From positions 1 through 64,000 of IMG/VR virus record IMGVR_UViG_3300023170_000023: a DNA stretch of 64,000 bases. One strand, 5' to 3'. The translations under genes were made by a program, and so were the position numbers. How positions within the stretch are numbered: the first letter of the stretch is position 1; each line of letters starts with the position of its first letter. The notes below the pieces were generated by a model. That model ran no database searches, was not told the origin of the DNA, and worked only from the letters and a program-made list of their open reading frames with translations. This document shows, one piece after another, positions 1 through 64,000 of this stretch. Source of the DNA: a virus.

Positions 1-2734
1 ATGCATTTTGTATAGCGGGATCCAAAGTTGTTGCAATAGTGATATCGTTATAAGCGGGTGCAGTAAATGTGTAAGCACCAGCAGTGTATCGTCCTGATCC
101 ATCGTCTGCAACAGTAACGTTGACATCTTCTCCTACCGGATTAACTACTGCGAGAGACAAGACAATATCGTTGCCTTCGGTAACTGGTGTGTTAGAACTA
201 ACTGTGTATTCTGGAACAACGTCTGTGATGTCCACAGTGAAAGATGCAATTTCGTTTGCTGCATCTGTATTACTGTCAGACACTTTGATCGTAAAACTTT
301 CGGTGCCCTCTGTCAAAGCATCCAGTGCGGCAGCAAGATCCATAGTAGATGTCATGATCATGGTGTCGCCAGCAGCAGTAACACTGTTAGCAGTGCTGTC
401 AACGGTTAGCACTCCTCTGCTTCCTGTGCGAGGAGGTGTGCTGGTAAAATCTGCATCTGCAACACCGTCTACCCACCAGTAGTAATTAGTTCCGGGTGCT
501 GCATTCTTGTGAGTGAAAGACCATGAACCTCCTGCTTGACCTTCGGTGATAGAAGTGGGTCCTGAGATAACCGGATTAGAAACCGCAGCATCGTTCATTG
601 TGATGGTGCCAGTACTTATTTGTGCAGGAACATCGTGGTTAGTTACACGAACCGTTGCTGTTTGTTGCCCACGATAATAACCGTCAGCGGTAGTCGTAGA
701 CATCGTCAAGTTAGTTGATGCAGCAGAGAAAGGTTCTCTTCCTGTAAGCGTGGAGATTCTTCCATCAAGGTCATCAAGGATTTCCCATAACACCCCATCA
801 GAAGTTAAAGTTTCTGTGGATTGATTGTAGAAATAATCACCACCGGGGTTATGTTCATTTGTTACGGAAACATTAATTACAATATTGTCACCTTCAGTAA
901 TGGTTTGATCACCAGTGCTATACTGTGGATAAACTGAAGTATCGTTTAATGTAATCAAAGCACCTTGACGTTGAGTGTTGTTGATATCTAAGTATGCGAG
1001 CAATTCAACGTTGTCTGAGTCGTTGTGGTAATCTGCATAAGTTGCAGGACCTGTCAAAAACACTCTGAACGTTTGTGCTCCTTCCGTGATATAATCTTTC
1101 TTCGGATAAACGGTAAACGAAGCATTACCACCCGAAACTGTAATTGGTGCTCTATTAGAAAATCCGAATACGTTAGGTTGAGCAGCATCCCAATCATTGG
1201 AGTGGGTTGTTAAAGTAGAAGTATCGGGGGTAAAAGAACTACCGATATTAGTTGTTTCGTCTGCTAAGTAATAAGAAATCTGTCCGTCTGGTAAATTAGT
1301 ACCTGTAATATTAATCGTTTGACCAGTAGGATCTTCATTGACGTTAGTAGTTGTGACTATGTAATGAACATCAGCAATACCATATTGATTTGTGAAAATA
1401 CTATTTCTTTGCGGTTCGTTACACCAGTCGTAAATACGAATGTTGTAATTTTCTAATCCTTCTGCATTCAAATAGAAGTCGTTCGCAATCGTAAACGTGA
1501 TCTGATTAGATCCATTTCTTATCGAAGGCAAGTCGTAAACAAAATCATCTTGTGCCGCGTTGTCTGCAGGAACCAGTTCTCTTCGAACCGTTACTTCTAA
1601 ATCTCCCCACCCACCTGTAATTGTATACTGGTTTCCTCCAGTAGCAGGAAGATACAGTTCTTCTTTTATAGTGACAATATTTCTGCCTTCATCAACAAAC
1701 GCTTCTACAATTTCGCTGCCACCAAATATGCCGGGTCCTCTAATGTCAAACCCTACGATATCAGTAATATTAATTGCAGGACTTATGGTGTCTAAGATAA
1801 GTCTACGATTAGGATACTGTGTGCTAAATTCACCTTCAGTGACAGGAGTTTGATCGGGCACTGTAGTAGAAGTGTAATCAATTTTGTGTGGAGGAGGAAC
1901 AACAAAATCACTATCAACGGTGTCTATGTGTTCTAAGTCCCACTTATAAGTTCCGGGATACAGATAGGTCTGAGCAGGAGTCGTGCTTGTACCTGCTCCT
2001 ACTGTATACGTAACTTCCACCCCTTCAGGAACAGGTTGTAGAGTCGGAGTCAACGTTAAGATAGGTGACTCATGTTCATCTATTACAGCATCTTCTTGAA
2101 TAGTCCCTAACGAAAGGTTTGCTTCTCCTTCGAGAAGTACCTCTCCTCCAAGATACATTCCAGCAGGATGAACAAATAGTTTGAAAAGATTTTTCCACTG
2201 ATTGACAGGGATACCCGCTCTGACCAGAATAGCAAACGTTTGATAGAGTTTGTCGTTGGTCAGATATCTTAAAGAGAAAGGACCAATCTTTGTTTTAAAC
2301 GATTCTGGTTTGTCCGCATCTGCTAATAAGAAAACATTTTCTTTCGGATAGATAACATCAGGATCGAGACCAAAGAAAGAACGGAAGAACCATTCAATAG
2401 AATACTTGGATCCCTTTGCTCTGAACAACACACTAGAAAACTGAGCAGATGCTCTTTTGTCTTCTGACCCTTCGAAATAACTGCCACCTAAAAGAAGTTC
2501 GTCTTCAATGAAGTTGAGGAGTGTGATGTCTGTTTCTGTGATATCACGAGCAGAAAACAAATGGTTGAGTAGTTCTGTGGTATCGTATTGATTCTGCCAC
2601 TCGTAGTATCTTTCTAGCAAAGATATAAATTTAGGATAAGACTCAGCAAAATGTTCGGGAAGAACGTCTTCAATATGTACGTCCCGAAGATTTAACTTGC
2701 GTCTTTTTAAATCTTTAAAATTATCGTGTGCCAT
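1..2734 (-). CDS. Large virion structural protein with Ig/Calx-beta-like repeats (3' part outside window)
   Basis: The reading frame starts at an ATG at 2734, nine bases after the gp15 stop, and stays open to the left edge: about 911 codons are visible and the C-terminus is missing. Residues 1-215 form a conserved-looking head region rich in aromatic residues, with a segment FRAKGSKYSIEWFF at about 104-117. The rest is a series of beta-rich modules with motifs such as ITEGQAGGSWSF and LTEGTESFTIKVSDS, which resemble Calx-beta or cadherin-like repeats. Its place directly downstream of gp13-gp14-gp15 suggests a neck or tail-associated virion protein, perhaps a whisker-like or adhesive appendage. 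The N-terminal region resembles proteins seen in marine T4-like phages, but I cannot give it a T4 gene number. The exact function is unknown. Confidence 0.75.
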   Translation of the reverse strand, partial: MAHDNFKDLKRRKLNLRDVHIEDVLPEHFAESYPKFISLLERYYEWQNQYDTTELLNHLFSARDITETDITLLNFIEDELLLGGSYFEGSEDKRASAQFSSVLFRAKGSKYSIEWFFRSFFGLDPDVIYPKENVFLLADADKPESFKTKIGPFSLRYLTNDKLYQTFAILVRAGIPVNQWKNLFKLFVHPAGMYLGGEVLLEGEANLSLGTIQEDAVIDEHESPILTLTPTLQPVPEGVEVTYTVGAGTSTTPAQTYLYPGTYKWDLEHIDTVDSDFVVPPPHKIDYTSTTVPDQTPVTEGEFSTQYPNRRLILDTISPAINITDIVGFDIRGPGIFGGSEIVEAFVDEGRNIVTIKEELYLPATGGNQYTITGGWGDLEVTVRRELVPADNAAQDDFVYDLPSIRNGSNQITFTIANDFYLNAEGLENYNIRIYDWCNEPQRNSIFTNQYGIADVHYIVTTTNVNEDPTGQTINITGTNLPDGQISYYLADETTNIGSSFTPDTSTLTTHSNDWDAAQPNVFGFSNRAPITVSGGNASFTVYPKKDYITEGAQTFRVFLTGPATYADYHNDSDNVELLAYLDINNTQRQGALITLNDTSVYPQYSTGDQTITEGDNIVINVSVTNEHNPGGDYFYNQSTETLTSDGVLWEILDDLDGRISTLTGREPFSAASTNLTMSTTTADGYYRGQQTATVRVTNHDVPAQISTGTITMNDAAVSNPVISGPTSITEGQAGGSWSFTHKNAAPGTNYYWWVDGVADADFTSTPPRTGSRGVLTVDSTANSVTAAGDTMIMTSTMDLAAALDALTEGTESFTIKVSDSNTDAANEIASFTVDITDVVPEYTVSSNTPVTEGNDIVLSLAVVNPVGEDVNVTVADDGSGRYTAGAYTFTAPAYNDITIATTLDPAIQNA

Positions 2735-2742
2735 AGTTTTAT

Positions 2743-5700
2743 TTAGATGCTAGTAAATACTTGATTTTCTAAAACTCTACCCTGATTGCTGGTAAACTCG
2801 TTGTTACCGATTTTAACAAAGTTTCCGTTTGTCGATATTTGTGCAGGACTACCTGCATTATAATTACTTGAATTAGTAACCTGTCCATAAAAATAACTCT
2901 GACTCGTCGTGCCAAACCCGAGATAGTCATTTACTTCTCCACGTAAATACCCATTAAGAGTTGCAATCGTATCAGAAGCGAGCGTCCTGTCAAAACCAAC
3001 ATCAACGGTATCGTCCAAGGCGAACCTATAAATTGTGCCACGGTTTTCGCCAGACCAAGATTCCAATGGTGCCGTAACGTATAACTCTGTGTTGTCCGGA
3101 TTGACTGTCACATATCTTCCAAAATCAATATCAGTTTCGCCGCTCTGACCAGTAAGAGTTATAACGTGACTAAACTGCACAATCATAGATATCTGCAAGT
3201 TATATGTTCCATCTCCTGTGTATCCGGGTATAGCAGGCGCACTTCCGGGTTCTGATCCGTCAGTAGTCCAATTCACAGTACGAGTTCGGACAGACGTTGG
3301 ATACTGCGGTACGGCAGGGAACCCAAATGCTTGCATGTCACGAGCAAGTCTGCAAATAATATATTCATCGGTATCTTTGTTTCGAATCCAAGCAATTCCA
3401 CCATTCGCACCATACCAAGTATTAGTGGCTGATCTATACAAAGTTCCGTCATACTCACCAACTGACATATTGTTAGGATCAGTTCGACCTGAAATTAGAT
3501 CGGGTGCTTGTGCTCCAAGATCAATACGACTGCCACTATTAGTGACTGAGAAAGAACCATCGATCCTTGGCGTAGTTGGAGTTGCTCCCAAACTTCCAAA
3601 CCTTCCGTTTAATGGATCTGCATATCTCCAAACCGAAACACGATTAAGATTAGGCACTCCTATAAAAATATGATTGTTAGACATTGCTACACTAGTAGGA
3701 CCATTTGTAAAAGAATTCGTTGCATCGTAATGTGAATTCCAAATACTAGCAGTGTTATCGTGCGTATCTAAGAAATTATTAAACTGTAAAGTGCCGCCAG
3801 AAACTTTTATTACTCTACCGGCTGATGCTCTACCCGGAAGAGCAACAACATAATCATCAGCATAGGGCGAAGATGCTACAGAAGTTCCGACATAATTGTT
3901 AGTTGATGCTCCGTAATCTTTAGTATAGATTAAACTATACGGAGAAGATCTATCATAAAAATAAATTATGCCACCACTAGCACTTCCTGCTCTTGGGTGT
4001 GCGATACCAATATAATTTTCTGTAAAGAACAATTCGAAACCAAACCTAGCATTTCCAGTATCGTCCCACACATTAAGAAGGTTGCCTGACGTATCGAATA
4101 AGTAAACCGATCCATTTGCATTAGAAGTATTCAATGCACCTACCAAAACTTGACTACCATTTATTGCGGTTGCTCTGCCAAAAGTTGCTACTGTATTTCC
4201 ACCAGACGGAACTAGTTCAATCGTGGTTCCATCTGCAATAGTTCTCAAATATGCTTTTTCGTTTCCGGGTTCTCCGATAACTGCATATGTGTCATTAGTA
4301 TCAATAGAATATGCAAAGTCGCCGTTGTTTGTTGGTGTCGGTGCCTGATATGTTTCAGGAGGATATGAATCAAGAATGTTGAATGTGTCTGATTCAGTGA
4401 TTCCTTCTGCCGCATCATTAATAGTAAAGGTGCTTGTAACCGTACCTTGTTCACCAGCAGGTTGTCCTATTACAATGTCTACCGTTTTACTTAAAGCATC
4501 CATAGTCACTGTACCGGATGCCGTTGATATTCTACCATTGGTATTATTATCACCCGTTATAGACCAAGAAACTACCTGATTGTTAGCATAGTTGCTAGTG
4601 ATTGTTGCCTGTATGGTTTCACCTTCTATCGTATTAGGAACAGATACAGTATATGAGTATCCTTCAAGAACTTCTATTGTCACCTCACCAACCTCTGACG
4701 AGTTCTCTGCACCATCTGGAACAGCACGATATTCAAAAACAACCGTTCCTGTAAACGATGCGCTAGGTGGTGTGTATCCAAACGTTCCTGCCAAAGCATC
4801 TACAATCGTAACTGTTCCATCCGCTGGTTGGTTTTCAACGGTGTGAGTAATTTCTCCAACAGTTTCCCATTCGTCGTTAGTTGAAACTGTAAATTCGAAC
4901 GCACTTCCATTATTATAATAGGTGAATGCATCAGCAAACACGTCAACCGTATTAGTTGTACCTCTGACCTGAACAGTAACGTTTTCTGTTACCCCTTGTC
5001 CTACGTCTACTCCAATAACAAAGCTATCTGCTCCATATGCATCTGGGTTAGGAGTATAAGTCCACTTGCCAGCGTCATCAACTGTAGCAGAACCAAAAGT
5101 CGGTTGAGTAACAATACTATAACCTTCGATTTCATTTAGAGTGTTCTTCAACGAAAGGGTATTAGTAGCAACACCAACATCCTCTGCAGAAAGTTCTGCA
5201 CTATCACCAGACAAAACGTTTGCATCAACTTTACAAAACGAAAGAAGTCCACCCGTATCAAAATCAAGGAGACTGGTTTCAACGCTTTTGATGATAGAAG
5301 AAGCACCATCAACCGTCTTATATAGATTCAATTTCATTTCGAAATCAAGGGTGTATATAATAGTCCTTCTTGACTCCAGTGCTGCCTCATAATCGTCCTG
5401 CATTACAACACCGTCAAGTTTAATCGGGGTGTCTTCTTGTAAGTCAAATCCTTCAAGCGGTTTAACAGAAACTGTGTAATAAGGTGTAAAATATGGAAGA
5501 ATCTGTTCTACGATCTGCAGAGCATCGTCTTGACTGCGAGCATATATGTTCAATTGAAACGTAATGTTATACGGCACAGGAGTATAAATTTTCTGTGCGT
5601 TATCTCCAGCAGAAGGTACAATTCTCTTGTTGATTTTAGGCAACTGTCTTTGTGCATCATACGTCATAGATATGATTTCAAAAGACATTCGTGGCAGTTT

Positions 5701-5913
5701 AATAGCAATCTGTCGTTCTTGTGCATCGCCACTTTGCATACTCAAGATTCGATCAAGGAAGTCTCGACGTGGTGCGTAAGATAAAGGTACCTTAGTTTGG
5801 TTGATCACCTCGCCTGCAGCATTATGACGAACTACATAAAGGTTATTAAACAGTGTACCAAAAACGGCAACCGCTTTTCTGATCCTTTCGTTGTAAAACC
5901 AATTGCCTAACAT
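2743..5913 (-). CDS. gp15: Tail sheath stabilizer/completion protein gp15 fused to Ig-like and beta-propeller domains
   Basis: In T4, gp15 forms the terminator ring that caps the tail tube and sheath before the head is joined. Residues 1-215 look like gp15: an N-terminal LGNWFYNERIRKAVAVFGTLF segment start (compare T4 FGYFYNNSFRRYATLMGDLF) and IVEQILPYFTPYY at 134-146 (compare T4 IVEQILPYFQPHF). T4 gp15 has about 270 residues, but this protein has 1056. From about 265 to 515 there are three or so Ig/VCBS-like modules (GKWTYTPNPDAYGADSF; GTFGYTPPSASFTGTVVFEY). From about 530 to the end there are FG-GAP-like blades (ATFGRATAINGSQVLVGA, IDFGRYVTVNPDNTELYVTA) that suggest a beta-propeller. The frame is continuous with no alternative start at the junction. 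It overlaps the gp14 stop by one base. The extension is probably displayed at the neck; that role is inferred. Confidence 0.85.
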   Translation of the reverse strand: MLGNWFYNERIRKAVAVFGTLFNNLYVVRHNAAGEVINQTKVPLSYAPRRDFLDRILSMQSGDAQERQIAIKLPRMSFEIISMTYDAQRQLPKINKRIVPSAGDNAQKIYTPVPYNITFQLNIYARSQDDALQIVEQILPYFTPYYTVSVKPLEGFDLQEDTPIKLDGVVMQDDYEAALESRRTIIYTLDFEMKLNLYKTVDGASSIIKSVETSLLDFDTGGLLSFCKVDANVLSGDSAELSAEDVGVATNTLSLKNTLNEIEGYSIVTQPTFGSATVDDAGKWTYTPNPDAYGADSFVIGVDVGQGVTENVTVQVRGTTNTVDVFADAFTYYNNGSAFEFTVSTNDEWETVGEITHTVENQPADGTVTIVDALAGTFGYTPPSASFTGTVVFEYRAVPDGAENSSEVGEVTIEVLEGYSYTVSVPNTIEGETIQATITSNYANNQVVSWSITGDNNTNGRISTASGTVTMDALSKTVDIVIGQPAGEQGTVTSTFTINDAAEGITESDTFNILDSYPPETYQAPTPTNNGDFAYSIDTNDTYAVIGEPGNEKAYLRTIADGTTIELVPSGGNTVATFGRATAINGSQVLVGALNTSNANGSVYLFDTSGNLLNVWDDTGNARFGFELFFTENYIGIAHPRAGSASGGIIYFYDRSSPYSLIYTKDYGASTNNYVGTSVASSPYADDYVVALPGRASAGRVIKVSGGTLQFNNFLDTHDNTASIWNSHYDATNSFTNGPTSVAMSNNHIFIGVPNLNRVSVWRYADPLNGRFGSLGATPTTPRIDGSFSVTNSGSRIDLGAQAPDLISGRTDPNNMSVGEYDGTLYRSATNTWYGANGGIAWIRNKDTDEYIICRLARDMQAFGFPAVPQYPTSVRTRTVNWTTDGSEPGSAPAIPGYTGDGTYNLQISMIVQFSHVITLTGQSGETDIDFGRYVTVNPDNTELYVTAPLESWSGENRGTIYRFALDDTVDVGFDRTLASDTIATLNGYLRGEVNDYLGFGTTSQSYFYGQVTNSSNYNAGSPAQISTNGNFVKIGNNEFTSNQGRVLENQVFTSI

Positions 5914-6821
5914 TATGGATCACCAAATGGATTTGATTCAGAGAAGTCAAGGATAGTATCTCCAAGAGTTTCAAACTCTTCGTTTTGATTTACTTCCATA
6001 TCGATTTCTTCGATTACTAACGGTAACGCAGTCGATTTACTTTCCTGTCCTAAAACAGAATCGACGCTATTGAAAGAATGGAATTTTCCATCGCTTGTTT
6101 TAAAGTTTGTTATACTGACTTTGATAGCAGAAGAGTTAGATGCATCTACTTCGACCACATCTCCGTATACCGTGTACCCTCCGCTAGTAGAAAGTTGCTC
6201 AACTGTTTCACCAACTACAAACATGCTTGGTTGCCCTAAAGACTCTGTGGAAGTTACAGATCCAAATGTTAGTTGAATCTTGTGTCCAAATATTTCTACG
6301 TTATCTATCTCAGCAATATCAGTATCAAAATTCTCACCACTGTATTCGAACAGTTCACATGACAGTCTAAACACAGGTAAGTTTTTTAACTGATAAAAAG
6401 GAGTTTCGTCGAACACTTTAGTGATCTCAAATATAGATCCTGACAAGGGAAGGAATATAAGATCACCTTCACGTGGTCTATAAAACGGAACCTCTTCTGA
6501 TGCTTCATACGGAGCAATTTGTTGATTCCATCGTCTACGTGCGACAACAAAGGTTGCTTGGTCTCTAATCTCTACACCGAACTTAGAGAACAAGTCGCCC
6601 TCACCATCGAACCCTTCCACGTTCTCGATATACATTTCAATCTTATATGCGTCATCAAATACCGCAGACGTTTCGTCTCCGAATATAGTGTCTTCGTTTA
6701 CTGAGTCGCGTGGAAGATAATAAACATCCTGCCCGTACATTTTTAAGGATTCAACAATGATATCCTCATACAGGAGTTGTTCTGATCTGGCACCTTGTGA
6801 AAAATACTTGTTAGTTGCCAT
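5913..6821 (-). CDS. gp14: Neck protein gp14
   Basis: This is the T4 gp14-type neck protein, which with gp13 closes the portal after DNA packaging and makes the surface to which the tail binds. The N-terminal third carries the most conserved part of the family: LLYEDIIVESLKMYGQDVYYLPR at about 17-39, then IEMYIENVEGFDGEGDLFSKF at about 61-81. At 302 residues it is slightly longer than T4 gp14 (256). It lies between gp13 (3-base gap) and gp15 (1-base overlap), the same 13-14-15 order as in T4. The start is the ATG just after the gp13 stop, and no better start is visible. The C-terminal 50 residues are acidic. Confidence 0.88.
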   Translation of the reverse strand: MATNKYFSQGARSEQLLYEDIIVESLKMYGQDVYYLPRDSVNEDTIFGDETSAVFDDAYKIEMYIENVEGFDGEGDLFSKFGVEIRDQATFVVARRRWNQQIAPYEASEEVPFYRPREGDLIFLPLSGSIFEITKVFDETPFYQLKNLPVFRLSCELFEYSGENFDTDIAEIDNVEIFGHKIQLTFGSVTSTESLGQPSMFVVGETVEQLSTSGGYTVYGDVVEVDASNSSAIKVSITNFKTSDGKFHSFNSVDSVLGQESKSTALPLVIEEIDMEVNQNEEFETLGDTILDFSESNPFGDP

Positions 6822-6824
6822 TGG

Positions 6825-7577
6825 TTATCCTACGAAGAAGTCTGGTGGTAACTCCTGTTCGAGTCTTACTTTCTCTTCTAGTTTTTCGAGTTCTGCCGTA
6901 GCGTCTTCATACATCTGTCTTCCGCTAATCGTGACACCACCGGGAAGTTGCATACCTTCAAATTTAGACATGTTCATGCCCCACTGTTGTTTGATCAATG
7001 CGGTGGTATAATTTTTTAAGAACATATCATCGTATACACTAGTGTGTGTATCCGGATCAATTGCTTGATAGACTTCTGCTACCACGTAATCATCTACGTC
7101 CAGATCTTTGTTATACCACTCACCGTAGATATACAATCGTCCTTGTCTACGAGAGAAAGTGGTTTTAGGTGTACCACTGAGCAGCATATCTAAGAAATCA
7201 AGATACTGTTCGAACTGATAATAGTATGCCATCCCACCAGCAAAGTTCATGAAATCGCCCAGACTGTTAAGCATCATCTGGTAACGAACATCAAACATGT
7301 TCACTGTGCTGAACGTAGGATTGATTGGAAACAACTGCGACACAAAAAGAATATCGTCTGAGATGGGAATATATCCGTTTGCTTTATCTTCTGCCGTTAT
7401 CTTATGAGACAGATAAGTCTTAAACTTAGCGTCAGAGTGATACTCACGATATACCTGAATAGCATCATCGACTTTGTCTTCGATCTGATCTTCATCCACA
7501 TTAATTTCGATCACGGGTTCGCCCAACCTACGAAGGCAGAAATCGATCAATGTTTGTCTGGAATTAGGTTTTGCCAT
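6825..7577 (-). CDS. gp13: Neck protein gp13
   Basis: This is a probable T4 gp13-type neck (head-completion) protein of 250 residues; T4 gp13 has 309. The N-terminus has the pattern FCLRRLGEPVIEINVDEDQIEDKV at residues 13-36, typical of gp13 in marine T4-like phages, followed by a helical region and a predicted coiled coil at the C-terminus (about 222-245). It is the first gene of the 13-14-15 cluster. A perfect T4-type late promoter TATAAATA lies 19 bases upstream of the start, overlapping the stop of the upstream fibre gene. The assignment rests on sequence pattern plus gene order; gp13 and gp14 together bind the portal vertex. Confidence 0.85.
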   Translation of the reverse strand: MAKPNSRQTLIDFCLRRLGEPVIEINVDEDQIEDKVDDAIQVYREYHSDAKFKTYLSHKITAEDKANGYIPISDDILFVSQLFPINPTFSTVNMFDVRYQMMLNSLGDFMNFAGGMAYYYQFEQYLDFLDMLLSGTPKTTFSRRQGRLYIYGEWYNKDLDVDDYVVAEVYQAIDPDTHTSVYDDMFLKNYTTALIKQQWGMNMSKFEGMQLPGGVTISGRQMYEDATAELEKLEEKVRLEQELPPDFFVG

Positions 7578-7595
7578 TTAGATACCTTTTACCTG

Positions 7596-7603
7596 TATTT
7601 ATA
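7596..7603 (-). promoter_or_regulatory. T4-type late promoter for gp13-gp14-gp15
   Basis: Minus strand reads TATAAATA, an exact match to the T4 late promoter consensus recognised by gp55/gp33. It ends 19 bases before the gp13 ATG and overlaps the stop codon of the preceding fibre gene. Confidence 0.75.
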
Positions 7604-10600
7604 CGTTACCCCAGAGGACTGCACCTGCAGAATCGTATATAACCAAAGTTCTGTCGTTAGCATCCTGAAGTTTAACACCAGTGTCGAGTTTGAGTTTTTC
7701 AGTGTCAGTAACCAAAACCTCACCAGCACTATCGATCTTAACCCTCGTTCCAGCAGCACCAAAATCGTTACCAGCAACCCTAAGTTCCATTCTGGCAGTT
7801 TCACTGCCTGCAGTTCTTTCTGTGAATACAGTTCGAATCTCAGCGTATTCGTACTCTTGAGTCGCGCTAGTGCTGTTACCTGAAGTGAACAAAAGTTTAC
7901 TAGCGGTAGCAGCACCATTTGTTCTGTTATCCAGTTTAAAATCTGTGGAAGAATAATCTGTAGTGATCGACGCTCCGTTTTGCCCGTCTAGTATCAACTG
8001 GTTTGTAACAAATCCGTCTGCAATAGACTTAACGCCAAATCGCATTTTAGTAAACGAATCACCACTACCGTTGTCAGCACTATCAAAAGCAATGAAGTGT
8101 GATATCGTGTTACTTACATCAGTCTTAACATTAATACCAGAGGAAGTGCCGTTCGCTTCGTTATTAATAGTTAAGAAATTCCCCATATTGATACTGTGAG
8201 GAGTTGTAACATAATTATCATCGATTTCCAAATCAATACTTTCGGTATTGCTTGGGTAAGTACTAAACTGGAATTTAGTGGGGAGGTTTCCACTAGAGAC
8301 TGTATCGTTTGCTACTACCCTAAGAGAAGCACCAATGCTTTGAGAAGTATTATCAACACCATTCCAAATAATTGAACCAAGTTGATCTCCGTTTTGAATT
8401 GGTGACAAATCAAACGCACTGTCTCCACGGTTTTTTGCCAGAACAAGATATGAACCGAATTCGTTGTTGCTGTGTCTTGTTAAAGAGACAATCGATTCGT
8501 TTGCTCCGTTGCCGGAAATTTCAGTAAAACCAGCAAGAGAAGCAGCAGTAGTTACGGCAACGTTTTCAACAAAGTTTGCTCCAGCACTGAATCGATAACG
8601 TGTTACACCGAGGTTGTCGATATCAAAGAAAGCATCTCTTAGATTAACCCTATCATTGTGAGTGGTTAAAAAATTAAACGTAGCAGAGTCTTCGACTATC
8701 AGTCGCTCATTTGCCGTGATTGAAGGTGCACCAGATAGTTCATCCCTCTTAAACGACATCATTGGATTATATGATGGGAAGAAGTTAGATGCGTAAATAC
8801 CAAATTCTTTCGAAACAGGTTTGAAGAACCAAGGGAAAGTCGTGGTTCCGCCAATGTTCATTTGAACAACGGATTGTCCACCGTCTAATCGATACTCAAT
8901 CTCATCAGCACCACCAGAATCATATCGCAAAGAAAGTCGAGGAGTTGATCCTCTCGACATGATCTCACCTTCTGCAGTGATCGTTCCGTTTTGCGCGTTG
9001 ATCGTGCTACCAACAGAGAGTTTGTTCAGTGCGACAATGTTGCCAGAAACTTCTGCGCTATCGACTTGAAGTCTAGTTCCACCTTGACGCCCTAGAAGTG
9101 CCGCTTTGTATTCGCCACTGAATGCTGTACCAACGGGAGTGTCTGCGAATACCCCTCCGGGGTTATAACGGAGATAAACATCACTCGCAGCAATAGGATG
9201 TTGAGTTTTGTTACCCGCAGCGGCAACAGTGTCTAAAGTAGATTGTTGTAAGAACTCATCAACACCAGCATAGAAAAGTTTTCCGGTTGCTTCGTCTTGA
9301 ACAATTACCTGAGTCTTTGTAGCATCATTAGCGAGGTTAGTTAAATAAAAGTCACCAGTGAATGCTACATTTTCGTTTGTAGAGTCGATACCAGAGGTTG
9401 TTAATGACGCACCATAATTGGTAACAGTCTTCAACGTCTCTGTTGGCGTGTTCTGATTGATTACACCAATTTGACCTCTAGCAACACGGTTGGTGTCTGT
9501 GTTGATAACCAACATCTGCCAGAAGTTTGCTGCTTGTGGATCTGTGGTGTTGATCGCAGCACCATCAAGAAGAGTCGTTCCTCCGGGTGGTAATTCTAAA
9601 CCGCCACCAAACGTACTCAGAATGTCTGTAGAGTCTCCTGCTTCAGTAACCGCCTGAAGTGTTGGGTCAAGGAAAGCAGCATCACTAAGTTTACGATAAC
9701 CTACCTGATCAGTGTCGCTGTCCCACATAAGAGCAGCGTCTGTTGATAATAATGGGAAGTTTCCTCTCTTGATATAGATCTGGTTGGCATTCGTAATCGT
9801 AATGCCTTTCATCTTCAACCATTGGTCTGTGCTATCACCAACACCAGAGAAAGTAGCACCATCAGGAAAGTTAGTAACTTGGTAAAGTGTTTGCCCATTC
9901 TCAAAGGCAAGATCACCGAGTGCGCGATAACCAACGCTGTCATGTGCTACGTTGTAGAAGAGAGCGTTCTGGGTCCCGGTGTATTTACTAACACCCGTCC
10001 AGTTATCCGCCTGCATCTTCAATTTACCGATAATAACATTATCAGTAGTTTGTGACCAATTTTCTGTTCCGTTGCTTAACGCAGTTTGTCCGTGACTTGT
10101 GACATAAGATAATGTGATTTCATTATCGTCTCTGTTCGCAACCGTGCCTAGCGTTCTGCGTCCAATCCTATCACTATCTCCTACGGCAGCCGTAGAAGGA
10201 TCTGGGTGGAAAACAGGTACTTGTAAACTGGTAGACCATGGAGATTGGTTGGTAATCTGAGTCCTATCAATCCATAGTCCATCGTTTACGTGAACCTCAT
10301 ACCCGCCTGATGAATCTCCCTGCTCAAGAGTGAATGCCCACGTAAACTCTTCCAGTGGTTGTGTAGCACCAGAGTTAAGAGTAACTCTAAACGCACTGTC
10401 GGTGCCGCCTGCATCAGCGAGACGAATAACATCGAACTGACCTGTAGGAGTTCCGGGATTAGTTAATGCAGCAGTAAACCCACCATCAAGATCTATACTG
10501 CTAGAAGCAGAAAGTCTTTGTGCCATCGCGTTAGATCCGCGAACGACTGCAGCATCAATCGTAAAGTTAGCAAGAGGTTCGAAAGCAGTAGTTTCAAGAA

Positions 10601-13600
10601 CGGTAGAAACTACACTATCATCTTCGAGTCCTGCTACCGTAAGATTGTTGTTTCTATTTGTGAGGTTTTCAAGAACCAACCCGCCCTGAATCGTGACCTT
10701 ACGTGAAGTCGTAGCATTATGATCTGTGACATACTGAAGATTAACAATGTCTAACAGATCACCAAGCGTATAGTATTGCGCACTGTCATTAGCAGTGAGA
10801 GACATAATCTCTATATTGTCATTTGATCCGCTCAGATTCCTTGAAATGTTAAACGACGCACCACCATTAAAGTAAACTGGGATAGTAGTCGTTCTACCGT
10901 TTTCTGTAACGTCTTGTAACGTAGGTCCAGTGAAAATATAAGCAGGAACATCTCTTGCTTGTACTTCTCCTGAAGGATCGATGGTTAATACCGTATCGTC
11001 TTCGACCCCCACGAGACTTGAAAGGTTGAGTCCACCAACAATAGCAGTAGAATCTAAAGTTGTAACACCGTCTACATTAAGATCACCGCCTACTTGTAAA
11101 CTAGGAACTACAAGATCTTTATTGAACGTGAAGTCATCGTTGACAGATCCATAAAGAAGTGTAGCAGATCCGTCTGCACCAAGATTAACTGTAATACCAC
11201 CACCGTCAGCGTCTGACTTAACGAGTGCGCTATCTGCCAAAGTGATATTAACATCGTTAACAGAGAGGACGGTGCTATTGATAATAGTTTGAGTACCCTC
11301 GACTCTCATGTCACCAAGAACAACAAGTTCGTTAACTGTGACTGAATCTAAAGTAGAAGCACCAGCGATATTAAGACCACCTGTCCCTGTTAGAATAATA
11401 TCCCTACCTGATTGATTATTGTTGGCAAGAACATCGTCTAATCCTAGAGCAGTTCCGTCTAAGATGTTAGCATTAACTGTTAGATATTCGACACTATCTC
11501 CTGCAGGAGTTTGTAACACCAGCAAGTTATAAGTTGCAGCGGTTGTTACAGGATCCGCAATGGTAGATATACCACCGTTCAAATACAACGGGGTAGTTGT
11601 CGTATTAAATCCAGCGGGTCTCGTAGGATCTGTTACAGTTTCTAAAGTCTCTCCGGTAAATGCAGTTGATTCTATAGACCTTCTTTGAACTTCGTTCTCA
11701 GCATCAATGATAAGAACGTCGAGAGCAGTAGGATCGCCTTGTAAGTTAGTGAGATTAAGTCCACCGTCGATATTAGTAGAGTCTAAAGTTGTGGTACCGT
11801 CTACATCAAAATTACCAAGAACGTCGAGACCTTGATTAACTTGAACATTCTGAACAAGCAGTTTGGTGTTTCCATTATCCCATTGTAAATTGTCGTTAAA
11901 GGTTAACTTGCCGCCAGTAGTTGCGTAAGGAATTCTTCCTGCCGTGATATCTGAAACCGTGATTCCAGCAACAGTTGTTTCGCCTGCTTCTAAAATATCT
12001 GTAACAGTAAGATCGCCATCTATAGTCGTAGAGTCTAAAGTAGTGGTTCCACCAACATCGAAATTAACTAACGTTTGAAGAGTAGTTCCATCAAACGTTA
12101 GATTTGCGTCAACCTCTAACTCTCCACCGGGTCCTGTAAAGACTATCGCATCATTAGTGTTAAGATTGGTAACAGAAAGCGGACCCTGAATAGTTGCAGA
12201 GTCGGTAACACGAAGAACGGTTGAGGTTGCAGATTCAACTAGGATGCCGTTTGCAATCATCCTTCGATCAGTTTCGTTCCCTCTTTCGGTGACAGATTGT
12301 AAAGTATCATCTTCACCGTCAAGGAGATTATTGTTTAATTCACGAAGAATTACTTTACCAAGGGTATCATCGTATACTAAGAAACGATTGAAAGTATTAG
12401 TACCCGTTTCAATGACAGCAGAGTCTATTAAGAAACCGATACCTGCAGCATTGTTAATAACCAATCCACCTACAGTGATTGAGTGATCCGTGCTATCACC
12501 AAAACCAGAGGATGATGATGGATCCGCTTGATCTGTTACTGACTGTAAAGTGTCTAGTTCTGTTCCTGTGAACGCAATAGTGTTAAGATTAACAAACCCT
12601 ACAGAGTCACCGCCACCGATTGCTAAAACTCTTGGTTCGTTGACTGCTCCAAGGTCTCCACGGTTACCTAATATAAAGTTCCCCGTAAGTTCCATTTCTT
12701 GGTTAGACGTGCCATCATTACCTAATACAAAGTCAAGGGTTACTAGTGAACTATTGAAAGCAATATCTTCAGCAAGTCTTACACCAACAATTGCACTGTC
12801 TCCAATACCAAAAGTTTCTGCGACCAATACGGTGTTGGTGCCGTTGCGAGTTTGCAGAGGTTGATCGTTTACAGTTCCTCTTAGTTTAACTGTGTTGCTG
12901 AATATAACACGGTTTCCTGTTTCCCCTGTATCGTATCCTACCTCTTGTCTTCCGGAAACTGAATGTAATGTTTCGAAAGTATCATCGAGGTTTGTAACTT
13001 CAATGTTTACTACTTCGTATTCTTTAGAAATTGAATTCCATTTAACTAAAGGAACAGTTCCGGATCCGGGAAGATTTCCCGTAGTCGGATTTACAACATC
13101 AATTTTATTAACTCGAATATCATCAGTTGTACTATCAAAGATAGCAAGGTCTCTAAGATCACGATAACCAATAGAGTCATCGATGCTCTCTATAACTAAA
13201 CCTTTACGATAAGAAGTTTTACTGACTCCTCTGTCTTTTGGAAGTTGTCCGAACTGTAAAAACGTTGCGCGGATACCTTTATCTGTGGTAGCACCAAAAC
13301 GACCCGACGAACCTTGATCTCCTGCAGCAATAGATTGCTCTACTACTTGTTGTAGGGTAGGAGCAGTAAAGTTTGTAAAGTTGAATAGACGTGAACCTAC
13401 ACTATCTGCGTCACCAAGAACAACCAAACGAATAGAATTTAATCCTGTGAATCCAGAACCAAAAGTATTACCGTCGAGGTTAACGCTTCCGGCTGCGCCG
13501 AATTGAACAGCGTTATCAAATCGTGAATACCCATCCACTTGCATGGAGTTTTCTGCTTCAATTCTCAGAGCATACACTGTGCCCGGAAAAACATCTGCTC

Positions 13601-14015
13601 CTGTAGAACCTATCTCTTGTAATACAATACCTTGGTCAGTTGTGTTACCGCCTTGGGTTACAATCTGAAGGTTTAGGTCTGTGAAATCACTAAACGCTAA
13701 GTCACCTAATTGTCTAAAACCAACACTATCATCACCGGGATCAAAGGGATTAGTCTTTAATATTAAAGCAAAGTCATCATTCACTTCCGCTTCGGGAAGT
13801 TGGCCGTCTTCAAACAGAAGTCCATTTAAAATGGGTTTTTTAGTAAACCCACGGGTACCATCAGCGTTAGAAAAGAATAAACTATTATCGCTGTCTGGGT
13901 TACCCGGATTAGGTTCTGCTTGCTCTAAGGAAAGGTATTGATAACGATCTGCGTCCAGTTCGTCAACAGGTCTCCTAATAACCTTCCCTGCGAGTGATAT
14001 GAGTCTCTTAGCCAT
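7599..14015 (-). CDS. Very large modular tail-fibre-like protein (2138 aa)
   Basis: A 2138-residue virion protein built of many related beta-rich modules. Two motifs recur: one around VDGTTTLDSTTIDGDLTVT (several close copies between about 690 and 1130), and one around F-x-G-x-TLQxVTE...G(D/N)xT(D/T) followed by a short strand (many copies). These alternating modules look like a trimeric beta-structured fibre shaft. The C-terminal part (about 1650-2138) is non-repetitive and ends in a segment like YDSAGAVLWGNV, as found at the ends of phage fibre proteins. The TLDSTT module is shared with the 915-aa protein at 26906-29653, so the two probably exchange or share domains. It overlaps the 123-aa gene upstream by 8 bases. 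Receptor binding is inferred; no enzyme domain is visible. Confidence 0.7.
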   Translation of the reverse strand: MAKRLISLAGKVIRRPVDELDADRYQYLSLEQAEPNPGNPDSDNSLFFSNADGTRGFTKKPILNGLLFEDGQLPEAEVNDDFALILKTNPFDPGDDSVGFRQLGDLAFSDFTDLNLQIVTQGGNTTDQGIVLQEIGSTGADVFPGTVYALRIEAENSMQVDGYSRFDNAVQFGAAGSVNLDGNTFGSGFTGLNSIRLVVLGDADSVGSRLFNFTNFTAPTLQQVVEQSIAAGDQGSSGRFGATTDKGIRATFLQFGQLPKDRGVSKTSYRKGLVIESIDDSIGYRDLRDLAIFDSTTDDIRVNKIDVVNPTTGNLPGSGTVPLVKWNSISKEYEVVNIEVTNLDDTFETLHSVSGRQEVGYDTGETGNRVIFSNTVKLRGTVNDQPLQTRNGTNTVLVAETFGIGDSAIVGVRLAEDIAFNSSLVTLDFVLGNDGTSNQEMELTGNFILGNRGDLGAVNEPRVLAIGGGDSVGFVNLNTIAFTGTELDTLQSVTDQADPSSSSGFGDSTDHSITVGGLVINNAAGIGFLIDSAVIETGTNTFNRFLVYDDTLGKVILRELNNNLLDGEDDTLQSVTERGNETDRRMIANGILVESATSTVLRVTDSATIQGPLSVTNLNTNDAIVFTGPGGELEVDANLTFDGTTLQTLVNFDVGGTTTLDSTTIDGDLTVTDILEAGETTVAGITVSDITAGRIPYATTGGKLTFNDNLQWDNGNTKLLVQNVQVNQGLDVLGNFDVDGTTTLDSTNIDGGLNLTNLQGDPTALDVLIIDAENEVQRRSIESTAFTGETLETVTDPTRPAGFNTTTTPLYLNGGISTIADPVTTAATYNLLVLQTPAGDSVEYLTVNANILDGTALGLDDVLANNNQSGRDIILTGTGGLNIAGASTLDSVTVNELVVLGDMRVEGTQTIINSTVLSVNDVNITLADSALVKSDADGGGITVNLGADGSATLLYGSVNDDFTFNKDLVVPSLQVGGDLNVDGVTTLDSTAIVGGLNLSSLVGVEDDTVLTIDPSGEVQARDVPAYIFTGPTLQDVTENGRTTTIPVYFNGGASFNISRNLSGSNDNIEIMSLTANDSAQYYTLGDLLDIVNLQYVTDHNATTSRKVTIQGGLVLENLTNRNNNLTVAGLEDDSVVSTVLETTAFEPLANFTIDAAVVRGSNAMAQRLSASSSIDLDGGFTAALTNPGTPTGQFDVIRLADAGGTDSAFRVTLNSGATQPLEEFTWAFTLEQGDSSGGYEVHVNDGLWIDRTQITNQSPWSTSLQVPVFHPDPSTAAVGDSDRIGRRTLGTVANRDDNEITLSYVTSHGQTALSNGTENWSQTTDNVIIGKLKMQADNWTGVSKYTGTQNALFYNVAHDSVGYRALGDLAFENGQTLYQVTNFPDGATFSGVGDSTDQWLKMKGITITNANQIYIKRGNFPLLSTDAALMWDSDTDQVGYRKLSDAAFLDPTLQAVTEAGDSTDILSTFGGGLELPPGGTTLLDGAAINTTDPQAANFWQMLVINTDTNRVARGQIGVINQNTPTETLKTVTNYGASLTTSGIDSTNENVAFTGDFYLTNLANDATKTQVIVQDEATGKLFYAGVDEFLQQSTLDTVAAAGNKTQHPIAASDVYLRYNPGGVFADTPVGTAFSGEYKAALLGRQGGTRLQVDSAEVSGNIVALNKLSVGSTINAQNGTITAEGEIMSRGSTPRLSLRYDSGGADEIEYRLDGGQSVVQMNIGGTTTFPWFFKPVSKEFGIYASNFFPSYNPMMSFKRDELSGAPSITANERLIVEDSATFNFLTTHNDRVNLRDAFFDIDNLGVTRYRFSAGANFVENVAVTTAASLAGFTEISGNGANESIVSLTRHSNNEFGSYLVLAKNRGDSAFDLSPIQNGDQLGSIIWNGVDNTSQSIGASLRVVANDTVSSGNLPTKFQFSTYPSNTESIDLEIDDNYVTTPHSINMGNFLTINNEANGTSSGINVKTDVSNTISHFIAFDSADNGSGDSFTKMRFGVKSIADGFVTNQLILDGQNGASITTDYSSTDFKLDNRTNGAATASKLLFTSGNSTSATQEYEYAEIRTVFTERTAGSETARMELRVAGNDFGAAGTRVKIDSAGEVLVTDTEKLKLDTGVKLQDANDRTLVIYDSAGAVLWGNV

Positions 14016-14379
14016 TTAATGATTCCAAGTAACTTAACGTCAATTCTAATTTACCCGCTTGTTCACACCAAACCGCAATCTGGTTTCCTTCTTGCACAAC
14101 TAATTTTCCTGTTAGCGGAGAAACAGCATCGAATGCCTGAACAGAAAAGTCTTTCACTAGAAAGGTAGACGTGTCTGTTCCAACATCGTGATGAATAAAG
14201 TTAACGTTATAAGACGCATCGTTCGCTGTGTTCGAAATTTGTGCCATCAGAATAATTGCCGAAACTCCAGCAGGAACTGTATACACAACGTCTGTACCAC
14301 GTGCTTTAAGAGCATCCGTAGGATCTTTATCTTGGATAATAAATGTTTTTGTTTTAAATTGATTTAATGGAGTTGCCAT
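14008..14379 (-). CDS. Small beta-rich virion protein (123 aa)
   Basis: A 123-residue protein with no recognised enzymatic motif. Alternating hydrophobic segments (VVYTVPAGVSAIILMAQISN; STFLVKDFSVQAF; GNQIAVWCEQAGKLELTLSYLE) suggest a compact beta-sandwich. It sits between two giant fibre-type genes, one base from the upstream gene and overlapping the downstream gene by 8 bases, so it is translated with them. Small proteins of this type occur beside large structural genes in marine T4-like phages. A capping, connector or fibre-attachment role is possible but inferred only from position. Confidence 0.6.
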   Translation of the reverse strand: MATPLNQFKTKTFIIQDKDPTDALKARGTDVVYTVPAGVSAIILMAQISNTANDASYNVNFIHHDVGTDTSTFLVKDFSVQAFDAVSPLTGKLVVQEGNQIAVWCEQAGKLELTLSYLESLNG

Positions 14380-14380
14380 T

Positions 14381-17300
14381 TTATCCCTCTAATGCTAGAA
14401 TATATGGTGTTAACACCGCGAACAACGATCTGTCAAACGTTGTTCCTGTAATCGTTCCTGACTCACGGTTAATGGTCAAGTCTCCACCAATACGGAAGTC
14501 ACCAAGTTCGTCCGTAGCAGTGAAGTATACCAAACCAAAGTTAGGCGTTAATGATTCAGCAGAGTCAAATACAATTTCGTTTTCTTTCTTCGGTATACCG
14601 CCGTTCTGAGGAATAGCAGCAAACATGTTTGTACCCGAACCTACGAATTCAAACGTGTGTGAAGAAGCACTAATCAATGATCTCTGATGGAAATCTACTT
14701 TCTGTTCAGCACCTGCGTTTTTATTTAGTGGTGGTGCAATCGTCAATTCATAAGAACCTGTCTCTGGGAGAATAGAAGAATAAGTGAATACTGCACCATT
14801 ATCTCCTTCAACGGTTCTCTTATCTGCACTTACTGCAATGTAATCACCTGTTCCACCAATAGTAGCATATCTACCGAAACGATCATCCGCAGTGCTACCA
14901 TTACCGTCACCCACTTTTTGAACTGTTTGTGGTTTGATCATAGCGACTTCAGACCAGTTTGTTCCTGCACGTTCTACCATATATACCGCACACGAATCAT
15001 TTAAATCGTTTCTAGGATTCTGTCCGACAATAACCAAGTCACCTTTAGTGTTCATATCAATAGTAGTACCAAACCCTTGGTCTGTTCGAGCATCCCTTGG
15101 GTATACTAATTCCTGCAGACTCCAAGAACCTTCATTAAACCGATAAAGTTCTACACCGCCTGAATTAGGATGATAACCAAAGATGTAATCAAAGTTACCG
15201 TCAATGGTCCCAGTTGTTGGATTGGATAACTCTAACGTATTACCTACAATATCAACAATCGTCGTATTATCAGGGATTCGCGTGTCTTTGCTAGTATACT
15301 CAATGGTTGTAGCAGAAGAGGCATAGACCCTTTGTCCAATCTCAAACTTACTTGCATCATTAACCTGAAGGAAAACGCTTCCCGTTGCTTGAGAAGGAGC
15401 AGAATCTATCGCAGTTAGAGCAGTCTGTGAAGAAGTGAAGGCAGCATAACCGTTAGTCTTGTTCATCACTATTTCAAAATCTGCTTCGTCATTTTGTGCT
15501 AACTGAGACGTAACGTTTTGTGAGATACTATAGTTTCCGAACTGATTCTTAGTATAATAGTAATGAGTATTTCCTCTCCACGAAACAAGAACTGCTATAC
15601 CATCCTCATTGATTGTGGTTCGAGGAGCAAGTGCTGCAGTGCCTTTCGGGAACAAAAGTTTCTGTTTGAATTGGTAACCATTAACATCGTTAGCAGAATC
15701 TCTTCCCCAAATCTGCACCGAACCAGAAATGAATCCAGCATCTGAGTCTGCTCTATTAGAAAGCAACAATGTGTTACCATCAGCAGACAATGACATTCTA
15801 TCGCCTAACCTTCTATTTGTATTCGGATTTGGTGAAGAAGAAACAGAATCTTGAATAAATTGAACCTGATTCCACAATGAAGTGTCAACGCTATCTTGAT
15901 GATAAACATATGCACCACCGTATTGAGTTAGACCTACACCGCCAACAACGTGACGGTTAGCAGGAGCAGCAACTACAATTGTAGTCCCATCTTCGCTCAT
16001 TACAATCTGTTGTCCGAATGCATCAGAATCCGCAGCATTGTTTACCGGGTTAGTAGGAACAATCGTTGATGTGTTAGTCCATGCCAAAACATCACGATTT
16101 AGTATTTCTACATTACGTTCTTCGATGTTTGCAAAGGCAAGAACTTGATCGTTCTTAGACATGCGCACACCAAACCCTGTACCAAAATCCGCTGGATCGT
16201 TAGAAGCGATTTTAATTTGATCTTCATTTCCTGACACAGACCAGTTCTGCAAAATCTCGTCTGAAACATTTAGAATCGTATAGTAATACGAATCAGTAGA
16301 AAATTTAATTGCATCGTTATAGTTCGGAGTTTTAAAATCTCCAAGGTTCAATGAGTAGTTTGCTGAGTCTGTATTAAGAATGCCGTTAACTCGAATGATA
16401 TCATCGTTCAAGTTGTAATCTGCATGCAACGAACCATTGTAGATAGACTTAGATCCACCCGTTGCAACGAGACCAAAGTCTCCAAACGATGAGTTCGAGT
16501 TTGTGATCGAGCACTGGGCACCCGACTCTGCTTTGATCGAAGTTGACGTGGAAATCGTGAAGCACGATACCAACTGTGCATATGCACGTTCTTTCAGCAG
16601 AACTCCAATACCGTCTGCGTTGAACTGAGTGAATGCGTCAAGAACCATTGAGCGAAGACCAGACACTTTAGATCCATCGATCTTCATACCGATACCTGAT
16701 GTAGTCAACGAAGTACAGTTCTGAACATAAGGCGATTGTGTGATAAACGGACCTGTAATATTATCGTTGCGTGGATCGAACGCGACACACGCTGCACCGT
16801 TCTGATGATCACGGAATGTAATCTCTTTAACGTAACAACCGTTATCAACCCAGAAGATATCGCTATCTACGTTACGAGGACGAATAGTCGTTGATCGTAA
16901 TGCGTCTCCGATGATAGCAGTCTTCGGAGGAAGTTTGATTGGATTGTTGACGGTGTAGTCACCAGACTTCAAGAAGATCGTAGTGTCTGCCCCTTGGTTA
17001 TCAGAAACTGCCAAAGACTGTGTAATAATTGTTTGTCTTACAGACGTAACAACTGGGTCTTTATTAAACTCTGTAAACGCTTCATAAATGTCTGGGTATG
17101 TAATCTTAATACCCAAAGCGATAGGATCTGGGAATGTTAAAGTATTAAACCCAACTGCTAGATCGAAAGGATAGTTATACTGATAAAGTTCACCATTAGG
17201 ACCAAAGAAATCACCAATTTGGAAAATACCAGTCGAAGATTGTTCTAACGCATGAATAATCAGGTCTAACAGATTTCCTACACGAGTTAAGTGTACACCA

Positions 17301-20300
17301 GAAACTCCTTGAGTTCCGATAATAATTTTAAGTTGCTCATATGCTGCTACGGTTGCAGCAAGTTCGCTATCTCCTAAGATGTCTGCATACCCTTTGTTGA
17401 ACACAGAGAAGTATGAACGCATAGAATATGAAGTAGCACTGTTACCACCATACTTAAGATCGTAAACCAAACCGTCTACAATATAACCAACGTCTCTTCG
17501 ACAAGTTGCTTGATCATAGGAGTAGGTTGGGAATACAGAATTTGCATAGAAAACTGTTTGTTGTTGCAGAGTCGTTTTGTTCGTATGGAACAATGCTGCC
17601 TGTCCTGATATAGCAGGAAGTGTAACAGTAACTAACTCATCAACTGAAGGAGATGCAGGAGGAGTGATCTGAATCGCATTGATGATAATATCAAGCAATT
17701 GGTTTACACGAGTTTCTTCTGCACTCGTCGAGATATATGAGTTTGCAAAGACTTTGAGTTGTTCGTATGCGGCAACTGAAGCAACGATTTCTCCGTCACC
17801 TAACTGATTAGTCCAGTTATCCGCTTGTCCATCTAGATCTTCGTAAGTAGTACCACCTTCTATATCAAGGTCCGTCCCTACCCAGTAAGAACGTGCGTTG
17901 GTGTCAGAAGCAAAGGTGCCACCGAAAAGAATATCATGAGTCAAAGCATCTACGATATAACCAACGTCTCTTTCACACTTGTCTTGGTTATATTCTAACG
18001 AATCGTAATTCTGTTGAATCCACGTGATGATCTGACGCTGCATCTTTCTTCGATTAACGATGAGTGCGTTTGCAGCATTTCTCTTATCAGCATCTTCTTG
18101 ACCTGTCCCATCAAAGAATATTGGATCTCCGTCTTCTGCACCATAGGCACCTGTTTCTTCAAGGAGGTCTGTGATTTCTTTTGCACGTGCAGTAATGAAA
18201 GTTTGACTGGCTTCTGTCAATCCTGCCGTAGCATTGATTTGATCACGTAAGTAATTGATCGAATCAACTGTATATTGTAACTGATCTGATTGAACTTTTT
18301 GTGCATTACCTCGCTGATAAGCAAGACCTGCGGTTATGCTATTATAGTTCGTATTGTTTTGTAAATCAAGTGCGATTGCATCGACGATCAATCCCGTGTC
18401 TCTTTCACACTTATGCTGATCAAAGTTAGAAACAATCGTAGAGTCGTTTACGTAATCGATAACTCTGTTCTGAATTGCTCCAGTATCGTTCTTGATCAGA
18501 TCATAATTTGTAGTATCGAATCCTGTGGTGTCGATATCGACTTCAGCAGGAATATCATCGATGCCACCAGCAGCGATAACATTAGTCACGATAGCGATGA
18601 GTTCATCGACTCGTACATCTTCTGTTACGTTAGGTAATAGTTTAACTCTTCTTGCATAATCATTGTATGCATCTATGGTTGGAAGAGATTCTCCTACACC
18701 CAATTGATTTTGAGTACCGACAAAGTATGATTTCGCAACGTTCCTCATAGCAGAGTTGCCACCGTATGTCAAGTCGGCAATGAGTGCTTCCGTTAAGAAG
18801 AGAGTGTCTCTTTCACACTTAGCAACGTTATATCCAACAAAAGTATTGACATAGTCGATAACTTCTGTTTGTGTAGCAGTAATTGCTGTGTTGAGAGCAT
18901 CATACTCAGTAGAGTTTAGTCCGGTTCTGTCAATGTCAATCTCAGCAGCAAGGTTGTCTAAACTCTGATCGTTGACAACTGTGATGATAATATCAAGCAA
19001 GTTAGAGATGTAAGTTTCTTCAGGTGTTGTTGCTACTACTGCATTAATTAAAGTCTTTAAGTTCTCGTATGCAGAAGCAGTAGCAAACACCTCACCAGAA
19101 CCTAATTGAGAGATGGCACCAACATAATATGACTTAGCATTGGTAATTGTTGCTGAGTTGCCACCATACTGAACGTCATGAGAAAGAGCATCAAGGATGT
19201 ACCCAACGTCTCTTTCACACTTGTCTTGATCATAGAACGAGAAGTTATCCCTTCCATACTCGATAGTATCGTTAATTATAGTAGCTTCAGATGTATTGAT
19301 TTCGTTCCATTCCGTCAAAGAAAGTCCTGCAGTGTCTATTTCTACTTCCGCTGGAATGCCAGAAGTATTTCCTGCAGAGATCACATCTCTTACGATATCA
19401 ACAAGGGTTGCGACCCTAGCGTCTTCGAACACGTTAATTAGTAATTGAATGTTGCTCTTTAAAACTTCGTAGGCAGCGACTGTAGGTAGTTCTTCCTGAG
19501 ATCCTAACTGAGAGTTAGTTCCTGAGAAATAAGCAAGCGCAGCAGTTCTACATGCCGTGTTTCCACCGTACAAAAGATCGTGACTAATTGCGTCAATTAA
19601 AAATCCGGTGTCTCTTCGACATGCGACTTGATCATATACTAATTCAGGGTAGTAAGTATCAAGATAGTTAGTAGTATCGTCAATTAAAACCTGACGGTTC
19701 GCTTGCACTTCTTGACTCTGAGCAGCACGTCCAGCAACGTTTGCATAAGTTCCGTTAACTGGATACGTAATGCTTGTGTGCGGTGTTGTTGTCGTGCCGT
19801 TAAGAACATCGATTACACGACCAAACAAAGTGTCAACCGTAGCATCGCTGGACACATTTGGCAGTGCTTTGATTTGATCTCTTGCGTATTCTACTAATGC
19901 TATGGTAACATCTCGTTGATCGCTCAAAACATATGCTGAAGTAGATCGCAAATATGAATTAGCAGCAGTCAACGTGTTGTAATCTGTACCAAGAACGAGG
20001 TCTCTTCGAACAGCGTCGATTATAAGAGACAAGTCTCTTTCGCAGGTTGTACCTAAACCGCTAAAGTTGTCGTTGATATATTCTGTAGTATCTGATATAA
20101 TCGACGCACGATTCGACTGAATTGCCGCCGCTGCAGCGATTCTGTTTGCAGTTTGGTATACAGATCCAACTGTGTTTGGATAGTTGATAGAAGGATATAC
20201 AGGAGGTGTGTCACTGATGTAACTAGTGATACGAGCGAAAAGCGTGTCAATAGTAGCATCACTTGTGACATCTGTCAAGTCTTTCAAATAATCTCTTGCT

Positions 20301-23300
20301 ACGTTGACAGCGTCAATAGTAATTTGTTTTTGATCGCTCAGAACATATGCAGAGTTTGCTCTTTGATATGCATTACCTGCCGTGTTTGTGTTGTAATCTG
20401 TACCCAGAATTAAATCTCTAGATACCGCTTTGATAATTTCTTCAACATCACGGGAACACTTATCTACATCATATTCGAATCCTATACCATCATAGTTCTC
20501 GAAAATATATGTTGTAGTATCATCAATAAGAGTTTGATAATTGTTTATAATGTCTTGCGCTTGGGCAAATCTTGTGTTAGAATACGTTCCTGCTCCGGTA
20601 TCAACCCAACCACCAATAACTCCGGGTTCAGTAATAGTTCCGTTAAGAACATTAAGTACGTTGACAAACAGGTAGTTGAGATCTAGACCCGTAAGAGTAA
20701 AAATTTCATCCCTGACAAAATTGACTGCGTCTATCGTCGCTTGTTTCTGATCCGATAGAACGTAAGCAGAGTTTGCACGTAAGTATGCAAACCCAGCAGT
20801 TTTAGTCCAGAATGTAGTACCAAGAAGAAGGTCTCGTCTCACCGCATCAAGAATTAATCCTACGTCCCGAGCACACTTGCCTGCATCATATCCTGCTAGT
20901 TGTGTTGCCCAATTTAAATTGACATAGTCGATAGTTGCAGCTTGAGTTGCTGAGATTCCCGCTATTATAGCATCAAATTCTGTGGTGTCAAGTCCTGTTG
21001 TAACGACCTGAACTTCAGCAGGCAGACCAACTAGTCCGTTTTCGATAACATCCGTGATGACATCAAACTTTAATCCTGCAGCATTTTGCTCTAAGGTAGT
21101 AGCAATGATTGCTTGGGTTCTAGTTTTAAGATCGTTATAGGCAGCAACGGTTGCTTCAATTTCTCCGTTGCCTAATTGAAGCACACTACCTACGTAGTAA
21201 GCTTCTGCGTTAGTTCGGGTTGCAGTGTTACCACCGTATTGAACATCATGAGCAACAGCGTCTAGGATATACCCAGCATCTCGTGCACATGCTGCTTGGT
21301 CATAGAAAGAATAATTTGTTTGACCATACAGTAAAGTTGCATCACTAATAATAGTTTTGTTGTTTGTTATAGCATCAAATTCTGTAGTTGTCAACCCTGC
21401 GGTGCTAATATCTACTTCTGCGGGTACGCTATCAACATTACCTGCGGTGATCGCATCTCTGGTGATGTCTATAAGTTCTGCTACCCTAACATCTTCGGTG
21501 ACGTTTGTCAACCCTTGAATTTCAGAAATGAGATGTCCATATGCTTCAACGGTGATAGGACCTTCTCCGGTTCCTAACAATGAAACAGCAAACGAGTAGT
21601 ATGCTAAAGCAGCACTTCTCGAAGCGGAGTTGCCGCTATACAAAAGGTCATGCAACAAAGCATCAATTAAAAACCCTGTGTCTCTTTCGCATGCAGCAAC
21701 ATCATATCCAACGAAAGTGTTAACAAAGTCTATAACTACTTCTTGTGTTGATGTGATGTTAGATTGCAATTCGTCAAACTCTGTAGTGGTCAGTCCAGCA
21801 GTACTAACTTCTACTTCAGCAGGCAGACTATTTAAGTTGCCTGCAGTCAAAACTCCTGTTATAATATCAACCAATCCACCAACAACTGTTTGTTCAGCAG
21901 ACGTAGTGACCACCGAATTCAGTCTTGTTTTCAGATCATTGTAAGCAGCGATGGTTGCTTGAGTTTCGGTTTCACCTTCAGAGTTGACACCGGGTCCTAA
22001 TTGTGATACAGTGCCGACAAAATATGCTTCTGCATTAATTCTAGTACCTACGTTACCACCATACTTGACATCGTGTGCCAAAGCATCTAAGATATATCCT
22101 ACGTCTCGCTCACAAGCATCCTGATCGTAGTTCTGATAGAATTCTCTTCCGTGTGCGATGGTGTCGCTTGTAATAGTAGATTCCGCAGCAGTAATAGCAT
22201 CAAACTCTGTGGTAGTATAACCAGCAGTAGAAATCTCGCTGAGTGCAGCAATACTGTCCACATTACCTGCAGTGATTACACCAGTCGTAATACCGATAAG
22301 TTCGTCAACGCGAGCATCTTCTGAAACATTAGTGAGTGCCTTGATTCGTGTTGCCAAATCATTGTATGCTGCTACGGTTGCAGACTCTTCACCGGAACCA
22401 AGTTGTGCGGTTCCAAAAGAGAAGTATGCGAGTGCAGCATCTCTAGAAGCAGAGTTACCACCATAAGTCAAGTCCGCAATCAAAGCATCGATAATCATCC
22501 CCGTGTCTCTTTCACACGTTGCTACATCATAAACCAGTAACGGGAAGTTAACATTAATGTAAGCAGTAGTATCTGAGATCAAAAGTGCTCTGTTATTAAC
22601 AAGATCGTCTCGTTGCAGATCTCTTGAATTAGAACCTGCGTAGGTTCCTGTAATTGGGAACCCAGTTGGTACTTGAATGGTAGAAATCGTAGTGTCTAGA
22701 ATGTCAGTGACTCTCTTGAACAAAGTGTCAATCGTAGCATCACTAGTTACGTTAGGAAGTGCCTTGACTAAATCCCTAGCATATTCCACCAAAATTTTAG
22801 TTACGGCAGACTGTGTGCTTAAAACATAAGCGGAAGCACCACGCAGATAAGCGTTACCTGCAGTCAGAGTCCAGTAGTCAGATCCAGTCAAAAGATCTCT
22901 TTCTACTGCATCAAGGATTAACCCAAGGTCTCGCTCACACGTAGCACCAATATCTAAATCAAACCAGTTCTGACTGATATAGGTAGAAGTTCCTTCAATC
23001 AAAGTTTGACGGTTTGCTTGGATTGCTGCAGCAGCGGCAATACGATCAGCAGTTTGATATGTTGATCCAGCAGTCGTAGGATAATTGATTGTAGGATACG
23101 CAGGAGGCGTATCTGAAATGAAACTGGTTACTCTTGCAAACAGAGTAGTAATAGTAGCATCGCTAGTGATAGCAGGAAGTGCTATCAAAGTATCTCTTGC
23201 AAGATTTACTGCATCAATTGTAATTTGCTTTTGGTCACTCAGAACGTAAGCAGAGTTTGCTCTTTGATAAGCGTTACCAGCAGTGTATGTATTGTAATCG

Positions 23301-24955
23301 GTTCCTAGTAACAAGTCCCTTGCAACCGCATTGATAATGTTATCAACGTCTCGTGAACATTTAGCACGATCATACTTGAAGGAGATCTGTTCGTAATTGT
23401 CGAAAATATACTGAGTTACACTTTCGACAAGTGTCGTTTTTGCTCCTTGAATTGCATCATGCTGTGCTTGACGTGTAGACGCATAAGTACCAACCACCGG
23501 ATATGTGGTTACAGGTTGAACAGTGGTATTGGTTCCGTTAAGAACATCAATCACGCGAGCAAACAAAGTGTCTACTTGTGAGTCACTGGTAACATCTGCT
23601 AGTGCCTTGACCTGATCCCTTGCGTATTCTACTAATGCTATAGTAACATTTTTCTGCTCTGAAAGAACATAAGCAGAGTTTGCACGTAAGTATGAGTTTC
23701 CTGCCGTGATAGAGTTATAATCTGTTCCTAAAATTAAATCACGACGAACCGCATCTAGAATCAAACCAAGATCTCGCTCACATGTAGATCCGATTCCAGT
23801 GAAGTTATCGTTGATATACTTGGTTGTGTCAGCAACCAAAGTAGCACGGTTTGCCTTGATTGCCGCTGCAGCATTTACCCTAGCAGAAGAATTAGCAGAC
23901 TGATAGGTTGCACCCGGTGTCTGAGGATAATTGATAGCAGGATAAACCGTTTGCGAACCATCAAGAACAACCGTGACGTTTCTGAACAATTGCTCAATAT
24001 CTGTGTCGCTGGTGACGCCAGAGAGTGCAGTAACATAGTCCCTAGCAAAATTGACACCAGCGATTGTAGCATCTTTCTGGTCACTTAAAACATATGCTGA
24101 GTTTGCTCTGTTATACGCCCACCCTGCGGTAACCGTGTTGTAGTTCGTACCCATGATAAGGTCACGTGCTACTGCGTTAACAATCAATCCAACATCTCTC
24201 GCACACTTGGTGGCATTGTATGATCCAGTCAAGAAATCGTTTGCGGGGTCATTTAGATAGTCTAATACCGCATCTTGGATTGCGTCTTTGTTGTCGATAA
24301 GAATCTGAGCAGCAGCGTTCGAACCACCGTCTGTAGCATCGTATTCAATCGGAGGATCAGGATAAACAAATTCTGATGCATCACCGCCGACAAGAATTTC
24401 AATGATCTCATCGAACCCTGCCGATACTCGTTGTTTAGCAATAGAACTGGTTTTAACTTCTGGAACCGAGATCATACCAAGACGTTCTTCGTTGATCGCA
24501 CGTCTGGTTTGATACAACTGTTCTGCCGTTACCTTAGCGGCGTTGCCCCTTTTATAAGACTGACCAGAGATGATGCTACCAAAGTTTGTGCCCAACAACA
24601 TATCATATCGAACGTTGTCCATGATGAGGTTGAGGTCACGATGACATACATCTCTATCGAACTTGAAACTTTGTTTTGCATATACAACCGCTACCGCTGA
24701 GTCTAGGGTAGCAAAAGAATTCATTAAAGACTTACCGTCATTACCTTTGGTACCTGACTGAGACACATAATAAACGTTGTCTACATCTTCGGCACCGATA
24801 GACTGGATGGAAAGTTCGCCATCTTTATTCTTTTTGATGTATGCTTTACCATCGTGAGTGTTGATGGCAATTTCACCGAAATCGATTTCATTCAGTGTCG
24901 GGGCACGTCCCGGAATATCACTGCGTGGAAATAATATTTTTTTACGTGATGCCAT
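14381..24955 (-). CDS. Giant repeat virion protein (3524 aa) with 18 C-x-R-D modules, beta-helix and propeller-like C-terminus
   Basis: The largest gene of the window. The N-terminus (about 25-45, FGEIAINTHDGKAYIKKN) is a typical fibre-attachment motif. Residues about 100-2490 hold, by my count, 18 copies of a helical module beginning C-x-R-D followed by (I/L)xDAxxxDL and either LGTDYN or YGGNSA. The two ending types alternate in blocks. Residues about 2630-2920 look like a pectate-lyase-type beta-helix (TIFLKSGDYTVNNPIKLPP; many short VxN/TxS turns). Residues about 2990-3420 have FG-GAP-like blades (GFGTTIDMNTKGDLVIVGQN). The last 100 residues carry a further beta domain. A late promoter (TATAAATA) lies 44 bases upstream. 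Probably a long fibre or tail-side appendage that meets the host surface; the function is inferred. The architecture resembles giant structural proteins of marine T4-like phages. Confidence 0.72.
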   Translation of the reverse strand: MASRKKILFPRSDIPGRAPTLNEIDFGEIAINTHDGKAYIKKNKDGELSIQSIGAEDVDNVYYVSQSGTKGNDGKSLMNSFATLDSAVAVVYAKQSFKFDRDVCHRDLNLIMDNVRYDMLLGTNFGSIISGQSYKRGNAAKVTAEQLYQTRRAINEERLGMISVPEVKTSSIAKQRVSAGFDEIIEILVGGDASEFVYPDPPIEYDATDGGSNAAAQILIDNKDAIQDAVLDYLNDPANDFLTGSYNATKCARDVGLIVNAVARDLIMGTNYNTVTAGWAYNRANSAYVLSDQKDATIAGVNFARDYVTALSGVTSDTDIEQLFRNVTVVLDGSQTVYPAINYPQTPGATYQSANSSARVNAAAAIKANRATLVADTTKYINDNFTGIGSTCERDLGLILDAVRRDLILGTDYNSITAGNSYLRANSAYVLSEQKNVTIALVEYARDQVKALADVTSDSQVDTLFARVIDVLNGTNTTVQPVTTYPVVGTYASTRQAQHDAIQGAKTTLVESVTQYIFDNYEQISFKYDRAKCSRDVDNIINAVARDLLLGTDYNTYTAGNAYQRANSAYVLSDQKQITIDAVNLARDTLIALPAITSDATITTLFARVTSFISDTPPAYPTINYPTTAGSTYQTADRIAAAAAIQANRQTLIEGTSTYISQNWFDLDIGATCERDLGLILDAVERDLLTGSDYWTLTAGNAYLRGASAYVLSTQSAVTKILVEYARDLVKALPNVTSDATIDTLFKRVTDILDTTISTIQVPTGFPITGTYAGSNSRDLQRDDLVNNRALLISDTTAYINVNFPLLVYDVATCERDTGMIIDALIADLTYGGNSASRDAALAYFSFGTAQLGSGEESATVAAYNDLATRIKALTNVSEDARVDELIGITTGVITAGNVDSIAALSEISTAGYTTTEFDAITAAESTITSDTIAHGREFYQNYDQDACERDVGYILDALAHDVKYGGNVGTRINAEAYFVGTVSQLGPGVNSEGETETQATIAAYNDLKTRLNSVVTTSAEQTVVGGLVDIITGVLTAGNLNSLPAEVEVSTAGLTTTEFDELQSNITSTQEVVIDFVNTFVGYDVAACERDTGFLIDALLHDLLYSGNSASRSAALAYYSFAVSLLGTGEGPITVEAYGHLISEIQGLTNVTEDVRVAELIDITRDAITAGNVDSVPAEVDISTAGLTTTEFDAITNNKTIISDATLLYGQTNYSFYDQAACARDAGYILDAVAHDVQYGGNTATRTNAEAYYVGSVLQLGNGEIEATVAAYNDLKTRTQAIIATTLEQNAAGLKFDVITDVIENGLVGLPAEVQVVTTGLDTTEFDAIIAGISATQAATIDYVNLNWATQLAGYDAGKCARDVGLILDAVRRDLLLGTTFWTKTAGFAYLRANSAYVLSDQKQATIDAVNFVRDEIFTLTGLDLNYLFVNVLNVLNGTITEPGVIGGWVDTGAGTYSNTRFAQAQDIINNYQTLIDDTTTYIFENYDGIGFEYDVDKCSRDVEEIIKAVSRDLILGTDYNTNTAGNAYQRANSAYVLSDQKQITIDAVNVARDYLKDLTDVTSDATIDTLFARITSYISDTPPVYPSINYPNTVGSVYQTANRIAAAAAIQSNRASIISDTTEYINDNFSGLGTTCERDLSLIIDAVRRDLVLGTDYNTLTAANSYLRSTSAYVLSDQRDVTIALVEYARDQIKALPNVSSDATVDTLFGRVIDVLNGTTTTPHTSITYPVNGTYANVAGRAAQSQEVQANRQVLIDDTTNYLDTYYPELVYDQVACRRDTGFLIDAISHDLLYGGNTACRTAALAYFSGTNSQLGSQEELPTVAAYEVLKSNIQLLINVFEDARVATLVDIVRDVISAGNTSGIPAEVEIDTAGLSLTEWNEINTSEATIINDTIEYGRDNFSFYDQDKCERDVGYILDALSHDVQYGGNSATITNAKSYYVGAISQLGSGEVFATASAYENLKTLINAVVATTPEETYISNLLDIIITVVNDQSLDNLAAEIDIDRTGLNSTEYDALNTAITATQTEVIDYVNTFVGYNVAKCERDTLFLTEALIADLTYGGNSAMRNVAKSYFVGTQNQLGVGESLPTIDAYNDYARRVKLLPNVTEDVRVDELIAIVTNVIAAGGIDDIPAEVDIDTTGFDTTNYDLIKNDTGAIQNRVIDYVNDSTIVSNFDQHKCERDTGLIVDAIALDLQNNTNYNSITAGLAYQRGNAQKVQSDQLQYTVDSINYLRDQINATAGLTEASQTFITARAKEITDLLEETGAYGAEDGDPIFFDGTGQEDADKRNAANALIVNRRKMQRQIITWIQQNYDSLEYNQDKCERDVGYIVDALTHDILFGGTFASDTNARSYWVGTDLDIEGGTTYEDLDGQADNWTNQLGDGEIVASVAAYEQLKVFANSYISTSAEETRVNQLLDIIINAIQITPPASPSVDELVTVTLPAISGQAALFHTNKTTLQQQTVFYANSVFPTYSYDQATCRRDVGYIVDGLVYDLKYGGNSATSYSMRSYFSVFNKGYADILGDSELAATVAAYEQLKIIIGTQGVSGVHLTRVGNLLDLIIHALEQSSTGIFQIGDFFGPNGELYQYNYPFDLAVGFNTLTFPDPIALGIKITYPDIYEAFTEFNKDPVVTSVRQTIITQSLAVSDNQGADTTIFLKSGDYTVNNPIKLPPKTAIIGDALRSTTIRPRNVDSDIFWVDNGCYVKEITFRDHQNGAACVAFDPRNDNITGPFITQSPYVQNCTSLTTSGIGMKIDGSKVSGLRSMVLDAFTQFNADGIGVLLKERAYAQLVSCFTISTSTSIKAESGAQCSITNSNSSFGDFGLVATGGSKSIYNGSLHADYNLNDDIIRVNGILNTDSANYSLNLGDFKTPNYNDAIKFSTDSYYYTILNVSDEILQNWSVSGNEDQIKIASNDPADFGTGFGVRMSKNDQVLAFANIEERNVEILNRDVLAWTNTSTIVPTNPVNNAADSDAFGQQIVMSEDGTTIVVAAPANRHVVGGVGLTQYGGAYVYHQDSVDTSLWNQVQFIQDSVSSSPNPNTNRRLGDRMSLSADGNTLLLSNRADSDAGFISGSVQIWGRDSANDVNGYQFKQKLLFPKGTAALAPRTTINEDGIAVLVSWRGNTHYYYTKNQFGNYSISQNVTSQLAQNDEADFEIVMNKTNGYAAFTSSQTALTAIDSAPSQATGSVFLQVNDASKFEIGQRVYASSATTIEYTSKDTRIPDNTTIVDIVGNTLELSNPTTGTIDGNFDYIFGYHPNSGGVELYRFNEGSWSLQELVYPRDARTDQGFGTTIDMNTKGDLVIVGQNPRNDLNDSCAVYMVERAGTNWSEVAMIKPQTVQKVGDGNGSTADDRFGRYATIGGTGDYIAVSADKRTVEGDNGAVFTYSSILPETGSYELTIAPPLNKNAGAEQKVDFHQRSLISASSHTFEFVGSGTNMFAAIPQNGGIPKKENEIVFDSAESLTPNFGLVYFTATDELGDFRIGGDLTINRESGTITGTTFDRSLFAVLTPYILALEG
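17400..24660 (-). repeat. Array of 18 coding C-x-R-D modules
   Basis: Within the 3524-aa gene the DNA repeats as diverged in-frame units of roughly 110-190 codons. Each is marked on the plus strand by a sequence near cgtctctttcacac, the complement of the Cys-Glu-Arg-Asp codons. Two module families can be told apart by LGTDYN or YGGNSA after the helix. Block order suggests duplication of multi-module segments. Confidence 0.75.
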
Positions 24956-24998
24956 GCTTCGATCTCTGTTGTATCTTAGTATTTAGGTGCAATAAGTG

Positions 24999-25006
24999 TA
25001 TTTATA
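24999..25006 (-). promoter_or_regulatory. T4-type late promoter for the 3524-aa protein
   Basis: Exact TATAAATA on the minus strand in the 55-base gap after the protease gene, 44 bases upstream of the ATG at 24955. Confidence 0.72.
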
Positions 25007-25010
25007 TACT

Positions 25011-26906
25011 TTAAGTTCGATAAGTTCTAGCAACTCTTGCTCTGGGATAGACTGCTCCGCTTGATCTTCTCTGTCTATGTAGCACGTCTCTACCAACCCT
25101 GCCCTCGCTGGTTCTGAGGTCTTTCAAGTACATCATCACCTTTGGGTTTTCACCTGCCGCAAAAGAATAGTTGTCATAATCACCATCTAATCCTCCACTG
25201 AAGGGATCGAAGTTTATTGGTTGTTCACCGGGCCAACCTCGACCATCATCTCCCACTTCATTATCATTATCTTTATCTCTTGTGAAAGAAGCAAGGATAT
25301 ATTCTTTCAGGTCAGCAGGAGACATATCAGGATATCTTTCTAAGATACATGCTGCCATTCCTACCGCTTGCGGACAAGCAGAAGACGTACCATTAAATTT
25401 ACGAATATAATAACTAGCGTTACGCCCATCTTGAATTACGTTACCAACGCTCAAACCATTGTTGTTTACCGCAGCGTCTGTAAAATCACAGAAAGCATAG
25501 ATGTCTACACCTTCGCCTCTAACCGTATAGTAAATAGGCATTTCTCCTTTGCCTTGCGATTGCAAAACGCCCTGTGGTGAACCACTTATTGCGCCTACTG
25601 TAATCCCTTCCGGAGGACAAAAACTTTTACCATGATAATGAAATTTATTCGTGGTGCTCAAAGTTCCGTTATTATAAGAGTTTGTTCCTGTAAAACCATT
25701 AAGCATGTAAGTATTTAACCAAGATGTGGTTCCGGGAACTTTGCTTAAATTGTTAGAATTTCCTGCCGATTTAAAAAAATGAATTCCATCAGCAATCATA
25801 TCTTCTATTTCTGAAACAACGGGAGTTACAGCAGTCCAACCAAAAACTCCGCTAATATCAGCAGATCTATTTGGAGAGGTCCCGGTAATTTTTGATTCGG
25901 CACATATTTCTGCCGCCTCCATTTCAGCATTACTCATTTTATAAGAAGTGTTGAGGAATTGCCCAAAAGTATTTCCTATTCCATTTTGCGCATAGTATGG
26001 CCAACGTGAACCACTCTCAGATAAAGTGTAAGTAAATCCAATACTGGCATTTACTATTGTAGGGTTTTTGACCCCCGTTGCAGGATTAACAGATTTGTTG
26101 TTATGAAATGCTCGAATGTAATCCCAAATCTCATCATCAAAGGTCGAAGGAAGTCCAAAAGCAGCAGGATCATATGGCCAAATAGAATATATGTTTGCAC
26201 CGGGTGCGTGTCCGTGTTGACTCCCTGCCGCTTGCGAAGCGCAAGACGAACCATGATTAATTTGTCGATTATAGGTAGAACTAGAAACGTTTTCATAAAC
26301 ATATCCGGAATAAGCGCCCGTGAGAGATCCTCCGACTTCTACGGTGTGTTGGTTCCAATCATACTCGACAACACGAGTACCCCCAGTCCCATCTTCATTA
26401 ACAGCAGCATCCGGATGGTTAGGATCCAAGGGTCCATCGGCAAAAATAATGTCAACATTTTTTCCCGTTTCTGTCTGTGTTATACTGCTAGAAAGAAGAG
26501 GATTTTCTCCTGCCGCTGACATAGGTCCATCGGGATACCATCCATCAATTGTTGCAGAATTATCGTTGTAAGTATTTCTGCTTCTCCACAATGACCAGTT
26601 TCTGGATGAAGTACCTGCAGGCGCATTTGCCCAGTTTTTGTCATAAGTTCCGGATCGAGTAAACGCATCATCCGTAAATTTAGGGATTTCGCTCCTTAAA
26701 ACAACGCTTCGAACTCTTTCGTCTTGACTGACCTGTTCTGCTTCTTCTGCGGTGAGCATGTAATGAGTGTTACGAGAAATTGGTTTACGTTTACAGCAAT
26801 CACACTCTCGATCCGGTATATACAAACTACCGCCGGGAGTTTCCATATCATCATAGAAAGCATCTAGATCCGTATGGTTCCATAGAGTTACTACGTAATG
26901 TTCCAT
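25011..26906 (-). CDS. Subtilisin-like serine protease (peptidase S8 family) in the virion cluster
   Basis: A 631-residue protein with the full subtilase triad: Asp157 in IIFADGPLDPNHPD, His218 in INHGSSCASQAAG (family HGTxVAG), and Ser508 in FNGTSSACPQAVG (family GTSMAxP). The oxyanion Asn is probably Asn383 in FKSAGNSNN. The N-terminal 80 residues resemble an inhibitor-like propeptide (YVVTLWNHTDLDAFYDDM ... ERVRSVVLRSEIP), and a CDCC cluster lies at 35-38. No signal peptide is visible, so it acts inside the infected cell or on the virion. A basic, Arg-rich tail (about 605-631) follows the catalytic domain. It overlaps the 915-aa fibre gene by one base and is co-transcribed with fibre genes. 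Possible roles are maturation of fibre proteins or digestion of host surface proteins; neither can be decided from sequence. Confidence 0.88.
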   Translation of the reverse strand: MEHYVVTLWNHTDLDAFYDDMETPGGSLYIPDRECDCCKRKPISRNTHYMLTAEEAEQVSQDERVRSVVLRSEIPKFTDDAFTRSGTYDKNWANAPAGTSSRNWSLWRSRNTYNDNSATIDGWYPDGPMSAAGENPLLSSSITQTETGKNVDIIFADGPLDPNHPDAAVNEDGTGGTRVVEYDWNQHTVEVGGSLTGAYSGYVYENVSSSTYNRQINHGSSCASQAAGSQHGHAPGANIYSIWPYDPAAFGLPSTFDDEIWDYIRAFHNNKSVNPATGVKNPTIVNASIGFTYTLSESGSRWPYYAQNGIGNTFGQFLNTSYKMSNAEMEAAEICAESKITGTSPNRSADISGVFGWTAVTPVVSEIEDMIADGIHFFKSAGNSNNLSKVPGTTSWLNTYMLNGFTGTNSYNNGTLSTTNKFHYHGKSFCPPEGITVGAISGSPQGVLQSQGKGEMPIYYTVRGEGVDIYAFCDFTDAAVNNNGLSVGNVIQDGRNASYYIRKFNGTSSACPQAVGMAACILERYPDMSPADLKEYILASFTRDKDNDNEVGDDGRGWPGEQPINFDPFSGGLDGDYDNYSFAAGENPKVMMYLKDLRTSEGRVGRDVLHRQRRSSGAVYPRARVARTYRT

Positions 26907-29653
26907 TATACTTCTAACTCGACTACCGTAAGAGTTACTTCGAGAACACTCGCGGTGCCACTTAAGTTAGTTACTGCTATAGGAATAGCAGATCCCGTCT
27001 CTAACCAACCAATAACTCCGGGAGACATTTTGATCGTCAAGTTACCGGAAGAAGTGATCGCTTCTGCTATTACACCTGCATCCGGTGCTGGATCGTCAGT
27101 AATTAAACGAGAAGCGTCAGCAGTTCTTGATGTAGTGTCGGTGTATATTCGAACCCATGCTTCTACGTTAGTCTGTATTTTGAGAAGAGCGTATGTGGGG
27201 AATCCATTTGTAATACTTAAGTCAGTAGTCGCCTGATCTGCAACAGTTGTGGGGTTGGTAGTTACCGATGGGGTTGTTCTAGAAGCAAGTCCACTACCAC
27301 CGCCACCGGGTACATTTACAGTCACCACACCTGCAACTTCGCTTGCTGTTACTCCTGCTCCTGTGAAATCAAATGAAGTTACAGAAGTTGTTAATACACT
27401 CCCTTCGTCGCTAACCGCAACGCTAGAACCACCACCACTTACACCAGAAGCATCTATAGTTAAAGTTTTACCAGAGGTAGTAGCAGTGAGACCACCAGTG
27501 AAAGCAAATGTCAACGTATCTTCAGGGTCGGTAGTGGCAATATCAGTTTGACCAGACACAGCAACCGTTGTGAAAACGTTTTGAGGCGTTTCCGTAATGC
27601 TGCTATTAATAGTTACCGTGTTCGTGCCAGCGTCAGTTGTAAGAGAAATGTTTGTCCCAGCAGCGAAGTTCAAAGTTGATGCTGTCGATCCCGCAGTAAT
27701 ATTAGATTGACCAGATACAGCAACCGTAGAAAATATATTTTGATCTGAGGGTAACACAGGTGGTGTGTAGGTAAACACACCAGACACATTATTATAAGAC
27801 AAGGAACCAGATCCTGCAGCACCTAATTGACTAACAGAAATATCTGTCAGTGCAATACCACCACCAACACCACCTGTCAAATCGTTCGCATTAATCCATT
27901 CGCCCTGAGAATATTTTAAAACTTGACCATCTTGAACATTAGATAAAGTAACATCTGTAAGACTTGATATGTTAGTTACAAGAGAACTGCCTGAAGATCC
28001 TGATCCTGCTACAGATCCTCCAGAAGAAGATTCAGTGTCCGTTGCTTCACCGTAGAAATAATCACCACAATCGATAACATCAAATTGTACTTCTGGTGTG
28101 TAGATAACAGGATCAAACTCCCATCGTTCTGGGTTGACACCGTCATTTTTGTATGTTATTGTGCCGTATGGTTCAGAAGAATCGCCTACTGCAATACCAG
28201 CACCACTAGCAAGAACGTCTGAAGGCGCACCATCTGCAATAACAATTCTTTTATCTGAAATCACTAACTCAGTAGTGTTGATACTAGTGGTATCGCCAAG
28301 CACCGTAAAGTTTCGAGTTACTGTTAAATCGCCATCGATGGTAGTGGAATCTAAATTGGCGAGTCCAGAAACATTAATATCACCGGGAACAAGTAGACTG
28401 CCTTCAATATAAACTGAATCTAAAGTCGTGGTACCATTAACGGTAAGGTTTCTGTTAATGGTTAAATCGCCACCATAATATAGATCTCGTCCAATCGTAA
28501 GGTCACCCGTAGTTACCAAATGACCATCGATGGTAGTAGAGTCTAAAGTAGTGATACCGTCTACATTTAAAGGTCCACTGACATTGAGTTTAGTTAAATC
28601 AGCAGAATCTAATGATGCTTCCCTGACGTGTAATTTTTTCCATCGTTGAGATTCACTACCAAGATCAAAAGTAACGTCAAGATCGGGAACTACATTAGAG
28701 TTAATGTCAGCATTAAATACTACATTGTCACTGAAAGTTGCAACACCTGTCACGTCGAGAGTAGTGTCTAAAGTAGTGCTTCCGTCTACCTTCAAATTCC
28801 CTTGAATGGTAGCACTGTCAGTCATCGTCACTCCACCATCGAGTTTGGTGAGAGCAGAAACTGTGAGTCTTACACTATCATAAGTGAAGTTAGGATCATC
28901 GGCAAGTATTCCACCGGGACCAACAATTACTACACGATCTTCAGTTAGTCCTTCGTATCGAAGAGTGCTAAAAGTAGCAGAATCAAACTCAATTGTTTGT
29001 GCGTATACAGTTCTCCAACGTTGAACAGAATCACCAAGATCATAGGTGTCGGTTAAGTTAGGAACAAGATTTGAATTTACATCAGCACCAAAAACAACGT
29101 TGTCGGTGTTGGAATCGCCCATCTGAATAGAACCAGACGATCCTGCTTTGAATGTCGCAACACCATCAACAGTGAGAGTACCATCGACAAGTAAATTGCT
29201 TTGGATTCTTACGTTACCATCTGCACCACGTAGGTTTAATGGTCCTGCAGTAGATGCTACTGAATCTCCATCAAGACGTAAAGAGTCTACAAGAAGTTCA
29301 TTAAGTTTTTTATCATCGTCTACAAGTAGAGCAGATCCGGATGTTACGACACCTCTTTGGTGGTTCAACATATCGGTAAAATACTTACCGCCGATAGTCG
29401 TTATTTCTGAAGAGTAGTAGTGTGTTGCAGAGTCTGCAGTTCCTACATTAACTTCTTCTCTTAAAACATTTCCTGATCCAATGTATAATCGATCACCGCC
29501 GTTACCAAAACCATCATCTTCGGTATCGACAAGAGAAGAGTAAGCAAGTTCACCAACCTGAAGTAGAGAATTACCAGTGCCTGCTTCTACAGGTCTTCCT
29601 TTTGTACTTGACCTTCTTATTAATATCGTGGCAGTTGAGGAATCATGGGACAT
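26906..29653 (-). CDS. Tail-fibre/adhesin-like protein (915 aa)
   Basis: The N-terminus has LLQVGELAYSSLVDTEDDGF at about 30-49, a motif used by phage fibres to attach to the particle, followed by a GDRLYIGSG turn. Residues about 120-480 contain repeats of the type VDGTLTVDGVATF / TTLDSTTIDGHLV. They also carry two near-copies of FGADVNSNLVPNLTDTYDLGDSVQRWR, a pattern common in fibre shafts. Residues about 540-800 are Gly/Ser-rich with repeated VFTTVAVSGQ strands. The final 110 residues form a separate beta domain ending in VTLTVVELEV. The repeat family is shared with the 2138-aa protein. It overlaps the protease gene and the 68-aa gene by one base each, indicating coupled translation. A receptor-binding or whisker-type role is likely but inferred. 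Confidence 0.7.
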   Translation of the reverse strand: MSHDSSTATILIRRSSTKGRPVEAGTGNSLLQVGELAYSSLVDTEDDGFGNGGDRLYIGSGNVLREEVNVGTADSATHYYSSEITTIGGKYFTDMLNHQRGVVTSGSALLVDDDKKLNELLVDSLRLDGDSVASTAGPLNLRGADGNVRIQSNLLVDGTLTVDGVATFKAGSSGSIQMGDSNTDNVVFGADVNSNLVPNLTDTYDLGDSVQRWRTVYAQTIEFDSATFSTLRYEGLTEDRVVIVGPGGILADDPNFTYDSVRLTVSALTKLDGGVTMTDSATIQGNLKVDGSTTLDTTLDVTGVATFSDNVVFNADINSNVVPDLDVTFDLGSESQRWKKLHVREASLDSADLTKLNVSGPLNVDGITTLDSTTIDGHLVTTGDLTIGRDLYYGGDLTINRNLTVNGTTTLDSVYIEGSLLVPGDINVSGLANLDSTTIDGDLTVTRNFTVLGDTTSINTTELVISDKRIVIADGAPSDVLASGAGIAVGDSSEPYGTITYKNDGVNPERWEFDPVIYTPEVQFDVIDCGDYFYGEATDTESSSGGSVAGSGSSGSSLVTNISSLTDVTLSNVQDGQVLKYSQGEWINANDLTGGVGGGIALTDISVSQLGAAGSGSLSYNNVSGVFTYTPPVLPSDQNIFSTVAVSGQSNITAGSTASTLNFAAGTNISLTTDAGTNTVTINSSITETPQNVFTTVAVSGQTDIATTDPEDTLTFAFTGGLTATTSGKTLTIDASGVSGGGSSVAVSDEGSVLTTSVTSFDFTGAGVTASEVAGVVTVNVPGGGGSGLASRTTPSVTTNPTTVADQATTDLSITNGFPTYALLKIQTNVEAWVRIYTDTTSRTADASRLITDDPAPDAGVIAEAITSSGNLTIKMSPGVIGWLETGSAIPIAVTNLSGTASVLEVTLTVVELEV

Positions 29654-29859
29654 TAATATTCTCCAGCGTCCAGAGTAACGTTAAGATTGGTGCTAGGTTG
29701 CCACAATTGAGTTTGAGAATTGTAAACTAAAACATCCCCGTCAACCGCAGCGGAAGCATTAACACCGGGAATACCCGCTTCTTGCACCGTTCGAATAGGC
29801 GTTCCCACCACAATCTTATCGATAAGTATGGTCCCATCATTTTTTAATTTAACAGTCAT
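29653..29859 (-). CDS. Small virion protein (68 aa)
   Basis: A 68-residue protein in the fibre operon, overlapping the next gene by one base. It contains DGDVLVYNSQTQLWQPST at about 40-57, the same kind of strand-turn (G-x-VL-x-Y-x-x-x-x-W) seen inside the neighbouring 915-aa fibre (GQVLKYSQGEWINA), so it looks like a detached fibre module. Its small size and tight coupling argue for a real gene. The function is unknown. Confidence 0.55.
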   Translation of the reverse strand: MTVKLKNDGTILIDKIVVGTPIRTVQEAGIPGVNASAAVDGDVLVYNSQTQLWQPSTNLNVTLDAGEY

Positions 29860-29867
29860 GGTTTCCC

Positions 29868-30242
29868 CTACGCTTTAGTAACAGAAGGTGTTACCTGAAG
29901 TGTGCCTTCAAGTATACGCTCTATAATATAAGTGAGGTTACCTGAACCATCAGAATCACTGACATAGGAAAGTTCAACGTCATAGACATAACGTTTCTTA
30001 GTACTTAAAAGATCGGTTTGAAGGTTAGTAAGGGAAAGATTTACAATTCCATCCGTTGCAGGATCTGCAACTATCCCAGTGAATGCAACTTTCTCGCTTG
30101 AGTCTGCAGCATAGTTAGGTTTCAACCATGCATTCACTGAGTAATTAGTAAGATCTTTTTTACTTTTGTCTTTGTTGATCAGGTGAAGTTCGATTGCAAC
30201 ATCTGTACCTTGATCAATAGTGATGTCTTCGTAATAAGCCAT
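29868..30242 (-). CDS. BppU-like small baseplate/fibre-associated protein (124 aa)
   Basis: A 124-residue beta-rich protein with the layout of the N-terminal domain of phage upper-baseplate proteins. A DITIDQGTDVAIELHLINKD strand pair comes first, then KDLTNYSVNAWLKPNY, then a variable loop and a YVYDVELSYVSDSDG strand. Such domains bind fibres to the baseplate in siphophages and occur as small stand-alone proteins in marine T4-like phages. A late promoter TATAAATA lies 31 bases before the ATG. It is the first gene of the operon that continues with the 68-aa protein, the 915-aa fibre and the protease. The structural role is inferred from fold pattern and position. Confidence 0.6.
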   Translation of the reverse strand: MAYYEDITIDQGTDVAIELHLINKDKSKKDLTNYSVNAWLKPNYAADSSEKVAFTGIVADPATDGIVNLSLTNLQTDLLSTKKRYVYDVELSYVSDSDGSGNLTYIIERILEGTLQVTPSVTKA

Positions 30243-30272
30243 GAATCACTTTCCGTGAGAATACTATGGTTT

Positions 30273-30280
30273 TATTTATA
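30273..30280 (-). promoter_or_regulatory. T4-type late promoter for the fibre/protease operon
   Basis: Exact TATAAATA on the minus strand, between the oxygenase gene stop and the ATG at 30242. It restarts late transcription after the sigma-70-driven cassette. Confidence 0.72.
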
Positions 30281-30289
30281 CGAAAACGA

Positions 30290-30994
30290 TTATTGATCCC
30301 GCTGAATATCCTCGATAATCCACTCTTGAAGTTTTTGAGATTGCTCAGACCTATCAAAAACAAAGGATATGGTCATTCTCCAGCATTCTGTTTTTGCACT
30401 ATGATAAACCAGATCAGCAGGATTGTCTTGGTAGGCAGCAAAATAACCTAGTTTGCACTGCCATCCGGGTTTGTCTTGCATTTTTATAATCTTACTTTTT
30501 CTTCTATCGAGATAAGAAAAGTCTCCTTCTCCTGTCTCACTCCAAGTAAAGATCACATTGTACGCAGAAGCATTGGCGTTATTGTGCCAAGCAATAAAAC
30601 CTCCGGGAGGATAAACCGCAAACAAAGCATTTGTTTTCAAACAATATTTAGTTTCTAAAGTTTCAAGGCAGTCCCATATTTCTTTCAGACTTTCTCTAAC
30701 TCTGGCAGGATTATGAGATTCGTTAATTAGAAACGTGTTGTGTTGGAGACTATAACTTTTAATTGTTGCTGGATATCCGTCATGTTCCTTGCCCTTTGCT
30801 ATAACATCTTTCAGATAAGGAATAGACGTATACCACTTCTGATCTTTTTCTGTGAAGTGCTCTCCACGCATCTTCATGTCCTGCAGGACATCATTGGTTG
30901 CAAACTTTTCTAGACGCTTTAAATCTTTGAGCAGATCAGAATTTCTTATAGGTATATCTTGCATATCACTTTGCGTACTTTGCTCGCATGTCAT
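30290..30994 (-). CDS. 2-oxoglutarate/Fe(II)-dependent oxygenase-like protein
   Basis: The C-terminal half has the double-stranded beta-helix pattern of 2OG-Fe(II) oxygenases. His137 lies in FIAWHNNAN and His198 in DLVYHSAK. Arg206, eight residues further (TECWRMTIS), fits the 2-oxoglutarate carboxylate ligand. The second metal ligand of the usual HxD/E motif is Asn139 here, which is unusual. Such oxygenases are common in marine T4-like phages, but their substrates are mostly unknown. The gene overlaps the glycosyltransferase by 29 bases if the first ATG is used. A second ATG at 30964 (residue 11) would start two bases after the glycosyltransferase stop and is equally possible. Together with the glycosyltransferase it may modify a virion protein, a glycan or a host component; this is inferred. 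Confidence 0.75.
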   Translation of the reverse strand: MTCEQSTQSDMQDIPIRNSDLLKDLKRLEKFATNDVLQDMKMRGEHFTEKDQKWYTSIPYLKDVIAKGKEHDGYPATIKSYSLQHNTFLINESHNPARVRESLKEIWDCLETLETKYCLKTNALFAVYPPGGFIAWHNNANASAYNVIFTWSETGEGDFSYLDRRKSKIIKMQDKPGWQCKLGYFAAYQDNPADLVYHSAKTECWRMTISFVFDRSEQSQKLQEWIIEDIQRDQ

Positions 30995-31715
30995 TTTTGC
31001 CTGCAGAATTAGAGTAGTGCATCACTATCGGGTTCTCGCAGTGATCATATCTATACCCGGCGAAGTAATTCCACCTTGCATCGTCATCACCATCAAGTCT
31101 TCCGATTTTGATATTCTCATATTTAGGGGTCTTGTTTAGCAACCACCATAAAGAAAACTGATCCCATCTGCGCAAAGATTCAGGATAGTTTTTGAAATCA
31201 GGTTGTCCATGCTTGTCAACTGGCCACCAGTCATGCGAGTATTGTTTTACGGTAAGGTCATACCAGTCATGCAAGAAGTCTGCGACTAAGGGTTTTGTCT
31301 TATCATACAAACAAGTACCACCACACCAATGGAAATGATCTCCTTCGGTGCCCCAATAATATTCTCTAAACATATATGATCGTTCTTCGGTAAGAGCAGT
31401 GAAAAGAATATCGTTACCGTTGAACTTATCGAAAATTGTTTTTACGTCTTCGTGAACGATTTCGCAGTCAGCATCGATGTAGAAAGTTTGATCGTAAGGA
31501 GAATTTGCCATACCCCAGATTTTAGATCTTCGATGATCAATACACGTTAGAACGTCATCTGCAATATCAGCACCACCAGTTTCTAAAAATCTTTCTTCCG
31601 CAACAAGGCAGACTTTAGCGTCCGGATAAAAATCTTTGATTGAATGTATTAAATTTAGAGCGGAGAAATAATAGAATTCTTCTGTGGAAGCAACGACGAC
31701 AAATCCTTTACTCAT
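30966..31715 (-). CDS. GT-A-type glycosyltransferase-like protein
   Basis: A 249-residue protein resembling nucleotide-diphospho-sugar transferases of the GT-A fold. It starts with a beta strand FVVVAS and has the layout of GT8-like enzymes. The metal-binding DxD motif is Asp81-Ala82-Asp83 in TFYIDADCEI. A substrate-site region HFHWCGGTCLYDK lies at about 127-139, and a late His in PIVMHYSN fits the third metal ligand. A strong Shine-Dalgarno sequence (GGAGGAGGA) directly precedes the ATG. It overlaps the 149-aa gene by 8 bases and the oxygenase by 29. The cassette stands behind a host-type promoter, so it may be expressed earlier than the surrounding late genes. The sugar donor and acceptor are unknown. 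Confidence 0.78.
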   Translation of the reverse strand: MSKGFVVVASTEEFYYFSALNLIHSIKDFYPDAKVCLVAEERFLETGGADIADDVLTCIDHRRSKIWGMANSPYDQTFYIDADCEIVHEDVKTIFDKFNGNDILFTALTEERSYMFREYYWGTEGDHFHWCGGTCLYDKTKPLVADFLHDWYDLTVKQYSHDWWPVDKHGQPDFKNYPESLRRWDQFSLWWLLNKTPKYENIKIGRLDGDDDARWNYFAGYRYDHCENPIVMHYSNSAGKNDMRAKYAK

Positions 31716-32157
31716 CCTCCTCCTCCAAAGATTTCATAAAGGCAACAGCGATCCAAGCGTTCATCTCCACTTCGTTTTTAGCAGCACGAATTTTAGTACG
31801 AACTCGTTTGTCTTTACACTCTCTGACTTCTTGAATCTCAAACGCTTTAAGTTTTTGAGCAAAAAGTTCTTCTAACTTAACAGACTTTTCTCTTTGTTTC
31901 TGTTTTAAAGATTGCTCATTCTTTTTGGTGATTTTTTCTTTTCGTCGCTGTTCCGTATTTTCATCTAACTTTTTAGGACCAATCTCTTCCATGAGTTGGG
32001 TCCACAAAGGATTGATCTTATCATCTACGAATTTAGGTACAGGTTGTTGTCGCCTATCAACAGAACCATCGTCTTGCTCAATACAATAGATGGACATTGC
32101 TTCGGTTTTTTCCTGATTTCTCCAGAAAGCGTTTTCTTGGAAAAAGGATTTTTTCAT
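31708..32157 (-). CDS. Hypothetical charged helical protein (149 aa), first gene of the sigma-70 cassette
   Basis: I do not recognise this protein. The first 55 residues are mixed (WRNQEKTEAMSIYCIEQDDG). Residues about 65-120 are very rich in Lys, Glu and Gln and should form a long helix or coiled coil. The C-terminus ends in an acidic EEEDE tail. No membrane segment or catalytic motif is visible. A GAGG ribosome site lies 8-10 bases before the ATG at 32157, and a consensus sigma-70 promoter lies just upstream. It overlaps the glycosyltransferase start by 8 bases, so the two are translationally coupled. A helper role for the two enzymes downstream is possible but not shown. Confidence 0.6.
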   Translation of the reverse strand: MKKSFFQENAFWRNQEKTEAMSIYCIEQDDGSVDRRQQPVPKFVDDKINPLWTQLMEEIGPKKLDENTEQRRKEKITKKNEQSLKQKQREKSVKLEELFAQKLKAFEIQEVRECKDKRVRTKIRAAKNEVEMNAWIAVAFMKSLEEEDE

Positions 32158-32180
32158 ACTATAGACCTCAAAATAATCTA

Positions 32181-32209
32181 ATTATATACTACTTCTATAT
32201 AGTTGTCAA
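32181..32209 (-). promoter_or_regulatory. Consensus sigma-70 promoter driving the 149-aa/glycosyltransferase/oxygenase cassette
   Basis: Minus strand reads TTGACA (32209-32204), a 17-base spacer, then TATAAT (32186-32181). Both hexamers and the spacer are the exact bacterial consensus. The -35 box directly follows the stop codon of the 2120-aa late fibre gene, and the ATG of the 149-aa gene lies 24 bases after the -10 box. Confidence 0.85.
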
Positions 32210-35200
32210 TTATTGTTGCGTATTAACTTGCATGGTAATGTTGACATCTACATCATCTGTGCCAGCACCAACTTTTCGTATTCGAACTCTTGCGGTGTCT
32301 AGGAAAATATCATTGTCGTTTGCAATTGAAGATCGTCCTCTAACGTTCCTAGTTGTGCCCAAAGTCACATAACCAACCGTTGTTCCGGTAATCGTTCCTG
32401 TGACTTGTGTGATATTAACTTCGTATTCAGATCCGATACCCACTTGCTTCGCTGCTTCTGGTAACCAGTTAGCATTTGGAGAAGCATTAAGAGGATCTGT
32501 TCTTGCATAATCTGGCACAGATAAAGAAACTAAATCACCATCAGATTGTAATGAGAAACCTGCTTGATATGAAGTACCACTGAAGTCCGGATTACCAAGT
32601 TGGTTGACCTCAAAATTGGTTACTGTAATTTGAGCATCGGCAAGATCTGATCCAGCGATAGAAGTATCGTTAATCGTAACAAAAATGTTCGTTGCAATTT
32701 CTGTTCCTCCGGTAGAGGAATCATACAGTCTCGCGTAGAAGGTCTCGTCACCTTCCGTTAAACTATCTTCATTAAATTGAATCTGCCCACTAAATCCCAC
32801 ACCACCAGTAATAGTGATAGGAATTCTGCTACCAACGCTTGTAGTAAAATCTGCATTCGAGGTAGTAATATGATCAATCTCAAGATAAACCGTAGAATAT
32901 GCAGTAGTAGCAACTCTGAACTCGATGTACCCATCTTCTGCATAATTGTGTGGAGCAGAAAGGAATTGAGATAATCCGGTGTCATACACTGCGAATCCTA
33001 CATTACCACCACCTGTATCTAACCCCTCATCAATTTTACAATACAAAGTATAAGTTTCTACGACAGCAACATCTGTTCCTACTTGAGAAGATGTTTCACC
33101 ACCAACAAACGGAGCAGTCGCACCAGTTTGTGTAAAGTTAGTTTCGTATATTATATCCAATATAAAGTCACCAATAAAATCACCTTCATATTGTATGTTA
33201 TCTTCGAACTGTATGACGGGATTAGTCTCGTCCTGAAACTGAATCGTCGGATTAGTTTCGTCTTGGAATTGTATAACGGGGTTAGTGTTACCTTCAAACT
33301 GAATCGTCGGATTAGTCGTTGGGTTAGTTTCGTCCTGATACTCCGCAACAAAATTAATTGTAGGATTAGTTTCGTCCTGATACTCCGCAACAAAATTAAT
33401 TGTGGGATTAGTGTTACCTTCATAAAGAATATCTAAGATGAAATCGCCTTCATATAAAATATCAAGGATAAAGTCAGCGATAAAATCTCCTTCATATAAA
33501 ATATCAAGGATGAAGTCTGCAATAAAATCGCCTTCATACTGTACTAAGTTATCAAAGTTGCCCTCGTAGAGAATGTTATCTTCATATTGAATTACTGGGT
33601 TTGTTTCATCTTGGAACTGAATGACAGGATTGGTGTTGCCTTCATAAAGAATATCAAGGATGAAGTCAGCGATGAAGTCCCCTTCATAAAGAATATCAAG
33701 AATGAAGTCAGCAATGAAGTCTCCAGTATATTGAGTTTCAAGAATGAAGTCTCCGATATAATCGCCTTCATAAACGATATCAAGAATAAAGTCAGCGATG
33801 AAGTCCCCTTCATAAAGAACATCAAGAATGAAATCCCCTTCGTATAAAGTGTCTGCTATGAAGTTTGCAATGAAGTCTCCTTCATAGACGATATCAAGGA
33901 TGAAGTCTGCAATGAAGTCTCCGGTATAGTTGATATCGAGAATGAAGTCTCCGGTATACTGAGTGTTACCAACATAAGGAGTTGTTTGAACGAAAGGTGC
34001 TGTGGTATTTGCAGTCGAAGAATCGTTGTCAACAGGACCAGTCAAACGAGCATAGTAAGTACCTGATTTAGGTCCGCTGAAAGTTTGTTGATAATCAACA
34101 TAGTAAGGCGATGGTGTTAAAGCATTAACCTTAAATTGGTGATTAGTCGAACCTGCAGCAGAACCTGAAACGTTTGTAATGTTACCTGAAGTTGCGATGA
34201 TACCATCATGATCAATATCAGAAACTAACACGTTAGCAAATGTCACGGAAACGGTGTCGCCGCCATTAGGCGAACCAGAATAAGTTACAGAAGGAGTCGT
34301 ATAAACAGATTCTGTATCATAATCCGAAACGTCTCCATAGAAGAATGTTACTACCACATTAATCGTTGAAGAAGACGCTCCTAAGAAATCACCAATATAA
34401 TCTACGTTACCAACGAAGTTTCCAATATAATCAACCTCGTCTAGGTAAGGGGCGGTTCCAACTGGATTACCAATGTAAGGAGTTTGTCGAATAAAGTCAC
34501 CGATGTAATCGACATCATCAATATAAGGCGCTGTTGGTGTAGGTTCAGCAACATATGTAATATCAAGAATAAAGTCGCCAATGTAGTTAACGTTATCAAC
34601 GTAAGGCGCTGTTGGATTTGTTTGTTGTGTATATCCTACGTTTCCTATGAAGTCACCAATGTAGTCAACGTTGTCCTGATAGTTAATCGTTGGGTTAGTA
34701 TTACCAACATAGTTGATATCAAGAATAAAGTCACCGATGTAATCAACGTTATCCTGATAGTTAATTGTTGGGTTAGTGTTACCAACATAGTTGGTATCAA
34801 GGATGAAGTCACCAATGTAGTCAACGTTGTCCTGATAGTTAATCGTTGGGTTAGTGTTACCGACGTAGTTTACGTTTCCTATGAAGTCGCCAATGTAGTC
34901 AAAGTTATATTGATAGTTAGCAGTAGTATTAAGGTCTCCAATATAAGGAGTAGCAGTTTTAACAGTTCCAATGTAGTTAATCGTTACATTAGGTTCAGCG
35001 GTATATCCTACGTTTCCTACGAAGTTACCAATGTAGTCAACGTTGTCTTGATAGTTAATCGTTGCATTAGGTTCAGCAAAATACTGAACGTTGCCGATGA
35101 AATCACCAATGTAGTCAACGTTATCAATATATGGAGTAGGAGTTGTAGGTTCAGCAAAATATTGAACGTTATCAATGAAGTCACCAACATAAGGAGTAGT

Positions 35201-38200
35201 CTGTTTTGGACCACCAATATAGTTAATCGTCACATTAGGTTCAGCAGTATACCCGATAGGGTTAGCAGAATTACCAATGTAATCAACGTTGTCTTGATAG
35301 TTAATCGTTGCATTAGGTTCAGCGGTATATCCTACGTTTCCTATGAAGTCACCAATGTAGTCAACGTTGTCTTGGTAATTAATAGTAGGTGTAGGTTCAG
35401 CAAAATACTGAACGTTATCAATGAAGTCACCAATATAAGGTACTTCTTGTGCTCCATCGCCAATATAATCGATAGTATAAACGAAATCACCAATGTAGTC
35501 AAGGTTATATTGATAGTTAGCAGTAGCATTAGGTTCAGCAAAATACTGAAGATCTCTAATGAAGTCACCGATGTAATCTGGATTATCCTGATAGTTAACA
35601 GTAGGATTAGTTTCACCAAAGTAGTTGATATCAAGGACGAAGTCACCAATGTAGTCAACGTTGTCTTGGTAATTAATAGTTGGGTTAGATTCACCAAAGT
35701 AGTTGATATCAAGGACGAAGTCACCAATGTAGTCAACGTTGGCTTGATAGTTAGCAGTAGGTGTAGGTTCAGCAACATATGTGATATCAAGAATAAAGTC
35801 ACCGATGTAATCAACGTTATCCTGATAGTTAATTGTTGGGTTGGTTTGTTGTGTATATCCTACGTTTCCTATGAAGTCACCAATGTAGTCAACGTTGTCA
35901 ATATAAGGTTCGAAGTAATTGGCATCTCCAATGTAGTCTACGTCACCAACGAAGTCTCCAATGTAATCAACATCATCGATATAAGGTGCTGAAGGAGTAG
36001 GTTCAGCAAGATAAGGTTCAGTGAAATTAGTTTCACTTACGTAAATATAATCCGCGATATAGTCAACATCAAGAATATAATCAATGTTGTCTTCGTATAC
36101 AATTGTCGGATTCGTTTCGTCTTGATATTGAATCGTCGGGTTTGTGGTTGGATTCGTCTCGTCCTGAAACTGAATCGTTGGGTTAGTTGTGTTATCCACT
36201 TCGCCCTGAAACTGTATGACAGGATTAGTTTCGTCCTGAAACTGAATCGTCGGGTTTGTGGTTGGATTCGTCTCGTCCTGAAAATCTCCAACATAATTAA
36301 TCGTAGGATTAGTATCCCCTTCATATACGATAGTTGGATTAGTAGTCGGATTCGTTTCGTCTTGGAACTGTATGACAGGATTCGTAGTCGGGTTAGTTTC
36401 GTCCTGATATTGAATATTTAATATAAAATCGCCTTCATAAAGAATATCAAGGATAAAGTCCCCTTCATACAAAACGTTTTCTTCGAATTGTACGTTGTCA
36501 ATAAAGTTTCCTTCAAAGACAATTGTTGGGTTAGTAGTCGGATTCGTTTCGTCTTGATACTGTATGACAGGATTCGTAGTAGGATTAGTCTCGTCCTGAA
36601 ACTGAATCGTTGGGTTCGTTTCATCCTGATACTGAATGTTGAGAATGAAATCCCCTATAAAATCTCCCTCGTAAATAGTATCAAGAATGAAATCTCCTAT
36701 GAAGTCTCCTTCATAAATGATATCAAGAATGAAGTCCGCAATAAAATCGCCTTCATAAAGAATATTAAGTACAAAGTCTCCTTCATATACGATGTCCAAT
36801 ATGAAGTCGCCCTCATACAAGATGTCTAAGATAAAGTCGCCTTCATAGATAACGTTATCTTCAAACTGAGAAGTGAAGTTTAGAGTCGGGTTTGTTTCGC
36901 CTTGATATTCAGCAATGTAATCTAACTGATAATCTGCGAGATACTGTTCTACGTCAGAGGTATAAGTTGTTTGGTTTCTGGTATCAACGGCGATTCCTCT
37001 AGACACCCAGATTCCGGGTTCAGTAGGAGAACCCTGTGCAGAAGACCTCAACTGATAAGTACCAATCCCCGTAGACTTGATAACTTCTTTTGCGCGTTCT
37101 CCTAATGTAGTAGATAGAACTGCATCACTGCCTTCTTTAATGCCAGCAAAAGTTCCAACACTACCGGAAGACCTTTCCACTGTCATCGCTTTACGCTTCG
37201 TGGGTACAGTCCCCGATTGTTTTATGTAAATAGAATAGTTTTGACTGTGTCCATCGTTTCTTGTATCAGTAAATACATTAGATAAGAAAACAGTCCAATC
37301 TGCACCGGGAGAAGAAGACGCAAGACGAAACACACCGGGGAACTCATCTCGCATAATCTTTTTAACAAGACGTTCGACAAGAACATCAAGTTCAGTGTCG
37401 TTCATCTCTTTCAATCCCGGAGGATTCTGTGTTTTATCCCACTGCAACAATCCTCGCCAATTCGCTTCGTTTCTCTGAGAAGCAACTGTTGTCAGATTTT
37501 GATAAAGACTGATAACATCTGAGTTTAAAGTATAACCACCGCCACTAGCGGCAACTCCGGTAAAAGTTAAAGTATAATATTGAACCGGATCTCCACCAGT
37601 GAGAGGTCCATCGTTAAAATATAATTCGCATGGTCCGGTTCCTGTTACTTCAACGGTATACTCGTATCCGATATCACCGCCCAGCGTTGAAGTAACAGTA
37701 TATGCAGACTGATTAGTAGATAATGCTTGATTCCAAAAAGGAGTCGGTGTTGCTCCTCCACCTAACGTAACATTAATAACAGTTCCTACTTCAACATTGC
37801 CAAGAGCATCAGTATCAGTATATAAAGAAGGATCGCCATTTACTTCTATTAAACCGGGAGATCCTGCATTAACCTGAATCGTTGAAATTTCAGTACCCAT
37901 GTTCCACGAATCAGAAGCACTATCAGGAGTAAGACCATCTTTCGATACAAGAACATTAAAAATAATATTCAACTCACCTTCACCTTCAACTACCATAGTA
38001 AAGGTCGATTGAAGGGTGCCAGAAGAAGGAGCACTAAATTGTGTACTGTCCCAAACAGCAGAAGTCGTAGTAGTAGAATTTGCAGTTGGTGAAGTCACGT
38101 TACTTAAAGAAACGGAACCCCCAGTTACTCCATCAACTGTAGTAGTAATATATTGACTAATTAATTCCGGTATACCGCCTGTTAATATATTGTAGTCTGT

Positions 38201-38572
38201 CTGAACGACAAAAGTAAGTGTGTCCCCGACCTGAACGGTAGATGGAACAGGACCAAAATTAGCAGCACCATCGGGAGATATTCTGGGAGCAGCAGCACTT
38301 AGGGATCCGTTCGCGGATCCTGATTCTACTTCCATGACCAGTGTTCCCAGATCATATGTCTGAGAGTTTACACTGCCGCTTGAACCACTATAATACGAAT
38401 CTGTGTAAGATCCGATAGCAGTTTTGGTGTCATCCAAACAGAGTGCCGCAGCAGAAGTAGTTGTCATCGTGCCTAGATGTACACCAGCACGATATGCGAG
38501 GTATTCTTCTTCAGTAAGAGTTAACTCTTGAAGCGCACCTGTACCTAGACTTTTTAATGGGCGTGATGACAT
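32210..38572 (-). CDS. 2120-aa virion fibre protein made largely of short anionic repeats
   Basis: The N-terminal 500 residues are non-repetitive. They start SSRPLKSLGTGALQELTLTE, a start seen in large structural proteins of marine T4-like phages, and later include a helical segment MNDTELDVLVERLVKKIMRD. Residues about 545-1400 and 1530-1810 consist of short units of three kinds: YEGDFILDI (16 YEGDF by my count), QFQDETNPTI (14 DETNP) and NYQDNVDYIGDF (the most frequent). A beta domain of about 135 residues interrupts them. The C-terminal 300 residues contain Calx-beta-like sequence (LTEGDETFYARLYDSS) and a final beta domain. Cyanophage fibres carry similar tandem YxGxF-type units, but the acidic variants here are distinctive. 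A late promoter lies 33 bases upstream. Probably a long, thin, negatively charged fibre; copy number may vary between relatives. Confidence 0.75.
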   Translation of the reverse strand: MSSRPLKSLGTGALQELTLTEEEYLAYRAGVHLGTMTTTSAAALCLDDTKTAIGSYTDSYYSGSSGSVNSQTYDLGTLVMEVESGSANGSLSAAAPRISPDGAANFGPVPSTVQVGDTLTFVVQTDYNILTGGIPELISQYITTTVDGVTGGSVSLSNVTSPTANSTTTTSAVWDSTQFSAPSSGTLQSTFTMVVEGEGELNIIFNVLVSKDGLTPDSASDSWNMGTEISTIQVNAGSPGLIEVNGDPSLYTDTDALGNVEVGTVINVTLGGGATPTPFWNQALSTNQSAYTVTSTLGGDIGYEYTVEVTGTGPCELYFNDGPLTGGDPVQYYTLTFTGVAASGGGYTLNSDVISLYQNLTTVASQRNEANWRGLLQWDKTQNPPGLKEMNDTELDVLVERLVKKIMRDEFPGVFRLASSSPGADWTVFLSNVFTDTRNDGHSQNYSIYIKQSGTVPTKRKAMTVERSSGSVGTFAGIKEGSDAVLSTTLGERAKEVIKSTGIGTYQLRSSAQGSPTEPGIWVSRGIAVDTRNQTTYTSDVEQYLADYQLDYIAEYQGETNPTLNFTSQFEDNVIYEGDFILDILYEGDFILDIVYEGDFVLNILYEGDFIADFILDIIYEGDFIGDFILDTIYEGDFIGDFILNIQYQDETNPTIQFQDETNPTTNPVIQYQDETNPTTNPTIVFEGNFIDNVQFEENVLYEGDFILDILYEGDFILNIQYQDETNPTTNPVIQFQDETNPTTNPTIVYEGDTNPTINYVGDFQDETNPTTNPTIQFQDETNPVIQFQGEVDNTTNPTIQFQDETNPTTNPTIQYQDETNPTIVYEDNIDYILDVDYIADYIYVSETNFTEPYLAEPTPSAPYIDDVDYIGDFVGDVDYIGDANYFEPYIDNVDYIGDFIGNVGYTQQTNPTINYQDNVDYIGDFILDITYVAEPTPTANYQANVDYIGDFVLDINYFGESNPTINYQDNVDYIGDFVLDINYFGETNPTVNYQDNPDYIGDFIRDLQYFAEPNATANYQYNLDYIGDFVYTIDYIGDGAQEVPYIGDFIDNVQYFAEPTPTINYQDNVDYIGDFIGNVGYTAEPNATINYQDNVDYIGNSANPIGYTAEPNVTINYIGGPKQTTPYVGDFIDNVQYFAEPTTPTPYIDNVDYIGDFIGNVQYFAEPNATINYQDNVDYIGNFVGNVGYTAEPNVTINYIGTVKTATPYIGDLNTTANYQYNFDYIGDFIGNVNYVGNTNPTINYQDNVDYIGDFILDTNYVGNTNPTINYQDNVDYIGDFILDINYVGNTNPTINYQDNVDYIGDFIGNVGYTQQTNPTAPYVDNVNYIGDFILDITYVAEPTPTAPYIDDVDYIGDFIRQTPYIGNPVGTAPYLDEVDYIGNFVGNVDYIGDFLGASSSTINVVVTFFYGDVSDYDTESVYTTPSVTYSGSPNGGDTVSVTFANVLVSDIDHDGIIATSGNITNVSGSAAGSTNHQFKVNALTPSPYYVDYQQTFSGPKSGTYYARLTGPVDNDSSTANTTAPFVQTTPYVGNTQYTGDFILDINYTGDFIADFILDIVYEGDFIANFIADTLYEGDFILDVLYEGDFIADFILDIVYEGDYIGDFILETQYTGDFIADFILDILYEGDFIADFILDILYEGNTNPVIQFQDETNPVIQYEDNILYEGNFDNLVQYEGDFIADFILDILYEGDFIADFILDILYEGDFILDILYEGNTNPTINFVAEYQDETNPTINFVAEYQDETNPTTNPTIQFEGNTNPVIQFQDETNPTIQFQDETNPVIQFEDNIQYEGDFIGDFILDIIYETNFTQTGATAPFVGGETSSQVGTDVAVVETYTLYCKIDEGLDTGGGNVGFAVYDTGLSQFLSAPHNYAEDGYIEFRVATTAYSTVYLEIDHITTSNADFTTSVGSRIPITITGGVGFSGQIQFNEDSLTEGDETFYARLYDSSTGGTEIATNIFVTINDTSIAGSDLADAQITVTNFEVNQLGNPDFSGTSYQAGFSLQSDGDLVSLSVPDYARTDPLNASPNANWLPEAAKQVGIGSEYEVNITQVTGTITGTTVGYVTLGTTRNVRGRSSIANDNDIFLDTARVRIRKVGAGTDDVDVNITMQVNTQQ
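33145..36960 (-). repeat. In-frame short tandem repeats of the 2120-aa fibre gene
   Basis: Degenerate repeats of 24-45 bases encode the units YEGDFILDI, QDETNPT(TNPT)I and DNVDYIGDF. They run from about 36960 down to 34380 and again from about 33985 to 33145, with a unique domain between. Synonymous changes between copies show selection on the protein rather than recent simple expansion, though some blocks are nearly identical (for example around 34670-34870). Confidence 0.8.
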
Positions 38573-38604
38573 ATAAACTGTTCAGAATAGCGTGAATATT
38601 CTTC

Positions 38605-38612
38605 TATTTATA
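38605..38612 (-). promoter_or_regulatory. T4-type late promoter for the 2120-aa fibre
   Basis: Exact TATAAATA on the minus strand, 33 bases before the ATG at 38572 and just after the stop of the 26-codon remnant ORF. Confidence 0.75.
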
Positions 38613-38620
38613 TGTTTTGT

Positions 38621-38701
38621 CTACATGCATTCTGCCATCCATGCATTATCAGTGTCGTAACCAAAACGCCACTGCCATATACCAGCGTCATAGTATTTCA
38701 T
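38621..38701 (-). pseudogene. 26-codon ORF: truncated third copy of the GNAT-like paralogue family
   Basis: On the minus strand an ATG at 38701 opens a 26-codon frame ending TAG at 38621. It contains YYDAGIWQWRFGYD and a W-M-x-x-C ending. This matches the first 28 residues of the two upstream paralogues (LYDAGPLYQWRFARQGD ... IDAC and LYDMGPVYQWRFARQAD ... VDAC). A Shine-Dalgarno sequence (AAAGGAAAG) overlaps the upstream stop codon at the right distance, so it may still be translated. It is either a remnant of a deleted third copy or a short functional peptide. Confidence 0.7.
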
Positions 38702-38713
38702 ATTGACTTTCCT

Positions 38714-39691
38714 TTATACAAAGGTTGAATCGATCCACTCTGTGTCACTAGATCTCATAGAAAAATAAGGTTTCAAACTTTTTGTGGGATCTGGGAGAAA
38801 ACATAACTTACCGTCTTCGTTGTATCCAACCTCCGTCATAAAGTCTGCTCCCCAAGTAAAGATAGCACCATTAGGATCATTATAAAGTGCAGCAAATTCT
38901 GCTTCAGTACGCTTTCTAATAGCAATCCATTTATATCCAACATTTGGTGCGAATAAGTTATTTTGTTGTTCATTCAGTTGATTGGGTATAGAGAACATAC
39001 TTTCTGATGGATCGTCTTCTTTTAACTTTTCTTTCCACCAATCAACACTAGACATTTTCTTACCGTTGTAGATTCTTTTGTCCCAAGGATATGGATCGGA
39101 ATCTGGTTGTTTATGTGTTACATGAAGAGTCGTATCTTCGTGGCGAATCCAACCTCCGACGTTAAAGGCAGGAAAATGTCCTCTTGACATTAGACCACGA
39201 TGAAAAGGTCCGACTAAAATATGATGTTTATTGCCACGATGGTCTGGGTGTACTCCTATAGCACTTTGTCGTTGCCACCATTCTCCAGAATGTTTCTGAA
39301 AATTAATATTGAATTGTGTAGCACTTACACCATTTATTCGGAAAAAGTCTTCCGAAACCCACATAACATCTTGCCCGATAGATCGATCATGTATGATAAG
39401 AGTAACCCACTTATATTGATAACGATGTTGACGTATAATATGCGCTTCTCCCGCATGTTTTCTTTCATAAAAACCGACATCTATAGATTCATGGGGGAAA
39501 TAATCATTAAACATCCAAATAAAAAATTCAGTGTGATTGATTAAATCATCAGCACTTATCTGACGAGAAGAATCAAACCCCTGAACGGTTTTGTTCCATT
39601 GAGAGTCAAAGCAAGCATCAACCCATTCCCTATCTGCTTGACGAGCGAATCGCCATTGATAGACTGGTCCCATGTCATAAAGGTGTGACAT
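38714..39691 (-). CDS. GNAT-like protein, paralogue B (325 aa)
   Basis: This protein is a clear paralogue of the gene at 39702-40685: both start with a LYDxGPxYQWRFARQxD motif and end with a DSxWI(D/N)xxF motif. The middle has SAIGVHPDHRGNKHHILVGPF at about 153-173, which resembles the acetyl-CoA-binding motif A (V-x-P-x-x-R-G-x-x) of GNAT N-acetyltransferases. The rest of the fold is divergent, so activity is uncertain. It lies inside the virion cluster, eleven bases after its paralogue. A near-consensus late promoter (GATAAATA, 39717-39724) lies upstream. The function, and whether it enters the virion, are unknown. Confidence 0.6.
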   Translation of the reverse strand: MSHLYDMGPVYQWRFARQADREWVDACFDSQWNKTVQGFDSSRQISADDLINHTEFFIWMFNDYFPHESIDVGFYERKHAGEAHIIRQHRYQYKWVTLIIHDRSIGQDVMWVSEDFFRINGVSATQFNINFQKHSGEWWQRQSAIGVHPDHRGNKHHILVGPFHRGLMSRGHFPAFNVGGWIRHEDTTLHVTHKQPDSDPYPWDKRIYNGKKMSSVDWWKEKLKEDDPSESMFSIPNQLNEQQNNLFAPNVGYKWIAIRKRTEAEFAALYNDPNGAIFTWGADFMTEVGYNEDGKLCFLPDPTKSLKPYFSMRSSDTEWIDSTFV

Positions 39692-39701
39692 TTAAATAGT
39701 C

Positions 39702-40685
39702 CTATGCAAAATTAGTATTTATCCAATCCGAATCGGAGGTAAACCTACTAACAAAGGGTTTTAAACCTTTGGTTTCATCTGCTAACCATACAATTTTACC
39801 GTCACTTGATCTTGGTCCAACATCGCGTGACCAATCTGCCCAGTGTCCGTAATGTGCTCCTCTCCCGGCGTTTCTTTGAACTGCTTTTTCGTTATCATAC
39901 ATGTTTCGAACAGCAATCCATTCTCTTCCTAGTGCAGGGTCAGTACCGTATATAGTGCTTTCAGTTTCGTTGAATCTACGAGGGACTGCGATACGAGACA
40001 TATAGGGTTCTAAAGACTCTTCTCTATTAATAATAATAGATTTAAAAACGCTAACGATAGAATCTTTATTTCCAGTATTATGATCTACAATCTTATGAAC
40101 AAACGCAGGATGGTTCGCTTGAAGATATTGATCATAATAGAAAAATTGCCCTGCAATTTTAACGCCGGGAAAATGATACTGCATGAGGTCTCTTTCAATC
40201 AATCGTAAAAACAAAGAGTGTTTCTTTCCTCTATGAGTAGGATGAACATGAAAACCGTCATCACGCGACCACCACTGTCCATAACAATCTTGGGGAAGAT
40301 TATATACGTCTGTCATTCCTGTACTCAGTCTTTGCCAGTAAGGATAAACTACTGCAACATCTTCTCCGGAAGAACGTTCACGATAAATTCTAGCAATACG
40401 ATGAACATGTTTTGTCGCTCGTCCTAATACCGGATCCCCAAGACCTGAATGTTTATTTTCATAGTAAGCGTGATCTACAGACTCGAATTTAAACAAATCC
40501 CAATGTAACCACAAAAACAGTTCGGTGTTACCTACTAGTGCTTGTCCTTCGACCATCGGACTTTGTTTTACGCCAGCGGCATAAAGGTCTAGTTCTGTAT
40601 CTCGACAAGCATCTATAAAAGCTTCATCACCTTGACGAGCAAACCTCCATTGGTAAAGAGGTCCAGCGTCATATAACTGTGGCAT
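39702..40685 (-). CDS. GNAT-like protein, paralogue A (327 aa)
   Basis: The partner of the gene at 38714-39691, from a tandem duplication with considerable divergence. The GNAT-like motif is DGFHVHPTHRGKKHSLFLRL at about 159-178, again matching V-x-P-x-x-R-G-K-x-x-x-x-x-L of acetyltransferases. The N-terminus (LYDAGPLYQWRFARQGD) and C-terminus (DSDWINTNF) are shared by both copies and absent from ordinary GNATs, so they may form a common docking or dimer part. It starts at the stop of the 78-aa coiled-coil gene (1-base overlap). A role in modifying a virion or host component is possible; this is inference. Confidence 0.6.
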   Translation of the reverse strand: MPQLYDAGPLYQWRFARQGDEAFIDACRDTELDLYAAGVKQSPMVEGQALVGNTELFLWLHWDLFKFESVDHAYYENKHSGLGDPVLGRATKHVHRIARIYRERSSGEDVAVVYPYWQRLSTGMTDVYNLPQDCYGQWWSRDDGFHVHPTHRGKKHSLFLRLIERDLMQYHFPGVKIAGQFFYYDQYLQANHPAFVHKIVDHNTGNKDSIVSVFKSIIINREESLEPYMSRIAVPRRFNETESTIYGTDPALGREWIAVRNMYDNEKAVQRNAGRGAHYGHWADWSRDVGPRSSDGKIVWLADETKGLKPFVSRFTSDSDWINTNFA

Positions 40686-40921
40686 TAGTTTTTCTCCAGT
40701 AATTGTTGTAACATGCCTTTGATATCAGACATATCGTTTTCTAAATTGCTAATACGATTAACAAGATCTTGTTTCTCTTGCTGTTCTTTTAATTTCAGAT
40801 CACGAGTTTTACGATACGCTTCAAACTCGTCCACGTTCGTATTTATCAAAGCACCGCTAGTTTTGTCTCTTACTAAATGCGGATGGTCTATCACTTGTTG
40901 ATATCTGCTAGGATCAAGCAT
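40685..40921 (-). CDS. Small coiled-coil virion protein (78 aa)
   Basis: A 78-residue protein. Residues 1-35 are mixed, with a DHPHLVRDKTSGALINTN segment. Residues about 36-76 form a clear heptad-type coiled coil (KEQQEKQDLVNRISNLENDM ... MLQQLLEKN). It overlaps both neighbours by one base, so it is translated in step with the 1777-aa structural gene. Small coiled-coil proteins with this N-terminus occur beside large structural genes in marine T4-like phages. A trimerisation or attachment role is likely but inferred. Confidence 0.6.
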   Translation of the reverse strand: MLDPSRYQQVIDHPHLVRDKTSGALINTNVDEFEAYRKTRDLKLKEQQEKQDLVNRISNLENDMSDIKGMLQQLLEKN

Positions 40922-43900
40922 TACAAGAAGGTTCCTACATTGATTCCTGTGATCTGAGGTACTTTCGCTAAGTTAGTAGATTTCATTACCGCTTTAATTT
41001 GTGACATACTAAATTTAGGAAGTCCTGTAACTTCAAATTCAATCGGATGAGTTATTTGAGGATTCTCTTCTTTTATTATGTCTTTCTTTATGTTAACGGT
41101 TGCTCCACTAGGAAGACCAGCAGCACCGGGTTCAACCTTAATCCAATTCTGATCTAAGATGTTTTGTCCCGTCATTACTGCACGATAATAGAAATCTAAG
41201 TTTGCTACATTAGGAACATTAGCATCGATTTTCGCTTCTAAAATTGTAGAAGGTTCTACGGTTTCTAGTGGTGCGGTTTGATGCTGAGAAGTAGCAGAAG
41301 AACCATAAGGTTCGGTTTCTACAACTTCATCGATATAATACCCATTGTCTATACAATTCTGAATCAAAGTCATTGAACATCTTTGGAGATCAATAACCGG
41401 AGAAACGTAATTGTTTGCAGACTTAAGGTCCACTTTAACGTCTAGTGAAAACCCACTGTTCCCTGAGATACTCGGTTCAGAAATTTCTACGCTTCTATCA
41501 GCGATAAGTTTGGGGAAATCAAATTCAACATTAGTGCCGGGAACGATTCGAGAATAATTTTGATCTTTCACAAACTTAGTTTCAGATCCACCAAGGGATT
41601 TGCCTGAAGTGAATCGTGCAGACACGTCAATAGAACACTTATTAGGTACAATTGAATCAATGTTTGCCATCGCGGTGGTGAACTGCCTGTTCCTGCTAGA
41701 AAGAACATTACTTCCTCCTACGTTGCCTGTAGTAGTAGGAGCAGAACCCAAAGTAAACGTAAAGTGTTTAGCATCGACATCTACAACGGTATGAGTAGCG
41801 TTAAGGTTTGCCTCTGTTATACCGTTACCAAAACTTCCTGCTTCAACACCAGAAATAGTTACGCTTTCTCCCGCACTTAATCCATGACAGTCGTGTTTAA
41901 CTTTAACCGTAGTAGTGCCATTAAGAACGATAGGATCTTTTTGTAACAAGTTGTAAGGTAGGGTCACGTTGCGTAATACCAAACTTGCGTTGGTTTCAAA
42001 AACTGCACGATACAAAGTGAATGCCAGATCTAGTTCTTTAGATGCTTTAGCACTTCCTGAGTGCGGCAAGAACAGTTGTCCGTTTGCTGCCTGAGAAGAA
42101 ACTACAACATCAGTAGAGTTTAATTTGAATTCACCAGTCTTAGCAATAAAGATTCTGTAGTTTGAAGACTGTGTCTTGACTACTAACGCGTACTCTTTAC
42201 CGGGATCTAAGAAAACAGGTTCTTCGAAGGTAAACGTTGTTGATTCTAATCCACTTGCATTTTCGTTTACAGAACCGGGTTCCAGAGTAACCGTAGATCC
42301 GGGTACTACTGAGTTTCCGGGTTTTCCGTTTACCATATTTCGGATTTCAACCGTAACCGGAATAGAAGTGTCTTTCGTTTCAAAGAATAAATCTACTTTA
42401 GTCAATACAACACCAAACTGATTGTCTACCGTGAAACTTTGTGCAAAAGGATACGACACATCATCATCCGGAGAAGATGATGTTCCCGCGTATGACATCT
42501 GGTTGACATCTACGTAATCTGAAATGACACTAGAAAGATCTATACCAGAAAGATTAATGTTTCCGGGGAAGTCGCCACCCCAACCACCAGAGATTGCTGG
42601 TTGAATTAATGCAACATCACCAACACCAATACCGTTAAGATAATCTTTCATCTCTGAAGCATTGTAAGGACGTTTGATTTTACTTTCAACTAACCTTGCT
42701 TTTTTAGGCATGCGTGGAGAAGTGATACCATCTTTTCTGTTTTCTACCATCCCAGAAGTATCATATATCGCAACGGCATAACTACCCGCTTGATTAATAT
42801 CCGGAGTACTTACGTCCATAAGTTTAAATTCTTTCTTACCGCATTTAAATCTAAGAGACGTGTCATTTTGCGCAACTAAGGTTCTTGGAATACCATTAGC
42901 ACGAAGAGGAACCGTTGATGTGCCTCTAACATTAGGAATGAAGAATGAACCTTCGATTTTCCCTGATGCTGATGAGGTCAAAGTAGCAGAACCGTCTGGA
43001 TGTCCAGAAGTGCTGCTTTGCCCTTGGTTACCAATATCATTTGAGTTAGATGCATAACGAGAAAACGCTTCGTCATTACACCAGTTAGAAACGTCTACAC
43101 CGTCAAAGAACGGAACAAATCGAGTGTTTGGTTTCAACCCTGTGGCACGGAAATAAATTTTACGTGATCGAATCCAAGGAACAATAGCAGCATCAACGGT
43201 TCTACCTGCAGAATTCACTGTTCTAATAGTCTCGTTTGAGATAACACGATTTACGTGCCCACCACTAGAAACTGCTCTTCGAGGATGTCGCTGAGAAACG
43301 TTTCTTGGTTTTTTAACAACTCCTGCACGACCATATCGAGTCAATTCATTAGGATTAACTTCGAAATCTTCTATTCTACGTCCGTGCCAATTCCATTGGT
43401 GAGAGTTATAAAGAAGTGCTTCTTTAACTTCTATTCTTCCTCCTCCCGGTGTAGTTCTGGTACCCGTTTGCTCAGATTTCCATTCATCTGACGAAGGAGA
43501 AAGTTCCAAATCTCCGACATAATCGGTTTTAGAGTTTGCGTTAATTGAAACTGACTGAGTGAACAAAGGTTGATCGATCCACTGTGTTTCCGTATGATCA
43601 ATATAAATGTTATCCCCTTTTAAAAGCACGTTTTTAGAACTGTGCTTATAAGTTGGCAATCCTGCATCGGTGACTCCGTCATCTGGACGATAAATCAAAC
43701 GATAGTTATCATCAGAAACACATGCGCGAAGCAATTTGTTTTCCGGGTCTAAAGAAGCGCAATAGTCATCATGGTTTACAAAAGAACCAGAATGATCTGT
43801 AAAATCATCTACTTGTCTTCCTGTTTCTGGAACTGGAGTACCAGTATTATCGGTTCTTTGTGCTGCCATTTTTGCTTCTAATTCAGCAAGAGACAACGTG

Positions 43901-46254
43901 TATGATTCCTCTAAAGCATCTAACTTTCTTTCTAACTTGGCAATGTCTGCCATAGTATATCGTTTGTGTTCGATAAAAGTCGTGTTAATATCTTCAGGAC
44001 TGACTGTGTTAGGATTCATCACAATCTTATACAACTCTAAAGCATTATCAGGGGTCTTCTTAAACTGAGGATCCCTCGACTGTTGTCCTAACAATATTTG
44101 AAATTGACCATCTTCGGTAGCAATTAATTTGTCTGCGCGTGAAAGATAGTAACTAGCAGTAACCTGAATTGAACTTCCTTGAACAGGATGAACTGCTTCT
44201 ATACGATTAGATCCCGTTTTAAGTCCACGAAAATCCACATAGTCTCTAAGACTTACAATCGTACCATCAGATTGAACATGATCGGGTATTTCTGTATAAT
44301 CCACATTCCCGTAAGATCCTGCATCAAAGAACAATCCAGTTCCTGCACCACCGACTTCAACGTTACCCCAACTCCAATACTTGTAGGTAACATCAATTGC
44401 TCCTGTATAAGCGCCTGCGTCTTTTAGTTTAAGAGAAGCAATTTCATAATGCGTATCTCTTTGCCCATTGTCCAACGTAAACTCTCTTGTGATATCAGCA
44501 GTCCCTTTAAGGATGCTGGTCACTTCAAGAACATCTGGGTCCTGAAGTTCTGCTACGCCACCAACGATTGTTGCCGTATAGGTTTTCGTAGACAAAGTCT
44601 TTGTTTTTCTTTGTGCGTTGTTTCTTTCTACTACTGCTACAACATAGTGGTCGCCTGCTCCAAGACCAGAAATACTAAAGTTATCCGGAGTTGCACCTAT
44701 AGTAATAACAGCATTGGTGACTATAGCATTAGTGGTTTTACTAACTACCAACCATTGCGCCTTGTCTCTGTATTCTTCATCTGGAGAAGAGATATCACCA
44801 GAAATACTACCACCGTTTTGAACGGTGTATTGCTTCCAATATCTAAACTGATAATTAGAAATCAAACGTGGTCTAACACGAGGGAGAGCATACAATCCAG
44901 TCTGGTTATTTGATTCTTTCAATTCTCCTGCCGTGGTCAAATCGAAGTAATCAGAAGTACTTGTTCCTATAGATGCAACTGAACTGAAATCAGAGTTTAC
45001 ATCGACCATTTCAATATTATCTAAATGAACCCTATAAACACCAGAAGACTCATATGTTAAACCCTTGATATATGCAGTCCCTATAGGTCCCCCGGTGCCT
45101 CCGGTTGAAGTATAAAGGTTAACTCGATCCGATCCACTTGCATCTGCATAGCGACTTAAGTCTGCACTGGAAGCATCAACATAAACATAAGTACCATAGT
45201 CAACCGGAATATAGTCTGCTTCCAGTTCTTCGTATTGTTGTGGACGAGGTAATTTTAACTTAAGAGGATTTTCGTTTTCGACACGGTAACCGCGAACATA
45301 TGCAAGTCCGGGACTAATAACAGCAAAAATATCTGAGTCGGTGCTATCGTCATCTTCGAAAGTTAACTGAAATGGTTCTGCAAGGTAGTTCCCCGATTCT
45401 TCGTAAGTCCTTCTTGCCATCATGTCGTTAATTGTGTTATACTCATCCAACTCATTAATTTGTTCTACGATGGTAGAGTTAATAATACGACACAAGAAAA
45501 TAAACGAATCTGTTCCCGTTGCATTTGCTTTATCTGTTAACACCAAACGAATTCTATAACGATCTGCACCGGGTGCGGCAACGTTTGGAGTTTCACCACT
45601 GTTATCATATAGATCTGTGGTATCATTTACCGTGATAACATCTTGTGTAACAACAAAACCTACGGTTCCATTAAAAACTCTAGAAGTTGGAGAAACAATC
45701 AAAGATTGCTTAGGAGCATAAACAAATCTCCCTGCCGCAAAGAAATCACCAGAATCTACAATTACGCGAACACCAGCACCTATGTCAGTGCTGTTAGAAC
45801 CTACTGTGTAAACACCAGAGTTAATTCCTTCACCCAACGTGAAACGAGTTTCTGTTGCTCCCGGTGCTGCTCCCCCAGTTCCTGTGTATCGAATATAAAG
45901 ACGTGCATCGTTAGATGCAATTTCAACCGTTTCTAATACAACGGCAGAAACACCACTGGTATCACCAACCAAATTGGTACCAACCGCGATAGTTTCTGCA
46001 CCAGTTCCCGTAACACGAACATATTTGTAATTATTGTCAACTTCAATAAGTCCCGCTCGAACCGCAGAACCTTCTTTGAAAATATTTCTTCCGAAACGAG
46101 TTATCTCTTGTTGAATAATTGTTTGTAACTGAGTCAACTCTCTTGCTTGAAGAGAACGCCCAGAGTTAAACAATATTTTGTGATAACCTTCTGCTTCGTC
46201 CCAATCGTCTCTATAAATCGATGATTCGGTTGTGCTGTTATAAGTGTTAGGCAT
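40921..46254 (-). CDS. 1777-aa baseplate/tail structural protein with DUF4815-like N-terminus
   Basis: The N-terminal half begins with YNSTTESSIYRDDWDEAEGYHKILF and LQARELTQLQTIIQQEITRFG. This matches the DUF4815-type domain of large phage structural proteins, including FAVISPGLAYVRGYRVE at about 310-326. A central helical stretch (about 755-790) separates it from a second half with PFAQSFTVDNQFGVVLTKVDLFF-type jelly-roll domains. It follows gp25, gp6 and gp8, the place where T4 has gp7 to gp10, none of which I can find. It may therefore fill the outer wedge role of gp7 or gp10, or anchor long tail fibres. A near-consensus late promoter (CATAAATA, 46329-46336) lies upstream inside the end of gp8. 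Confidence 0.68.
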   Translation of the reverse strand: MPNTYNSTTESSIYRDDWDEAEGYHKILFNSGRSLQARELTQLQTIIQQEITRFGRNIFKEGSAVRAGLIEVDNNYKYVRVTGTGAETIAVGTNLVGDTSGVSAVVLETVEIASNDARLYIRYTGTGGAAPGATETRFTLGEGINSGVYTVGSNSTDIGAGVRVIVDSGDFFAAGRFVYAPKQSLIVSPTSRVFNGTVGFVVTQDVITVNDTTDLYDNSGETPNVAAPGADRYRIRLVLTDKANATGTDSFIFLCRIINSTIVEQINELDEYNTINDMMARRTYEESGNYLAEPFQLTFEDDDSTDSDIFAVISPGLAYVRGYRVENENPLKLKLPRPQQYEELEADYIPVDYGTYVYVDASSADLSRYADASGSDRVNLYTSTGGTGGPIGTAYIKGLTYESSGVYRVHLDNIEMVDVNSDFSSVASIGTSTSDYFDLTTAGELKESNNQTGLYALPRVRPRLISNYQFRYWKQYTVQNGGSISGDISSPDEEYRDKAQWLVVSKTTNAIVTNAVITIGATPDNFSISGLGAGDHYVVAVVERNNAQRKTKTLSTKTYTATIVGGVAELQDPDVLEVTSILKGTADITREFTLDNGQRDTHYEIASLKLKDAGAYTGAIDVTYKYWSWGNVEVGGAGTGLFFDAGSYGNVDYTEIPDHVQSDGTIVSLRDYVDFRGLKTGSNRIEAVHPVQGSSIQVTASYYLSRADKLIATEDGQFQILLGQQSRDPQFKKTPDNALELYKIVMNPNTVSPEDINTTFIEHKRYTMADIAKLERKLDALEESYTLSLAELEAKMAAQRTDNTGTPVPETGRQVDDFTDHSGSFVNHDDYCASLDPENKLLRACVSDDNYRLIYRPDDGVTDAGLPTYKHSSKNVLLKGDNIYIDHTETQWIDQPLFTQSVSINANSKTDYVGDLELSPSSDEWKSEQTGTRTTPGGGRIEVKEALLYNSHQWNWHGRRIEDFEVNPNELTRYGRAGVVKKPRNVSQRHPRRAVSSGGHVNRVISNETIRTVNSAGRTVDAAIVPWIRSRKIYFRATGLKPNTRFVPFFDGVDVSNWCNDEAFSRYASNSNDIGNQGQSSTSGHPDGSATLTSSASGKIEGSFFIPNVRGTSTVPLRANGIPRTLVAQNDTSLRFKCGKKEFKLMDVSTPDINQAGSYAVAIYDTSGMVENRKDGITSPRMPKKARLVESKIKRPYNASEMKDYLNGIGVGDVALIQPAISGGWGGDFPGNINLSGIDLSSVISDYVDVNQMSYAGTSSSPDDDVSYPFAQSFTVDNQFGVVLTKVDLFFETKDTSIPVTVEIRNMVNGKPGNSVVPGSTVTLEPGSVNENASGLESTTFTFEEPVFLDPGKEYALVVKTQSSNYRIFIAKTGEFKLNSTDVVVSSQAANGQLFLPHSGSAKASKELDLAFTLYRAVFETNASLVLRNVTLPYNLLQKDPIVLNGTTTVKVKHDCHGLSAGESVTISGVEAGSFGNGITEANLNATHTVVDVDAKHFTFTLGSAPTTTGNVGGSNVLSSRNRQFTTAMANIDSIVPNKCSIDVSARFTSGKSLGGSETKFVKDQNYSRIVPGTNVEFDFPKLIADRSVEISEPSISGNSGFSLDVKVDLKSANNYVSPVIDLQRCSMTLIQNCIDNGYYIDEVVETEPYGSSATSQHQTAPLETVEPSTILEAKIDANVPNVANLDFYYRAVMTGQNILDQNWIKVEPGAAGLPSGATVNIKKDIIKEENPQITHPIEFEVTGLPKFSMSQIKAVMKSTNLAKVPQITGINVGTFL

Positions 46255-46263
46255 GTGTTAATC

Positions 46264-47709
46264 CTAGAATGAGATAATTATCTTAATGTCTTCGGTTTGG
46301 TTGGGGTCTCTGTCGATTGGTGCGATATTATTTATGTATAGTATCTCACCAGAATATACATCAAGGTCTGGGTCTATCTGATCCGCTTGTACAAACGTAC
46401 CAAGATCAACTGGACCATTGATAAGAGTAGCATTACCAGCAGTGTCCTGATCGGTAATAACTTCTCCTTGACGGAAATTAGCATATCCAGTTTCAGCGGT
46501 TTGGTGAATGTATACATCATTACCGTCAATGTGGTCAACAATCGCTTTAGCACCACTAGTGTCACCAGCAATGATGTTGTCCTCTTGGATATTGGTAACA
46601 CCCGTAGTCTGTAGAGCACGGTTTGCTTTTCCAGTATTAGCAGTGAAAAGATCAGAACTATTATAATTAGTTGGATCTTTAAACAGAAGTATTTGTCTGA
46701 AATCGTTGGCAGTAAACAGTGTAGAAAACTCATCGTCTTCAAAATCTGTTGTTACAAGAAGACTTTCTGCTTTAAGAGTTTTAATAGGGTCTGCTTCAAC
46801 TCCGTTGTTAGGTCCAAGAACAACCCTTAAGGTTGCGTCTTCAGAAGGAATAGAAGTATCTTCAATTACAACAGAAGCAACACTATATCCTGTTCCACGA
46901 TTAGTAACACGAACGGTTTGAATAACACCACCGACAACGCTCACGATTGCCGTTGCTCCGGTGCCATCTCCTACCACGGTTGCTGTAGTGTTTGTACCAC
47001 TATATCCTGCACCGCCATCAATTACTTTAATGTTTAATACCTGACCCGTTGTATCTCCAGTCAGATTATAACTTGCTTTGTTAACCTGTTGAATTTCATA
47101 TTGCTCGGTTTCAACGTCTTGATCTAAAGGATCTTGAGTAAAAGACGAGACAGGAATGTAGTTAAGAGTAAGAAAACGATTGATAGCAACCTGACTTAGA
47201 GTAAACAAATATCTCCAAGTATATCCTTTACCGTAACCACCCGTTCCTCTTTGTGAATCTAGAGTAACGAATTCGTTTTCTAATGGTTGAATAGGATCTG
47301 AAAAAACACCAGTTCCGCCGTTAATAAAAGATCTGTCTGGTTCTATATCACTAGGAATAACAATACCAGCATCAGTGTACCCTTGTTCTATACACAAAAA
47401 GAATTCATATTTACTGTTCATCACGTAAGGAATAGCAGTCTGTGATGAATCATCATACGGTTGATAAATTGTGTCTGATGACCAGTCCTGTCTAGCAACC
47501 GCTGCAGAAACACCCGTGACGATTTTTACGTGTTGAGTAGAACCACGAGATTCTCTGGCATATTCAAAACTGGTTTGAGGACTCGCTGGAGTTTCGCCTG
47601 CACCCCAAGTTTCTGATCTGCCCAAACCAATGTACAACCCGGAGTTAAAAGTCTCTTTCGTGTCTTTGATGATCTGTGCAATAAATTCTGTTGTTACTAC
47701 CGCTGCCAT
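46264..47709 (-). CDS. gp8: Baseplate wedge protein gp8
   Basis: Similar to T4 gp8, a wedge component of the baseplate. The N-terminal LYIGLGRSETWG corresponds to T4 IFITFGRSEPWS, GYTWRYLFTL to GYVWEYLFEI, and the C-terminal YSGEILYINNIAPIDRDPNQ to HSGEMIYMENRPPIIMAMDQ. At 481 residues it is longer than T4 gp8 (334). The extra length is a beta-rich insertion at about 230-320 containing two GAGYSGTNTTATVVGDG-like strands. It sits directly after gp6, with a perfect late promoter 21 bases upstream of its start. Confidence 0.9.
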   Translation of the reverse strand: MAAVVTTEFIAQIIKDTKETFNSGLYIGLGRSETWGAGETPASPQTSFEYARESRGSTQHVKIVTGVSAAVARQDWSSDTIYQPYDDSSQTAIPYVMNSKYEFFLCIEQGYTDAGIVIPSDIEPDRSFINGGTGVFSDPIQPLENEFVTLDSQRGTGGYGKGYTWRYLFTLSQVAINRFLTLNYIPVSSFTQDPLDQDVETEQYEIQQVNKASYNLTGDTTGQVLNIKVIDGGAGYSGTNTTATVVGDGTGATAIVSVVGGVIQTVRVTNRGTGYSVASVVIEDTSIPSEDATLRVVLGPNNGVEADPIKTLKAESLLVTTDFEDDEFSTLFTANDFRQILLFKDPTNYNSSDLFTANTGKANRALQTTGVTNIQEDNIIAGDTSGAKAIVDHIDGNDVYIHQTAETGYANFRQGEVITDQDTAGNATLINGPVDLGTFVQADQIDPDLDVYSGEILYINNIAPIDRDPNQTEDIKIIISF

Positions 47710-47729
47710 ATCTTAATCCGTAATAGTCC

Positions 47730-47737
47730 TATTTATA
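47730..47737 (-). promoter_or_regulatory. T4-type late promoter for gp8
   Basis: Exact TATAAATA on the minus strand, overlapping the last codons of gp6 and 21 bases before the gp8 ATG. Confidence 0.75.
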
Positions 47738-49508
47738 GTGTAGTTGTCTCAACGGCAGTCACAGTAATAGCAGCGGTATCCTTCCCAAGTTTGTTCTCTC
47801 TTACTGTAGAAACATAACCTTGGTTAGCAGGAACAACCGTTACTTTAATTTCGTTAGACGAAACTGCCTGTGGTGCAAAACCTGAAAGTGTAACTTTACC
47901 TGTAGCGGTATCGTAATCACCAGCATTATCTACTACAGCATTACCGCTGACAACAGAGATAACCTCAAGCACGTTAGTGTTAAGACGATTTCTTAGGATA
48001 CAGGTTCTGCCGTTATAAATGAATTCGGAAGAAGTTATCGAGTAAGTCGATGGGTTGGGTGCCTGAATAGTCGAGGGGAACACTAACTCATACGTCTTAG
48101 GTACTGAAAGGGTAGGTGTAAATCTTTGTTGTATGCGTATAACCGCTTGACTAGAAAGAACGCCCGGATCAGAAGCATCGATAAGAGTTAACATATTTGA
48201 ACGTCTAAAGGTTTCACTAAACTCATCTGTAACCGTATCTAAGTATGATTCAATAACACCTTTTACTACAGACTCAATCTCAGGAACCGTAGCGTATGAA
48301 GAAAGAGTTTGGTTGAACTGGAATGTTACTGAAGTCTCAATGTATGTAGTGATTGGTTCTATAAACACAACATCGAACGAAACAACTGCTAAGTCTTTAA
48401 CTAAATTTCTAATCTGACCTTTCAACGTTTCGCTAGGAGAAGGAGTGATAGAAAGATAGACTGCTCCGTATTGAGCAGGAATATTATCTTCTCCTCCCCA
48501 AGCAAGAATGTCTGTAATTTCATTAGAAAAATTTCTTCGTATCAGAGCAGAATAATCTTCGGCGGTTACCATTCGGTTTTGAGATGCATACAAAAACGGT
48601 GCTGCTTTACGAATAGACTCAATACTTTCTTTGTTCGCTCCGCCATATGAGTTAGTAATAGTAGTGGGAATAATAGAAGCAGTTGAAGGTGTACCACCAG
48701 TGGCAACAGAAGCAGTTGTAGTAAATGTTTTCGCACCATTTGCAGCAGAACCAGCACAAGAATTATATGTGACAACAATTTTGTCTCCGGTTGCTGGAAC
48801 TTCACCGAGGTTAGCACCATTACCGAAAGCAAGTTCATAATATCCGTTTGGCGTTTCTTTCAAAACATAAATTCGAGAGTTCTGATCTAAAGAAGAAACT
48901 GTGTTCACGTTATTAAACGTTTTGTTAGTAGGTCCAACCGTAACTTCTACCGTATTGATGTCCATGTCTTCGTTTGGAATAACATATGCTTCAGTTTCAG
49001 CATCATTACCAGCAACGAATGTTTTTTGTTTTTCAGTACCTTCCGTTATCTCAACGTTTTCCCACGTATATGAATATGGGTCAGATCCTTCCTTCGATGC
49101 GAAATAGTCTTTGAGAGTTCGGAAAGTGTAAGTAGTTTCTTCTACAGTTGTCGTGAACTGAGTTCCAGCAGGCAACACAAGAGTAGGACCAGAAGTCGCA
49201 GAACCCGCAGCAACAACATTGATCACTGCTTTAGATGATACTTTTGAATTTGGAATATATCCAATTGCAGTTGCCAGACCAATAACTGACGATCTCAATT
49301 GAGCGGTGCTGAGGAATGCTTCGTTAAGAGCAAAGTTTGCAGTCAGTCCATTATAGTGTGTGTTATATGCAAGAACGTCAAGAAGATTAGAAAGACCTGA
49401 CGCTTCAAAATTATAGTCAGCAAATTCTGGTTTCTGTTCAAACCATGTTTTAAGATTATTTCTTATCGAGTTAAAATCTAAACCCGTGCTGCTAATAGTT
49501 GTTGCCAT
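47733..49508 (-). CDS. gp6: Baseplate wedge protein gp6
   Basis: T4 gp6 type, which dimerises between wedges to make the continuous ring of the baseplate. The N-terminal part FNSIRNNLKTWFEQKPEFADYNFEASGLS leads to LLDVLAYNTHYNGLTANFALNEAFL at about 42-66, the most characteristic region of gp6 in T4-like phages. It has 591 residues against 660 in T4, so the inner core is kept. It starts one base after the gp25 stop and is followed by gp8, as in the wedge operon of T4-like phages. The C-terminal third is Ser/Thr/Val-rich beta structure. Confidence 0.92.
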   Translation of the reverse strand: MATTISSTGLDFNSIRNNLKTWFEQKPEFADYNFEASGLSNLLDVLAYNTHYNGLTANFALNEAFLSTAQLRSSVIGLATAIGYIPNSKVSSKAVINVVAAGSATSGPTLVLPAGTQFTTTVEETTYTFRTLKDYFASKEGSDPYSYTWENVEITEGTEKQKTFVAGNDAETEAYVIPNEDMDINTVEVTVGPTNKTFNNVNTVSSLDQNSRIYVLKETPNGYYELAFGNGANLGEVPATGDKIVVTYNSCAGSAANGAKTFTTTASVATGGTPSTASIIPTTITNSYGGANKESIESIRKAAPFLYASQNRMVTAEDYSALIRRNFSNEITDILAWGGEDNIPAQYGAVYLSITPSPSETLKGQIRNLVKDLAVVSFDVVFIEPITTYIETSVTFQFNQTLSSYATVPEIESVVKGVIESYLDTVTDEFSETFRRSNMLTLIDASDPGVLSSQAVIRIQQRFTPTLSVPKTYELVFPSTIQAPNPSTYSITSSEFIYNGRTCILRNRLNTNVLEVISVVSGNAVVDNAGDYDTATGKVTLSGFAPQAVSSNEIKVTVVPANQGYVSTVRENKLGKDTAAITVTAVETTTL

Positions 49509-49952
49509 TTATCTTAACCTCGAAACTGTGGTTTCTAATACGACATTTTCATCTGTACTTAAAATACCAAATTCAACTCTGATTCGACATGCGTTTCTAT
49601 CCAAATCGAATCTTACGTCTAAATTTTTGATAGAAGCACGAGGTTCGTATCTTGCGATGGTCCCGTATATTTGCTCTCGCACTTCATCTTCTGTATCCAG
49701 ATCCGCAAGATTGAATAATTGTCCTCTTAAGTCTGCGCCAAAATCTGGACGAAAAGGTTTTTCGAATCTGTTAGTCTGTAATAAATTTTTAACCGCTTGT
49801 TTTACCGCTGCAGCATCTTTTTTCTTAAATATATCTCCAGTAGAAGAGTTCAGACCAAAGGTAAGATCTATATCAGAATAAACCTTCTGCCTACTCGTTA
49901 CTAGAGTAGCACCCTGTAAATTACCGTCTTCTGTTGAAAGTATTTTTGCCAT
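49509..49952 (-). CDS. gp25: Baseplate wedge protein gp25
   Basis: T4 gp25 family, the small wedge protein that joins sheath and baseplate and is also known from type VI secretion (TssE). The hallmark EPR motif is Glu103-Pro104-Arg105 (ARYEPRA), and NRFEKPFRPDFGADLRGQLF lies at about 61-80. At 147 residues it is close to T4 gp25 (132). It is followed one base later by gp6. A perfect late promoter overlaps the stop of the preceding 194-aa gene. Confidence 0.95.
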   Translation of the reverse strand: MAKILSTEDGNLQGATLVTSRQKVYSDIDLTFGLNSSTGDIFKKKDAAAVKQAVKNLLQTNRFEKPFRPDFGADLRGQLFNLADLDTEDEVREQIYGTIARYEPRASIKNLDVRFDLDRNACRIRVEFGILSTDENVVLETTVSRLR

Positions 49953-49957
49953 AGTCT

Positions 49958-49965
49958 TATTTATA
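49958..49965 (-). promoter_or_regulatory. T4-type late promoter for gp25-gp6
   Basis: Exact TATAAATA on the minus strand, 6 bases before the gp25 ATG and overlapping the stop of the 194-aa gene. The short distance would give an almost leaderless or very short leader transcript, so it may instead be incidental to the stop context. Confidence 0.5.
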
Positions 49966-50545
49966 ACAGAATCTCAACCAATTCGTTCTTCGATTGGAGT
50001 TTTGTGTTAAACGTAGTTTCTACATTTCTTTTAAAAGAGATATCAAAACTTTCGGGTACATTCGGCATTTCAACAACAATCTGACAAGACGGATTTCCTG
50101 ACGGATCGTAAGTATCATAATCTAAGATTAATTTATCGTAATCACAATAGTCTTTCCAGAATACAGCAAGATCATACGACTTGGCAAAATCTATTTTTCC
50201 ATTAGTTCCGTATAACTGATATACAACTGCTCTTCCTGTTTGTTTCAAATCGTTGGTAGAATTAGAAGTGACTGTTTCTTTTTCCGCAGCAACATAAACT
50301 CCTTCCGCAACCGTCAATCTATGTTGATCAAAGTCTGAGTTAGCAGTAGTCTTTTTAATCAATTCTGCATGCAAGTAGAGATTACGTGCCAGTTGATCTT
50401 TATCGGTTTTTATCCTTTCGAATTGAACCCTGCTTCCTCTCGCTCCTAAAAACTTAACTATAGGTACTCCTGCCGCTAACTGTGTGTTAGCGGTAATATC
50501 AGAAGCAAAGTTAGGATTATAAACTGGATCTGGTAAATATATCAT
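49961..50545 (-). CDS. Unrecognised baseplate-region protein (194 aa)
   Basis: A 194-residue protein between the beta-helix spike and gp25. I do not recognise it. It starts with IYLPDPVYNPNF and has a mid-region GVYVAAEKETVTSNSTNDL. The second half is rich in Tyr and Asp (FWKDYCDYDKLILDYDTYDPSG). No signal peptide or membrane segment is visible. It overlaps the spike gene by 4 bases (ATGA type), which indicates translational coupling. Position suggests a spike-tip, hub or chaperone function, but no PAAR-type tip motif is visible. Confidence 0.6.
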   Translation of the reverse strand: MIYLPDPVYNPNFASDITANTQLAAGVPIVKFLGARGSRVQFERIKTDKDQLARNLYLHAELIKKTTANSDFDQHRLTVAEGVYVAAEKETVTSNSTNDLKQTGRAVVYQLYGTNGKIDFAKSYDLAVFWKDYCDYDKLILDYDTYDPSGNPSCQIVVEMPNVPESFDISFKRNVETTFNTKLQSKNELVEILL

Positions 50546-52023
50546 ACTAAGAATCTCTTGCTTTTCACGTCTGCGGGGTTATTGCCCAAAGGTTTGTAAC
50601 CAAATTTCTTCTGTTTAGATCTATTTGAAGTTCTACCAATCTTACCATCAAACGCTTTTGCGAAATCAGTAGACAGTAAACCTTCTGCGACAAGATTGTT
50701 CGTAAACTCTTTGTTATTGAAATTAGCGGTGTCCCGGATCTTAGAACGGATCTCATCAATAGTAGGATCACGATCAAACAAGTCTTTGTAATCGTCCGTT
50801 TTCAGAATCTTAGAAACGAGAGAGTTTGGATCTTCGATGTCCGTATCCACAATTACCTTACGAATAGCAAAGTTACTCACTGCCAAGTGTGGAGCAATAA
50901 GTTCTGTTGTCGGTTCTGGTGCATCCGGTGGAGTTTCGATAAAAGGGAAAATAGTTTCATACTTCTCCGGTTCTTTCACACTAGGCGCGGAACCAGAACC
51001 ATTACTATGAGTTTTTGCTTTACCAGCACCTTCAGCATATTTGGCAAAGGGAGTTTGTCCTGCTTTGTTTGCGAAATCAGCAGTGATTGCCTCTGCCGCT
51101 CGACCCACGAGAGTTCCGTAGAAAGTCGTACCGCCGTTTCCTGCGCCTTCTGGAGGTCCAGAATAGACTTTACCGTAGTGATCGACCAATGTGCCACCGA
51201 TGGTTCCTTTCGTCCCCAGAACAGACACAGTGATTCCTGTGATGTTCGTGGTCTCTGATGATGCTGCCCACTCACTCTCTGCCGTAGTCACAAGACGATT
51301 CCCAGAAGTGAGTTCTACATCACCCTCTACCCAATTGTTCTGATCCCCCTTGACAAACACATAATTATCTGATAATAAGGTTTGTGTGTGAGTTCCAACA
51401 ACTCGACTGCTCTGCGAACCCTTGATCGTTGAATTATGGTTGTTATCGAATGTACCTGTATAACTACCATGCACTGCTTCTTCTTTATTACCAGCAACGT
51501 CAACGTTAATGTTTCCATCTACGGTGAGATTATAGTCTCCGGTGACTCGAACGTTGAGATTGCCTTTGTAAACAAGGTTACCCTCACCCTCAACGATAAC
51601 AGTGTGGTCTCCCCCAGTGACTTCGACCTTTTTATTAACCGCAGAAAATAGCACAGATCCATCAGCACGAAGTTCTAATCCTGCTCCCGTTCGATGTTTC
51701 ATGATAATTCGTTCACCACCGGGAGTGTCATCTATTTCCCATGAATGTCCTGCGGGTGTTTGCTGAACCTGATTGAACGGATATTGAGACGGTTTCTGAT
51801 CCGGAAGTTCTATCGAGACGTTTTTATCGCCACCACCACTAAACAATTGTGTAGTGGTTTCGCCTTTTGCTGCCTTATTAGTAGAAGTTCCAAAATAATA
51901 ATCTTGTGTAGGGTATTGACCACTAGCGTCAGAGAATCCTGTTTGAGGTACTCCGAGTGTGTCTTCCTGACCTTCGCCCAGTTTCTGGATACGTGTTACT
52001 ATATTATCTTCTTTGGTTGTCAT
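50542..52023 (-). CDS. Central spike beta-helix protein (separate gp5 C-terminal needle)
   Basis: Residues about 75-130 (QYPFNQVQQTPAGHSWEIDDTPGGERI, then MKHRTGAGLELRADGSVLFS) match the start of the needle part of T4 gp5 and VgrG proteins. Residues about 130-290 hold octapeptide-like V-x-G repeats (VTGGDHTVIVEG, VRVTGDYNLTVDG, VDVAGNKEEAVHG), the signature of the triple-stranded beta-helix. T4 gp5 has OB-fold, lysozyme and needle in one 575-residue chain; here the needle is a separate 493-residue gene. The C-terminal 200 residues (about 300-493) are not beta-helical and could hold a tip or chaperone-like domain. It overlaps both neighbours by 4 bases. Confidence 0.85.
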   Translation of the reverse strand: MTTKEDNIVTRIQKLGEGQEDTLGVPQTGFSDASGQYPTQDYYFGTSTNKAAKGETTTQLFSGGGDKNVSIELPDQKPSQYPFNQVQQTPAGHSWEIDDTPGGERIIMKHRTGAGLELRADGSVLFSAVNKKVEVTGGDHTVIVEGEGNLVYKGNLNVRVTGDYNLTVDGNINVDVAGNKEEAVHGSYTGTFDNNHNSTIKGSQSSRVVGTHTQTLLSDNYVFVKGDQNNWVEGDVELTSGNRLVTTAESEWAASSETTNITGITVSVLGTKGTIGGTLVDHYGKVYSGPPEGAGNGGTTFYGTLVGRAAEAITADFANKAGQTPFAKYAEGAGKAKTHSNGSGSAPSVKEPEKYETIFPFIETPPDAPEPTTELIAPHLAVSNFAIRKVIVDTDIEDPNSLVSKILKTDDYKDLFDRDPTIDEIRSKIRDTANFNNKEFTNNLVAEGLLSTDFAKAFDGKIGRTSNRSKQKKFGYKPLGNNPADVKSKRFLV

Positions 52024-53879
52024 TCTGGTATCCTTGTTGTGACAAGTTCTGACGGTGAGAAAGGACCTCTAGCAGAGGGATCTTCGAACAATGATTTTTT
52101 GTTGAACAAATCATCGACATAATCTCTTACATCAAAACCCGGATCTTCTTCTAAAACGTCTATATCATTATGTCCAAGGATTTGTCCTCCCGGATATCGA
52201 GAATAGAAGGCAGCACAAAAAGCATTAAACGTATTCATTTGTGCAAGAGTCAAAGATGACACCCCTCGATAAGAACCCGGAAACGCAGTACCTGAAGGAG
52301 CATTGATACCACCGACAAAAACTAGTCCGATGCTATACTCGTCATGTCCGTTTACATTAGCGTGTTCGCCTTGTTTGTTGACTGGTCTGCCCCTTTGTAA
52401 TGAACCGTCTCTTCGAATAACATAATGATATCCTATACCACTAAGACCTAGATCAATATGAATTTGATTAATCTCTTCTGATCCAATATTCTTATTCGTG
52501 TAAGTATCAGTCCAGTGTACAATAACTTCTGTTACTTGACGAGAGATAGAGTTAATATCCGCTTGCAATTCTTCTACTGAAGACACATACGAAAACTTCG
52601 CTCCCTTGTCTTCGAAATTTAAAGTAGAACTAAGATCAAACGGATCCGCAAAAGCAGACTCTTCATTCTCTATTACCACACTTCCTGCAATGGTTGTGTT
52701 AAGGTCTTCTAATCCTGCCCTAACTTCATCTGGGGTTTTACCGGAAGATTTAGAGATAATGTCAACCGCTTTATCTCTTTCCGCTTGATCTCCTTGTGCC
52801 AGAGTAATAACCTCGTCCCTATCTAAAGAAGTTAGATTGGGTGCAAGACTTCTCATGATAGTGGTACCTTGCCCGGTTTGTTTTTCCGTAAATCCCTGAA
52901 GCAACCCTGACTTGGAATCGCTAACAATGGTACCTACCGTTTTATCATAAGCATCTCTGCCTTTTGATAATTGGTTTAAATTATCATCTAATCCTTTTTT
53001 AGCATCTGAAAAAACAGACTCTCCGATTTTTCCTGTTTGTTCCTGAAAGTCTGTTTTGAGTTTGTCTTGGTTAATGTCAATATTTTGCGTGAGACCATCT
53101 GCAACTTTGGTAACCGACCCTTCGACAGCAGAGGTTAAAGCAGCACCTTGACTTTGAAGTGCTGTAACTGCGTCGGCACCGCTTGCCACCCCTGCTAAAT
53201 TTTTTCCAACATCACTAGCAGCGGCAGTAGCACCCGCAGGCAACGAACCCAAACCTGACACTGCATCATTGATCGCACCCTCAGCGGTTGCTGCAAGATC
53301 ATTTGCCTTTGCGGTAAGTTCATTCAGTGCGTCTGCACCGGGAAACTTGCCTAGATTCCCCTTTGCTTTTTCAAGCAAACTCAACTGTCCTTTCGGCATC
53401 ACATTACCAGCAATCTTTTGTACGTATCCGTCAAAAACTTGCAACCCGGTGACTTTGGCAAGCATAGCATTAATAGATTCATCTATTTGAGAACTAGGAT
53501 CAATTGAAGACGATATCGGATAAACATTTCCATCAGAATCCGGGTCACTCCAAGCAATAGCAATCTTGACTGCACTTTTTGTTTTTGCTGGTAGAGAACC
53601 AAAGTCGTTTACTGCTCCTTCGAGGGCAGACAACTGATCAGTGACCACCCCTTCAACTGCACCCGCATTCAATTTACCGGACACATCTTTCGTTAGATTC
53701 GTAACACTCTGAATACCACCATTAATTTCGCCTGTAACCTGCCCCACCTTTGTCTCGGTTGCATTAGCAAAAGAGGTTTGAGCATTTGTCGCAGCATTTT
53801 TAACACTACCTTCATACGCATCATTTACAGAGGCAACCGTCTGGTTTAGATTAGTTTTTATTGTTTCTTTAGTTGTCAT
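52020..53879 (-). CDS. Virion-associated N-acetylmuramoyl-L-alanine amidase (Amidase_2/PGRP-like) with long N-terminal region
   Basis: Residues about 448-592 form an Amidase_2 (T7 lysozyme/AmpD type) domain. The zinc ligands are His455 (IVHWTD), His570 (ILGHNDID) and Asp579 (EEDPGF). The conserved tyrosine is Tyr484 (GIGYHYVIRRDG), and GEHANVNG at 505-512 also matches the family. The family's active-site Lys, two residues before the third ligand, is Glu577 here. Residues 1-390 are Ala/Ser/Gly-rich and probably helical, with repeats such as GAINDAVSGLGSLPAG. It lies between the OB-fold/lysozyme-like gene and the spike, overlapping each by 4 bases. It is therefore probably carried on the hub and cuts peptidoglycan stem peptides during entry. 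Confidence 0.85.
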   Translation of the reverse strand: MTTKETIKTNLNQTVASVNDAYEGSVKNAATNAQTSFANATETKVGQVTGEINGGIQSVTNLTKDVSGKLNAGAVEGVVTDQLSALEGAVNDFGSLPAKTKSAVKIAIAWSDPDSDGNVYPISSSIDPSSQIDESINAMLAKVTGLQVFDGYVQKIAGNVMPKGQLSLLEKAKGNLGKFPGADALNELTAKANDLAATAEGAINDAVSGLGSLPAGATAAASDVGKNLAGVASGADAVTALQSQGAALTSAVEGSVTKVADGLTQNIDINQDKLKTDFQEQTGKIGESVFSDAKKGLDDNLNQLSKGRDAYDKTVGTIVSDSKSGLLQGFTEKQTGQGTTIMRSLAPNLTSLDRDEVITLAQGDQAERDKAVDIISKSSGKTPDEVRAGLEDLNTTIAGSVVIENEESAFADPFDLSSTLNFEDKGAKFSYVSSVEELQADINSISRQVTEVIVHWTDTYTNKNIGSEEINQIHIDLGLSGIGYHYVIRRDGSLQRGRPVNKQGEHANVNGHDEYSIGLVFVGGINAPSGTAFPGSYRGVSSLTLAQMNTFNAFCAAFYSRYPGGQILGHNDIDVLEEDPGFDVRDYVDDLFNKKSLFEDPSARGPFSPSELVTTRIPE

Positions 53880-54745
53880 GCGAACACCTCTTCAAAGGCA
53901 TTTTCTGATTTAGACAAGGGGTTTTGTATATCAGATTTAATATAAAATTTAGTCACGATGTTAGATGCTTCTTCTATAGTTTTTGCTTGAAGAAGTTTTT
54001 TGTTTGCCAAGTTTTGTGTTGTCCTGAGTTCGTAAATAACAAATTGAAGTTGAGTTGAATAATTTTTCCAATCTACTTTGGGTTGGAAAAGGGAACCGAA
54101 TTGAATAAGACGATTGTACCTGTTGCCTTTTAAACGACTCCATGCAGCAATCCCTACACCGTCACCTTGAAACCCATCGACAGGAAACGTTTCGAAGTTT
54201 GATGCTGCTTCTAAGTTACCCGTGATTGCAGCACTCTGTAAAGGAGTGTAACCATTATCTATAAAAAATTTAAGAGACTGACTTCTCCTTCTTGCTACTG
54301 AGGTACCTGTTCTAGAAGTATCATTGTCAATATTGATTGTAACAACATTTTGGATTTTTTCTTGGTCATAATTAAAAGACGTTAGACTATTTCCTACATT
54401 TCTTTGAACTTCGGTAGGAAGTTCGATACGAGGAAAACTTCCTAATATTAAAGGTAACTGAGAAGTTTTACCGTCTAAAAAAACACCGAACACAAAAGAC
54501 CCAGCAGACAACTGCGCAATTCTACCATACCCAGAAATACCACCTTCTGTGTTAGGAATTAACACCTGTGCCCAAGGAAGATCTGACTCTGAGATGTCAC
54601 CAGTATACAGGTTATGTACACCGTAGATTCGAATTCGAACTCTACCCTCAAACCCAGCAGGAGGTTGTGCGTTGACCACCGTTGCAACAAACCAACGAGT
54701 GTCGTCTCCATAAAATTCTTTTGGTAATGAATAAGGATATATCAT
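53876..54745 (-). CDS. gp5: Baseplate hub gp5-like protein: OB-fold plus degenerate phage tail lysozyme domain
   Basis: Residues about 17-105 match the OB-fold of T4 gp5 (FEGRVRIRIYGVHN; ESDLPWAQVLIPNTEGGIS; FGVFLDGKTSQLPLILGSF), which plugs the tube between the gp27 trimer and the needle. Residues about 153-280 match the phage tail lysozyme family (PF18013 type): FFIDNGYTPLQSAAITGNLEA, DGVGIAAWS and QLQFVIYEL. In active members the sequence GNLxxES gives the catalytic Glu; here it is GNLEAAS, with Ala181 in that place and Glu179 two residues earlier. Murein hydrolysis may therefore be lost or displaced, and the next gene supplies an amidase. It has 289 residues and no needle. It overlaps gp27 and the amidase gene by 4 bases each. 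Confidence 0.82.
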   Translation of the reverse strand: MIYPYSLPKEFYGDDTRWFVATVVNAQPPAGFEGRVRIRIYGVHNLYTGDISESDLPWAQVLIPNTEGGISGYGRIAQLSAGSFVFGVFLDGKTSQLPLILGSFPRIELPTEVQRNVGNSLTSFNYDQEKIQNVVTINIDNDTSRTGTSVARRRSQSLKFFIDNGYTPLQSAAITGNLEAASNFETFPVDGFQGDGVGIAAWSRLKGNRYNRLIQFGSLFQPKVDWKNYSTQLQFVIYELRTTQNLANKKLLQAKTIEEASNIVTKFYIKSDIQNPLSKSENAFEEVFA

Positions 54746-56073
54746 GCCGCACCTAAACGATTCGCAGGTCTATTTATTTTCGATATTTCACAGGTAACAT
54801 TGTGAGTAGACTCTCTAAAAACATGTTTGGTTTTGGTAATCACGTAATCACCAGACCATCTGGAATCATACAATTCGGTATTACCTGATTCCGGAGATAG
54901 TACATCCAAACTAAGAATATCTCCAACCGTTGCTTTTGATATTAAAAAGGCAACCCCCGGAACAACTATGGTTATTGAGTTCGATAACAAAACCTGTCTT
55001 AAAATATTTGATCTAACTTTCAATGCGAACGATGCATTTGATATGTCATCGTGATATGAACGGTAATCTGGATATAAGTTAGAAGCAGATACCTGATGCC
55101 AATACACAGAGTTAAATTCATCAACGCCTTTGTCTTCTATAGTCTGGAAATCATCATAGATATCTTGCTCTGAAGCAGGATCTATAATTTCGTTACTTTG
55201 CAGACTCTTAAAAATTTCTTTAAATGTAACTCTTGCTCGATATGAAATTCCTGTAGAAACATCGGTGTTAGTGTAGAAACTTCCGTACACCCCTTCTTCG
55301 ATTTGATTAAGAGTATCTACAGGATCCTTAAAATCGATTGCAGCAACTTGAGTAGAAGCACGAGCAGGATCTAGACTTGCAGCAGACTGGGTTGCCGCCT
55401 GAGAATAGATGTAAGGCAGTTGAGAATTAAATGCTTTTTGTGATAAAATTCCATCAAGATCTGCAAGTCTTACATTATCATCGTGTATAGAAGAATACAA
55501 AAATAAAGGCGAACCAAAATCAGTAGTTCCTCTATCGAGCAAAACTTCGCATGCTTCGATTGGAGTTAAATAGGGAACAATATATTTTCGTTCTCCTTGC
55601 GCTGTTTTGCCTGTACTAAGATAAGACTGATCTACTTTTTTACCTAACTCACTCGTAACAATTTGAGTAATCATTTTTTCGATAGGTCCGGTGTATGCTC
55701 TACTAAATGGTTTGAGAGCATTAACGTAAGCATGCTCTTCTATCAAATTAAAAAGAAAGGTGGTGGACGTATCATTCGACCTTACGCTTTTTTCCATGTT
55801 ATACAGATAAAAAGTTTTATCTACAACAACGTCTGCATTTTCTTCTGCTCCTGCAAGACGAAGTGTTATTTTTTCTGTGCCTTTAAATTGAGTCTTACTC
55901 AAAAAACCAGTCGTATCTGTTATTACTATTGTGCCTGTTAACCAAGCGGATTCGATATCTTCAAAAATAACAATTTCAAAAACATTAGATACAACTTCGA
56001 TTTCTTTCTCTTGAAATCGATCAGCAGTAATAAATGCTTCGACTAATTTAAATTGCTGGTCTCTGCCTGCCAT
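54742..56073 (-). CDS. gp27: Baseplate hub protein gp27-like
   Basis: A 443-residue hub protein, T4 gp27 type (391 residues in T4), whose trimer forms the extension of the tail tube above gp5. The N-terminal tube-like domain is seen in EVVSNVFEIVIFEDIESAWLTG and VVVDKTFYLYNMEKSVRS. A second region PFSRAYTGPIEKMITQIVTSEL corresponds to T4 [20 protein letters not shown]. The C-terminal domain VGDILSLDVLSPES ... WSGDYVITKTKHVFRESTHN resembles the gp27/late-control-D beta-barrel end. It is directly followed by the gp5-like gene with a 4-base overlap. A weak late-promoter-like AATAAATA (54771-54778) precedes that gene. Confidence 0.82.
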   Translation of the reverse strand: MAGRDQQFKLVEAFITADRFQEKEIEVVSNVFEIVIFEDIESAWLTGTIVITDTTGFLSKTQFKGTEKITLRLAGAEENADVVVDKTFYLYNMEKSVRSNDTSTTFLFNLIEEHAYVNALKPFSRAYTGPIEKMITQIVTSELGKKVDQSYLSTGKTAQGERKYIVPYLTPIEACEVLLDRGTTDFGSPLFLYSSIHDDNVRLADLDGILSQKAFNSQLPYIYSQAATQSAASLDPARASTQVAAIDFKDPVDTLNQIEEGVYGSFYTNTDVSTGISYRARVTFKEIFKSLQSNEIIDPASEQDIYDDFQTIEDKGVDEFNSVYWHQVSASNLYPDYRSYHDDISNASFALKVRSNILRQVLLSNSITIVVPGVAFLISKATVGDILSLDVLSPESGNTELYDSRWSGDYVITKTKHVFRESTHNVTCEISKINRPANRLGAA

Positions 56074-56075
56074 GA

Positions 56076-57401
56076 TTAACCTTTAACTAGTCGTTCAAAC
56101 TCAGAGACTACTCTAGCGATGATGTTAGGTTTAATGATTCTAATTCGACGTGCTTCGTCATTGGTTGCTTGAAGATATTCTCTATTAGTAATAATAGTCG
56201 CTCCGGGAGGCGGATCAATTTCTATTGGTACTACACCATACTCTAAAGGGTTTAATTTAAAAACATTATCTGCAATTACTGCGTCTAACCACTCACCACT
56301 CGAATTTTCATAGTGATGGTGTGCATCCGGTTCAATCACCGCATCAACACCACCACTTTGTAAGTTATCAAGGAGATAAGTGTCATTTAAAGTGTCTGCA
56401 ATATCATATGTATTGTTCGTAAAATAAGGAATTGGCATATATGCATGAAGTTCTGGTCCACTTCTATTTGTCGAATGCATAGTTGCATAACCTAACTGAT
56501 AGTCTCTTTCAGAATCCAAGGGTCCCCAAATCTCTATTGCAGCACCTGTCGTTAAAGGTGCAATCATCGGTTTATCTAAAGTCACCACATTGTTAGAATA
56601 TGCTGTTACATATGTTTCGTCTTGAATAACATCATCAAGTCTTATGATATCGCCAACACGAATGTCAACACTGTGCGCATTGAGATCAACTTTGTATGCA
56701 TCACCGTTCCATACTGTCAAAGTCACTGGAAAAGAAACTCCATCGACTGCTTCATAATCATCTGTGGTATTGTTTGATAAAGTCAGCGTAGCAGGACCTG
56801 TTCTACTCGCAGGGTTGGCACCCGTGAATTCAATATTTGTTATCGTGGTACCGTCTGGTATATTTAAACCGGATATATTAAATCCTGTTACAATACCAGC
56901 ACCTTCTGAGACATAGATTAAATTGTCATCGATAGGATCATCAACTGTGATTGTTGTGGTTATAACTAAATCTTGTCGAGCACTAGTTACATTATTTGAT
57001 TGATCTACAGTTGCTACAGGAAATCTATAGGGCAACCTTTTTCCATCCTGTGTCAATCTATTCCATAAACTAACAGTTTCTGGTCTGAAAGTGATACCGC
57101 TAAACAATTTAGCAACGTATACGTCTAGTTCTTTTTGATGTAACGGCCAACCTGTTTCTTTCAAACTTTGATTCATTAAGTAAAATGTCCAGTAGTAGTC
57201 AGTAGTGCCATATAACTTATAGGATAGAGTATCCGGGCGATCCCCATCAAGAATATAATAATACTCGTAAAACCCAACAAGATCATCGATCTGATCTAAC
57301 AAATCAACGTATATGGTTAAGTCTTCGACTAAAACCCGTGTTGATTCGTCTTCATCACCATATCTGTATTCTACTAATCCAAAATTTTTAAAATAAGACA
57401 T
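56076..57401 (-). CDS. gp53: Baseplate wedge protein gp53 with large insertion
   Basis: T4 gp53 joins wedges at the inner baseplate and contains a LysM-like fold. Here the N-terminal residues 1-110 match the family: VDLLDQIDDLVGFYEYYYIL, then GDRPDTLSYKLYGTTDYYWT, then FYLMNQSLKETGWPL. T4 gp53 has 196 residues and this protein has 441. About 230 residues of beta-rich sequence (about 130-335; TLTVWNGDAYKVDLN, RVGDIIRLDDVI) seem to be inserted before a C-terminal part (PLEYGVVPIEIDP ... NDEARRIRIIKPNIIARVV). It begins at the gp48 stop with a 1-base overlap. Confidence 0.85.
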   Translation of the reverse strand: MSYFKNFGLVEYRYGDEDESTRVLVEDLTIYVDLLDQIDDLVGFYEYYYILDGDRPDTLSYKLYGTTDYYWTFYLMNQSLKETGWPLHQKELDVYVAKLFSGITFRPETVSLWNRLTQDGKRLPYRFPVATVDQSNNVTSARQDLVITTTITVDDPIDDNLIYVSEGAGIVTGFNISGLNIPDGTTITNIEFTGANPASRTGPATLTLSNNTTDDYEAVDGVSFPVTLTVWNGDAYKVDLNAHSVDIRVGDIIRLDDVIQDETYVTAYSNNVVTLDKPMIAPLTTGAAIEIWGPLDSERDYQLGYATMHSTNRSGPELHAYMPIPYFTNNTYDIADTLNDTYLLDNLQSGGVDAVIEPDAHHHYENSSGEWLDAVIADNVFKLNPLEYGVVPIEIDPPPGATIITNREYLQATNDEARRIRIIKPNIIARVVSEFERLVKG

Positions 57402-58570
57402 TAGTAACCCTCTTCCACAAGTTTGCGTGTCAGTGCTTTACTTTCGATAAAGGTAAGTTGTATACTAACATCGGAAGGATATCCATCGGCATGGAATCCC
57501 ATACTTTGTTCATTGTATGCTACATCTACTTCGGTAAGGTAAGCATCTAAAAATTTAGAACCTATTCTTCTCCCAGACGATCCCTCTCCATATGTAGTAG
57601 TGATTTCAAAGGGATCTGGAAACTTATAACCAAGAGAAACCGTTGCACCACCAATTTGTCCGACAATTTCATCGGGATATAATTGATACCTAAAAAACTT
57701 AACTATTTTTTCTATCTCCACTGCTTCTTTAGCAGACTTTGCAACAAGGCGAAACGAAAAGGGAATGCTTCGAATTCCAACATCGTCGAATAATACACGA
57801 AGATTAGGATTCGTTGTTACCCTAGTTGCCGCTCTTACACCGTTAGCAACTCCTTCGGGAGCAAAAGATTGAGAAACTTTGGTAAGTGCTAGAGATGATG
57901 CTTCTCTATCTAAAGATCCTTGTTGAAAAAGACTTGTGAACGAATCGATACCTTGCGTTATTCCAGCACCAACCGCATCTAGTGCTGAAGCACCTCCTTT
58001 CAGACCCGCTTCGACACCAGCACCAATAGCGCCTAGAGCAGCACCTCCGTTGTAATTAACTTTATCGTTTATTCTGTATGATTGAGGTAAGTACAGAGTT
58101 ACACTCCCGGCATATTTTTTCTGTGCATTGGGATTATCGTAACTATCTTTTCCTGAACCCTTTAATTTCTCTAAATTTTTGTTGGTGAGTTCAGTTCTTT
58201 TTTTCTTGTCCTGTTCTGTTTGATCGCCAGTTTTTTTATCGATCTTATCATCCAACTTAGAAATTTTATCTGTAGAAAGCAATTCGTTTACAAAATCTAA
58301 ATTGCCTAATTGCGCAGCTTCGAGTGGAGCGAGTTCTACAACACGAAATCTTACTTGTGCTTTGTAAGCATCCCGATCCTCAAGAGGATATCTTAAACGA
58401 TCTTGCCTGTTACGGTTGAAAGGAGCAGCACTTGCTGCTTTAGATGCTTCAGATTCCAGTTGAACATTTTCTAGTGCTTCTTTACCATTTGCACGTGCCT
58501 CGCGTAACTGTTGTTTCGCTTCTTCTTTGGCTTTTGCGACCCGCTGCTTAATTTGACCTCTAGTGGGCAT
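57401..58570 (-). CDS. gp48: Baseplate tail-tube cap protein gp48
   Basis: A T4 gp48-type protein, which with gp54 forms the first rings on which the tail tube grows. The C-terminal half carries the family pattern: IRSIPFSFRLVAKSAKEAVEIEKI, then FRYQLYPDEIVG, then a DAYLTEVDVAYNEQ / SIQLTFIESKAL ending typical of tube-like domains. The N-terminus is a strongly charged helix (KQRVAKAKEEAKQQLREARA), and a Gly/Ala-rich loop lies at about 175-215. Its length of 389 is close to T4 gp48 (364). It is the first gene of the leftward operon, with a perfect late promoter 33 bases upstream. Confidence 0.88.
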   Translation of the reverse strand: MPTRGQIKQRVAKAKEEAKQQLREARANGKEALENVQLESEASKAASAAPFNRNRQDRLRYPLEDRDAYKAQVRFRVVELAPLEAAQLGNLDFVNELLSTDKISKLDDKIDKKTGDQTEQDKKKRTELTNKNLEKLKGSGKDSYDNPNAQKKYAGSVTLYLPQSYRINDKVNYNGGAALGAIGAGVEAGLKGGASALDAVGAGITQGIDSFTSLFQQGSLDREASSLALTKVSQSFAPEGVANGVRAATRVTTNPNLRVLFDDVGIRSIPFSFRLVAKSAKEAVEIEKIVKFFRYQLYPDEIVGQIGGATVSLGYKFPDPFEITTTYGEGSSGRRIGSKFLDAYLTEVDVAYNEQSMGFHADGYPSDVSIQLTFIESKALTRKLVEEGY

Positions 58571-58581
58571 AGTTCATCTCA

Positions 58582-58589
58582 TCTAAATA
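58582..58589 (+). promoter_or_regulatory. Probable late promoter for the plus-strand island (gp4 onwards)
   Basis: TCTAAATA on the plus strand, one mismatch from TATAAATA, 29 bases upstream of the gp4 start. It lies back to back with the minus-strand late promoter at 58603-58610. Confidence 0.5.
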
Positions 58590-58602
58590 GATAGTATTTC
58601 AT

Positions 58603-58610
58603 TATTTATA
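58603..58610 (-). promoter_or_regulatory. T4-type late promoter for gp48 operon
   Basis: Exact TATAAATA on the minus strand, 33 bases before the gp48 ATG, in the 47-base gap between divergent genes. Confidence 0.8.
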
Positions 58611-58617
58611 ACGCATC

Positions 58618-59118
58618 ATGGCATACTCAGGTTACTTCCGTCCTAAAAACACTAATAAGTATAAAGGAGACTATAGAAATATTGTCTATAGGAGTTTATG
58701 GGAAAAGAACTGCATGATGTTTTTCGATAAGTCTCCTGATGTTGTACAATGGTCCAGTGAAGAAATAACAATCCCTTATTACGACGAAGGGGACAAAAGA
58801 GTGCACAGATATTTTCCGGATTTTTGGGTGAAATGGAAAAACGGAAAACAATCCCTCATTGAAGTCAAACCTCAAAAAGAAACAACTGCTCCTACTGGAA
58901 ACAAACGGACAAAACGCTATATCACAGAAGCATTTACTTATATTAAAAATACTTGCAAGTGGAAAGCGGCAGAAGAGTATTGCAAAGACCACAAAATGCA
59001 ATTTGATATTTGGACAGAGGTCAAATTAGGAAAAATGGGCATTTTGCCGAAAAAGATGCCCGGTAAATTAAAACCTCTCAAAAAAATGAAACCATATTCC
59101 CGAAAAAAGACTAAATAA
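58618..59118 (+). CDS. gp4: Head completion nuclease-like protein gp4 (T4 gene 50/65)
   Basis: T4 gp4 (also gene 50/65) is needed to finish packaged heads so that tails can join. The 166-residue protein shows a TnsA/PD-(D/E)xK nuclease-like core: Glu29 (SLWEKNC), Asp68 (YFPDFWVKW), Glu82 and Lys84 (LIEVKPQ). All four expected catalytic residues are present. The N-terminal GYFRPKNTNKYKGDYRNIVY and the very basic C-terminus (KPLKKMKPYSRKKTK) are usual for the family. It is the first gene of the plus-strand island. Confidence 0.92.
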   Translation: MAYSGYFRPKNTNKYKGDYRNIVYRSLWEKNCMMFFDKSPDVVQWSSEEITIPYYDEGDKRVHRYFPDFWVKWKNGKQSLIEVKPQKETTAPTGNKRTKRYITEAFTYIKNTCKWKAAEEYCKDHKMQFDIWTEVKLGKMGILPKKMPGKLKPLKKMKPYSRKKTK

Positions 59119-59123
59119 AGATT

Positions 59124-59708
59124 ATGAGTAACTTGTTCGCAACAGTAGAAAGAGAAGCATTCCGTGCGGGGATCACTCCTCGTACAGCACAGTCTCGTAA
59201 ATGGTTCAGAAAAAAAGTTCAGAACATGAGAGGTATCAGTAGACGATCTTTAATGCGAGAAGAAGAAATTATCATGAGAAATCGTGGTGGTGTCGGTGGA
59301 ATGTATATGTTCTTTTATGATCCCAAAACTAAAGACAAACTTCCATACTACGATAATTTTCCTCTCATCATTTTTGTAAAAGGTACTAAAGGTGGGTTCT
59401 ACGGATTGAATTTGCACTACTTACCTATGACACTAAGAGCAAAGTTTTTAGACGGACTGATGGACCAAACCAGCAACAAAAAGTTTGATGATTCAACAAG
59501 GTTTGATTTGTCGTATAGTTACTTGAAATCAGCAGCGAAGATGAAATATTTCAAACCTTGTTTTAAAAAATATTTGACTTCGCATGTTGAAGGAAGACTA
59601 GCAATGGTTCCTGCACCAGAGTGGGAGATTGCAACATTCTTACCAACTGCTCAATGGTCCAAAGCATCACAAGGAAAAGTATATGCAGATTCTAGGAGCA
59701 TGATATGA
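59124..59708 (+). CDS. gp2: Probable DNA end protector protein gp2
   Basis: A 194-residue, basic protein starting five bases after gp4. Its N-terminal region REAFRAGITPRTAQSRKWFRKK and the central YDPKTKDKLPYYDNFPLIIF followed by GGFYGLNLHYLP resemble phage proteins annotated as DNA end protector gp2. In T4, gene 2 also lies next to gene 4. gp2 binds packaged DNA ends and protects them from RecBCD. T4 gp2 is longer (274 residues). The assignment rests on motif resemblance and gene order, so it is moderate. It overlaps gp54 by 4 bases. Confidence 0.6.
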   Translation: MSNLFATVEREAFRAGITPRTAQSRKWFRKKVQNMRGISRRSLMREEEIIMRNRGGVGGMYMFFYDPKTKDKLPYYDNFPLIIFVKGTKGGFYGLNLHYLPMTLRAKFLDGLMDQTSNKKFDDSTRFDLSYSYLKSAAKMKYFKPCFKKYLTSHVEGRLAMVPAPEWEIATFLPTAQWSKASQGKVYADSRSMI

Positions 59709-60427
59709 CACAGCGTATCGACGATTTATTCTCGGAGATTAGTCTTGCTGGTGGTGCTGCCATGAACAACTTGTGGCAAGTTAAACTACCAAGTTTAGGT
59801 GCTTACGAGTCTAGAAGTTTAAACCTTTTGTGTGTAGCAACAAGTGTGCCCGGAAGAGCAATGAACGGAACTGAAGTTCAATACGGACTGCCAAGGGTTA
59901 ACGTAGTCAACGGGTTTGGTGTCGCTCCTATACAAATGTCTTTCTTAGTTTTGAATGACGGTATGATTTTAGAGTATTTTCACAACTGGCAGGCACAGAT
60001 TGTTGATCCAAACACTTATGCTCTAGGATACTACAAAGATTATACCCGTCGAATAGACATCGATGTACTCAAAAAGGGTCTCACGCAATCCGTTATTAAA
60101 AAGCAATTCAAGTTACCAATCCCTACAGCAATCAAAAACAGATTACCAAACATCGGACCTATCAACTTCAGACAAGGTGAGTTCGATTTACAAATTGGTC
60201 TGGATGATCAAATCATATATTCTTGGGTGTTAGAAGATGCATATCCATCTATTGTAAACGCGATAGCACTAGACAACGCGCCAAGATCAGAGTTTATGCA
60301 GATCGATGTAGAGTTCACATACAAGGACTGGAGAACATCGGTTGGACAAGAAGCGTCGAAAGGAGACATTTTCGGCAAAGCAATAAATACGGTTTTTGAC
60401 AAATTGACTGATAAATTAGGATTTTAA
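59705..60427 (+). CDS. gp54: Baseplate tail-tube initiator gp54
   Basis: A tube-protein-like fold of the T4 gp54/gp19 family: AAMNNLWQVKLPSLGAYESRSLNLL at about 18-42, SVPGRAMNGTEVQYGLPRVN, VLNDGMILEYFHNWQAQIVD, and near the C-terminus VLEDAYPSIVNAIALDN followed by QIDVEFTYKDWR. gp54 sits on gp48 and starts polymerisation of the tail tube. At 240 residues it is shorter than T4 gp54 (320). It lies before gp26, gp51 and the tape measure, so all tube-initiation functions are grouped here. An AATAAATA late-promoter-like element (60382-60389) inside its 3' end may serve gp26. Confidence 0.82.
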   Translation: MTQRIDDLFSEISLAGGAAMNNLWQVKLPSLGAYESRSLNLLCVATSVPGRAMNGTEVQYGLPRVNVVNGFGVAPIQMSFLVLNDGMILEYFHNWQAQIVDPNTYALGYYKDYTRRIDIDVLKKGLTQSVIKKQFKLPIPTAIKNRLPNIGPINFRQGEFDLQIGLDDQIIYSWVLEDAYPSIVNAIALDNAPRSEFMQIDVEFTYKDWRTSVGQEASKGDIFGKAINTVFDKLTDKLGF

Positions 60428-60429
60428 TA

Positions 60430-61134
60430 ATGGCATTACCCAAACTTAATGATTCACCCAAATACACGATGACTATTCCTTCAACAGGGAAGAAAATTAA
60501 ATTTAGACCTTACTTAGTAAAAGAAGAAAAAGTTCTTTTGATGGCGGTAGAGTCTCAGGACATGAAAACTGGTCTTTCTGCAGTAGTGGACACAATTTCC
60601 GCATGTTGTCAAGATGAAATTAATGTCGATAGACTAACCACCTTTGATGTTGAATACATGTTCACTCAAATGAGGGCAAAATCTTCGGGAGAATCCGTTA
60701 AGATAGGTTTGTCGTGTAAAAAGTGCGAACAATTAAATGAAGTAGATGTTACTTTAGACGATTTGAAGGTCAATGTGCCGAAAGTAGAAAAAGTACATCC
60801 GTTGAATGATGAAATTACCATCGAATTACGATATCCTCCGTATAGCGTTTTTCTAGACATGGATTTCGAAGATGGTGATGATGCGGAAAACACTTTTTTC
60901 ATCGCAGGAAAGTGTATCGATGCAATTCAATATGACGATGAAAGAATTGAGTGTGATGATGTGCCAACAGAAGAATTGACAGAGTTTTTAGAATCCATGA
61001 CAAAAGAACAATTTAAAATCATCATGGACTTTGTCGAAACGATGCCAAAACTTGAGAAGAATGTAAAGTACGACTGTATTCATTGCAGTCACAAGAACAC
61101 GTTAAAACTAGAGGGTATGCAAAGTTTTTTTTAA
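60430..61134 (+). CDS. gp26: Baseplate hub/tail chaperone gp26
   Basis: A T4 gp26-type protein (family PF12322): the N-terminus ALPKLNDSPKYTMTIPSTGKKI, then FRPYLVKEEKVLLMAVES and TTFDVEYMFTQMRAKSSGE at about 75-93. Two Cys pairs, CKKC at about 97-100 and CIHC at about 219-222, suggest a zinc ribbon. It has 234 residues (T4 208). The gene ends in a run of eight T directly before the TAA, and gp51 continues in the -1 frame. The ribosome may therefore make both gp26 and a 296-residue gp26-gp51 fusion. In T4, gp26 and gp51 are needed for hub assembly and are not major virion parts, which fits a chaperone role. Confidence 0.85.
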   Translation: MALPKLNDSPKYTMTIPSTGKKIKFRPYLVKEEKVLLMAVESQDMKTGLSAVVDTISACCQDEINVDRLTTFDVEYMFTQMRAKSSGESVKIGLSCKKCEQLNEVDVTLDDLKVNVPKVEKVHPLNDEITIELRYPPYSVFLDMDFEDGDDAENTFFIAGKCIDAIQYDDERIECDDVPTEELTEFLESMTKEQFKIIMDFVETMPKLEKNVKYDCIHCSHKNTLKLEGMQSFF

Positions 61135-61319
61135 TATGCCTTTCTCATGATACGTTAGTGAATCATTATAAGACTAACTTCGAGTTAATGTATAATGACA
61201 AATATTCGCTAACAGAGTTAAACGATATGATGCCATGGGAAAGGGAAATTTATTTAACCTTGCTTACTCAAAGAATAAAAGAAGAAAACGAGAGAAGAAA
61301 GAATGGCAAACATGGCTGA
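61083..61319 (+). CDS. gp51: Baseplate hub assembly catalyst gp51-like; probably made by -1 frameshift from gp26
   Basis: The conserved part reads LVNHYKTNFELMYNDKYSLTEL then MMPWEREIYLTLLTQRI, as in gp51-type small proteins of T4-like phages. The open frame begins inside gp26. Its only upstream start is a TTG at 61083 without a visible ribosome site, and the first ATG (the Met of FELM) lies inside the conserved region. Across the T8 run at 61125-61132 a -1 slip from gp26 enters this frame at 61131 and adds 62 residues, giving a 296-residue fusion. The functional gp51 part is therefore 61131-61319. It overlaps the start of the tape-measure gene by 17 bases. Confidence 0.72.
   Translation: MQSQEHVKTRGYAKFFLICLSHDTLVNHYKTNFELMYNDKYSLTELNDMMPWEREIYLTLLTQRIKEENERRKNGKHG
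61125..61134 (+). promoter_or_regulatory. Candidate -1 ribosomal frameshift site (T8 run at gp26 stop)
   Basis: Eight T in a row end with the TAA stop of gp26 (AGT TTT TTT TAA). In the -1 frame the ribosome reads TTA ATA TGC and continues into gp51. The T TTT TTT heptamer allows full re-pairing of two tRNA-Phe. A weak hairpin (ATGAT ... ATCAT) lies about 15 bases downstream. Confidence 0.6.
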
Positions 61320-62592
61320 TATTACATTAAGTCTCTCCGGGAGCAATTCCGGAGAAATGCTTAGTGAGATCGCAACTTGGAATGAACTCCAAACAGAGCA
61401 AAACCAAGAAACTCTCGATGTCTTAAAAGATATGAAAGATGTGATGGAGTTAGTATACTATGAAATCGCAAGCATGTTCGAATCTTTGGCGAAGGGATTG
61501 CAATTTGCGAAACTACGATCCACTGATACCCCAGACGTTACCTCAAGATCACCATCGAGTCCTGCTAGTACAGATAATGATAGTGGATTTTCTCTTGCAG
61601 ACTTTTTCAAAACATTAGCAGTAACCCTAACCAAATTCGTCACTATAATTCTTCCTGCCATTCTTGCCGCACTTGGATTGTCTAATCTTGGTCTGACAGG
61701 ATTAGAGTTCAAAGCATTAAAGGGAGTCAAAGAATTTTTCACTACGGAATGGTGGAAAACTAAAACAACACAACTTGCAAATGTCATTAAAAACAATAAA
61801 GCGATTGTTGCGATAAAAGAATTTTTCGGTGAAGGAGGCAAAGGCGGTAAAGTAGGTGCAGTATTAGATGAGGTACTCAAACCTATTAAAGCATTTTTCT
61901 CCTTAGAGGGAGACGGTATTCTTGCCAAAGTGTTCCAAGGTTTAAAAGGGTTTGGTGGAGCATTCACTAAAGTATTAGGAAAAATTTTCTTCCCTATTAG
62001 TTTATTAATGTCTGCCTTTGATGGGTTCTTGGTTGCAAAAGAAGCATCAGCAGAAACTGACGGTAACATAGTTTCTACTATCATAGGATTTATGGGAGGT
62101 TTCGCTGCCTCCTTCTTCGGTTCTCTTATAGATCTCATAAAGAGTGGTATTTCTTGGATCTTAGAAAAAATATTTGGTGAAGGTAACCCGGTATCAGAGT
62201 TTCTCGATAGTTTTTCTGTGGCGGATATTATGATTGATGTTACTTTAGCACTTTCTAGACTAGTCGATGAAATGTGGGAAGGTATTAAATCTTTAATACC
62301 CAGTTGGGATAGTATATCATCATTTTTCAGCGGAGACGATGACGAAGCAACACAAAACATTCGTGCTAGACGAGATGAACTTGCTGCTAAACAAGAAGAA
62401 AAACGTTTAGCGTATATAGAAGAAGCAAATAAGAAATCTGCAGCAATGGATGCGGCGAAAGGAAACACTGTCATTGCTCCGAACAGCAGTACCACAAACG
62501 TATCAAATAATAATTCTAGTTTGACTCTAGGTTCTACACCAAACGCTAATAACGCATCTAATCGAAGGAAGCGTCAAAGAGGCGGCGGATAA
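61303..62592 (+). CDS. Probable tail tape measure protein (gp29-like position)
   Basis: A 429-residue protein following gp54-gp26-gp51, the place of the tape measure in many tailed phages. Residues 1-65 look coiled (LQTEQNQETLDVLKDMKDVM). Two strongly hydrophobic segments lie at about 105-128 (LTKFVTIILPAILAALGL) and 263-285 (IGFMGGFAASFFGSLIDLI). A second coiled region is at about 348-385 (RRDELAAKQEEKRLAYIEEA). The C-terminus has NTVIAPNSSTTNVSNNNSS, a tail common in tape measure proteins, and ends very basic. Sequence similarity to T4 gp29 is not visible to me. The start may be the ATG at 61303 or the one at 61312. Confidence 0.65.
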   Translation: MANMADITLSLSGSNSGEMLSEIATWNELQTEQNQETLDVLKDMKDVMELVYYEIASMFESLAKGLQFAKLRSTDTPDVTSRSPSSPASTDNDSGFSLADFFKTLAVTLTKFVTIILPAILAALGLSNLGLTGLEFKALKGVKEFFTTEWWKTKTTQLANVIKNNKAIVAIKEFFGEGGKGGKVGAVLDEVLKPIKAFFSLEGDGILAKVFQGLKGFGGAFTKVLGKIFFPISLLMSAFDGFLVAKEASAETDGNIVSTIIGFMGGFAASFFGSLIDLIKSGISWILEKIFGEGNPVSEFLDSFSVADIMIDVTLALSRLVDEMWEGIKSLIPSWDSISSFFSGDDDEATQNIRARRDELAAKQEEKRLAYIEEANKKSAAMDAAKGNTVIAPNSSTTNVSNNNSSLTLGSTPNANNASNRRKRQRGGG

Positions 62593-62615
62593 AAAAAGGG
62601 CACCCGGAGGTGCCC
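62591..62615 (-). terminator. Rho-independent terminator for gp32 (minus strand)
   Basis: A perfect 7-bp stem GGGCACC/GGTGCCC with a TCCG loop (62598-62615) is followed on the minus strand by seven T (62597-62591). On the plus strand the hairpin is not followed by a T run, so it mainly ends gp32 transcription, right at the end of the convergent tape-measure gene. Confidence 0.9.
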
Positions 62616-62637
62616 TGTAATCGTTTTGGTGGTTTTA

Positions 62638-62703
62638 AGTGCATATCACAGCGAGACACTGCACTCCCTTTGCGGGATACCCAAGGTGATTAACCCACTC
62701 GCT
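62638..62703. other. Structured intergenic segment between tape measure and gp32
   Basis: Three nested or overlapping inverted repeats are visible: AGCGAG (62650-62655) with CTCGCT (62698-62703); CCTT ... AAGG enclosing GGG-ATA-CCC (62667-62686); and AGTGCA (62638-62643) with TGCACT (62660-62665). It overlaps the gp32 stop codon. It may protect or end transcripts from both sides. Confidence 0.5.
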
Positions 62704-63581
62704 TAATCTTCTTCTGCTAACCTAGCAAAATAGGACATGGTGTCATCGTCATCATCAGATGCGATAGAAGGTTCCGGAGCAGTCTTACGTGCAACAGGTT
62801 CTTCAATTTCTGCTAACTCAGGATGATACCCTTTGTTATTTGCTTCACCAAGAACCATCAATAGACGTGCTTGCAACTCGTCGTATGACTTGTAGTTCGC
62901 AGGATCAATAAACTCATTCAGATCGTAACACTTTTCGTAGATTTCTTCTAACTCTGCATCGCTTTCAGACAGTTCAGAAGGTGCAGCAAATTCTGATTTA
63001 TCGTAGTTGCGATATCCCTCAAACTTACGAATCTTCAGTTTGAAAGATGCACCGGACCAGAAGTCGAAAGGGTTCATTGGTTCTTCGTCCTGAAACTCAG
63101 GATTCATAACGTCCATGATTTTGTCATGGATTTTCTTACCATAGGTGAAGAGCATCACCTTACCTTCGTTTTCGGGGTTACCCGGATCTTGCTCGACGAG
63201 CACATTTGATACGTAGTGCAATCTACGCTTACGTTCACGTGCAATTTCTTTGTCACGATCATCGCCAGAGTTCCACAGTTTGCTGTTTGCTTCAGAAACT
63301 GGGTCTTGTTGTCCAATAGAAGTCAAAGACTTCTCAATGTACCATTGACCAGTTGGACCCTTGAACCCATGATCCCAGTAGCGAACCCATGGGAGGTCGT
63401 TACCTTCAGGAGCAGGCAGGAATCGCAGAACGGCATAACCGTTTCCTGCTTTATCTACCGTGGGTTTCCATTGACGCTCATCGACATAAGACTTTGTTGC
63501 TGATTCCGTGGTAGGAGCAGCAGCAGAAACTAGACGTGAGATTTCGGATGCGCGATTGCGCTTTAATGCTTCAAAAGACAT
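62703..63581 (-). CDS. gp32: Single-stranded DNA-binding protein gp32
   Basis: T4 gp32 type, which coats single-stranded DNA in replication, recombination and repair and organises gp59, gp41 and the polymerase. Matches include AGNGYAVLRFLPAPEGND at about 46-63, YWDHGFKGPTGQWYIEKSL, DPGNPENEGKVMLFTYGKKIHDKI at about 153-176, and FEGYRNYDKSEF. The C-terminus is acidic (SDDDDDTMSYFARLAEED), the usual protein-contact tail. T4 gp32 binds zinc through one His and three Cys. Here the three Cys positions (after WYIE) are lost and only one Cys is left in the whole protein. It has 292 residues (T4 301). A promoter and an A-rich repeat leader lie upstream, and a terminator lies downstream. Confidence 0.96.
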   Translation of the reverse strand: MSFEALKRNRASEISRLVSAAAPTTESATKSYVDERQWKPTVDKAGNGYAVLRFLPAPEGNDLPWVRYWDHGFKGPTGQWYIEKSLTSIGQQDPVSEANSKLWNSGDDRDKEIARERKRRLHYVSNVLVEQDPGNPENEGKVMLFTYGKKIHDKIMDVMNPEFQDEEPMNPFDFWSGASFKLKIRKFEGYRNYDKSEFAAPSELSESDAELEEIYEKCYDLNEFIDPANYKSYDELQARLLMVLGEANNKGYHPELAEIEEPVARKTAPEPSIASDDDDDTMSYFARLAEED

Positions 63582-63591
63582 ATATTTTCCT

Positions 63592-63627
63592 TGTATTACA
63601 GTGTGTATTTTTGTATTTCAGTGTATT
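63592..63627 (-). promoter_or_regulatory. AATACA repeat leader of gp32 (possible autoregulatory operator)
   Basis: Four copies of AATACA (63622-63627, 63612-63617, 63604-63609, 63592-63597) lie between promoter and start codon on the gp32 strand, with an AAGGAAA ribosome site after the last. In T4, gp32 represses its own translation by binding an unstructured A/U-rich leader. Confidence 0.5.
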
Positions 63628-63653
63628 TCACAGAATTCATAATATAAGAGTAT

Positions 63654-63682
63654 ATAGTATCAAAAAATATTAGACTTGTCAA
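63654..63682 (-). promoter_or_regulatory. Sigma-70-like promoter for gp32
   Basis: TTGACA (63682-63677), a 17-base spacer and TACTAT (63659-63654) on the minus strand. The -35 box is exact and the -10 box has four of six consensus bases. It starts next to the gp33 stop, 72 bases before the gp32 ATG. Confidence 0.7.
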
Positions 63683-63683
63683 G

Positions 63684-63920
63684 TTATTCTAACTCTAAAC
63701 TATTATTCTTCTCTACCATAAGGTTTAACTTGATTGCCTCAGCTTCAAGTTTTGATTTGATTGCAGGCGATATAAACTTTTTGATATCGTCGATTTCGAT
63801 ATTGTGTTCATTACAAATATCAATGATAGCATCTAGGTAAGAAATAGTTTTTTTCTTAACTGTACTCTCAACCATTTTACTGAACTTACTTTTAGTAAGC
63901 ATAAGACCATCTAAGTTCAT
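63684..63920 (-). CDS. gp33: Late-transcription coactivator gp33
   Basis: A 78-residue protein resembling gp33 of T4-like phages, which links RNA polymerase carrying the gp55 sigma factor to the sliding clamp gp45 at late promoters. The central ISYLDAIIDICNEHNIEIDDI and the following KFISPAIKSKLEAEAIKLNL (about 26-66) fit the small gp33 of marine relatives, and the acidic end (NNSLELE) is where clamp contacts are made. In T4, gene 33 is also close to gene 32. Its presence agrees with the many TATAAATA sites in the window. It overlaps the upstream partial gene by ATGA. Confidence 0.8.
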   Translation of the reverse strand: MNLDGLMLTKSKFSKMVESTVKKKTISYLDAIIDICNEHNIEIDDIKKFISPAIKSKLEAEAIKLNLMVEKNNSLELE

Positions 63921-64000
63921 ACTTCTGCCTCAAAATCTCCTTTCCAAACCATACCAATATCTGGATAGTAATATCCGGGGGTTCTTTTAACTGTCCCGTC
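63917..64000 (-). CDS. C-terminal end of an unidentified gene upstream of gp33
   Basis: The frame is open from the right edge to a TGA at 63917, giving the last 27 residues, which end in PDIGMVWKGDFEAEV. Its stop overlaps the gp33 start (ATGA). T4 has gene 59 in this neighbourhood, but the visible part is too short to identify the protein. Confidence 0.5.
   Translation of the reverse strand, partial: DGTVKRTPGYYYPDIGMVWKGDFEAEV

Follow-up and report, generated by a model that had tools for sequence, protein, structure and literature searches.

In T4-like cyanophages, host polymerase in its unmodified form is believed to transcribe the early genes, and S-PM2 and RB49 have been proposed to combine early with late control (PMC2984593). 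In the cyanophages S-PM2 and Syn9, as at the locus described here, a sigma-70-like motif stands before early and middle genes and a TATAAATA-type motif before late genes (PMC2984593). Unlike the S-PM2 and Syn9 early promoters, however, the site analysed here lies within the virion region, ahead of a fibre-adjacent enzyme operon. The overlapping control of RB49 and S-PM2 (PMC2984593) resembles the present case in that one gene set can be reached both from an early-type promoter and through late transcription; the sets of RB49 and S-PM2 are replication genes, whereas here the late mode would be read-through from a fibre gene, the operon having no TATAAATA of its own. Pelagimyophages, which like the phage studied here are T4-like and marine, carry glycosyltransferases in the tail-fibre and host-recognition region, and an aspartyl/asparaginyl beta-hydroxylase is core to the group (PMC7029224). 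Their glycosyltransferases have been proposed to modify host LPS (PMC7029224), whereas modification of the fibre is suggested here, and PF05118 was absent from the five records in which it was sought.

The window, that is, the whole 64-kb stretch of DNA analysed, belongs to a T4-like marine phage and carries genes for the baseplate wedge and hub, the neck, head closure and a gp32-type single-strand binding protein. Within the baseplate gene run, the product of positions 52020–53879 is 619 aa long and bears an amidase domain at its C-terminus; upstream of the gp32-like gene (62703–63581) stand both TTGACA and a ACTATATACT box, a mixture of the two promoter elements discussed below.

The sequence-only reading had placed a perfect TTGACA-17-TATAAT consensus at 32181–32209, and this is borne out: in TTGACAACTATATAGAAGTAGTATATAAT (32209–32181, minus strand) both hexamers are exact (12/12), the -35 element TTGACA at 32204–32209 beginning 1 nt past the TAA stop codon (32210–32212) of the upstream gene REP and the -10 element TATAAT following at 32181–32186 after a 17-nt spacer. 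The spacing falls within the 16–18 nt of primary-sigma promoters, and a same-strand ORF, U149, follows with room for a leader and a Shine-Dalgarno sequence; the gap between REP and U149 is 52 nt, of which 23 nt separate the end of the -10 element from the U149 ATG. From promoter geometry, transcription is predicted to start at 32174 on the minus strand, 7 nt past the -10 element, which would give a 17-nt leader, and GAGG at 32166–32169 (minus strand) is the probable Shine-Dalgarno sequence of U149.

Exact TTGACA/TATAAT pairs with spacers of 15–19 nt were found twice in the 64 kb, against 0.13 expected from shuffles of the window; the second, at 20964–20991 with a spacer of 16, is internal to an ORF of 3524 aa and was set aside as probably due to chance. 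Promoter-like matches as such are not in excess, 45 being found between 25000 and 44000 against 52 expected by chance, and the site before U149 is the sole 12/12 match among the 45. It could be supposed that this site has little or only incidental activity in vivo and that the cassette behind it is effectively a late operon, transcribed by read-through from REP. This explanation is considered improbable, since an exact consensus in so small a gap is itself improbable (when these 64 nt were modelled as a first-order Markov chain, it arose in 1.2e-4 of samples) and since other lineages have the motif at this position too, as described below.

The class to which the site belongs can be approached through related phages. 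C48C1, a member of the Kyanoviridae whose 156-kb record is marked as complete and the only phage of the annotated collection that encodes U149 together with the two following cassette genes, GT and OX, contains 12 exact copies of TTGACA-17-TATAAT, all on the gene-rich strand; they precede gp55, gp47, gp45, gp43, a methyltransferase gene and small genes or lie upstream of gp41, and often stand 28–34 nt from the downstream ATG. Across ten IMG/VR records the exact motif gave 65 matches, compared with 0 for the reversed motif, and the copies with an annotated downstream gene precede gp43, gp46, gp47, gp55, gp41, gp62 and primase. When a single mismatch was tolerated and a distance of up to 120 nt allowed, in eight of these records, C48C1 and the window, the motif was found before 25 of 122 replication or early-class genes versus 0 of 245 late genes (p = 2e-13; related phages are treated as independent in this p-value and in the one below); it also precedes 5 of 10 U149 genes, a proportion inflated because four of those phages were picked for having the promoter. 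By the same count TATAAATA stands before 66 late genes, 7 early genes and none of the U149 genes. A less biased comparison places the motif before U149 in 7 of 49 distinct relatives versus 1 of 211 neighbouring genes (p = 4e-5), the seven including L015, whose gap leaves no room, so that the match falls inside REP. Judged by these sequence patterns, the site is most likely a host-sigma-70 promoter of the early/middle class of this phage group; because the motif occurs before early and middle genes and is absent before late ones, early or intermediate expression of the cassette is likeliest, and its genes can probably be activated before the neighbouring ones.

Meanwhile, the surrounding region is served by late promoters, as had been noted earlier: the window has seven TATAAATA copies, every one of them on the minus strand and 6–44 nt upstream of an ORF. 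One of them, at 30273–30280 (minus strand), had been described as a fresh late promoter following the cassette; the motif is present, but it is not fresh, being the own promoter of T124 (29868–30242, minus strand; PHROG 3304, 'L-shaped tail fiber protein assembly') and ancient, since it is kept before T124 in 49 of 50 relatives. Upstream of U149 the T4-type late promoter was found in 0 of 48 relatives. The promoter of REP itself is the TATAAATA at 38605–38612 (minus strand). No minus-strand terminator-like site is listed near either end of the cassette in the window and none between REP and U149, and late read-through from 38605 into the cassette is therefore expected; the same lack of a terminator favours an incidental site. 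Of the proposal that the cassette is probably expressed early and independently, the first half is thus supported, given the early/middle-type motif, and the second is not.

The operon itself is far more constant than its promoter. In the 80 best GT matches in IMG/VR (contigs that were found through GT), the order REP-U149-GT-OX-T124 is kept in 80 of 80, apart from ends cut by the contig; on gene order, the cassette is an old, core part of the tail-fibre module and not a recent insertion. This bears on the earlier comparison with a moron, taken here as an accessory cassette that has its own promoter and acts on the host. An early-type promoter between late genes, as judged by sequence, and enzyme-like products dispensable for the particle core would suit such a cassette, and morons in the lambdoid sense must bring along both a promoter and a terminator, their base composition usually being odd (PMC1524935). 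Here only the promoter corresponds: the cassette is not sporadic, no terminator of its own was found in the window, and its GC content of 38.7%, compared with 40.5 ± 1.7% around it, is ordinary, so that a moron is very unlikely indeed and the comparison is abandoned.

The promoter, in turn, comes and goes. Exact copies at the homologous site are present in L050, L064, L065, L068 and L080, and L004 has one that matches at 11/12 positions; the sequence contexts differ, and in relatives bearing a promoter before U149 the -35 element often overlaps the REP stop codon. In 25 distinct relatives, about half, there is no usable gap before U149 and no promoter there; the cassette must rely on read-through in these phages, and early expression is therefore not essential. 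The nearest relative, L003, has a gap of 48 nt without a promoter. This absence from a sister phage and from about half of the relatives again speaks for an incidental site, against which stands the recurrence just described. The strong-promoter state shows about six changes on the GT tree, which marks the promoter as a repeatedly gained and lost addition to an old operon. Joint conservation of promoter and cassette had been suggested as a check; conservation holds for the cassette, but the promoter is shared with only six other distinct relatives and is missing from L003.

In sister lineages the gap contains further elements. In about 14 relatives, going from REP towards U149, a sigma-70-like element at the stop codon of REP comes first, then a hairpin with a T-run, then a TATATA[AC] box and finally the start of U149. 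The hairpin is supported by compensatory changes, 93.9% of cells being paired versus 36–50% when the alignment is slid, with four double-change pairs. At L064:4416-4533, L054:508-610 and about 12 similar loci this covarying terminator hairpin lies within about 20 nt of the sigma-70-like element, which, if used, would yield an RNA of only roughly 40 nt. Because the terminator hairpin is downstream of it, the sigma-70 element cannot simply drive the cassette in these lineages, which speaks against the explanation preferred below. Of 23 relatives with a gap, 18 have the box no more than 70 nt from U149, compared with 1 of 22 for T124, and in the window, as in L050, the extended -10 sequence TATATAAT (32181–32188, minus strand) coincides with it.

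The main alternative to a plain sigma-70 promoter is that the functional element might be the TATATA[AC] box, as a cassette-specific promoter of another class (a late variant or a -35-less middle type); in the window TATATAAT would then be the box, and the TTGACA at 17 nt would be secondary or strengthening. The concentration of the box near U149, its position as the sole promoter-like element downstream of the terminator in sister lineages, and the presence of CTATATATAAG before the late gene gp8 of C48C1, where gp8 of the window has TATAAATA, are consistent with this explanation. However, in C48C1 TATATAAT also serves as the -10 element where gp43 and gp45 are preceded by ordinary sigma-70 promoters, the box precedes both early (17/122) and late (14/245) genes, and L004 has the sigma-70 site without TATATA[AC]; a role of the box as the actual promoter is regarded as rather unlikely.

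The products of the cassette offer few database clues, as searches of U149, GT and OX against Pfam, PHROG and solved-structure profiles gave nothing confident, a DNA-level search of the phage collection gave no match, and within that collection OX and GT match C48C1 alone. U149 (31708–32157, minus strand) is a conserved 149-aa protein of no assigned family, with no Pfam or PHROG match; its AlphaFold2 model (pLDDT 94) shows a short beta N-terminus, a 45-residue helix and a helical C-terminus. GT (30966–31715, minus strand) has an invariant DAD (DxD) motif and is a putative glycosyltransferase of the GT-A type; 14 of 22 members give a weak PF00535 signal, with a best E of 0.007. OX (30290–30994, minus strand) is a putative 2OG-Fe(II)-type oxygenase, weakly assigned, with invariant H137-x-N139, H198 and R206; it has no family match in Pfam, and its phrog_81 hit (E 0.078) comes from one member only, so that the name oxygenase is a motif-level guess. 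The cassette of an unknown gene, a glycosyltransferase and an oxygenase announced in the sequence-only reading is accordingly present as three ORFs, with weak or no database support for the enzyme names. The upstream neighbour REP (32210–38572, minus strand) encodes a 2120-aa, Asp/Asn/Tyr-rich tandem-repeat protein, a putative fibre and possible substrate of the cassette. Its tandem repeats are of 14, 26 and 10 residues, and it is very variable among relatives.

The explanation preferred here, and thought on balance probable, is that the site is a real early/middle-class promoter, read by the host polymerase and driving U149-GT-OX, that late read-through is added to it, and that the products prepare the fibre in advance. 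Host RNA polymerase with the primary sigma factor would read the site, and in early or mid infection a transcript from near 32174 would carry U149, GT and OX; in the late phase, read-through from the REP promoter would add to the cassette transcripts, making this a dual-mode operon. The motif, where it sits, its association with one gene class across the genomes and the synteny are shown here; promoter activity, timing, enzyme function and substrate are inferred. The promoter would let putative fibre-modifying enzymes accumulate ahead of fibre synthesis, and the products would then prepare or modify the giant repeat fibre, its repeats being oxidised, glycosylated or both, while U149 would serve as a helper. 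That the cassette modifies the fibre is probable from the adjacency of the genes, and the location beside a giant fibre gene also fits the earlier suggestion that the products must be present before virion assembly. A comparable helper is the product of T4 gene 57A, a fibre chaperone made early and late and encoded outside the fibre operon; like the role proposed for the cassette, it is available ahead of the fibre. A more specific version, in which a hydroxylase-GT pair made from the host-sigma-70 promoter acts with U149 on the Asp/Asn/Tyr-rich fibre during its synthesis, the promoter having been gained repeatedly at one spot, is offered tentatively and is doubtful as a whole; it would amount to a post-translational modification system for receptor-binding fibres that is expressed early. 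The preferred explanation makes a specific, testable prediction, namely that certain genes of the tail-fibre module escape late-only control; attention is also drawn to three adjacent genes, conserved but unannotated (without a Pfam family or a confident PHROG one), that accompany giant repeat fibres in T4-like marine phages not yet in culture. Modification of the fibre, if it occurs, would bear on host recognition.

OX also occurs outside the cassette, with three paralogues in C48C1 (L083 141011-153029; C48C1 18267 and 40130). One C48C1 paralogue adjoins a gene for the tail tube, close to that of the major head protein, and the same pairing is seen in the metagenome-assembled contig of L128/L129. 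An OX match in a bacterial genome (L128/L129) was rejected as a host gene, being on a phage contig in a metagenome bin; this contig, JAAXIF010000028.1, is binned as Sphingobacteriales, bears phage structural and replication genes and is probably a misbinned phage contig.

Follow-up and report, generated by a model that had tools for sequence, protein, structure and literature searches.

Does the short reading frame behind gp26 of this marine T4-like phage form a gene of its own, or is it the end of gp26 itself? The question arises in a window of 64,000 nt, the whole stretch of DNA that was analysed (positions 1 to 64,000 of IMG/VR record IMGVR_UViG_3300023170_000023), where gp26 ends in a run of T's and a frame known in relatives as gp51 follows in the -1 phase. 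Cyanophage and vibriophage gp51 proteins have been described as being without about 200 N-terminal residues (Sullivan 2010, PMC3037559). We suggest that these residues seem to be missing because the missing part is gp26, joined to the short frame through a frameshift. An earlier note on this DNA had called a -1 programmed frameshift probable. Judged from the sequences of the window and its relatives, a universal slippery heptamer, a constant -1 phase, missing start codons, an upstream Shine-Dalgarno (SD) element and a downstream stem now strongly support a programmed -1 ribosomal frameshift at the end of gp26, which makes the case stronger than it was first put.

The end of gp26 and its neighbours

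The features of the locus are collected in Table 1. In profile comparisons the gp26 product matched the PF12322 family at 1e-59 and phrog_150 at 1.9e-62, and its AlphaFold model had a pLDDT of 86. The 3' end of the gene reads GGT ATG CAA AGT TTT TTT TAA, which bears out the earlier report of eight T's at the stop (61125-61132, the T of the stop codon included). One base back, reading continues as TTA ATA TGC until a stop at 61317-61319, and the fusion of 234 + 62 = 296 aa (the long form, TAC-NC) is the one that had been predicted from a -1 slip. The peptide LEGMQSFFLICLSHDTLVNHYK spans the junction in this phage's fusion. The extension also matched the C-terminal columns 228-281 of phrog_150 (4e-8), indicating that both parts lie within one protein in some phages; its other match, phrog_634, carries the label "baseplate hub assembly catalyst". 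The 20,194 codons of the window's 36 genes contain 74 in-phase slippery heptamers, 6 of them TTTTTTN, and the heptamer at the end of gp26 is the sole one that lies within 45 nt of a gene end and opens into a -1 extension of at least 30 codons.

Table 1. Features at the end of gp26, in window coordinates.
Feature	Position	Strand	Evidence or remark
Tail tube-like protein / tube initiator, upstream of gp26	59705..60427	+	phrog_45 tail tube, 4.7e-27
gp26, short form of tail assembly chaperone (TAC-N), 234 aa	60430..61134	+	stop TAA 61132-61134
Internal SD-like AGAGGG, proposed stimulator	61110..61115	+	9 nt 5' of heptamer; anti-SD energy
Slippery heptamer T_TTT_TTT	61125..61131	+	P and A sites both Phe UUU; gp26 stop directly 3'
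-1 frame C-terminal extension ("gp51" in relatives' annotation), 62 aa post-slip	61131..61319	+	phrog_634, 6.8e-25
5' arm of putative stimulatory stem, CCUUUCUCAUG	61139..61149	+	spacer 7 nt past heptamer; fold, covariation
3' arm of same stem, CAUGGGAAAGG	61234..61244	+	in PWER motif codons; fold, covariation
Probable tape measure protein	61303..62592	+	assigned by position (inference); phrog_1047, 2.5e-5

The gene order had been read as that of lambda, from a tube initiator through the chaperone and its extension to a tape measure. The upstream part of this reading held, since the protein encoded before gp26 matches a tail tube family and resembles pelagiphage proteins annotated as baseplate tail tube initiator. 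For the downstream part, the ORF is a probable tape measure by position and character only, with similarity to annotated tape measures that is marginal (BLASTP E 0.01-0.09). The ORF downstream of the extension is annotated as a tape measure in HTVC008M and Cr30. The candidate in the window has 429 aa, compared with about 490-690 aa for the ORFs of relatives, and there is almost no sequence similarity between them. Elsewhere in the window (50542-54745, minus strand), gp5-like hub/lysozyme parts are seemingly split between the ORFs 50542-52023 and 53876-54745, which flank an ORF with an amidase domain (52020-53879, also minus strand).

Slip site and start codons among relatives

We compared two sets of loci. 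The first consisted of 80 IMG/VR relatives and 17 named phages (98 loci, 54 after removal of near-duplicates), and the second of 92 loci (41 nonredundant) fetched with gp26 of S-PM2, KVP40 and HTVC008M as queries. The sets have about four phages in common and total about 190 loci, roughly 90 of them nonredundant, from cyanophages, pelagiphages, KVP40-type phages and phages of Rhizobium, Caulobacter, Pseudomonas and Stenotrophomonas. T_TTT_TTN was in phase at the end of gp26 in 98/98 loci of the first set (54/54 nonredundant). It was also in phase and intact in 91/92 loci of the second, where the exception, L205, has a premature upstream stop with the heptamer kept (thus 92/92). At every locus read in both sets the gp51 frame lay in the -1 phase, and in the second set the extension had at least 57 codons. 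The T run and the phase are therefore conserved, as the earlier note had asked of related phages; in most relatives the run is T6 and the next base C, A or G, where the window has T8. The six T's are invariant, and the second Phe-site codon varies among the 54 loci (TTC 26, TTT 23, TTA 3, TTG 2). The first Phe codon is TTT in 54/54, as against 62% of the Phe codons elsewhere in gp26 genes; the codon frequencies multiply to 3e-24, a figure that takes no account of shared descent and should not be read as a probability.

Vibrio phage K413 (L116:3140-3200) has lost the heptamer and reads TCA CTT TTC AAG TAATGG, with an ATG that overlaps the gp26 stop and opens the extension. It is possible that this lineage exchanged frameshifting for reinitiation.

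The absence of a usable gp51 start, as the earlier note had it, is nearly but not literally true of the window. ATG is absent, and a lone TTG at 61083, inside gp26 and without an SD, is open in the -1 frame; it is not conserved among relatives. When the -1 frame was scanned from its last stop through 8 codons beyond the shift, 33/54 nonredundant loci of the first set and 16/41 of the second contained no ATG, GTG or TTG. Overall about 48 nonredundant loci are start-less, several with an in-frame stop immediately 5' of the FF codons. Where the -1 frame has no start, conservation of its T's must act on the nucleotides themselves. An ATG, GTG or TTG does occur within 8 codons past the shift in roughly 30-60% of loci (in KVP40 the ATG overlaps the gp26 stop), and at these loci reinitiation may take place.

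These starts bear on a rival view in which gp51 would be a small gene in its own right, its translation depending on termination-reinitiation or on a non-ATG start that overlaps gp26. It is so annotated in hundreds of records, the TTG at 61083 is in frame, and KVP40, AF3, Ps15 and S-PM2-type phages do have an ATG at or just past the gp26 stop. However, a separate gene would leave the start-less loci without explanation. In the phages that have the ATG, the heptamer is invariant too, and upstream of both the SD is spaced 9-10 nt from the heptamer and some 20 nt from the ATG. In addition, the extension by itself lacks the body that is present in T4 gp51. We consider a separate gene very unlikely, and the reading of this phage's "gp51" as the tail end of the gp26 chaperone appears well supported.

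Proposed stimulatory elements around the slip site

The energy of pairing with the anti-SD sequence at the offset of the SD-like AGAGGG averaged -6.0 kcal/mol over the 54 loci, compared with about 0 elsewhere, and 93-94% of loci had a strong match beginning 16-14 nt 5' of the heptamer, versus 8% of background positions. In a synonymous-recoding control the energy was -4.84 kcal/mol, as against -6.07 observed (sd of mean 0.18). Conserved amino acids thus account for most of the SD signal (-4.84 of the -6.07 kcal/mol), though not for the remainder.

Downstream, the 110-nt fold in the window had an energy of -28.9 kcal/mol (z -4.25), whereas a purely local hairpin within 50-70 nt gave a z of about 0, indicating that the stem in the window is long-range. 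With the 5' arm placed 4-10 nt after the heptamer, the mean stem score was 21.7, compared with 13.3 for permutations of the extension's synonymous codons (sd of mean 0.54; maximum of 40 permutation means, 14.3), and the excess was limited to that position. The second set repeated it (20.3 versus 13.9; sd 0.46, maximum 14.8). In the clade of the window, CCUUUCUCAUG pairs with CAUGGGAAAGG about 85 nt further 3'. In a sister group (L020, L042, L057, L068, L070 and L072), GUCUAUCUCAC pairs with GUGAGAUAGAC, a partner that lies about 20 nt nearer, and the Arg codon of the PWER motif has changed from AGG to CGN, so that pairing with the old 3' partner is broken. P-SSM2- and S-PM2-type cyanophages have local hairpins of 11-14 bp (AGTATGGCTCA/TGAGTCATACT and TGTTCTATAATAAT/ATTATTATAGAACA), and stems were weak in Aer65, HTVC008M, L066 and some others.

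Covariation within the window clade is modest (3/12 pairs) but real. C-G has changed to U-A at two pairs, with 9 double-changed cells that were equalled in 0/500 shuffles, and slid versions of the stem pair at 41-70% compared with 85% for the actual stem. RNAalifold recovered the same stem unaided; an Rfam search of the locus returned no match. We think it likely that a regulatory stem has been kept while its partner was re-invented, with the 5' arm fixed 4-10 nt after the slip and the 3' partner having jumped repeatedly (about +17 to +110) within the coding sequence of the extension.

The -1 frameshift of E. coli dnaX likewise combines a slippery heptamer with an internal SD about 10 nt upstream and a downstream stem. 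This locus differs in its U6 heptamer, its Phe tRNAs and an unrelated gene, and in a stem whose arms mostly lie far apart and enclose loops of tens of bases.

Slippage of RNA polymerase on the T run could also change the frame, and the T8 of the window would suit it. In most relatives, however, T6 is followed by C, A or G, and T6 is short for slippage by bacterial polymerase. Codon phase, SD and stem are moreover conserved at ribosomal spacings, which makes transcriptional slippage less likely still than a separate gene. That the two ORFs are one gene broken by sequencing error or decay, for which nothing but the homopolymer speaks, is negligible when the same arrangement, with both parts conserved, recurs at 190 loci in independent assemblies and isolates.

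Taken together, we conclude that a single tail assembly chaperone gene is, with high probability, decoded in two ways by a -1 slip at T_TTT_TTT stimulated by the SD and the stem. Frameshifting, its rate and the chaperone role are the parts of this explanation that we infer. The majority of ribosomes would halt at the UAA past U_UUU_UUU and release the 234-aa short form. A fraction would be held by contact with the upstream internal SD and by the stem about 7 nt downstream, and in these both Phe tRNAs would re-pair one base back. The resulting 296-aa long form would carry the 62-residue helical C-terminal extension annotated as gp51. If lambda gpG/gpGT is a guide, both forms may coat the tape measure, with the extension recruiting tube subunits.

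T4 gp26/gp51 and other chaperone systems

In T4, genes 26 and 51 lie on opposite strands, each with its own start, as they do in Aes508, Thanatos-1, JSE and Cronus. The two are therefore not a frameshift pair, and T4 has no frameshift here. In hhalign comparisons, the profile of the fusion matched T4-type gp51 across the junction (probability 99.7, E 1.7e-25, fusion columns 21-289), and its match to T4-type gp26 ended at the junction (probability 99.8, columns 11-237). T4 gp51 and T4 gp26 are themselves related (probability 99.15). T4 gp51 has 249 aa, matching PF12322 over residues 1-201 and phrog_150 over its full length. In predicted structures the elements of the window's gp26 and of T4-type gp51 follow one another in the same order, and gp51 has three further helices at its C-terminus. 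Since the alignment of T4 gp51 covers the whole fusion and that of T4 gp26 covers the short form, T4 encodes the two forms in two genes. The earlier idea that T4 gp26/gp51 correspond to G/GT is thus supported by the short/long pair, by gene position and, weakly, by the fold, and has to give way where the T4 genes are divergent, separate paralogues. Judged from an unrooted comparison, an ancestral frameshifted gene was probably duplicated in the T4 lineage, so that short and long forms came to have a gene each. A vestigial slippery site in T4 gp26 was considered and rejected; the residues EFF are kept there and coded GAG TTC TTT, which is not slippery.

Lambda gpG/gpGT also consists of a short protein and a rarer -1 extension, encoded between the tube and tape measure genes, and there too the short ORF carries a slippery heptamer at its 3' end; Xu, Hendrix and Duda reportedly described this type of frameshift and its homologues in 2004. 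The lambda heptamer is G_GGA_AAG and lies before the stop. Here T_TTT_TTN occupies the very last codons, the sequence is unrelated, and the SD and a movable stem would be the stimulators. The PDB match of highest probability was the HK97 TAC, 2ob9 (0.60 and 0.57, E about 1), which gp26 resembles only weakly in fold. A sequence search of solved structures and a Foldseek search of the T4-type gp51 model against the PDB returned no match, and Phage_TAC_3 reached only 0.018 in HTVC008M. A G/GT-like role would rest on where the gene lies, on its short and long products, on what has been published for T4 and on this weak fold likeness.

That T4 gp26 and gp51 are tail assembly chaperones is credited to Vladimirov 2022 by the papers that cite it (PMC10885494, PMC12846349). 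According to the Adele paper (PMC12846349), the same source reports that TAC-N genes of T4-like phages contain polyT slippery sites. Chaperone identity and T4-like frameshifting are therefore not new in themselves. T4-like phages in which a pair of chaperone genes, one short and the other long, takes the place of a frameshift are ascribed to Vladimirov, Gautam and Davidson 2022 in the PRFect paper. The Adele paper also describes a TAC frameshift with GTTTTT in Vandenendeviridae and Andersonviridae, which belong to a different family from this T4-like phage; there too a polyT slippery site ends TAC-N and the -1 frame is open into TAC-NC. The main text of the PRFect and GeneTack papers does not name the locus, and the literature searched yielded no description of the SD or the stem, so the anatomy of the stimulators seems undescribed.

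The locus supplies a defined stimulator to test, and with it nature provides two solutions to compare for fixing the ratio of short to long chaperone: recoding, used by marine and many other T4-like phages, and the separate genes of T4. It also has consequences for annotation. Most of the 650-680 matching records in the phage collection have gp26 and "gp51" called separately, and many of these "gp51" annotations are wrong. In the records of S-PM2, P-SSM2, HTVC008M and phiM7, a product of about 35-58 aa, annotated from internal starts, goes under the name "gp51" or "baseplate hub assembly catalyst". In those of S-WAM1, Atu_ph04 and VH7D the extension was missed entirely.
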